Of a stretch of DNA of 22,710 bases, positions 1-22,710 are shown piece after piece. Position 1 is the first letter of the stretch. Each line of letters begins with the position of its first letter. Made by a program: the position numbers and the translations under genes. The notes below the pieces were generated by a model that worked only from the letters and a program-made list of their open reading frames with translations, was not told the origin of the DNA and did no database searches. This DNA comes from a virus. The DNA lies in the IMG/VR virus record IMGVR_UViG_3300017710_000063, positions 1 through 22,710 of that record; one strand, 5' to 3'.

Positions 1-222
1 AGTAATTTTGTAACCGAAATGGGTTGTGGTGCAGGAGAGGAAGGTACTGATAAACTCGTCAAGAAGTACAAGAAAGATACTCCGCAACAGAACGAAGATG
101 CAGTCGAACGTGCCAGAGATAAGATCAAGGCAGAGAAAGAGAGAGATCGTAGAAAGCATGATCGTGCATTAGATCGTGCCAGACTTGCTCGTGCAAGGAA
201 TAAGAATAGGGAGACCAAGTAA
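1..222 (+). CDS. C-terminal part of an unrecognised highly charged phage protein (5' truncated)
   Basis: The reading frame is open from base 1, so the gene begins upstream of the window and only about 73 codons are present. An internal ATG at 19 exists but has no clear ribosome binding site, so I treat the gene as truncated. The visible part is almost entirely charged: it is Lys, Arg, Glu and Asp rich with few hydrophobic residues, and its second half is an Arg/Lys/Ala stretch that looks helical or disordered. The TAA stop at 220-222 shares its last A with the ATG of the next gene, so the two are translationally coupled. A DNA-contacting internal or scaffold protein would suit this composition and the neighbouring head-type genes. 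That is inference; no domain is recognisable. Confidence 0.6.
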   Translation, partial: SNFVTEMGCGAGEEGTDKLVKKYKKDTPQQNEDAVERARDKIKAEKERDRRKHDRALDRARLARARNKNRETK

Positions 223-464
223 TGATAAAGATGGCATTGACCAAAGAGTCAGGGCAACTCATTGAGGGTGCACTGGCAGATAAGGCAAAGAAGTCTGGAA
301 TCTCTCTTGCTACATTACGGAAGGTATACAATCGTGGAGTGGCGGCATGGAAAACTGGTCATCGACCGGGAACCACACCACAACAATGGGGATACGCAAG
401 AGTAAATGCGTTCATAGTCAAAAAGAAAAAAGGTGGTTTGAACCACGATAAGGATTTAGCATAA
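222..464 (+). CDS. DUF5824-like conserved marine phage protein
   Basis: This 80-residue basic protein has a core of about residues 22-70 with the pattern VYNRGVAAWKTGHRPG, TTPQQWGYARVNAF and a final Lys-rich DKDLA. I recognise this block from many marine T4-like phage proteins and believe Pfam files it as DUF5824, whose function is unknown. In other phages the block can occur inside longer proteins; here it stands alone. The start at ATG 222 overlaps the previous TAA, and a GGGAG about 9 bases upstream supports it. A second ATG at 231 is possible. The gene ends immediately before the ATG of the 587-residue protein, so it belongs to the same head-type transcription unit. A basic, possibly nucleic-acid-binding role is a guess. 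Confidence 0.7.
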   Translation: MIKMALTKESGQLIEGALADKAKKSGISLATLRKVYNRGVAAWKTGHRPGTTPQQWGYARVNAFIVKKKKGGLNHDKDLA

Positions 465-2228
465 ATGAAAACTATTAAACAAATACTTGCCGAATGTAAA
501 GGTGAGGAAGACTTCAAACCACACATGATGTATGACCCCAAGACTGGAAAGGGTTATAAGGCAAACACCTATGCAGACCATGTGAAGATGGATAAGATGG
601 GTTACACCCACGAGAAACCAGAAATCAAAGAAGCAGCGGATCCCGTGGCGGCGGCATTCTTTGGTTCAATGTTTCTCACACTTTTACCATTTATGTACAT
701 AGCAGGGGATGCAATGCGAGATGACCTAAAAAAGTTGAAGGCAAAATCTGCAAAGAAAGGATTCAAACCTAGTAAAGAAGACCAAAGTCTTTTACAAAAG
801 TTTATTGCAATGGTTAAACGCAAAAAACCTGATGCTGTTTCAAAGGCAATGAAGAAGGCAAACGAGTCGGTTGAACTTGAAGAAGGTGTGAGTAAGACAT
901 ATAAAGGTAACACTATACACCAAGTAGGTAAACATAGAAGTTATGATGACATGGTGGCATATAAATTATCTAATGCAGATGCTAAAATTCTGAACAAGTT
1001 TATGAAGTCTGCAAGTGCAAAAGAACGCACACAAATGCATAATATGTTCTGGAAAACTGACGAGAAAGACACCGATGATGTCACGGCAGCGAAAGGCCCT
1101 AAGATGGCAATTGCCTACGCAAAGAAAAAAATCAACGAAGCATCTAATCCATATGCTAAAATAGGTGGTTCACCTAAAAATCCAGAGGTTAGGAAAAATC
1201 TTAAAAAGTCAATTGCAGACCTCAAAAAGAAAACTCATGGCAAGAGTAAAAAAGAAGAACTTGATGAAGCAAAGTCCTCGTCTGGTTACGAACTCTATCA
1301 CCGTGACTTCTCTGGTGCAATGCAACACGCATATGCACACGCAAAGAAGAAAGGTTTCATCGTAGACAAAGACGATGTTGACCACAAGGTGGCAATGGGG
1401 CCCAAGAGACCATCCAGTGGTAAGACCAATAAGTATATCCTAGATACCAACAAGAAACAGAAACTTCATGTACAGGTTGCAAACCTAGACAACAAACGGT
1501 ATGAGTTGAATATGTACATTGAAAGTGTACAACTAGACGAGTCTGTAATCTCTGATGTCAAAGACATTGTTGCCAAGAAACAGGCAAAGAAAATCCAAGG
1601 TGTCATGGTTGATATGTTTACTGCATCTGCCATCTCTCAGATTTACGACAAGGTAAATGATGTGAACAAGGGGAAGATGGACAAGATGAAAGTTACCCAA
1701 CTTGCTAACCTTGCAATGAAACTGATGAAGAAAGAGGAAGTTGAAGAAGGTTCTGCACATGACCGACTCCGTGCTAAACTCAAGAAGGGTGGACTGGACT
1801 TAGACAAACGAGCAAAAGACCGTAAGGCAGAGCACGAGAAACTCAAGAAGCAGTATGGTTTAAAGGACTCATTTGATCTGGCACAGTTCATGGAAAGTTC
1901 TCGTGCGAAACGAGATGCAATGTCTGCTATGGGCAAACGAGGTGTTGACCCTGCCGATGTAGATGACTACAAGGCATCCGATGATGATCGTAAGGCGGCA
2001 TCTAAGAATGTTCTGATGCAAATTCGTAAGGCATCTGACCTACCCAAAGGTGGTGATATTGAATTCCCTGATAGTAAAAAGAAGGGTAAGATTTCTCAAG
2101 ACGATGCCAAGATGATCGTCAAGATGTTTAACACCTTGAAGAAACCAGTGGACAAGACAAAGTTCCAGAAACTTATATCCAAAGATATGAGTGCAATCAA
2201 AACACTATTGAAGAGAATGGGTAGGTAG
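465..2228 (+). CDS. Modular phage internal or structural protein with serial prohead-protease-type sites
   Basis: The protein has 587 residues, is strongly charged and Lys-rich, and belongs to no enzyme family I know. The N-terminus (MKTIKQILAE then Cys) resembles the capsid-targeting peptides of T4 internal proteins, which the gp21 prohead protease removes after L/I-x-E. The same signal recurs inside: IKE56-A, LEE140-G, INE225-A, LDE268-A and LDE359-S, with weaker VEE428-G and FME477-S. They divide the chain into pieces of about 45-110 residues. Residues 61-84 form one hydrophobic helix. Residues 275-353, around the DFSGAMQHAYAHAKKKG stretch, form a domain I have seen in other marine phage proteins. 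The gene starts right after the previous TAA and its stop overlaps the GTG of the next gene. Inference: a polyprotein-like prohead component cut during head maturation. A tail or baseplate protein is the main alternative. Confidence 0.75.
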   Translation: MKTIKQILAECKGEEDFKPHMMYDPKTGKGYKANTYADHVKMDKMGYTHEKPEIKEAADPVAAAFFGSMFLTLLPFMYIAGDAMRDDLKKLKAKSAKKGFKPSKEDQSLLQKFIAMVKRKKPDAVSKAMKKANESVELEEGVSKTYKGNTIHQVGKHRSYDDMVAYKLSNADAKILNKFMKSASAKERTQMHNMFWKTDEKDTDDVTAAKGPKMAIAYAKKKINEASNPYAKIGGSPKNPEVRKNLKKSIADLKKKTHGKSKKEELDEAKSSSGYELYHRDFSGAMQHAYAHAKKKGFIVDKDDVDHKVAMGPKRPSSGKTNKYILDTNKKQKLHVQVANLDNKRYELNMYIESVQLDESVISDVKDIVAKKQAKKIQGVMVDMFTASAISQIYDKVNDVNKGKMDKMKVTQLANLAMKLMKKEEVEEGSAHDRLRAKLKKGGLDLDKRAKDRKAEHEKLKKQYGLKDSFDLAQFMESSRAKRDAMSAMGKRGVDPADVDDYKASDDDRKAASKNVLMQIRKASDLPKGGDIEFPDSKKKGKISQDDAKMIVKMFNTLKKPVDKTKFQKLISKDMSAIKTLLKRMGR

Positions 2229-2737
2229 TGAAATCGTTCAACGAACATTGTAGTTGTGGTTCAGAATCCGATCTGGTAGAGAACAACCTCTATCGGGTTG
2301 GTTCGGAGAAGTATTTCCAGTACTGGAGAGACTTGCGTGAACAGTACAATAGTGGTGAACTTGAAATCAAACCAAGTGAGATTGACATAATGGAATCCAA
2401 TCTTGGTGAGTTCGCACAGTTCAATGGTGAGGATGTTGCACTGGATTGTATCTTTGAAGAGAAACAACCTGAACTAAACAAACCAAAGAAGGGTGGGTCA
2501 AAGAAGTACTATGTGTATGTCAAAGACCCATCGACTGGTAATATAAAGAAAATATCTTGGGGTGATACTACTGGACTGAAAGTCAAGTTGAATGACCCGA
2601 AGGCACGGAAGTCATTTGCCGCTCGTCATAAGTGCGATCAAGCAAATGATAAGACCACAGCAAGATACTGGGCGTGTAGACTGCCTCGGTATGCGAAACA
2701 ACTAGGACTCTCTGGTGGAGGATCATTCTTTTGGTAA
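2228..2737 (+). CDS. Conserved marine phage protein with Cys-containing C-terminal domain
   Basis: This 169-residue protein starts at GTG 2228, which overlaps the preceding TAG by one base. Residues 50-80 hold the acidic segment DIMESNLGEFAQF followed by VALDCIFEE. Residues 85-155 form a basic domain beginning NKPKKGGSKKYYVYVKDP, with SWGDTTG and a Cys-bearing end (ARHKCDQ, then ARYWACRLPR). I recognise this arrangement from hypothetical proteins of T4-like cyanophages and related marine phages, but no function is established to my knowledge. I54-M-E56 before Ser fits the prohead-protease motif, and the MKSFNEH start resembles other capsid-targeting leaders, so it may be packaged and processed. 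Its Cys residues (8, 10, 74, 136, 150) could bind metal. The family resemblance is clear to me; the role is inferred from neighbours only. Confidence 0.7.
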   Translation: MKSFNEHCSCGSESDLVENNLYRVGSEKYFQYWRDLREQYNSGELEIKPSEIDIMESNLGEFAQFNGEDVALDCIFEEKQPELNKPKKGGSKKYYVYVKDPSTGNIKKISWGDTTGLKVKLNDPKARKSFAARHKCDQANDKTTARYWACRLPRYAKQLGLSGGGSFFW

Positions 2738-2994
2738 AACCTTATTTGGAGTTAAAGGTTCGTAATGGTAAGATTAGGGTTTTTAGGGATAGTGTCAACG
2801 AAGAAGATTTGATCTGGCATAGAGACAAGAAAGACCGAACTCTTATTGTCCTCGAAGGGTTTGGTTGGCAGTTACAACTAGATAATGAAGAACCTAAAGA
2901 TTTACTTGAAGGTCATAGTTACAGTATAGACAAAATGGAGTACCACAGAATCATCAAAGGAACAGGTGATCTTGTTGTACGAATTTACGAATAA
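2731..2994 (+). CDS. Small cupin-like phage protein
   Basis: This 87-residue protein appears to start at TTG 2731: GGAGG at 2717-2721 lies 9 bases upstream and no in-frame ATG occurs before the conserved core. The chain reads as alternating beta strands, with IWHRDKKDRTLIVLEGFGWQLQLD, a turn with EGHSYSIDKMEYHRIIKG, and a final strand LVVRIYE. The WHRD pair and the later EYHR lie where the two metal-binding motifs of a cupin barrel would be, so a small single-domain cupin fold is likely. Similar short proteins occur in many marine phages. No catalytic function can be assigned. It overlaps the end of the upstream gene by 7 bases, so translation is coupled. Confidence 0.6.
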   Translation: MVKPYLELKVRNGKIRVFRDSVNEEDLIWHRDKKDRTLIVLEGFGWQLQLDNEEPKDLLEGHSYSIDKMEYHRIIKGTGDLVVRIYE

Positions 2995-3002
2995 AGAATT
3001 AA

Positions 3003-3020
3003 AGTCTTATAAATAAGACT
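3003..3020 (+). promoter_or_regulatory. T4-type late promoter box inside a perfect palindrome
   Basis: TATAAATA at 3008-3015 matches the T4 late-promoter consensus exactly. It sits at the centre of an inverted repeat, AGTCTTAT (3003-3010) and ATAAGACT (3013-3020), with a 2-base loop. By T4 spacing the transcript would start near 3021, giving a 14- or 29-base leader to the two candidate ATGs at 3035 and 3050. The palindrome could be incidental or could be a recognition feature. Confidence 0.6.
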
Positions 3021-3034
3021 ATAATCTAAATTTA

Positions 3035-3367
3035 ATGGGTAATCCGAGCATGGCAACTAAAGAGACACAATCAGTCAAACTTGCGAGGTTAGAGGCAGAC
3101 TCTACCGTAAGATTTGACCGTATAGAGGTAAAGATTGATAAACTTGCAGAGGCATTAGTTGCACTTGCTCGTGTAGAAGAGAAAATGATGGCAATGGAGA
3201 AGAACAATCAAAATCAATACGAGAGAATGAACAGGTTCTCTCAGAAGTTAGATGAGATCGAGAAAAAAGTGGATGATAATGCCCATACTGTTGCAATTAT
3301 CAACAAAGTTGTATATCTAATAGGGGCAGCGATAGTCGCAGGTCTCGTTAATTATTTGTGGATGTAG
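3035..3367 (+). CDS. Coiled-coil protein with C-terminal membrane anchor (XhlA-like)
   Basis: The protein has 110 residues. Residues about 13-85 have a heptad-like pattern (VKLARLEAD, IEVKIDKLAEALVAL, RMNRFSQKLDEIEKKVDD), indicating a long coiled coil. Residues 91-109 are a hydrophobic segment (VVYLIGAAIVAGLVNYLW) ending almost at the C-terminus. A soluble coiled coil with one terminal anchor resembles XhlA-type haemolysin or holin-accessory proteins, so a role in lysis or at the membrane is reasonable; a virion role is also possible. ATG 3035 and in-frame ATG 3050 (protein beginning MATKETQ) are both possible starts, neither with a strong ribosome binding site. It follows the late promoter box at 3008. 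Confidence 0.65.
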   Translation: MGNPSMATKETQSVKLARLEADSTVRFDRIEVKIDKLAEALVALARVEEKMMAMEKNNQNQYERMNRFSQKLDEIEKKVDDNAHTVAIINKVVYLIGAAIVAGLVNYLWM

Positions 3368-3377
3368 GAGAACAACC

Positions 3378-4562
3378 ATGCAAAGAAAAGATATGAAATC
3401 ACTAATGGATGCCTACAACCAAGTCATCCAAGGTGAAGAAGCACTTGCGATTGACGAAGCAAGACAAATGAAAGACCCCAAGAAGGACTCTATGGTTCAG
3501 AAAGGTGGTAAAACAATCGTAATCGATAAGTCAAAAGAGAAAGAATACCTCAAGAAAGGTTGGCAACTCGCAGAGAAGAAGAAACTCGACCCTGTTGACG
3601 ATGCAGAGAACGATAAGAAATTCAAAGACCGTAAAGACAAAGACATCGACAACGATGGAGATGTTGATTCGTCTGACGAGTATCTACACAAGAAACGCAA
3701 AGCAACTGACGATGCGATTGACGGTGGCAAAAAACCTGCTAAGAAAGAAGAAGATGAAGAAGAGGGTGATGACGAAGAAGAGAAGGAAGCACCCAAAGTT
3801 GCAGGGAAGAAAGATGACAAGAAGAAAGTTGCATCTAATGCCAAGACTGCTGAAATCTCTAAGATCGGTGAAGCAACCGAAGCACTTCTTGATATGTTCG
3901 AGAACATTCTAGGTGAACGCAAAGAGACCGCAGGGGCAACCAAACCCGAAGGTGTTATGGACAAGGAATCACCTAAGTCTAAAGAGTTCGCAAAGGCACA
4001 CGACAAGTCTGACAAGAAGATCGAAGATAACGAAGAAGATGCCAAGAAGAAGTCTAAGTCTGCCGAAGATGCAACCAAAGCATCATCTGGTAAACGACCA
4101 CAGGACAATGCCACTGGTGACAAGAATGTTGTGAAGTCTACCGAAGTCAAGGAAGAAGTTGAACTCGAAGAAGCACTAAAGACTACTCATGTACTTGTAG
4201 ATACTGCTGATGGTAATAAGATTGTATCATCTGCCGCTGGTTCAAATGCTGAGAAGAATTTGAAAAGTTCTATTGCATCTGCTGAGAAACCTCCAATGAA
4301 CATCAAAGACAAAAAGACTTTGAAAATTGTTCAATTGAAGAAACCTGTTAGTCAAAAGAAAGCAGATGACATGATGGGTCAACCTCTGAAAGAAGAGACT
4401 GCGGAAGATATTATCGCACAGGCACAAGACATCATCAATGGTAAGACCGTATCTGAGATTGCTGATTTGAGTTCTGACAAACAAAAGAATCCACACGATG
4501 CTCGTACCAGAGAAGCAAAAGCATTCTTAGAACGCATGGCAAAGAGACGAGGATACAAATGA
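3378..4562 (+). CDS. Acidic phage structural or internal protein with EF-hand loop and prohead-protease-type sites
   Basis: This 394-residue, highly charged protein starts at ATG 3378 with AGGAG 7 bases upstream. Prohead-protease-type motifs occur at IDE27-A, IGE165-A and LEE265-A. Residues 89-100 (DIDNDGDVDSSD) form a canonical 12-position EF-hand calcium loop with Asp at 1, 3, 5, 9 and 12 and Gly at 6; the surrounding DKDIDNDGDVDSSDEYLHKK block recurs in marine phage proteins. Residues 115-150 and 180-260 are low-complexity Lys/Glu/Asp segments, probably disordered. The region after 266 (ALKTTHVLVDTADG onward) looks folded. The stop overlaps the next ATG (ATGA). Cleavage would give about four pieces. 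A scaffold-like or internal head role is the preferred inference from composition and sites; no direct homologue function is known to me. Confidence 0.7.
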   Translation: MQRKDMKSLMDAYNQVIQGEEALAIDEARQMKDPKKDSMVQKGGKTIVIDKSKEKEYLKKGWQLAEKKKLDPVDDAENDKKFKDRKDKDIDNDGDVDSSDEYLHKKRKATDDAIDGGKKPAKKEEDEEEGDDEEEKEAPKVAGKKDDKKKVASNAKTAEISKIGEATEALLDMFENILGERKETAGATKPEGVMDKESPKSKEFAKAHDKSDKKIEDNEEDAKKKSKSAEDATKASSGKRPQDNATGDKNVVKSTEVKEEVELEEALKTTHVLVDTADGNKIVSSAAGSNAEKNLKSSIASAEKPPMNIKDKKTLKIVQLKKPVSQKKADDMMGQPLKEETAEDIIAQAQDIINGKTVSEIADLSSDKQKNPHDARTREAKAFLERMAKRRGYK

Positions 4563-4825
4563 ACACAGTAGTCTTACAAGGAACAGAAGCAGCGTGTGGT
4601 ACTGCCACTGGTACTGCTTCTAATTTTGGTGGTGCATCCGCAGTACGATTAATCAATACTGGTACTGCGGTTCACTTGGTAACTTTGGAGCAAGCAGGAG
4701 GTACTGATATTGGTACCTGTACTATTGCTCCCAAAGAAGTAGTTGTTTTGAAGAAAGCACCTACTGATAAAATATTCGCTGCCAATGCCGCTGTACTTGG
4801 TGTAGCAGTCGGATTCTCACATTAA
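4559..4825 (+). CDS. Small Ala/Gly/Thr-rich conserved phage protein
   Basis: This 88-residue protein overlaps the preceding gene by ATGA. It is rich in Ala, Gly, Thr and Val, with alternating short strands and turns (GTEAACGTATGTASNFGG, then VRLINTGTAVHLVTLE) and an end around APTDKIFAANAAVLG. It has no signal peptide or charged tail and is probably a small all-beta fold. Very similar short proteins are familiar from uncultured marine phages, without assigned function. Its place at the end of a head-type cluster makes a minor virion or decoration protein plausible, but nothing in the sequence proves that. Confidence 0.6.
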   Translation: MNTVVLQGTEAACGTATGTASNFGGASAVRLINTGTAVHLVTLEQAGGTDIGTCTIAPKEVVVLKKAPTDKIFAANAAVLGVAVGFSH

Positions 4826-4840
4826 TAAAAGGTAAATATT

Positions 4841-5191
4841 ATGGCAATCAAAGCACCCGCTTGGTGTGAACACGCAGTTCCCACCGCAAATGGTTGGGAA
4901 GATCCCGTAACTGGTGAATTGTTCAAGTCTGGTGGATTCACACCCGAACAAATCGCAGAGTTTCACGGTGTAACCGCACCACAAAAAGAACCCGAAGTAC
5001 TGGTAGAAGTACCTGTAAACGACTTTGAGAAAGAACCAGTTCAAACTCTTACCGAAGCACCAGTAGGTGGTAAGTCTCTCGAAGAGATGAGTAAGATTGA
5101 ACTAGAAGCACTAGGTCGTACCCACGGTATTGAATTGGATCGTAGAAAATCCAAAGCATCACTTGTAGAAGAAGTCAAAGAAGTACTCTAA
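4841..5191 (+). CDS. Phage protein with HeH/LEM-like C-terminal domain
   Basis: This 116-residue protein starts at ATG 4841 behind an AAAGG. Residues 1-42 (from APAWCEHAVPTANGWEDP to TPEQIAEFHG) form an N-terminal module I have seen in other marine phage proteins. Residues 45-75 are a Pro/Glu/Val-rich linker. Residues 78-116 (KSLEEMSKIELEALGRTHG, then IELDRRKSKASLVEEVKEVL) have the two-helix pattern of HeH/LEM or SAP-like domains, which often sit at the ends of phage head-associated or DNA-contacting proteins. It is the last gene before the hairpin at 5204, so it probably closes the head-type unit. The exact role is unknown. Confidence 0.6.
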   Translation: MAIKAPAWCEHAVPTANGWEDPVTGELFKSGGFTPEQIAEFHGVTAPQKEPEVLVEVPVNDFEKEPVQTLTEAPVGGKSLEEMSKIELEALGRTHGIELDRRKSKASLVEEVKEVL

Positions 5192-5203
5192 AACAATTCG
5201 TGT

Positions 5204-5242
5204 CAACTGAGTGGGTATATATAAAATGAACCCACTCAGTTG
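5204..5242 (+). promoter_or_regulatory. 13-bp perfect inverted repeat enclosing a late-promoter-like box
   Basis: CAACTGAGTGGGT (5204-5216) pairs perfectly with ACCCACTCAGTTG (5230-5242) around a 13-base AT-rich loop. The loop holds TATATAAAAT, close to the late box TATAAATA. There is no T-run after the stem, so this is not a classic rho-independent terminator. It separates the head-type genes from the glycosyltransferase cassette, whose first ATG is at 5260. A transcript starting just after the box would carry only the right arm. Confidence 0.55.
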
Positions 5243-5259
5243 TATACGGAATTGCTCAT

Positions 5260-6213
5260 ATGTTAAAGTTCTATGTTCTCTGGACAAGAGACATCGATAA
5301 CCTCAAACGATCTACATCAATCATCCCCAAAGATCAACTCATAGTAATAATAAACTCACAGGACAACCTGAATGTCTCGGTGGGTGTACAATACTGCTCA
5401 GATAATCAAATAGAATTTCAAGTGACCAAATCAGATGGTACCCCTGCCACTGGTAAGAACTCCGTACTAAAACATTTTATCAATAATCCAGATGCAACCT
5501 ACATGGTGGCAATTGATGGAGATGACTATCTGACTCCGTATGGGGTGAAGGTGTATCAAGAACTTGCAGATCATCCTGAACCACCTGATATGGTCGTGTT
5601 GTACAGACAGTTGGGATTGAATGGTGGTGATTCATCTCTCTTTGATAAACCTCACGCAAAGCAAAGAATACCTGATGTTTATCTTCCATCCTTTCCTTTT
5701 GATAAGAGTATAGATGTAGGTCTGAATTACAAATCATTATATGAAATGTTTAGGGGATGGCAGTATAACGAGACCCACGAGAATGCACATAGATGGGCAG
5801 AAGATAGGGTTGAGTTACAGGAGATAGTAAGAACACTGATGGAATCTTGGGAGGCAATGTGTCGTATGGTCTGGCATTCCAAAGAAGTGGCAAAGGTTAT
5901 GCACTACGACAATTCGATCATTGTCGGAGAAGATACCCTACAGTTCTTGAAGTTGAAAAAGATTGCATTGGTGAACCAGTCACTAAGAATCTATCGTAGA
6001 AAAGAGAGGAACATACCGACTTACATTTACGATAATAGTGATGATAAAGATTCTGTGATGGGAGAGAGGAGATATGACTGGGACTGGATGAGACCATTTA
6101 TTGATGCTATACATAATGATGTAGACTACAAGGACTTTCCGAAATATGCGAGTCTACCTGAATTTTTAGATGATGACTGGACACGATCTTGGATAAACAA
6201 TGCAATTAACTAA
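5260..6213 (+). CDS. GT-A-type glycosyltransferase (family 2-like)
   Basis: The protein has 317 residues. The N-terminus alternates strand and loop as in a nucleotide-sugar-binding Rossmann-like domain (MLKFYVLWTR, later QLIVIINSQ). Residues 59-72 (DGTPATGKNSVLKH) correspond to the segment before the DXD motif in GT2 enzymes. Residues 83-90 (VAIDGDDY) supply the metal/nucleotide-sugar-binding DXD. The C-terminal half is helical, rich in Trp and Tyr, and not diagnostic. The expected reaction is transfer of a sugar from a nucleotide sugar to an unknown acceptor in the cytosol, such as a virion protein, host surface glycan or modified base. It heads a set of overlapping genes and overlaps the next one by 14 bases. 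The fold assignment is fairly safe; substrate and acceptor cannot be read from the sequence. Confidence 0.7.
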   Translation: MLKFYVLWTRDIDNLKRSTSIIPKDQLIVIINSQDNLNVSVGVQYCSDNQIEFQVTKSDGTPATGKNSVLKHFINNPDATYMVAIDGDDYLTPYGVKVYQELADHPEPPDMVVLYRQLGLNGGDSSLFDKPHAKQRIPDVYLPSFPFDKSIDVGLNYKSLYEMFRGWQYNETHENAHRWAEDRVELQEIVRTLMESWEAMCRMVWHSKEVAKVMHYDNSIIVGEDTLQFLKLKKIALVNQSLRIYRRKERNIPTYIYDNSDDKDSVMGERRYDWDWMRPFIDAIHNDVDYKDFPKYASLPEFLDDDWTRSWINNAIN

Positions 6214-6559
6214 AGACAACCTTACACTATTTGCCGCTCAACACTATCACAATCCCATGTGTATTGACGGTGAAGAATTTCACAAAGATTTAAAGAAATT
6301 CAAATATGTGAAACGACTACTCAATCGGTACAGAGATACTGGGGTGTTGTCCGAGAGACTCATTCTCAATCACCTCATAGTAATATTCAATGTCTTTGGT
6401 TACGAAGCAGGACTGGACATCCTAGAACTCAAAATAGAACTTGACCAGTGGGGTGCACTCAAACCATTCCTCATATACCTACAGGCAATCAAGAACACCG
6501 AGTACACTAATATAGTGATGGACAAGACTGTAATTGAGGCACTACGAAACTTGACATGA
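6200..6559 (+). CDS. Conserved T4-like phage protein of unknown function
   Basis: This 119-residue, mainly helical protein has a recognisable core: FAAQHYHNP, then EEFHKDLKKFKYVKRLLNRY, then LSERLILNHLIVIFNVFG. I know this pattern from hypothetical proteins of marine T4-like phages, where it is widespread, but no function is established to my knowledge. It has no membrane segment, cofactor motif or Cys cluster. It overlaps the glycosyltransferase by 14 bases upstream and the first CxxCxxCC gene by ATGA downstream, so it is made with that cassette. In other phages this family often lies near structural or late genes, so membership here may reflect transcription timing rather than shared function. 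Confidence 0.65.
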   Translation: MQLTKDNLTLFAAQHYHNPMCIDGEEFHKDLKKFKYVKRLLNRYRDTGVLSERLILNHLIVIFNVFGYEAGLDILELKIELDQWGALKPFLIYLQAIKNTEYTNIVMDKTVIEALRNLT

Positions 6560-7014
6560 TTGTTCCAACTGAACCAAGGTGTGGGGATTGCACTGTGTGT
6601 TGTGAAATTGAAGGATTTACTGGTGAATGGTCATGTACAGACAAGTATAACGAAGCAGAAAAGTTTGGTGTAAAGTATGATCCATTTCAGACTTGCAACA
6701 AACTTTGTGACACAGGGTGTTCTATCCAAGAAAACAAACCTCGTATCTGTAGTGAGTTCTTCTGTTCTTATATCGAACACGATTTAGATGAAGTATATTA
6801 TCCAAAGAACTCTAGGTTTGTGGCACACATTGATTTAGATATGAATCCTGATTTAATTGTTATTATCTCAAAAGACATGACCCTACCACCAGAGATTCAA
6901 TATGATAATAACAAAAAACTTTTGGATGATCTCGTTGAGGAAATACAGGTTTGTGAAGGGAGAAGGTTTAGAGTACAATTCATAACCAAACAAGGGGATA
7001 TGTTGTTACGATGA
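6556..7014 (+). CDS. YkgJ-family CxxCxxCC metal-binding protein, copy 1
   Basis: This 152-residue protein has the family signature at residues 9-16 (CGDCTVCC) and the second Cys cluster C47, C51, C55, C65 and C70 in the arrangement CNKLCDTGCSIQENKPRICSEFFC. This is the pattern of the CxxCxxCC zinc/iron-chelating domain (YkgJ, UPF0153, PF03692), a family with little direct biochemistry. Copy 1 has an additional Cys27. The N-terminal domain is followed by about 70 residues with the motif TLPPEIQYDNNKKLLDDL. It overlaps its neighbours on both sides by ATGA. The metal (zinc or iron) and role are unknown: metal delivery, a redox partner, or part of a modification enzyme are all possible. It is one half of a tandem duplication with the next gene. 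Confidence 0.85.
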   Translation: MIVPTEPRCGDCTVCCEIEGFTGEWSCTDKYNEAEKFGVKYDPFQTCNKLCDTGCSIQENKPRICSEFFCSYIEHDLDEVYYPKNSRFVAHIDLDMNPDLIVIISKDMTLPPEIQYDNNKKLLDDLVEEIQVCEGRRFRVQFITKQGDMLLR

Positions 7015-7496
7015 TTGTTCCAACTGAACCAAGGTGTGGGGATTGCACTGTGTGTTGTCATATTGCAGGATTTACTGGTGAATGGTCATACACGGATAAG
7101 TATAACGAAGCAGAGAAGTTCGGTTTACAGTTTGATCCAATGCAGACTTGTAATAAACTCTGTGACACTGGATGTTCTATTCAAGAAAACAAACCTCGTA
7201 TCTGTAGTGAATTTTTCTGTGAGTATGTGAAGCAGGATTTAGACGATCAATACTACCCCAAGGATTGTGGATTCATGGCAACTGTCAATGTCCATGATGA
7301 GAATTATCCTGATGCATGGCCCTACCCCGATACAATTACTATACTATCGATGGACAAGACACTACCACCAGAAATACAATATAACAACAATAAACAATTA
7401 CTAGATAATTTGATTGAAGAGATAGAGATAAGTATAGGTAGAAAGTTACCTGTTGAACTTGAAACTAATCAAGGATGGATATATCTAAGGAGATGA
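7011..7496 (+). CDS. YkgJ-family CxxCxxCC metal-binding protein, copy 2
   Basis: This 161-residue paralogue of the preceding protein is identical to it at 63 of the first 70 residues, including all nine family cysteines (9, 12, 15, 16, 47, 51, 55, 65, 70). It differs in having Tyr at 27 instead of Cys, and an insertion of about seven residues near residue 95 (around ENYPDAWPYPD). The C-terminal half has diverged while keeping the TLPPEIQY and NNNKQLLDNLIEEIE segments. It overlaps copy 1 by ATGA, and its stop lies just ahead of the GTG of the asparagine-synthetase-like gene, with AAGGAG between them. Keeping all ligands in both copies argues that both are functional and may form a heteromeric pair. 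That is inference. Confidence 0.85.
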   Translation: MIVPTEPRCGDCTVCCHIAGFTGEWSYTDKYNEAEKFGLQFDPMQTCNKLCDTGCSIQENKPRICSEFFCEYVKQDLDDQYYPKDCGFMATVNVHDENYPDAWPYPDTITILSMDKTLPPEIQYNNNKQLLDNLIEEIEISIGRKLPVELETNQGWIYLRR

Positions 7497-7497
7497 T

Positions 7498-8898
7498 GTG
7501 AGATTTTTTATTTGTAAAGACCCTTCCAAGTTTACCAAACATAGTTACAAACAATATGGTGAATGGTGCTACTACCATGACGATAAGGTATCCGTCTGGG
7601 AGTGTGATGAGTACATGGTTCTATACTCTGGTTACCTAATCGAAGGTGACATAGAGGATGCGTGTGAGAGATGGAGTTTTGATGACGAGAATGGAAACTT
7701 CTTTGCAATCAAACTAACCAAACGACATTACGATATTTCGATTGACTACTTCCAACAGCATAAGATATTTGTGGCACACAAGTATGGTATAGAAATATCA
7801 AATCACATACCATTTATGACCTGTAATAAGTCAGATGTCGTGTCAAAATATCTAGAAGATGTGCAGTGTTTGGAATATAGCAGAGAAGAGAATAACACAT
7901 TCTATAAGCACATCCAAGGGTGGATGCCGAGGTATGATTATCTTGGTGATACCAAGAGAGCACTCGAAGAAGAAAAGTGGAAAGACCTCGAACCACTTGC
8001 TGACTATATCCATGAATGCATGGAGCAACATTCTAATCTGATAAAGTCTCGTTTTAAAAACAGGTTTATCTCTCTGAGTGAGGGAATCGATTCCGCACTA
8101 CAGACTCAGTACTTTCTGGATGACCCGAAGTATATGTACCATGTCACCCCTGCCGAGGCAGGAGATGATGCAATGAAATACAAACAGTTGACTGCCAAAA
8201 AGTTTTCTGATGTATCTCTGGAAGTTCTTGATCTGAGTAAAGGTGTTGATCTACTGGCAGAGCATTTGGTTGACAGTTCAAATCGTGGAGTTGACTTCCT
8301 ACCCACATTTATGCAGTTGGCAAAACTCGACACCAAACCAGACATTGTAGTATATGGTTCAAATGGAGATGAGATGTGCCTTCATAAGTTGGTTCCCTAC
8401 CTTCATTATGTCATGCAGAACAATAGATCGAAACAACCTTCATTGTTAAAGTTACATATTAAGTCTGAGATAGAAAAAAGAAAGCATTTCTATGGTGCAT
8501 CATATACTGTAGGTAAACATAAGAATGCAATGACATATCTGGATGAGTGGTTGGATGAGTGGTTTCGATATGATAAGAGACCCGAATGGGACAGGGCAAA
8601 GTATGATATGCTCAAAGGTTGGTCTCCCAAACTATATAATAGGAACATTACAGTAAACTCAGATGTATTGTGTACCTCATTGTATTGTGATCGAAGGATA
8701 TTCCACGAGATCAAAAAGACACCGAAGAAGTTCTTGTTGGGTGATGCACTGGACACTCCGATTCAGAAGATGTTGTTGAAGAGACATAACTACGAATTTA
8801 TAACTCCACACAAGGATGCTGTACAGGCAGATTACCAAGAGATGAGGGAGAGTGTCTTTGATGCAACTTTCTCCCATGATATTGGACAAAACATATAA
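7498..8898 (+). CDS. Asparagine-synthetase-like protein with altered PP-loop and no glutaminase Cys
   Basis: The protein has 466 residues and starts at GTG 7498 with AAGGAG five bases upstream. Residues about 30-105 look like the class II amidotransferase (Ntn) part of AsnB-type proteins (VLYSGYLIEGDIEDACERW, later IFVAHKYGIEIS). The chain begins MRFF, so the catalytic Cys2 is absent. Residues 191-200 (ISLSEGIDSA) correspond to the SGGxDS PP-loop that binds ATP, with Glu in place of the first Gly. Residues 286-292 (YGSNGDE) match the GADE region of the family. Known relatives adenylate a carboxylate and transfer ammonia, or close a ring as in lasso-peptide and beta-lactam synthetases. Here glutamine hydrolysis is not expected; ATP-dependent amidation or ring closure remains possible. 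It ends the cassette that begins with a glycosyltransferase. Family membership is fairly sure, the reaction is not. Confidence 0.7.
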   Translation: MRFFICKDPSKFTKHSYKQYGEWCYYHDDKVSVWECDEYMVLYSGYLIEGDIEDACERWSFDDENGNFFAIKLTKRHYDISIDYFQQHKIFVAHKYGIEISNHIPFMTCNKSDVVSKYLEDVQCLEYSREENNTFYKHIQGWMPRYDYLGDTKRALEEEKWKDLEPLADYIHECMEQHSNLIKSRFKNRFISLSEGIDSALQTQYFLDDPKYMYHVTPAEAGDDAMKYKQLTAKKFSDVSLEVLDLSKGVDLLAEHLVDSSNRGVDFLPTFMQLAKLDTKPDIVVYGSNGDEMCLHKLVPYLHYVMQNNRSKQPSLLKLHIKSEIEKRKHFYGASYTVGKHKNAMTYLDEWLDEWFRYDKRPEWDRAKYDMLKGWSPKLYNRNITVNSDVLCTSLYCDRRIFHEIKKTPKKFLLGDALDTPIQKMLLKRHNYEFITPHKDAVQADYQEMRESVFDATFSHDIGQNI

Positions 8899-8915
8899 CT
8901 GAAAGACTTTTTGAG

Positions 8916-8923
8916 TATAAATA
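8916..8923 (+). promoter_or_regulatory. T4-type late promoter box TATAAATA next to a start codon
   Basis: This is an exact match to the T4 late-promoter consensus, in the 30-base gap after the asparagine-synthetase-like gene. If the box occupies -13 to -6, as in T4, transcription would start at 8929, the A of the ATG of the next gene. That would make a leaderless message. No good ribosome binding site lies before that ATG, which fits. Confidence 0.5.
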
Positions 8924-8928
8924 GAACT

Positions 8929-9522
8929 ATGGGATTACTAAAGACAGCGGCAGACCTCGTATACACGATTCGATTCTTGAAATTGTTGGTTACTCCGATC
9001 ACGGATACCGAAGCATTCAAGGCAGGGATTATTGACGAGAACGGAAAAAAACGCAAGGACTTCAATACGAATAGTACTGATGACCGTGAAGCATATCGTT
9101 CTCATTATACACCCTTTCATCGATTGGTATTCAATTTAAAGAAGATCATGGCAAAGGCACCGGGAGGTCAGTCTGTGGTCGCAAGGTATGGAGCGGCACT
9201 TGCACTGATCAAAGAGCATGGTGAACTGTCTGATAAGAATCTAGACAAGATACACGCAGAGACAGGCATCGACATCTTAGATTGCCTTGCTGAAAATTCA
9301 CAGTGGTTTGTCTTGGAAGATAAACAACTATCACCGGGAATATATCGTATCAAACACGATACAATAAATGGTCTGTGTAGAGAAGTACACAAAGACGATA
9401 AGATAAGGGTACTAGAAGATACATTCCCCTTTGATGAGATTTTGGGCATCGACATTTACAAAGGAGTACACGTTGCATCACAGGCAGAAGTGTATTTCAC
9501 TACAGGGGAGATCACCCGATGA
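8929..9522 (+). CDS. Conserved marine T4-like phage protein of unknown function
   Basis: This 197-residue protein begins at ATG 8929 with GLLKTAADLVYTIRFLKLL, then VTPITDTEAFKAGIIDENG. I recognise this start and the later NSQWFVLEDKQLSPGIYRI segment from hypothetical proteins shared by many marine T4-like phages. A TTG at 8911 would add six residues but would place the late box inside the gene, so I prefer the ATG. The protein is mixed alpha/beta without membrane segments or cofactor motifs, and the final third (IRVLEDTFPFDEILGIDIYK) looks like a beta domain. Its stop overlaps the 48-residue gene that follows by ATGA. The late-type box suggests a virion component or morphogenesis factor. The function is not known to me. 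Confidence 0.7.
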   Translation: MGLLKTAADLVYTIRFLKLLVTPITDTEAFKAGIIDENGKKRKDFNTNSTDDREAYRSHYTPFHRLVFNLKKIMAKAPGGQSVVARYGAALALIKEHGELSDKNLDKIHAETGIDILDCLAENSQWFVLEDKQLSPGIYRIKHDTINGLCREVHKDDKIRVLEDTFPFDEILGIDIYKGVHVASQAEVYFTTGEITR

Positions 9523-9665
9523 GAAAAGGTTTCAAAGACTTCTATGAGGAGATGACATCAACTGCCTCAGTTGCAGGAGCAGGAGACAATCCAGAAAAGA
9601 TTGTGCCAGTTCATCTCAAGAAGAAAAAGAAAGAAAAACCAAATGTAATTAAACGAGGTAAATAA
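9519..9665 (+). CDS. 48-residue phage protein with capsid-targeting-like N-terminus
   Basis: This short gene starts at ATG 9519, overlapping the previous TGA. The product begins MRKGFKDFYEEM, reminiscent of the short amphipathic leaders of packaged phage proteins. It continues TSTASVAGAGDNPEKIVP and ends in a Lys cluster (HLKKKKKEKP). The acidic-then-basic layout and small size suggest a packaged or scaffold-associated peptide. I believe similar starts occur on larger marine phage proteins. The ORF is supported by its overlap with the upstream gene and by the following GTG gene starting two bases after its stop. No function is assigned. Confidence 0.6.
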   Translation: MRKGFKDFYEEMTSTASVAGAGDNPEKIVPVHLKKKKKEKPNVIKRGK

Positions 9666-9667
9666 TT

Positions 9668-10129
9668 GTGCTAAGTGGATTATTAGGCAGTGTATTGGGG
9701 TTTGGAGGTTCTGTTGTTCCTGCTATCACCGATCACTTTAAAACAAAAGCAAACAACAAATTTGAACTCCAGAAGATGGAGAAGATGGCAGAACTCCGTG
9801 CCGCTGGATTTGACCATGAAATAAAAATGTATGAACAGATGGGTGCTGACAAAGAGCATGATCGTCTGATTCAACATGACATCTCAATCAACCAATCAAC
9901 AGGCATTATTGCAGGACTACAGAAGTCTGTCCGACCTGTAATCACCTATGCCTTTTTTGGTCTGTTCTGTGCAATCGAATATACTCTTCTGATGCAAGCA
10001 ATGGAAGAGGGCAAGTCAGTTGCAGAATCAATCAACATCCTATGGGATGATGACACCAAGGCAATCTTTGCCGCCATCATGTCATTCTGGTTTGGTTCTC
10101 GTGCAGTAGAAAAAGCACGGTCAAAATAG
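9668..10129 (+). CDS. 3TM holin (GTA_holin_3TM-like)
   Basis: The protein has 153 residues and starts at GTG 9668 with GAGG nine bases upstream. Segment 1 (about 3-20, LSGLLGSVLGFGGSVVPAI) is hydrophobic. A charged helical stretch follows (about 23-75), then KSVRPVITYAFFGLFCAIEY (86-105), and a last hydrophobic segment near 132-145 (AIFAAIMSFWFGSRAVEK). The SVRPVITY motif, final WFGSR and overall layout match the holin family first described for gene transfer agents (PF11351), which permeabilises the inner membrane so that a murein hydrolase can reach the wall. The likely partner here is the M15 peptidase at 17667, which lies far from it. It is the last gene before the nrd promoter. Confidence 0.75.
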   Translation: MLSGLLGSVLGFGGSVVPAITDHFKTKANNKFELQKMEKMAELRAAGFDHEIKMYEQMGADKEHDRLIQHDISINQSTGIIAGLQKSVRPVITYAFFGLFCAIEYTLLMQAMEEGKSVAESINILWDDDTKAIFAAIMSFWFGSRAVEKARSK

Positions 10130-10142
10130 ACTAAAATATTTC

Positions 10143-10172
10143 TTGACATATACCCCCTTTGTGGGGTATAAT
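10143..10172 (+). promoter_or_regulatory. Perfect sigma-70-type promoter of the nrd operon
   Basis: TTGACA (10143-10148) and TATAAT (10167-10172) are separated by 18 bases, so both hexamers match the bacterial consensus exactly. The expected transcript starts near 10179, giving a leader of roughly 65 bases before the nrdA ATG at 10246. The host polymerase alone should be able to read it. Confidence 0.85.
10149..10170 (+). promoter_or_regulatory. Palindrome filling the -35/-10 spacer (candidate operator)
   Basis: TATACCCC (10149-10156) and GGGGTATA (10163-10170) form a perfect 8-bp inverted repeat with a 6-base centre. It lies exactly between the promoter hexamers and overlaps the first four bases of the -10 box. 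A protein bound here would block polymerase. Related half-sites recur downstream at 10193-10200 and 10224-10231. Confidence 0.5.
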
Positions 10173-10192
10173 AGCATACTTGAAAAAACGAA

Positions 10193-10231
10193 AGGGTATA
10201 TATAATATTACCCTCCGAAAAATTATACCCT
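10193..10231 (+). promoter_or_regulatory. Second inverted repeat in the nrdA leader
   Basis: AGGGTATA (10193-10200) and TATACCCT (10224-10231) are perfect inverted repeats separated by 23 bases, inside the predicted leader between the promoter and the ATG at 10246. The right arm extends as TATACCCTATG, which is repeated exactly at 19614-19624. It could be a second operator or an RNA stem. Confidence 0.4.
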
Positions 10232-10245
10232 ATGGAAAAGACAAT

Positions 10246-12234
10246 ATGACCCTAAAAATTGATAAGAAGAAAGACGACCTACTAGCAGAATACGCAGTAG
10301 GAATGTTAAAAGATTTCTACCTAAATGATTATGAGAAGAGTCCACAAGAGGGTTTCGCAAGAGCAAGTAAAGCATGGAGTAAATACCGATATGAGATGGA
10401 TGATGCATTAGCACAACGTCTCTATGATTATGTCTCAAACAAATGGTTCATGTTTGCATCACCAGTTCTATCGAATGCACCCAATGGACACGACATGAAA
10501 AGCAAAGGGATGCCCATCTCTTGTTTCCTAACCTATGTTCCAGATACCCTAGAAGGATTGATCGGTCACTCATCTGAGTTGAGATGGTTGTCTGTCTATG
10601 GTGGTGGTGTAGGTGGTCACTGGTCAGATGTTCGGACAGTATCCGACATTGCACCGGGACCGATTCCTTTTCTTCATACTGTAGATGCCGACATGATCGC
10701 ATACAGACAGGGTAAGACTCGGAAGGGTTCGTATGCCGCCTACATGGATGTCAGTCATCCAGACATTATTGAATTTCTAAATCTCAGAGTACCTACTGGT
10801 GATGTGCAACGAAAGGCACTGAACCTACACAACGCAATCAACATTTCTGACGAGTTCATGGACTGTGTGTCTATGGGTTTTGATTGGAGTTTGCGAGACC
10901 CCAAGGATGACACTGTAAAAGAAACGATCCCTGCTCGTAAACTGTGGGAACGCATTCTTGAAACAAGATTCCGTACAGGTGAACCATATCTGAACTTCAT
11001 CGATACGGCAAACAAAGCACTACCCCAATCACTAAAAGATAAAGGATTAAAGATTAATGGTTCAAATTTATGCAATGAGATACATCTGCCCACAGATGGA
11101 GACCGTACTGCCGTTTGTTGCCTATCTTCTCTCAATCTAGAGTATTATGATGAGTGGAAAGACACGAGCATTGTTCGGGATATTATTAGGATGTTGGATA
11201 ATGTTCTGGAGTACTTCATCAACGAAGCACCAGACACTATACCAAGAGCAAAGTATTCTGCAAAGCAAGAACGAAGCATTGGACTCGGAGCAATGGGATT
11301 CCATTCCTTGTTACAAAAACATGGAGTCGCATGGGAATCTGAATCGGCAAGAGAGATCAATAAAGTCGTATTCAAACACATCAACTCTGAGGCAGTCGCA
11401 GAGACAAAACTGCTTGCGAAAGAAAGAGGAGAGTATCCCGATGGAGAGGGAACTGGAAGAAGGAATGCCCATCTTCTTGCGATTGCACCTAATGCCTCGT
11501 CTGGTGTGATTCTATCAACAAGTCCTTCTATCGAACCGATGAAGGCAAACGCATATACCCATCGTACAAGAGCAGGATCATTCCTTGTGAAAAACAAGTA
11601 CTTGACTCGACTCTTGGATGAGAAGGGTGAGAACAACCAGTCCAACTGGACATCTATTATCACCAATAAAGGATCGGTACAACATCTACCGTTTCTGACC
11701 GAAGGTGAGAAGGCAATCTACAAGACTGCCGCTGAGTTGGATATGAACTGGGTTGTTACCCACGCATCCGAAAGACAACCCTACATTTGTCAAGGGCAGA
11801 GTGTAAACTTATTCTTCCCATCGGGTGCAGAGAAGTCCTATGTAAATAAGGTACATCTCAAAGCATGGAGAGAAGGACTGAAAGGTCTGTACTATCTCCG
11901 TACCGAAGCAAAGCAACGTGCCGAAAATGTATCGGAGAAAGTAGAACGAGTTGCATTACAAGGTGATACTCGGTCAATCGTCTACACCAAGGGCAACTGT
12001 CCTTTCTGTGCAATGGCAATGGAGGAACTCAAGTTGAGAGGGATTCCATTTGACAAGATTGACCTTGCCGATATTGGCAAGACTGCGAGAGAGGTTACTG
12101 GTCGAGAGGTCAAGACTGTACCGCAGATTTATATCGAAGGTGAATATGTAGGTGGTTATGAAGAACTAATGGCATATCTAGACCGACCATTAGAAACTGG
12201 AGAAACTGACGAATGTCGTGCTTGCGAGGGTTAG
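10246..12234 (+). CDS. nrdA: Class Ia ribonucleotide reductase large subunit with fused glutaredoxin
   Basis: This is the catalytic subunit that reduces ribonucleotides to deoxyribonucleotides for phage DNA synthesis. It has 662 residues from ATG 10246; an upstream in-frame extension runs through the promoter and is rejected. There is no ATP-cone at the N-terminus, so dATP shut-off is not expected. Catalytic residues are visible: C93 (PISCFL), N274/C276/E278 (SNLCNEI), Cys at 291-292 (AVCCLSS) and the radical-transfer pair Y549-Y550 (GLYYLRT). After a charged linker (about 552-572) comes a complete glutaredoxin domain: CPFC at 585-588, TVPQIYI at 624-630 and GG at 636-637. The chain ends DECRACEG, matching the mobile redox Cys pair at the end of standard NrdA. 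The fusion therefore sits between the catalytic domain and its terminal cysteines. It is followed by iscU after 3 bases and then nrdB. Confidence 0.95.
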   Translation: MTLKIDKKKDDLLAEYAVGMLKDFYLNDYEKSPQEGFARASKAWSKYRYEMDDALAQRLYDYVSNKWFMFASPVLSNAPNGHDMKSKGMPISCFLTYVPDTLEGLIGHSSELRWLSVYGGGVGGHWSDVRTVSDIAPGPIPFLHTVDADMIAYRQGKTRKGSYAAYMDVSHPDIIEFLNLRVPTGDVQRKALNLHNAINISDEFMDCVSMGFDWSLRDPKDDTVKETIPARKLWERILETRFRTGEPYLNFIDTANKALPQSLKDKGLKINGSNLCNEIHLPTDGDRTAVCCLSSLNLEYYDEWKDTSIVRDIIRMLDNVLEYFINEAPDTIPRAKYSAKQERSIGLGAMGFHSLLQKHGVAWESESAREINKVVFKHINSEAVAETKLLAKERGEYPDGEGTGRRNAHLLAIAPNASSGVILSTSPSIEPMKANAYTHRTRAGSFLVKNKYLTRLLDEKGENNQSNWTSIITNKGSVQHLPFLTEGEKAIYKTAAELDMNWVVTHASERQPYICQGQSVNLFFPSGAEKSYVNKVHLKAWREGLKGLYYLRTEAKQRAENVSEKVERVALQGDTRSIVYTKGNCPFCAMAMEELKLRGIPFDKIDLADIGKTAREVTGREVKTVPQIYIEGEYVGGYEELMAYLDRPLETGETDECRACEG

Positions 12235-12237
12235 CAG

Positions 12238-12618
12238 ATGGCATACTCAGAGAAGGTTCTTGACCACTACGAGAACCCAAGGAATGTAGGAAAATTTAAC
12301 AAACAAGATTCTGACATTGGAACAGGCATGGTAGGTGCTCCTGCTTGTGGAGATGTTATGCAACTACAAATAAAGGTGAATGACAATGGAATTATCGAAG
12401 ATGCTAAATTTAAAACCTACGGATGCGGAAGTGCTATCGCATCTTCCTCCCTGCTTACCGAATGGGTTAAAGGTCGCAATCTTGATGAAGCAGGGAATAT
12501 TAAAAACACGGACATTGCATCAGAACTCGCACTACCACCAGTCAAAATCCACTGTAGTGTACTTGCCGAAGATGCGATAAAGGCGGCAATAAAAGATTAC
12601 AAAGATAAAAGGAAATAA
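12238..12618 (+). CDS. iscU: IscU-type iron-sulfur cluster scaffold protein
   Basis: This 126-residue protein is essentially full length for the family. It carries the three cluster-ligand cysteines C37 (GAPACGD), C63 (YGCGSAIASSS) and C106 (KIHCSVLAEDAIK), plus D39 and H105. The LPPVK motif at 99-103 is the HscA-chaperone recognition site of true IscU. IscU assembles [2Fe-2S] and [4Fe-4S] clusters on sulfur delivered by a cysteine desulfurase and passes them to client proteins. No desulfurase or chaperone is seen here, so the phage protein probably plugs into the host ISC machinery. It lies 3 bases after nrdA and 3 before nrdB, in one operon. Possible clients are a ferredoxin that maintains the NrdB di-iron cofactor, or the phage radical SAM protein at 20791. 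The client is inference. Confidence 0.93.
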   Translation: MAYSEKVLDHYENPRNVGKFNKQDSDIGTGMVGAPACGDVMQLQIKVNDNGIIEDAKFKTYGCGSAIASSSLLTEWVKGRNLDEAGNIKNTDIASELALPPVKIHCSVLAEDAIKAAIKDYKDKRK

Positions 12619-12621
12619 CAC

Positions 12622-13617
12622 ATGGCATTATTAGATTTTAGCAAAACATACAAACCCTTCCTCTACCCTTGGGCAGTGGAACTAACTACCAAGCACGAAG
12701 AGATTCATTGGGTCGAGGATGAGGCAGAATTATCCGAGGACATCCAAGACTGGAGAACCAAACTCTCCGAAGAAGAGAAAGAGTTTATCACCCAAGTACT
12801 AAGATTGTTTACTCAGTCAGATGTACAGGTAGGTGAGAATTACCATGAGTTATTGATTCCGAAGTTCAAGAACAACGAGGTTCGTAATATGTTGGCATCC
12901 TTTGCAAATCGTGAAGGTGTACACCAACGAGCATATGCACTGTTGAACGATACACTGGGTCTACCAGACGAAGAGCATTCTGCGTTTATGGAATATAAAG
13001 AGATGGCAGACAAGATCGACTTTATGAAAGAGGGTGACATCAACTCTCACACTGGTCTTGCACTTGTACTGGCACAGTCTGTATTCAACGAAGGTATGTC
13101 TCTGTTCGCATCATTCGTGATGCTACTGAACTTCCAACGATTCGGTAAGATGAAAGGTATGGGTACAATCGTTGAGTGGTCTATCCGAGACGAGACTCTC
13201 CATGTACAGGGTAATGCCAAACTCTTCCGTGAGTTCTGTGAGGAACATCCTCGTATCGTGAACGATGAGTTGAAGTCTAAGATTTACCAGATGGCAAAGA
13301 ACGCAGTCAAGTTGGAAGATCGATTCATCAAACTCGCATACAAGTCTGGAGACATCGAAGGTCTGTCAGAGGAAGATGTGAAACAGTACATCCGACATAT
13401 TGCTGATCGTAGACTATTACAACTGGGTATGAAACCCAAGTTCGGTGTCAAGGACAATCCACTACCTTGGTTGGACTGGGTACTGAATGGTGCATCACAC
13501 GATAACTTCTTTGAGAAACGAGTAACCGAATATTCTGTGAATGGCATGGAAGGTGAATGGGGTTGGGATGAACCCACCGAAGTATGTGGTCTTGATGGTC
13601 AAGGTTGTGCCGCCTAG
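12622..13617 (+). CDS. nrdB: Class Ia ribonucleotide reductase small subunit
   Basis: The 331-residue di-iron radical subunit generates the tyrosyl radical needed by NrdA. The six metal ligands are identifiable: D67 (TQSDVQVG), E98 and H101 (NREGVHQRAY), E157 (VFNEGMS), and E191 and H194 (RDETLH). The radical Tyr is Y105, at the correct spacing after H101. It is shorter than the E. coli protein (about 375 residues), as is usual for phage versions. The C-terminus ends CGLDGQGCAA, with an unusual Cys pair near the tail that normally docks into NrdA. AAGGA precedes the ATG by 8 bases. The stop TAG overlaps the GTG of the zinc-ribbon gene. Confidence 0.95.
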   Translation: MALLDFSKTYKPFLYPWAVELTTKHEEIHWVEDEAELSEDIQDWRTKLSEEEKEFITQVLRLFTQSDVQVGENYHELLIPKFKNNEVRNMLASFANREGVHQRAYALLNDTLGLPDEEHSAFMEYKEMADKIDFMKEGDINSHTGLALVLAQSVFNEGMSLFASFVMLLNFQRFGKMKGMGTIVEWSIRDETLHVQGNAKLFREFCEEHPRIVNDELKSKIYQMAKNAVKLEDRFIKLAYKSGDIEGLSEEDVKQYIRHIADRRLLQLGMKPKFGVKDNPLPWLDWVLNGASHDNFFEKRVTEYSVNGMEGEWGWDEPTEVCGLDGQGCAA

Positions 13618-13742
13618 TGGAAGATGAAGATGATATTACCTACACCCTAGAATGTCATCTGTGCGAGACGGAGACTGAGGTTCTTGTAAAGGATTGTGAA
13701 GAAGAACCTCAGTTTTGTCCCATGTGTGGGGTGGCAATGTGA
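13617..13742 (+). CDS. 41-residue zinc-ribbon mini-protein
   Basis: This very short gene starts at GTG 13617, overlapping the TAG of nrdB by one base (TAGTG), and ends at TGA 13740-13742. The product starts with an acidic run (VEDEDDITYTLE) and contains two CxxC knuckles, CHLC at residues 13-16 and CPMC at 34-37, followed by GVAM. This is the layout of a rubredoxin-like zinc ribbon. The overlap on both sides (nrdB upstream, 2OG oxygenase downstream) supports real translation. Tiny zinc ribbons like this are common in T4-like phages and may be adaptors for nucleic acid or protein binding. The partner is unknown; NrdB or RNA polymerase would be guesses. Confidence 0.7.
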   Translation: MEDEDDITYTLECHLCETETEVLVKDCEEEPQFCPMCGVAM

Positions 13743-14158
13743 AAATAAAAACTATCTTCTCGAAAGAGGAGATAGAACATCTTCTGGAGATTTATGAACT
13801 TGAGGTTTTGGTGCATGGACAAGAGGCAACAGACTCATTATTGAAGAATACCTTTGTTTGTTCACGACATGGGTCTGATCACTTCACAAGAAAAATATCT
13901 GATAAGAAGTTAAAACAACATTATTTTGTAGAGTATTGTAAAGGTGCTTATTGTGATTTGCACTACGATACTGGAAATGTTATTACTGCAATAACACTTC
14001 TGTCCGATGATTATGAGGGTGGTTACTCTATAACTGAGGAAGTTGTATTCAAACCGAAGAAAGGTGAAACCGTCTTTTATGAACCAGATGAACTCCACGG
14101 TGTTGAGGAGGTGACAAGTGGTAGTAGAATCGTATATGTTGCATGGTATCATAAATGA
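13739..14158 (+). CDS. 2-oxoglutarate/Fe(II)-dependent oxygenase
   Basis: The protein has 139 residues from GTG 13739, which overlaps the zinc-ribbon stop. The double-stranded beta-helix signature is visible: H75-x-D77 (DLHYDTGN), then the core strand ITAITLLSDDYEGGY, the distal iron ligand H120 (DELHGVEEV), and R130 (SGSRIVYVAW) to hold 2-oxoglutarate. The family (prolyl-4-hydroxylase-like, 2OG-FeII_Oxy) hydroxylates protein side chains or nucleic acid bases using oxygen and 2-oxoglutarate. It is shorter than host enzymes but keeps all cofactor ligands, so it should be active. T4-like marine phages often carry such genes. Its position after nrd and zinc-ribbon genes does not reveal the substrate. 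Confidence 0.8.
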   Translation: MKIKTIFSKEEIEHLLEIYELEVLVHGQEATDSLLKNTFVCSRHGSDHFTRKISDKKLKQHYFVEYCKGAYCDLHYDTGNVITAITLLSDDYEGGYSITEEVVFKPKKGETVFYEPDELHGVEEVTSGSRIVYVAWYHK

Positions 14159-14170
14159 CTATATACTTTC

Positions 14171-14575
14171 ATGTGGATATACGAAGATAAAGAGTTTGAA
14201 CCCGATGAAGAGTTCTTGGAGCAATACCAAGGATTCGTCTACTGCTTGACCGAGTTGAGCACTGGTAAAAAGTATATTGGTAAGAAGTTCTTCTGGAAAC
14301 CCAAGATACTCCCTGTTACGAAAACAAGAAAAAGACGCAAACGCACCAAAGTCCAGTCTGACTGGAGGGACTACTATGGTTCCTCGGAACAGGTAAAAAC
14401 CCTCGTAGAAGGGGGTCAGGACTTCCAGAGAACCGTTCTAAGACTGTGTCGTACCAAAGGTGAGTGTTCCTATTACGAAGCAAAACTACAATTCGAGTAC
14501 GATGTTCTACTCTCAGATGAGTATTATAACGAGTTTATTGGGTGTAAAATACACTCAAAACACATAAAAAAGTGA
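14171..14575 (+). CDS. GIY-YIG-like endonuclease homologue
   Basis: The protein has 134 residues. Residues 21-39 (GFVYCLTE ... KYIGKK) match the two short motifs of the GIY-YIG nuclease fold, here as FVY and YIG. Residues 63-72 (SDWRDYYGSS) and the later CSYYEAKLQFE (99-109), with E103 as a possible metal-binding Glu, complete a pattern I know from small T4-like phage proteins annotated as putative nucleases. A basic insert (KTRKRRKRTK, residues 51-60) could contact DNA. It lacks the DNA-binding tail of homing endonucleases, and nothing shows it is mobile. It may serve in DNA repair, host DNA degradation or processing. The start is ATG 14171; the upstream spacer holds an ACTATATAC element. 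Confidence 0.65.
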   Translation: MWIYEDKEFEPDEEFLEQYQGFVYCLTELSTGKKYIGKKFFWKPKILPVTKTRKRRKRTKVQSDWRDYYGSSEQVKTLVEGGQDFQRTVLRLCRTKGECSYYEAKLQFEYDVLLSDEYYNEFIGCKIHSKHIKK

Positions 14576-14585
14576 AAGAAAACGC

Positions 14586-14614
14586 TTGACAAAAGGTGTC
14601 AGTCTCGTTATAAT
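14586..14614 (+). promoter_or_regulatory. Perfect sigma-70-type promoter
   Basis: TTGACA (14586-14591), a 17-base spacer and TATAAT (14609-14614) match the bacterial consensus exactly. The expected start near 14621 gives a leader of about 27 bases to the ATG at 14648. The gene behind it is small and unknown, typical of early phage transcription. Confidence 0.85.
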
Positions 14615-14647
14615 AACAAGGTAAAGTCAAAAAAGAGAGAGAAAATT

Positions 14648-14995
14648 ATGATAAATTATGTTGAGTTTAATGATGGAACTGCCTTTGTTGCAGAGTCTCA
14701 AACCTACTCAATCCCCGATAAACACTTCTGGGAGTTGAAGAACCATATGCCACTTGAAGAGTGGTTGAAGAAACCAATGATGATTGAGTTTCAACAGTAT
14801 GTTGACAGTTTCTATGGTGAGAATGGTCTCTATGCTGACAAAGAGAACTTTGCGACTGTGAGTCAACAAGAAGAAGCAATCAAACGATACATGATGTCTC
14901 TGAACGATGTGACCACTTGGGGTGACGGTGATTCACTTGACCGTGAACGAGTCCGAATGATCCTTGAAAACCAATTAAATGTGCAACTTGCATAA
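14648..14995 (+). CDS. Unrecognised 115-residue phage protein
   Basis: The protein is acidic, with aromatic-rich segments (DKHFWELKNHMPLEEWLKK, then EFQQYVDSFYGENG) and a C-terminal helical part (QQEEAIKRYMMSLNDV, later RERVRMILENQL). I recognise no family. It has no membrane segment, Cys cluster or cofactor motif. It is alone between two consensus promoters (14586 and 15004), so it forms its own short transcription unit and is expected to be made early by the host polymerase. Early small proteins of this kind often act on host proteins, but that is only a contextual inference. Confidence 0.65.
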   Translation: MINYVEFNDGTAFVAESQTYSIPDKHFWELKNHMPLEEWLKKPMMIEFQQYVDSFYGENGLYADKENFATVSQQEEAIKRYMMSLNDVTTWGDGDSLDRERVRMILENQLNVQLA

Positions 14996-15003
14996 AAAAA
15001 CAC

Positions 15004-15032
15004 TTGACAAAGGATGTTGAGTGTTGTATAAT
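15004..15032 (+). promoter_or_regulatory. Perfect sigma-70-type promoter, near copy of the one at 18955
   Basis: TTGACA (15004-15009), a 17-base spacer and TATAAT (15027-15032). From the -35 box through about 47 bases, including sequence past the predicted start, only four positions differ from the promoter at 18955. It drives the gene starting at 15065 and probably the short genes after it. Confidence 0.88.
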
Positions 15033-15064
15033 ACTTGTATTGATAATGAGAAAGGTAATTGATT

Positions 15065-15484
15065 ATGGCATATGTTAGTCAAGAAGATAAAAAGAAACTT
15101 GCTCCTGCGATCAAAGCAGTTTGTAAGAAGTACGGATACAAGGTATCCTTGAGTGTTAATCACTACAGTACTTTGGTTGCGAAAGTCAAAGGTGCTGATG
15201 ACATCATGGAAGAGTACATTGATGTTCAGATGCATCCAGAGAAGGTTCGCAAACGTGAGTTCAATCACTACACCTTTGAACCCAAGTCGGTGATGGAAGA
15301 ATACCGCAAGTGGGATCACAATGTCAACGAGTACTGGATCAGTGAGAACTACGGTGAGAAAGGTACTGCGTTTTTGACTGAGTTGAAAGACGCAATGGAA
15401 GGTGAAGATTTCTTCTGTGAAGATGATTCGATGACTGACTACTTCCATCGTTCACACTACATTGACATCAAGTTGGTTGCCTAA
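15065..15484 (+). CDS. Conserved phage protein of unknown function (MAYVSQ family)
   Basis: This 139-residue protein begins at ATG 15065 (MAYVSQEDKKKLAPAIKAVC), followed by KKYGYKVSLSVNHYSTLVAKVK. I recognise this start from small proteins of many unrelated phages of marine and enteric bacteria; no function is established to my knowledge. The middle part (about 45-95) is variable, and the end (TDYFHRSHYIDIKLVA) closes with a beta strand, as in its relatives. A TTG six bases upstream is in frame, but the ATG matches the family start. AAAGG precedes it. Its TAA shares an A with the next ATG. The strong promoter at 15004 implies early, high expression. Confidence 0.75.
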   Translation: MAYVSQEDKKKLAPAIKAVCKKYGYKVSLSVNHYSTLVAKVKGADDIMEEYIDVQMHPEKVRKREFNHYTFEPKSVMEEYRKWDHNVNEYWISENYGEKGTAFLTELKDAMEGEDFFCEDDSMTDYFHRSHYIDIKLVA

Positions 15485-15660
15485 TGTATACTTTCGATTT
15501 GAGAAACCCAAGTGATGCGACTCATTTCACTCTGTTCGGAACTGAGTATGAGATGCGTGTCACTGATGATGCGGAAGTGGTTGAGGTCTGGACTGTCGAA
15601 TATGACGAAGATGGCAAATGCGGTGGTCTGGGTGAGTTTGTAACGAGTTGGAGAATCTAA
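15484..15660 (+). CDS. 58-residue acidic phage protein
   Basis: The ATG at 15484 overlaps the preceding TAA (TAATG), and its own TAA overlaps the next ATG the same way, which supports translation although the gene is short. The product (MYTFDLRNPSDATHFTLFG, then TEYEMRVTDDAEVVEVWTVE) is acidic, strand-rich, and ends GGLGEFVTSWRI. I recognise no family or motif, and it has a single Cys. It is probably a small beta-rich early protein in the unit behind the promoter at 15004. Confidence 0.6.
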   Translation: MYTFDLRNPSDATHFTLFGTEYEMRVTDDAEVVEVWTVEYDEDGKCGGLGEFVTSWRI

Positions 15661-15830
15661 TGTTTATTGCACAATCGGATTACGATTTCTATTTCTCTGT
15701 TCTTGATGAACTGCGAGAGAGTGGTCAGATGAATATGTTTGGTGCACCTCGTATGTTGCAACAAGAGTTTGATATGACTAAACAAGAGGCAAAGCAGATA
15801 TTTACTGCGTGGACTGAGACTTTTAACTAA
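15660..15830 (+). CDS. 56-residue helical phage protein
   Basis: The ATG at 15660 overlaps the previous TAA; a TTG 12 bases upstream is less likely. The product has helical segments SDYDFYFSVLDELRESGQMN and QEFDMTKQEAKQIFTAWTE. The second half, LQQEFDMTKQEAKQIFTAW, resembles a small helix-turn-helix-like or three-helix domain seen in short T4-like phage proteins near the DNA replication and metabolism genes. It has no known function. It belongs to the short-gene run behind the 15004 promoter. Confidence 0.6.
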   Translation: MFIAQSDYDFYFSVLDELRESGQMNMFGAPRMLQQEFDMTKQEAKQIFTAWTETFN

Positions 15831-15840
15831 GGACTATATA

Positions 15841-16023
15841 ATGAGTCAAGAGGAACAAATTGCTAACGCACAAGCATTGATTGAAAGTGCCCAAGAAGAA
15901 CTTTATAAAGCAACCGAAGAAGATAACGAAGAAAAGATTGTGACTTATTCTTACTTGGTTGGTGAATATGAGCAAATGCGTGATGAATTAATTGCACATT
16001 TTGACCGTGTTAAAAACAAATGA
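15841..16023 (+). CDS. 60-residue acidic coiled-coil-like protein
   Basis: It starts at ATG 15841 with AAGGA eight bases upstream and an ACTATATA element in between. The product is acidic and almost wholly helical (EEQIANAQALIESAQEELYK, then VTYSYLVGEYEQMRDELIAH), with heptad-like spacing that suggests a coiled-coil oligomer. No family is recognised. It continues the series of small genes of unknown function. Confidence 0.55.
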   Translation: MSQEEQIANAQALIESAQEELYKATEEDNEEKIVTYSYLVGEYEQMRDELIAHFDRVKNK

Positions 16024-16048
16024 TGTATATATAAAGTAAGAGGAAATT

Positions 16049-16471
16049 ATGGAAAAAGAAGTGTTTGAAATCTTTGAGGATTTCACTAAACTAAAAACGA
16101 GGAAGGATAAAATTACTTTCCTACAAGAACAAGGGAGTCGAGTCCCTGCTATCAAAGATGTCATTCGAGGCACATTCGATGACCGTCTCAAGTTCTGTTT
16201 ACCCGAAGGGAAACCTCCCTATAACCCCAATCGACCAGAAAGCACTCCCTCAACTCTGAGGAAACTTCACCGTGAGTTCGGTGACTTTGTTGAAGGTGCA
16301 CGGAGTTCCAAGTTAGGTCAACTGCGAGTCGAAACGAAATTTATTCAATTATTGGAGAGTATTCATGCCGAGGATGCCTTGATTGTCCTAAGTATGAAAG
16401 ACAAGAAATCTCCAGTCAAAGGTTTGACTAAGAAGTTAGTAGAGGAGGCATTCCCGACCCTGCTATCTTAA
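16049..16471 (+). CDS. DUF6433-like conserved T4-like phage protein
   Basis: This 140-residue protein starts at ATG 16049 behind AGAGGA, with a TATATATAAAG element at 16026-16036. The pattern FEIFEDFTKLKTRKDKITFL, then VIRGTFDDRLKFCLPEGKPPY, then LLESIHAEDALIVLSMKDKK and GLTKKLVEEAFP is one I know from many T4-like phages, I believe as DUF6433. The function is unknown. The strong conservation of the central and C-terminal motifs suggests a core phage process rather than an accessory one. It is basic overall, soluble and without membrane segments. It could be a nucleic-acid-associated helper, which is a guess. Confidence 0.75.
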   Translation: MEKEVFEIFEDFTKLKTRKDKITFLQEQGSRVPAIKDVIRGTFDDRLKFCLPEGKPPYNPNRPESTPSTLRKLHREFGDFVEGARSSKLGQLRVETKFIQLLESIHAEDALIVLSMKDKKSPVKGLTKKLVEEAFPTLLS

Positions 16472-16511
16472 TTTTCGTTATGTTTCTTTCAATAACCAAG
16501 GAGTGCGTTTA

Positions 16512-16685
16512 ATGCCAAGAAACCAAATAGAGAGATTAAAGAATGATAGTCGAGAACTTGATAATTACATCCACCGTCTCAAGAAAAAGGGAAGAGACAA
16601 CCTCGCACACAAGTTAGCGATAAAAAAATCATACTTGAATCAAACTATTGCCGAGTACGAAAATTCAACTCAAATTCTAGCATAA
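16512..16685 (+). CDS. 57-residue basic helical protein
   Basis: ATG 16512 is preceded by AAGGAG at 16498-16503 with 8 bases between, which favours it over GTG 16503. The product is basic and helical (NQIERLKNDSRELDNYIHRL, then KKSYLNQTIAEYENS), a probable helical hairpin or coiled coil. No family is recognised. It is followed by the hairpin at 16705, so it may close its unit. Confidence 0.55.
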   Translation: MPRNQIERLKNDSRELDNYIHRLKKKGRDNLAHKLAIKKSYLNQTIAEYENSTQILA

Positions 16686-16704
16686 GGTAGGTGGTAAGTA
16701 TCTC

Positions 16705-16729
16705 GGAGGGGGTGCGAGTCACCCCTTTC
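16705..16729 (+). terminator. Terminator-like GC-rich hairpin
   Basis: GGGGTG (16709-16714) pairs with CACCCC (16720-16725) around CGAGT. The stem extends to about 10 pairs with G-T wobbles and a final G-C (16705-16708 with 16726-16729). Only three T residues follow the GC core, so termination would be weak. It separates the short-gene run from the gene at 16751. Confidence 0.4.
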
Positions 16730-16750
16730 GTCATATAGGAGTATATTAAT

Positions 16751-16987
16751 ATGCCAATGTATACAGTTGTAAATAAGAAAACCAAAGACACTCAAACGAT
16801 GTTTTGCTCGTATGAAAAACTTCAAGAACATTTGAAAAGTTTGGGAGAGGATTGGTCTCAAGAGATTGGTGCCCCTGCATTGATCAGTGCTACAGGCAAT
16901 ATCATTAACAAAACAAGTGGTGACTGGAAACAGCACTTGAAAAATATCGAGAAGGGATCGGGTAAAGGGACTACCATAAAAACATGA
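16751..16987 (+). CDS. FmdB-like small phage protein lacking zinc-ribbon cysteines
   Basis: This 78-residue protein starts at ATG 16751 with AGGAG nine bases upstream. The start MPMYTVVNKKTKDTQTMF, the following SYEKLQEHLKS and the segment GAPALISATGN match the layout of FmdB/regulatory-type small proteins found in phages, which begin MPxYxF and carry a zinc ribbon. Here only one Cys remains (C19), so metal binding is not expected. The Lys/Gly-rich tail (EKGSGKGTTIK) is probably flexible. It overlaps phoH by ATGA, so the two are translationally coupled. The function is unknown. Confidence 0.6.
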   Translation: MPMYTVVNKKTKDTQTMFCSYEKLQEHLKSLGEDWSQEIGAPALISATGNIINKTSGDWKQHLKNIEKGSGKGTTIKT

Positions 16988-17670
16988 CAATGAAACGATT
17001 GAGAGTAGACGATCTACTCACCTATCCTGCTATCACATCAAATCAACAAATCGCACACGATGCATGGAATGACGGAGACCACTTGGTTCTCTGTGGTTCT
17101 GCGGGTACTGGTAAAACCTTTGTAGGTATGTACCTTGCACTGTGGGATGTCATGGACAAGTCCTACGATCAGAGTAAACTTGTTATTGTAAGAAGTGTTG
17201 TCCCCACACGAGAGATGGGTTATCTTCCCGGTTCGGTAGAAGAAAAGGTTGATGCCTACACCGCACCCTATCGGTCTATCTGTACCGAACTCTTTAATGA
17301 GAAGATGGCATACGAGAATCTAGAACAACAGGGTCTCATAGAGTTTGTATCTACATCGTTTATCCGTGGTACAACTCTGGATGATTGTGTTGTGCTCGTG
17401 GATGAGATGCAGAATCTCACATATCACGAACTAGACAGTATTATCACGAGGGTGGGTCGCAACAGTCGAATCATATTCAGTGGTGATTATTATCAGTCTG
17501 ATCTCAAGTCGGGTTCAGATAAAAAAGGCATCCTTGACTTTATGAACATTATGGAAGTAATGAACAACTTTACCACTGTGGAATATGGGTGGGCAGACAT
17601 CGTAAGGTCTGACTTTGTTCGGGACTATATAATGACAAAGGAAATGGTTGAAAGAGGAAACATAAAATGA
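16984..17670 (+). CDS. phoH: PhoH-like P-loop ATPase
   Basis: This 228-residue single-domain PhoH has Walker A GSAGTGKT at 38-45 and Walker B VVLVDEMQN at 136-144, as in the family. The IVRSVVPTREMGYLPG stretch (68-83), the IRGTTLDDCVVLVDE segment and the IIFSGDYYQSDL segment, the sensor-like region, are typical. PhoH proteins are RNA/DNA helicase-like ATPases, very common in marine phages and used as a marker gene. They are named for the phosphate regulon, but no Pho box is visible here and the role in infection is unclear. The ATG at 16984 overlaps the previous stop (ATGA), and a second ATG two codons on is possible. The stop overlaps the start of the M15 peptidase. Confidence 0.93.
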   Translation: MTMKRLRVDDLLTYPAITSNQQIAHDAWNDGDHLVLCGSAGTGKTFVGMYLALWDVMDKSYDQSKLVIVRSVVPTREMGYLPGSVEEKVDAYTAPYRSICTELFNEKMAYENLEQQGLIEFVSTSFIRGTTLDDCVVLVDEMQNLTYHELDSIITRVGRNSRIIFSGDYYQSDLKSGSDKKGILDFMNIMEVMNNFTTVEYGWADIVRSDFVRDYIMTKEMVERGNIK

Positions 17671-18131
17671 GACTAAGTAAAAACTTTACACTCAAAGAGT
17701 TCACCAAGTCTATGACTGCGACTCGTTTGGGTATCGACAACACACCCCAAGATGAACACTTGGTTAGTGCGGTGGCATTGTTCGAGAACTGCGTACAGAA
17801 GGTTCGAGAACATTGGGGCACTACTCGTATCAGTTCGGGATACAGAAGTCCTGCATTGAACGAAGCAATTGGTGGTTCTACGACATCACAACACAGTAAA
17901 GGTCAAGCAGTTGACTTTGAGTGTGATGGTACAGACAACCTAGAAGTCGCAAAATGGATTAGAGATAATCTAGACTTTGATCAATTGATCTCTGAGTTCT
18001 ACGAAGAAGGTGATCCGACATCTGGTTGGATTCATCTATCCTATGTGAGTCCAGAAGAGAATCGTAACCGATGCTTGACTGCACAACGAGTAGATGGTAA
18101 GACACAATATTCAGTTGGTCTGCCCGAATGA
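17667..18131 (+). CDS. M15-family D-Ala-D-Ala peptidase, probable endolysin
   Basis: The protein has 154 residues. The zinc site of the M15A (PF08291) family is visible: H76 in SQHSKGQAVDF, D83 in the same motif, and H123 in GWIHLSY. The preceding segment TRISSGYRSPALNEAIGG (53-70) is the family's substrate-binding loop. Such enzymes cut the peptide stem of peptidoglycan; in phages they serve as endolysins or virion murein hydrolases. There is no signal peptide, so release to the wall would need the holin (candidate at 9668). It overlaps phoH upstream and the glycosyltransferase downstream by ATGA. Confidence 0.9.
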   Translation: MRLSKNFTLKEFTKSMTATRLGIDNTPQDEHLVSAVALFENCVQKVREHWGTTRISSGYRSPALNEAIGGSTTSQHSKGQAVDFECDGTDNLEVAKWIRDNLDFDQLISEFYEEGDPTSGWIHLSYVSPEENRNRCLTAQRVDGKTQYSVGLPE

Positions 18132-18958
18132 ATCTAATCTACCAATACATGATCACCAACGAGGAGACCGATAAACGAGGCAAAGTGCCTCAGTATCCCC
18201 AAGGCACTCGTGGTGAACTGTATCGGAGAACTGCCGACCTATCTGCCAAGTCATTCCAAATCTATGCAGATAAGATTGGTTGCACCCACCACTATTCTAC
18301 CAAGCAAGTATACACCAAGAACTTCAATGGGTCAACTGTATTACTCTTTGAATGTCTGCGAATGATCTATGACCCGATGTACGATGATTTCGACAAGGTG
18401 GCATTCATCGACTCAGACATCATCTGTAATACCGAGGAAAATGTGTTTGACCAGTGTGGTGACTACGAGGTCACAGGTGTCTTTGAATCAGAGATAAGAT
18501 CAGATACCGAAGGTGGATATAACAGTTGGGACTACAGTGACAAGATCAAACAACAACTGATTACCAAGTTAGAACGCAATGGTATGCCAATCGTGCCCAC
18601 CGAACCACCGTACAGACCTTCTTGCGTACTGACATTCAATACTGGTATGTTGGTGTGGACTAAGGAAGCAAGACTCAAGGCAAGAGAAGTATTTGACCCT
18701 TGGTACAGTTATATGATGGATGGTGACGAACACGGTGATCCCTTCTGGATCAACAATGACCAACCATTCATTTCTGGTCAGTTGACCAAACACGGATTCA
18801 AGATTCAGAGTATCGATCAGACTTGGAATGATACTCCGACCCATTATAAGGATGATCGTGGATATGACCAGAACTTCCTGCATTATACTGGTGGTGGCAA
18901 TAAGGTCACTATGCTAGAAGACTATAAAAAAGGCAAATTTAAATATCTAAAACCTTGA
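18128..18958 (+). CDS. GT8-like glycosyltransferase
   Basis: The protein has 276 residues. The DXD motif is D95-S-D97 in VAFIDSDIIC, preceded by strand DDFDKVAFID as in glycogenin-type (GT8) enzymes. Other family landmarks are FNTGMLVW (170-177), NNDQPF (209-214) and the late FLHYTGGG (250-257), whose His would complete the metal/phosphate site. The enzyme should transfer a sugar from a nucleotide sugar with retention of configuration; donor and acceptor are unknown. It is coupled to the M15 peptidase by ATGA. A promoter begins three bases before its stop, so it ends its unit. A second GT8-like gene starts at 22178, with only loose similarity. Confidence 0.8.
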   Translation: MNLIYQYMITNEETDKRGKVPQYPQGTRGELYRRTADLSAKSFQIYADKIGCTHHYSTKQVYTKNFNGSTVLLFECLRMIYDPMYDDFDKVAFIDSDIICNTEENVFDQCGDYEVTGVFESEIRSDTEGGYNSWDYSDKIKQQLITKLERNGMPIVPTEPPYRPSCVLTFNTGMLVWTKEARLKAREVFDPWYSYMMDGDEHGDPFWINNDQPFISGQLTKHGFKIQSIDQTWNDTPTHYKDDRGYDQNFLHYTGGGNKVTMLEDYKKGKFKYLKP

Positions 18959-18983
18959 CAAAGTGTGCTGAGTGTTGTATAAT
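18955..18983 (+). promoter_or_regulatory. Perfect sigma-70-type promoter, near copy of the one at 15004
   Basis: TTGACA (18955-18960), a 17-base spacer and TATAAT (18978-18983). The -35 box overlaps the stop codon of the upstream glycosyltransferase. The sequence after the -10 box (ACTTGTATTGA) is also shared with the promoter at 15004. The expected start is near 18990 and the first gene starts at 19021. Confidence 0.88.
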
Positions 18984-19020
18984 ACTTGTATTGAGAATGA
19001 GATGAGTAAGGAACAATGAA

Positions 19021-19605
19021 TTGAGAAATAAAGATCACCAAAAAGTAATATTGACTGATGCAGACGGAGTCCTCTTAAACTGGGGTTATGCTTTTAATGT
19101 CTGGATGCAAGAGAAGGGTTATGTGGCAAAGAAACCCTTGGAATACGACATCTGTGAGGTATATGACATACCAAGAACAGAGTCTAAGAAATTAGTAAGG
19201 TTCTTCAACGAATCGGCACACATGGGTTTCATCCCACCTCTCCGTGATGCCATGCAGTATGTTAGAAAACTGCACGAAGAACATGGTTATGTCTTTCACC
19301 TAATCACTTCTATGAGCAAAGACGAGAATGCACAGAAACTCAGAACGATGAACATTCAGAAGTTGTTCGGTGAGACCTCTTTTGTCAAGTTTATCTACCT
19401 TGATACTGGTGCTGACAAAGATGAAGTTCTGAGTCAATACGAAGGTACTGGTTATGTCTGGGTTGAAGACAAGGTTGAGAATGCCGAAGTTGGTAAGAGA
19501 TTCGGTCTAGAGAGTATCTTGATGGAACATGGTTACAACATGGATAACCAAGAGTTCCCTCTAATGACTGGTTGGAAAGACATTTACGAATACCTAGAAG
19601 GTTAA
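19021..19605 (+). CDS. HAD-superfamily phosphatase, deoxyribonucleotidase-like
   Basis: The 194-residue protein apparently starts at TTG 19021. TAAGGA lies eight bases upstream, and the nearby ATG at 19016 meets a stop after one codon in another frame. Motif I is D13-A-D15-G (LTDADGVLLNW), the nucleophile and acid of HAD enzymes. LITSMSKDE around residues 98-106 supplies the Ser/Thr motif, and VWVEDKVENAEVGKRFG near 144-160 supplies the final acidic motif. DxDGV followed by a Trp is typical of 5'(3')-deoxyribonucleotidases, so dephosphorylation of nucleotides is the leading idea. A sugar-phosphate phosphatase serving the nearby glycosyltransferases is the alternative. It is the first gene behind the 18955 promoter. 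Confidence 0.75.
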   Translation: MRNKDHQKVILTDADGVLLNWGYAFNVWMQEKGYVAKKPLEYDICEVYDIPRTESKKLVRFFNESAHMGFIPPLRDAMQYVRKLHEEHGYVFHLITSMSKDENAQKLRTMNIQKLFGETSFVKFIYLDTGADKDEVLSQYEGTGYVWVEDKVENAEVGKRFGLESILMEHGYNMDNQEFPLMTGWKDIYEYLEG

Positions 19606-19613
19606 AACCCCTA

Positions 19614-19648
19614 TATACCCTATGTAAACTAATAACTTCATAGGGTAT
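19614..19648 (+). promoter_or_regulatory. 10-bp inverted repeat ahead of the EF-hand membrane gene
   Basis: ATACCCTATG (19615-19624) pairs perfectly with CATAGGGTAT (19639-19648) around a 14-base loop. The right arm contains AGGG seven bases before the ATG at 19653, the only ribosome-binding-like sequence, so the hairpin could hide it. The left arm TATACCCTATG is identical to 10224-10234 in the nrdA leader. There is no T-run beyond the stem except TTT. Confidence 0.5.
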
Positions 19649-19652
19649 TTCA

Positions 19653-19979
19653 ATGGAAGAGACAACTAAATCATACACCTACCATCCTGCTGATAGCAAT
19701 GGGGATGGTAAGGTATCAAAAGCAGAACAGGAAATGTATCTTGAGTTCAAACGCAAAGAACTCGAAGATCAAGACCTAATGAGAGATGCACAACGCAAGA
19801 TGGCATGGTTCTCTCTGATAGGTATGCTGTTCTATCCAAGTGGCATTTTCATCACAGTCTTGTTCGGTTTAGACAAGGCGGCAGAACTTATCGGAGACAT
19901 TGCATCAATCTACTTCTTGTCGGTTGCCGCTATCGTATCCGCATTCTTTGGATTCCAAAACACCAATCCAAAAAAATAA
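19653..19979 (+). CDS. EF-hand membrane protein
   Basis: The protein has 108 residues. Residues 14-25 (DSNGDGKVSKAE) form a perfect 12-position calcium loop (D1, N3, D5, G6, V8, E12). A charged helical stretch with KRKELEDQDLMRDAQRK follows. Two hydrophobic segments, about 52-73 (WFSLIGMLFYPSGIFITVLF) and 82-101 (IASIYFLSVAAIVSAFFGF), should cross the membrane. The N-terminal calcium loop would then face the cytoplasm or periplasm. Similar EF-hand plus two-TM proteins are known to me from marine phages with no assigned role; a calcium-sensing membrane or lysis protein is a guess. Its TAA abuts the ATG of the next gene. Confidence 0.75.
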   Translation: MEETTKSYTYHPADSNGDGKVSKAEQEMYLEFKRKELEDQDLMRDAQRKMAWFSLIGMLFYPSGIFITVLFGLDKAAELIGDIASIYFLSVAAIVSAFFGFQNTNPKK

Positions 19980-20801
19980 ATGGCAGACCTGAGAGACATC
20001 GAAAGAGTTCGATGGAGAGGTACTTGGGGTGTAGGTGACTTTATGTTGGCATTGAATGTCTGCCACAACTATGCCTACCGCACCAAGAAACAAATCCATT
20101 TGGAGATGCACTGGGAGACTGATGAAGGTCACCTAGAGACTCCTGACGACCCCGAAACTATTGTTGAACGAATGACTTGGATTCATACCAAGTTCCATCG
20201 TCAAGAAGATGTGACAGTTACCCATGTCTATAATTCTGATCTATTTGACTCTGGTAACACTAACGGTATAAAAGAAAAGATACGATTTCATTTTGGTTCT
20301 GGTGCATATAGGAACAAACAATGTCCCCAAGAAATGGACTGGGTATTCAAGAAGGAAGAATATCGAAATCATATCAAGACAAAAAAGATTGCTATATGGA
20401 CACCCACATATAATAGTGAACCACCAAGAAAATGGAAAAGGTTCTTGACAAAAGATGATTGGGGTGATATAATAAGCTCACTGTCTGCGGAGGGTTGGAT
20501 ACCAGTAGAGTTGACCTACAGGACTCCAATCAGAGATGTATACAAACAGATACAAGATGCTGATTATGTTTTTTGTTACGATGGTATGTGGCATTATATT
20601 GCTAAAATGTTTGCTACACCTATATTCATTCCTTCATGGGAAGGTATCACTGGTTACCATTGTCCACAGGTAGTATGTAGACCTAATAAAGAACATACAA
20701 TGAAGTTTGTAGAAAGTTTCACAGAGCAAGGTCACAAACATATGCAATCTAAAGCAGATAGATACTTGAAGAAACTTGGAAAGTTATTTGATGAAAATTG
20801 A
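19980..20801 (+). CDS. GT9-like (heptosyltransferase-type, GT-B) glycosyltransferase
   Basis: The protein has 273 residues. The N-terminus RWRGTWGVGDFMLALNVCHN has the GxGD strand-loop-helix start of heptosyltransferase-type GT-B enzymes. The C-terminal half has KIAIWTPTYNSEPPRKWKRF, then DADYVFCYDGMWHYIAKMF, then ATPIFIPSWEG, which corresponds to the family's donor-binding segment (D-x-G/H followed by A-x-x-x-x-P). GT9 enzymes add heptose or related sugars to LPS core. Here the acceptor could be phage or host surface glycan. The family assignment is moderate because the protein is short and the N-terminal domain is reduced. The gene starts right after the previous stop and overlaps the radical SAM gene by 11 bases. 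Confidence 0.6.
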   Translation: MADLRDIERVRWRGTWGVGDFMLALNVCHNYAYRTKKQIHLEMHWETDEGHLETPDDPETIVERMTWIHTKFHRQEDVTVTHVYNSDLFDSGNTNGIKEKIRFHFGSGAYRNKQCPQEMDWVFKKEEYRNHIKTKKIAIWTPTYNSEPPRKWKRFLTKDDWGDIISSLSAEGWIPVELTYRTPIRDVYKQIQDADYVFCYDGMWHYIAKMFATPIFIPSWEGITGYHCPQVVCRPNKEHTMKFVESFTEQGHKHMQSKADRYLKKLGKLFDEN

Positions 20802-21753
20802 TAGAGCAGTAATAGAGATTAACGGTGGTTGTAACTACTCGTGTACCATGTGTCCCCAAGACATGAGGACAGGTGGTCGTGACAAGAAGTTTCTCAAAAA
20901 GATGAAACTCGAAGAGTTCGAGAAGAATGTGGCAGACTGTGCCAAGCATGGGTTACGAGTTGTCAACCTAGAGGGTAGTGGTGAACCTACTCTCAATAGA
21001 AACCTACCAGAGTATATCAAGATAGTAAAGAAGTATGGGGCAAAGTGCTTCATGTTCTCTAATGGGTATCGTATGCAGGGACAGTTTATGAAAGACTGTG
21101 TTGATGCAGGATTAGACTTCTATCGATTCTCTTTCATCGGATACAGTGCAGAGAAGTATGGTGAGTGGATGCACAACATTGTTGGAGGAAACTTTACTAC
21201 TGTTGTGAATAACATTCGTGAGATGAAGAAGTATGTAGACGAGACAAATGCTGACTGTGTGGTCGCAACCTACCACTTGATTACTGACAACGATAACCTA
21301 AATAGTGAACTCCAACAGTATAAAAAGTTGGTCAACGACCTTGGGGTCAAAACAGAAATTTGGAAGATGCATAACTGGTCTGGTGTATATGAGATCGGTG
21401 CTAACGAAAGAAAAGGAGAAGTCAAAACTTGTGGTAGACCTTTTAGTCCTGATGTCGTTATTCGTGCTGGCGGTCTTGACGGTAATACTGGTGCTGTTGC
21501 GCCGTGTTGCCAAGTCCTCGGAAGAGATGAAGAAGCAGTTCTTGGACATACTAGCAAAAACACCATTGAAGAAATCTGGGAAGGAGAAGAGTACACCAAA
21601 CTCCGTGAGGATCATACCACTGGTAACTACCCTGATTATTGTCGTAGTTGCGACTTCCTTCTTGATGACCCCGAAGTCCTAGTCTACACAAACCACGAAA
21701 GAGATTTAATGAAAATGCATGGAACGGAGTTTGACCTAAACGACTATCGATAA
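20791..21753 (+). CDS. Radical SAM protein with SPASM-type C-terminal domain
   Basis: The 320-residue protein starts at ATG 20791, inside the end of the previous gene. The [4Fe-4S]-binding CxxxCxxC is C14, C18 and C21 (GGCNYSCTMCPQ). NLEGSGEPTLN (59-69) is the SAM-binding GGEP-like motif, and FMFSNGYRM follows as expected. After the barrel, C214 (VKTCGRPF), C239 and C240 (APCCQVLG), then C284 and C287 (YCRSCDFL), together with VLGHTSKNTIEEIWE, form a SPASM/twitch domain that holds auxiliary Fe-S clusters. SPASM enzymes usually modify peptides, while some relatives act on sugars. No short precursor-peptide gene with an obvious leader is seen beside it, but two small genes follow (21772, 21996). 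It sits among glycosyltransferases. The phage IscU could supply clusters; that link is inference. Confidence 0.88.
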   Translation: MKIDRAVIEINGGCNYSCTMCPQDMRTGGRDKKFLKKMKLEEFEKNVADCAKHGLRVVNLEGSGEPTLNRNLPEYIKIVKKYGAKCFMFSNGYRMQGQFMKDCVDAGLDFYRFSFIGYSAEKYGEWMHNIVGGNFTTVVNNIREMKKYVDETNADCVVATYHLITDNDNLNSELQQYKKLVNDLGVKTEIWKMHNWSGVYEIGANERKGEVKTCGRPFSPDVVIRAGGLDGNTGAVAPCCQVLGRDEEAVLGHTSKNTIEEIWEGEEYTKLREDHTTGNYPDYCRSCDFLLDDPEVLVYTNHERDLMKMHGTEFDLNDYR

Positions 21754-21771
21754 CTGAGGCATATATACATC

Positions 21772-21999
21772 ATGGCAAAAAAATATATTCATGTGAATCA
21801 ACATAAAATTCGTGCCAATCTAAAACACGGCACCAACGAACCTGTTATTACAGTCAAGGAAGGCAAGAAGAATACCTACGGACACAAGGTCACCATTCAT
21901 GGAGACTCTGTTGTGCGTTATGGAGAAGAGGGCAAACCTATTCTTTCATGTGGTGCAAGGGTAGTAATTGAAACGGAAGCAGAGGTAGATATAGAATGA
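21772..21999 (+). CDS. Conserved 75-residue phage protein of unknown function
   Basis: The sequence MAKKYIHVNQHKIRANLKHG, then NEPVITVKEGKKNTYGHKV, and the end LSCGARVVIETEAEVDIE is one I recognise from very many phages, including cyanophages and enteric phages, always as a hypothetical protein. It is basic at the N-terminus and strand-rich, with a single Cys. The ATG at 21772 follows a CATATATACAT element. It overlaps the next gene by ATGA. The conservation across phages argues against it being a cassette-specific substrate of the radical SAM enzyme. Confidence 0.75.
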   Translation: MAKKYIHVNQHKIRANLKHGTNEPVITVKEGKKNTYGHKVTIHGDSVVRYGEEGKPILSCGARVVIETEAEVDIE

Positions 22000-22181
22000 G
22001 AAAGGCAGTATTTGAAGAACTCGGTATGACATTTATCGACTATAAAATATTTCGTAACAGTGAGGGTCAAATCCAGTTTGACAAAGAACTGTTATTACAG
22101 AATCTAAATGCTGATTGGAAAGAGGGAGATAATCTAGTATTGTCCGTGGTGGATAATATGATTACTTTGACAAAACAATGA
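21996..22181 (+). CDS. Unrecognised 61-residue protein
   Basis: The ATG overlaps the previous TGA (ATGA) and its own stop overlaps the next ATG, so it is translated in series with its neighbours. The product (MRKAVFEELGMTFIDYKIFR, later DNLVLSVVDNMITLTKQ) is small and mixed helix-strand, without Cys or a membrane segment. The C-terminal part resembles a small swapped-hairpin type (AbrB/MazE-like) end, but this is too weak to call. It is unlikely to be a radical SAM substrate because it has no core rich in Cys, Gly or aromatic residues. Confidence 0.55.
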   Translation: MRKAVFEELGMTFIDYKIFRNSEGQIQFDKELLLQNLNADWKEGDNLVLSVVDNMITLTKQ

Positions 22182-22710
22182 AAAGAGCAATATTCCAAGT
22201 TGCAGTCGGGGATCAGTCTAAACTGTATAGACATTGTATAGACAGTGTAGATAAGTATGGTCATAAGTATGGTATTGATCATCTTGTTTTAAAAACACCA
22301 AAACTGATGATAAGACCTGATCCATTCACTGGGCAACGCAGTACCGATAGTTTTATGAAGTATGGTGGATACCTTCCTATCTTTGAGAAAGAGAATGTGT
22401 TCGATCACTTTGAGGATTATGATCAGATTGCCGTGATTGATGCGGATATATTCATCAAGGATACTGCCCCAAATGTATTTGATGAGGTGGATACTGACTG
22501 TCATTTCGGAGCACAGTTCGAGAGAGAACTGCCTTGCAATCCTCGGTACTCACGACAGATACAAAACTATTCCAGAGAACAATTGAACAACAGTGTATGC
22601 CGAAACTATGACTGGGACTTTGGTCATCGAAACGGTGGTGAGTTCTTCAACTCTGGCATGATCGTTTACAATTGCAAAAAGATGTTAGAGGTGTTGGGTG
22701 ATACGACACC
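22178..22710 (+). CDS. GT8-like glycosyltransferase, N-terminal part (3' truncated)
   Basis: The frame is open from ATG 22178, which overlaps the previous TGA, to the window edge: 177 complete codons. D88-A-D90 in IAVIDADIFIKD is the DXD metal/nucleotide-sugar motif, and FFNSGMIVYN at 157-166 matches the N-x-G-x-x landmark of GT8 enzymes, in the same order as in the gene at 18128. The start MKRAIFQVAVGDQSKLYRHC resembles phage GT8-like proteins that begin with a short strand followed by a Ser-Lys-Tyr helix. The C-terminal end is missing, so completeness cannot be judged. The acceptor is unknown. It continues the glycosyltransferase and radical SAM cluster. Confidence 0.72.
   Translation, partial: MKRAIFQVAVGDQSKLYRHCIDSVDKYGHKYGIDHLVLKTPKLMIRPDPFTGQRSTDSFMKYGGYLPIFEKENVFDHFEDYDQIAVIDADIFIKDTAPNVFDEVDTDCHFGAQFERELPCNPRYSRQIQNYSREQLNNSVCRNYDWDFGHRNGGEFFNSGMIVYNCKKMLEVLGDTT

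Follow-up and report, generated by a model that had tools for sequence, protein, structure and literature searches.

A recurring two-gene module, made up of a gene for a small CxxCxxCC protein followed by a gene for an AsnB/beta-lactam-synthetase-like protein, is present in T4-like marine phages. Judged by comparison of related loci, the conserved unit occupies positions 6556-8898 of the window, a linear IMG/VR fragment of 22,710 nucleotides (22.7 kb) from such a phage. The proteins belong to or resemble known kinds, and in agreement with the initial annotation, which knew of no such combination as a described phage system, no prior description was found in what was searched. That annotation had grouped five genes into one candidate cassette (a glycosyltransferase, a protein of no assigned family, two CxxCxxCC proteins and an AsnB-like enzyme), a picture which is corrected here: the module has two genes, and next to it lie a backbone gene and a slot with exchangeable contents. 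As a working proposal, held at somewhat less than an even chance, the pair may be a small accessory module that combines carboxylate activation with metal chemistry on a phage or host protein.

All five open reading frames and their junctions were recovered as first described. The glycosyltransferase-like (GT-like) gene overlaps the DUF7207 gene by 14 bp, DUF7207 overlaps C1 and C1 overlaps C2 by 4 bp each, and a gap of one base separates C2 from the AsnB-like gene (Table 1).

Table 1. Features of the gene block and its borders (positions in the window)
Feature	Position	Strand	Remarks
GT-A/GT2-like putative glycosyltransferase	5260..6213	+	DGDD and GED motifs; occupant of the variable slot, outside the core
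DUF7207 / phrog_407	6200..6559	+	Conserved backbone gene, outside the core
C1, CxxCxxCC (group I) protein, 152 aa	6556..7014	+	8 invariant Cys; core of the pair
C2, 161 aa	7011..7496	+	Tandem duplicate of C1
AsnB/beta-lactam-synthetase-like protein, 466 aa	7498..8898	+	GTG start, no Cys2; core of the pair
13-bp perfect inverted repeat, 13-base loop	5204..5242 (arms 5204-5216 / 5230-5242)	+	Between gene 4841-5191 and the GT-like gene
Late-promoter box TATAAATA	8916..8923	+	Right boundary; true start of the next gene about 8929
Recombination boundary in the AsnB-like gene	7498..7680	+	From DNA identity to L003

The two elements that had been taken as borders of the cassette are real, but both are owned by neighbouring genes. 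The hairpin has perfect arms, none like it arose in 20 Markov-simulated sequences, and it is not a product of chance. It has no T-run. Because several relatives carry hairpins of unlike sequence directly 3' of the same upstream gene (as judged by eye), the hairpin probably marks the end of that gene. At the other side, a single copy of TATAAATA is not significant by itself, as 22 of 100 shuffled sequences gave two or more; in all 23 distinct relatives compared, however, it stands 13-14 nt 5' of the start of the following gene, and the box is therefore assigned, very probably, as the promoter of that gene. A late promoter belonging to the cassette itself was rejected on the same ground.

Downstream (3') of the gene block lie nrdA, a nifU-like gene and a 2OG oxygenase gene, as well as nrdB-like and phoH-like ORFs that were assigned by eye and by gene order. 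Viral loci for comparison were collected through two single-protein searches (9 and 26 loci) and two profile searches (62 and 45 loci), with largely overlapping results. The backbone order among the relatives reads gene 4841, variable slot, DUF7207, zero, one or two CxxCxxCC genes, AsnB-like gene, a 203-aa gene and, further on, nrdA and nrdB. The closest annotated phage record encountered was Phage C48C1 (Kyanoviridae); a literature search on C48C1 or DUF7207 returned nothing.

The first two genes of the block are, on this comparison, neighbours of the pair and independent of it, because the contents of the slot vary, DUF7207 is widespread and C48C1 carries both genes without the pair. The slot is vacant in some relatives and in others is filled by a GT-like gene, by two genes of which one is desaturase-like, or by a GT gene together with a radical SAM gene. 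DUF7207 was found in 489 phage records, mostly cyanophages, a distribution that marks it as a backbone gene of T4-like marine phages. In C48C1 the GT, DUF7207 and 203-aa genes stand in a row, which is the arrangement expected of an empty site. These three observations led us to reject the five-gene cassette. An anti-phage defence system was also rejected, as PADLOC gave no real match, its sole hit being a weak one to DUF7207 (E 0.006).

In the GT-like protein the DGDD and GED motifs are invariant, and two of nine members of its family match PF00535 weakly (best E 0.023). Its presence raises the alternative of a surface-sugar modification, in which the AsnB-like enzyme would amidate a uronic acid and the glycosyltransferase would attach or extend a sugar of the host envelope, so that superinfection is blocked. 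Pelagimyophages carry many glycosyltransferases that are thought to alter the host O-chain (PMC7029224), and a second, weakly GT8-like gene lies elsewhere in the window (18128-18958), both of which are in keeping with such a role. The GT and AsnB-like genes do not co-vary, however: many loci have the AsnB-like gene without a GT gene, C48C1, L109 and L119 have a GT gene without the AsnB-like gene, and no recognised sugar-pathway genes accompany the pair in its second neighbourhood, which leaves this explanation improbable.

The link between the two core genes is strong but not obligatory. From 117 AsnB-like copies (redundant loci), 25 clusters were obtained at 90% identity; a CxxCxxCC gene adjoins the AsnB-like gene in 21 of them, upstream in 20 and downstream in one (L067), and 16 clusters show a 4-bp overlap between the two. 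The CxxCxxCC gene of L032 lies upstream across a gap of 277 bases. The pair, with its order and 4-bp overlap kept, is also present in a second gene neighbourhood (L062, L079, L090). That the partnership is not obligatory follows from the AsnB-like genes of L003, L004, L068, L077, L085 and L088, which are without a CxxCxxCC gene; L068 and L077 sit in the second neighbourhood, and L085 and L088 represent further settings. In the AsnB-like tree the second-neighbourhood proteins form one clade (support 100), with L085 and L088 inside it. The CxxCxxCC tree is short and long-branched, making it a weak test of co-descent. It had been proposed that neighbourhood analysis should show whether each gene moves independently; this proved to be so for the GT-like gene and DUF7207, but the CxxCxxCC and AsnB-like genes travel together in two neighbourhoods, while each also occurs alone. 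Neighbourhood data alone cannot tell function from shared timing.

Loci that lack one of the two genes give a view of how the site changes. L003 and L004 have neither C1 nor C2, and L003 has no GT gene either, yet their AsnB-like protein is 93% identical to that of the window. In the AsnB-like gene, the DNA of the window and that of L003 are about 59% identical over the opening 120 nt and, from nt 7678 on, mostly 93-100% identical, with an average above 98%; as judged from this alignment, a sharp recombination breakpoint lies near the 5' end of the gene. In L109-L112 and L119-L122, the CxxCxxCC gene is followed by a different ORF at the AsnB position, identified as a 2OG-Fe(II) oxygenase in L109 (by PF13759) and in L119 (by close similarity). 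The breakpoint, the substituted oxygenase, the empty site of C48C1 and the changing contents of the GT slot would all suit the alternative that nothing but position and expression connects the five genes, with the region from hairpin to late promoter being an insertion hot spot for unrelated enzymes. Against it, the order and 4-bp overlap of the CxxCxxCC and AsnB-like genes persist in a different neighbourhood; we regard the hot spot as unlikely, though with an appreciable chance of being correct.

The AsnB-like assignment was upheld through a fold search and a profile comparison only. The protein has no meaningful sequence match in Pfam, NCBIfam, PHROGs or PDB, and a search with PF00733 (Asn_synthase) was negative both for the window (E ≤ 10) and for 13 relatives (E ≤ 1). 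Neither the cultured-phage collection (no clear relative) nor the genome contigs searched for cellular relatives yielded the family, which was met only in viral contigs. Foldseek placed beta-lactam synthetase, human ASNS and E. coli AsnB as the leading PDB matches of the predicted model, with carbapenam synthetase lower; the best match had an E value of 3.7e-4 (probability 1.00), and the leading matches had TM scores of 0.34-0.44 with the N domain at low confidence, the N-terminal third of the model being poorly predicted. A profile comparison with 15 AsnB proteins aligned LSEGIDS with LSGGLDS and YGSNGDEM with SGEGSDEV (P = 2e-5 to 1e-4), although it worked solely with a cleaned AsnB profile and realignment off. 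On the profile, the SGGxDS PP-loop and the GDE-type motif are represented in the same order by the variants LSEGxDS and YGxNGDE. As hhalign had no success with E. coli AsnB alone, or with the first AsnB profile under default realignment, we grade the sequence evidence for the AsnB relationship as moderate; the AsnB-type fold is supported by the model but not proven.

Position 2 of the AsnB-like protein is occupied by K or R in all 24 aligned relatives, so that the catalytic Cys2 after Met1 is absent and use of glutamine appears unlikely. Of the 24, all but L084 have Cys6 (23 proteins). This conservation leaves a small chance of a cleaved propeptide; Cys6 as an exposed nucleophile is, however, unlikely, since L084 does without it.

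Both C1 and C2 contain the motif CGDCTVCC, which bears out the original call of two CxxCxxCC proteins. They are recent tandem copies, identical at 188 of 210 bases across the first 70 codons; other phages have one group-I copy, often with a diverged group-II copy before it. Cysteines 9, 12, 15, 16, 47, 55, 65 and 70 of C1 are invariant among 11 aligned proteins from two subfamilies, and this eight-Cys signature (CxxCxxCC plus downstream cysteines) is that of the PF03692 family. PF03692 matches relatives of C1 above its cut-off (1.9e-7), with L072 passing the curated threshold at 32.1 bits against 23. The phage CxxCxxCC profile also reached alphaproteobacterial CGDCTVCC proteins at E values down to 1.6e-11, optimistic figures in that the targets were preselected by motif; the likeness runs through the second cysteine block and an RPDxSG stretch. 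On these grounds C1 and C2 are assigned to the YkgJ/PF03692-type family. C1 itself had zero matches in the cultured-phage collection, and its predicted structure is poor (pLDDT 56). The eight invariant cysteines suggest that C1 probably binds an Fe-S cluster or Zn. In S-ShM2, inspected for a 2OG oxygenase next to the CxxCxxCC-like genes of cyanophages, the neighbouring gene is annotated as ferrochelatase and has no Pfam match.

Alternatively, the CxxCxxCC protein could be a RiPP-like substrate or carrier that is modified by the enzyme encoded after it. Being small, tandem-duplicated and the common partner of two unrelated enzymes, the AsnB-like protein and the 2OG oxygenase, it would be suited to that part, but its large conserved C-terminal region fits a metalloprotein rather than a precursor peptide. 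Around its cellular relatives in bacteria, the flanks examined (up to 8 kb on each side) also contain neither an AsnB nor an AsnB-like gene, and we consider a substrate role quite improbable. In the accessible portions of the YkgJ literature, nothing was apparent on a pairing of CxxCxxCC and AsnB-like genes.

The genes around the pair in its second neighbourhood point to the phage head. A head-targeting-like N-terminal peptide, defined as about 10 N-terminal residues ending in a glutamate cleavage site (as in T4-type head-internal proteins) and modelled on the IPIII sequence, begins 22 of 64 second-neighbourhood genes compared with 0 of 441 bacterial ORFs. As these 64 genes are drawn from related loci and do not count independently, and as the comparison set is of bacterial rather than phage origin, this enrichment is a phage head signal and not a functional link to the pair. 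The second neighbourhood probably holds head-internal proteins, as predicted from these starts; some of the genes that have one stand right beside the AsnB-like gene or the pair. Elsewhere, the AsnB-like gene of L085 is immediately followed by genes for head-tail adaptor, head closure and sheath stabilizer proteins, and gene 465-2228 of the window starts with the head-targeting-like MKTIKQILAE. T4 targeting peptides have been described (PMC9026906), and phage virion proteins can bear modifications such as methylation (PMC13288928).

In the mechanism that we favour, the AsnB-like enzyme would keep a PP-loop-type ATP site while having lost the N-terminal cysteine that serves to obtain ammonia from glutamine. 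A carboxylate of a protein or peptide would be adenylated by it and then attacked by an amine, which could be free ammonia or belong to the substrate, giving an amide or lactam. A metal-dependent reaction on that substrate would be performed or aided by the CxxCxxCC protein, whose partner in some phages is a 2OG-Fe(II) oxygenase and not the AsnB-like enzyme. AsnB-like enzymes without glutaminase are known to activate carboxylates for amide or lactam formation in beta-lactam and lasso biosynthesis. In the nitrilobacillins an AS-like enzyme works with iron enzymes on a ribosomal peptide (PMC13060819). These two precedents and the head/virion gene setting are the reasons for preferring carboxylate activation on a protein. 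We infer that phage head or virion proteins are the most likely substrates, as the AsnB-like gene is found time and again in the company of their genes, and the pair would probably tag its protein late in infection. It is conceivable instead that the product of the AsnB-like protein is a small metabolite, an amino-acid amide or lactam, as the likeness of the protein to beta-lactam and carbapenam synthetases and a phage acyl carrier protein near the AsnB-like gene in L088 might suggest; with no recognised pathway genes alongside it in the other settings, this is very unlikely.

A bolder form of the protein-modification proposal is that of a phage system acting on its own head-internal or virion proteins, with a glutaminase-free amide/lactam enzyme, an Fe-S CxxCxxCC protein and an exchangeable 2OG oxygenase. 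We give it only a small chance; if true, head-packaged proteins would bring an unusual chemical group into the next host. Should the AsnB-like enzyme, a family nameless in sequence libraries and absent from the cultured-phage collection searched, modify virion or injected proteins, RiPP-type chemistry would reach phage particles and PF03692 proteins would gain a testable partner.

Among known families, the phage CxxCxxCC proteins share with PF03692 (YkgJ) the CxxCxxCC motif and four further invariant cysteines, and relatives pass the Pfam cut-off; they differ in their length of about 150 aa, and the window's own C1 and C2 miss the Pfam model. Metal binding or methyl transfer by the phage proteins is putative; FliB, with a cysteine motif resembling PF03692, binds [4Fe-4S] and methylates flagellin lysines (PMC8598068). 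The AsnB, beta-lactam synthetase and carbapenam synthetase superfamily, in which lasso-peptide cyclases and the AS-like RiPP enzymes TsrC and PesC have been placed (PMC13060819), provides the leading fold matches and has PP-loop-like and GDE motifs in the same order. In contrast to that superfamily, the phage protein is without detectable sequence similarity beyond about 100 residues, and its family reads SEG and not SGG in the PP-loop, has no Cys2, has a CxxCxxCC gene partner and is confined here to viral contigs. What the window has in common with the pelagimyophages (PMC7029224) is that a variable region of a T4-like marine phage carries GT-like genes, whereas its own GT is GT2-like by motif and weak matches and is not tied to the pair. 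From the nitrilobacillin pes cluster (PMC13060819) the phage loci differ in that no precursor peptide was recognised in them, that PesC takes glutamine as well as ammonia, and that the pes iron enzymes are MNIO and alphaKG-HExxH and not CxxCxxCC proteins; what the two have in common is an AS-like enzyme together with iron enzymes, one of which is alpha-ketoglutarate dependent.

The position of the AsnB-like gene after the CxxCxxCC gene is occupied exactly by a 2OG-Fe(II) oxygenase gene in two of the viral loci compared with the window (L109 and L119), and in a third, L088, a phage-encoded acyl carrier protein gene lies two genes 5' of the AsnB-like gene. Radical SAM proteins are also encoded near the AsnB-like gene (L068 and L080); those near it in L076, L078, L081 and L090 were judged by eye to resemble the L068 protein. 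The slot held in the window by the GT2-like putative glycosyltransferase gene contains two other genes in L042: one encodes a 326-aa protein with no assignment, and the desaturase-like product of the other, so described by eye, had no Pfam match. In the cultured cyanophages S-ShM2 and S-P4, the Pfam search returned nothing for the weak CxxCxxCC-like matches, and that of S-P4 overlaps an adenine methyltransferase gene.

Features located in the window and in the compared viral loci
Feature	Locus	Position	Strand	Match
2OG-Fe(II) oxygenase	L109	6468-7190		PF13759
2OG-Fe(II) oxygenase	L119	6435-7172		
Acyl carrier protein	L088	5091-5312		PF00550, 1.4e-5
Radical SAM protein	L068	8061-9713		B12-binding domain
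Radical SAM protein	L080	1765-3324	(-)	B12-binding domain
Desaturase-like protein and 326-aa protein	L042	3008-4715		
CxxCxxCC-like	L203 (S-ShM2)	4917-5501		weak
CxxCxxCC-like	L206 (S-P4)	3965-4528		weak
TctA-like protein	L059	9918-11366		
Protein of 587 aa	window	465-2228		
nrdA ORF	window	10159-12234		thioredoxin-domain PHROG (residues 590-675)
GT8-like protein	window	18128-18958		weak
273-aa protein	window	19980-20801		
Radical SAM/SPASM protein	window	20776-21753		PF04055, 3.5e-15; PF13186, 8e-10

Within the window, the radical SAM/SPASM gene adjoins that of the 273-aa protein, which has no assignment, and is close to the weakly GT8-like gene; the three are a candidate second modification or sugar island. 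The nrdA ORF runs on into a glutaredoxin-like C-terminus. On the viral contig L059, a TATAAATA box is followed by a gene whose product was judged by eye to resemble TctA-type transporters and had no PHROG match. The 587-aa product, with an N-terminus (MKTIKQILAE) similar to a T4 capsid targeting sequence, is probably a head-internal protein.
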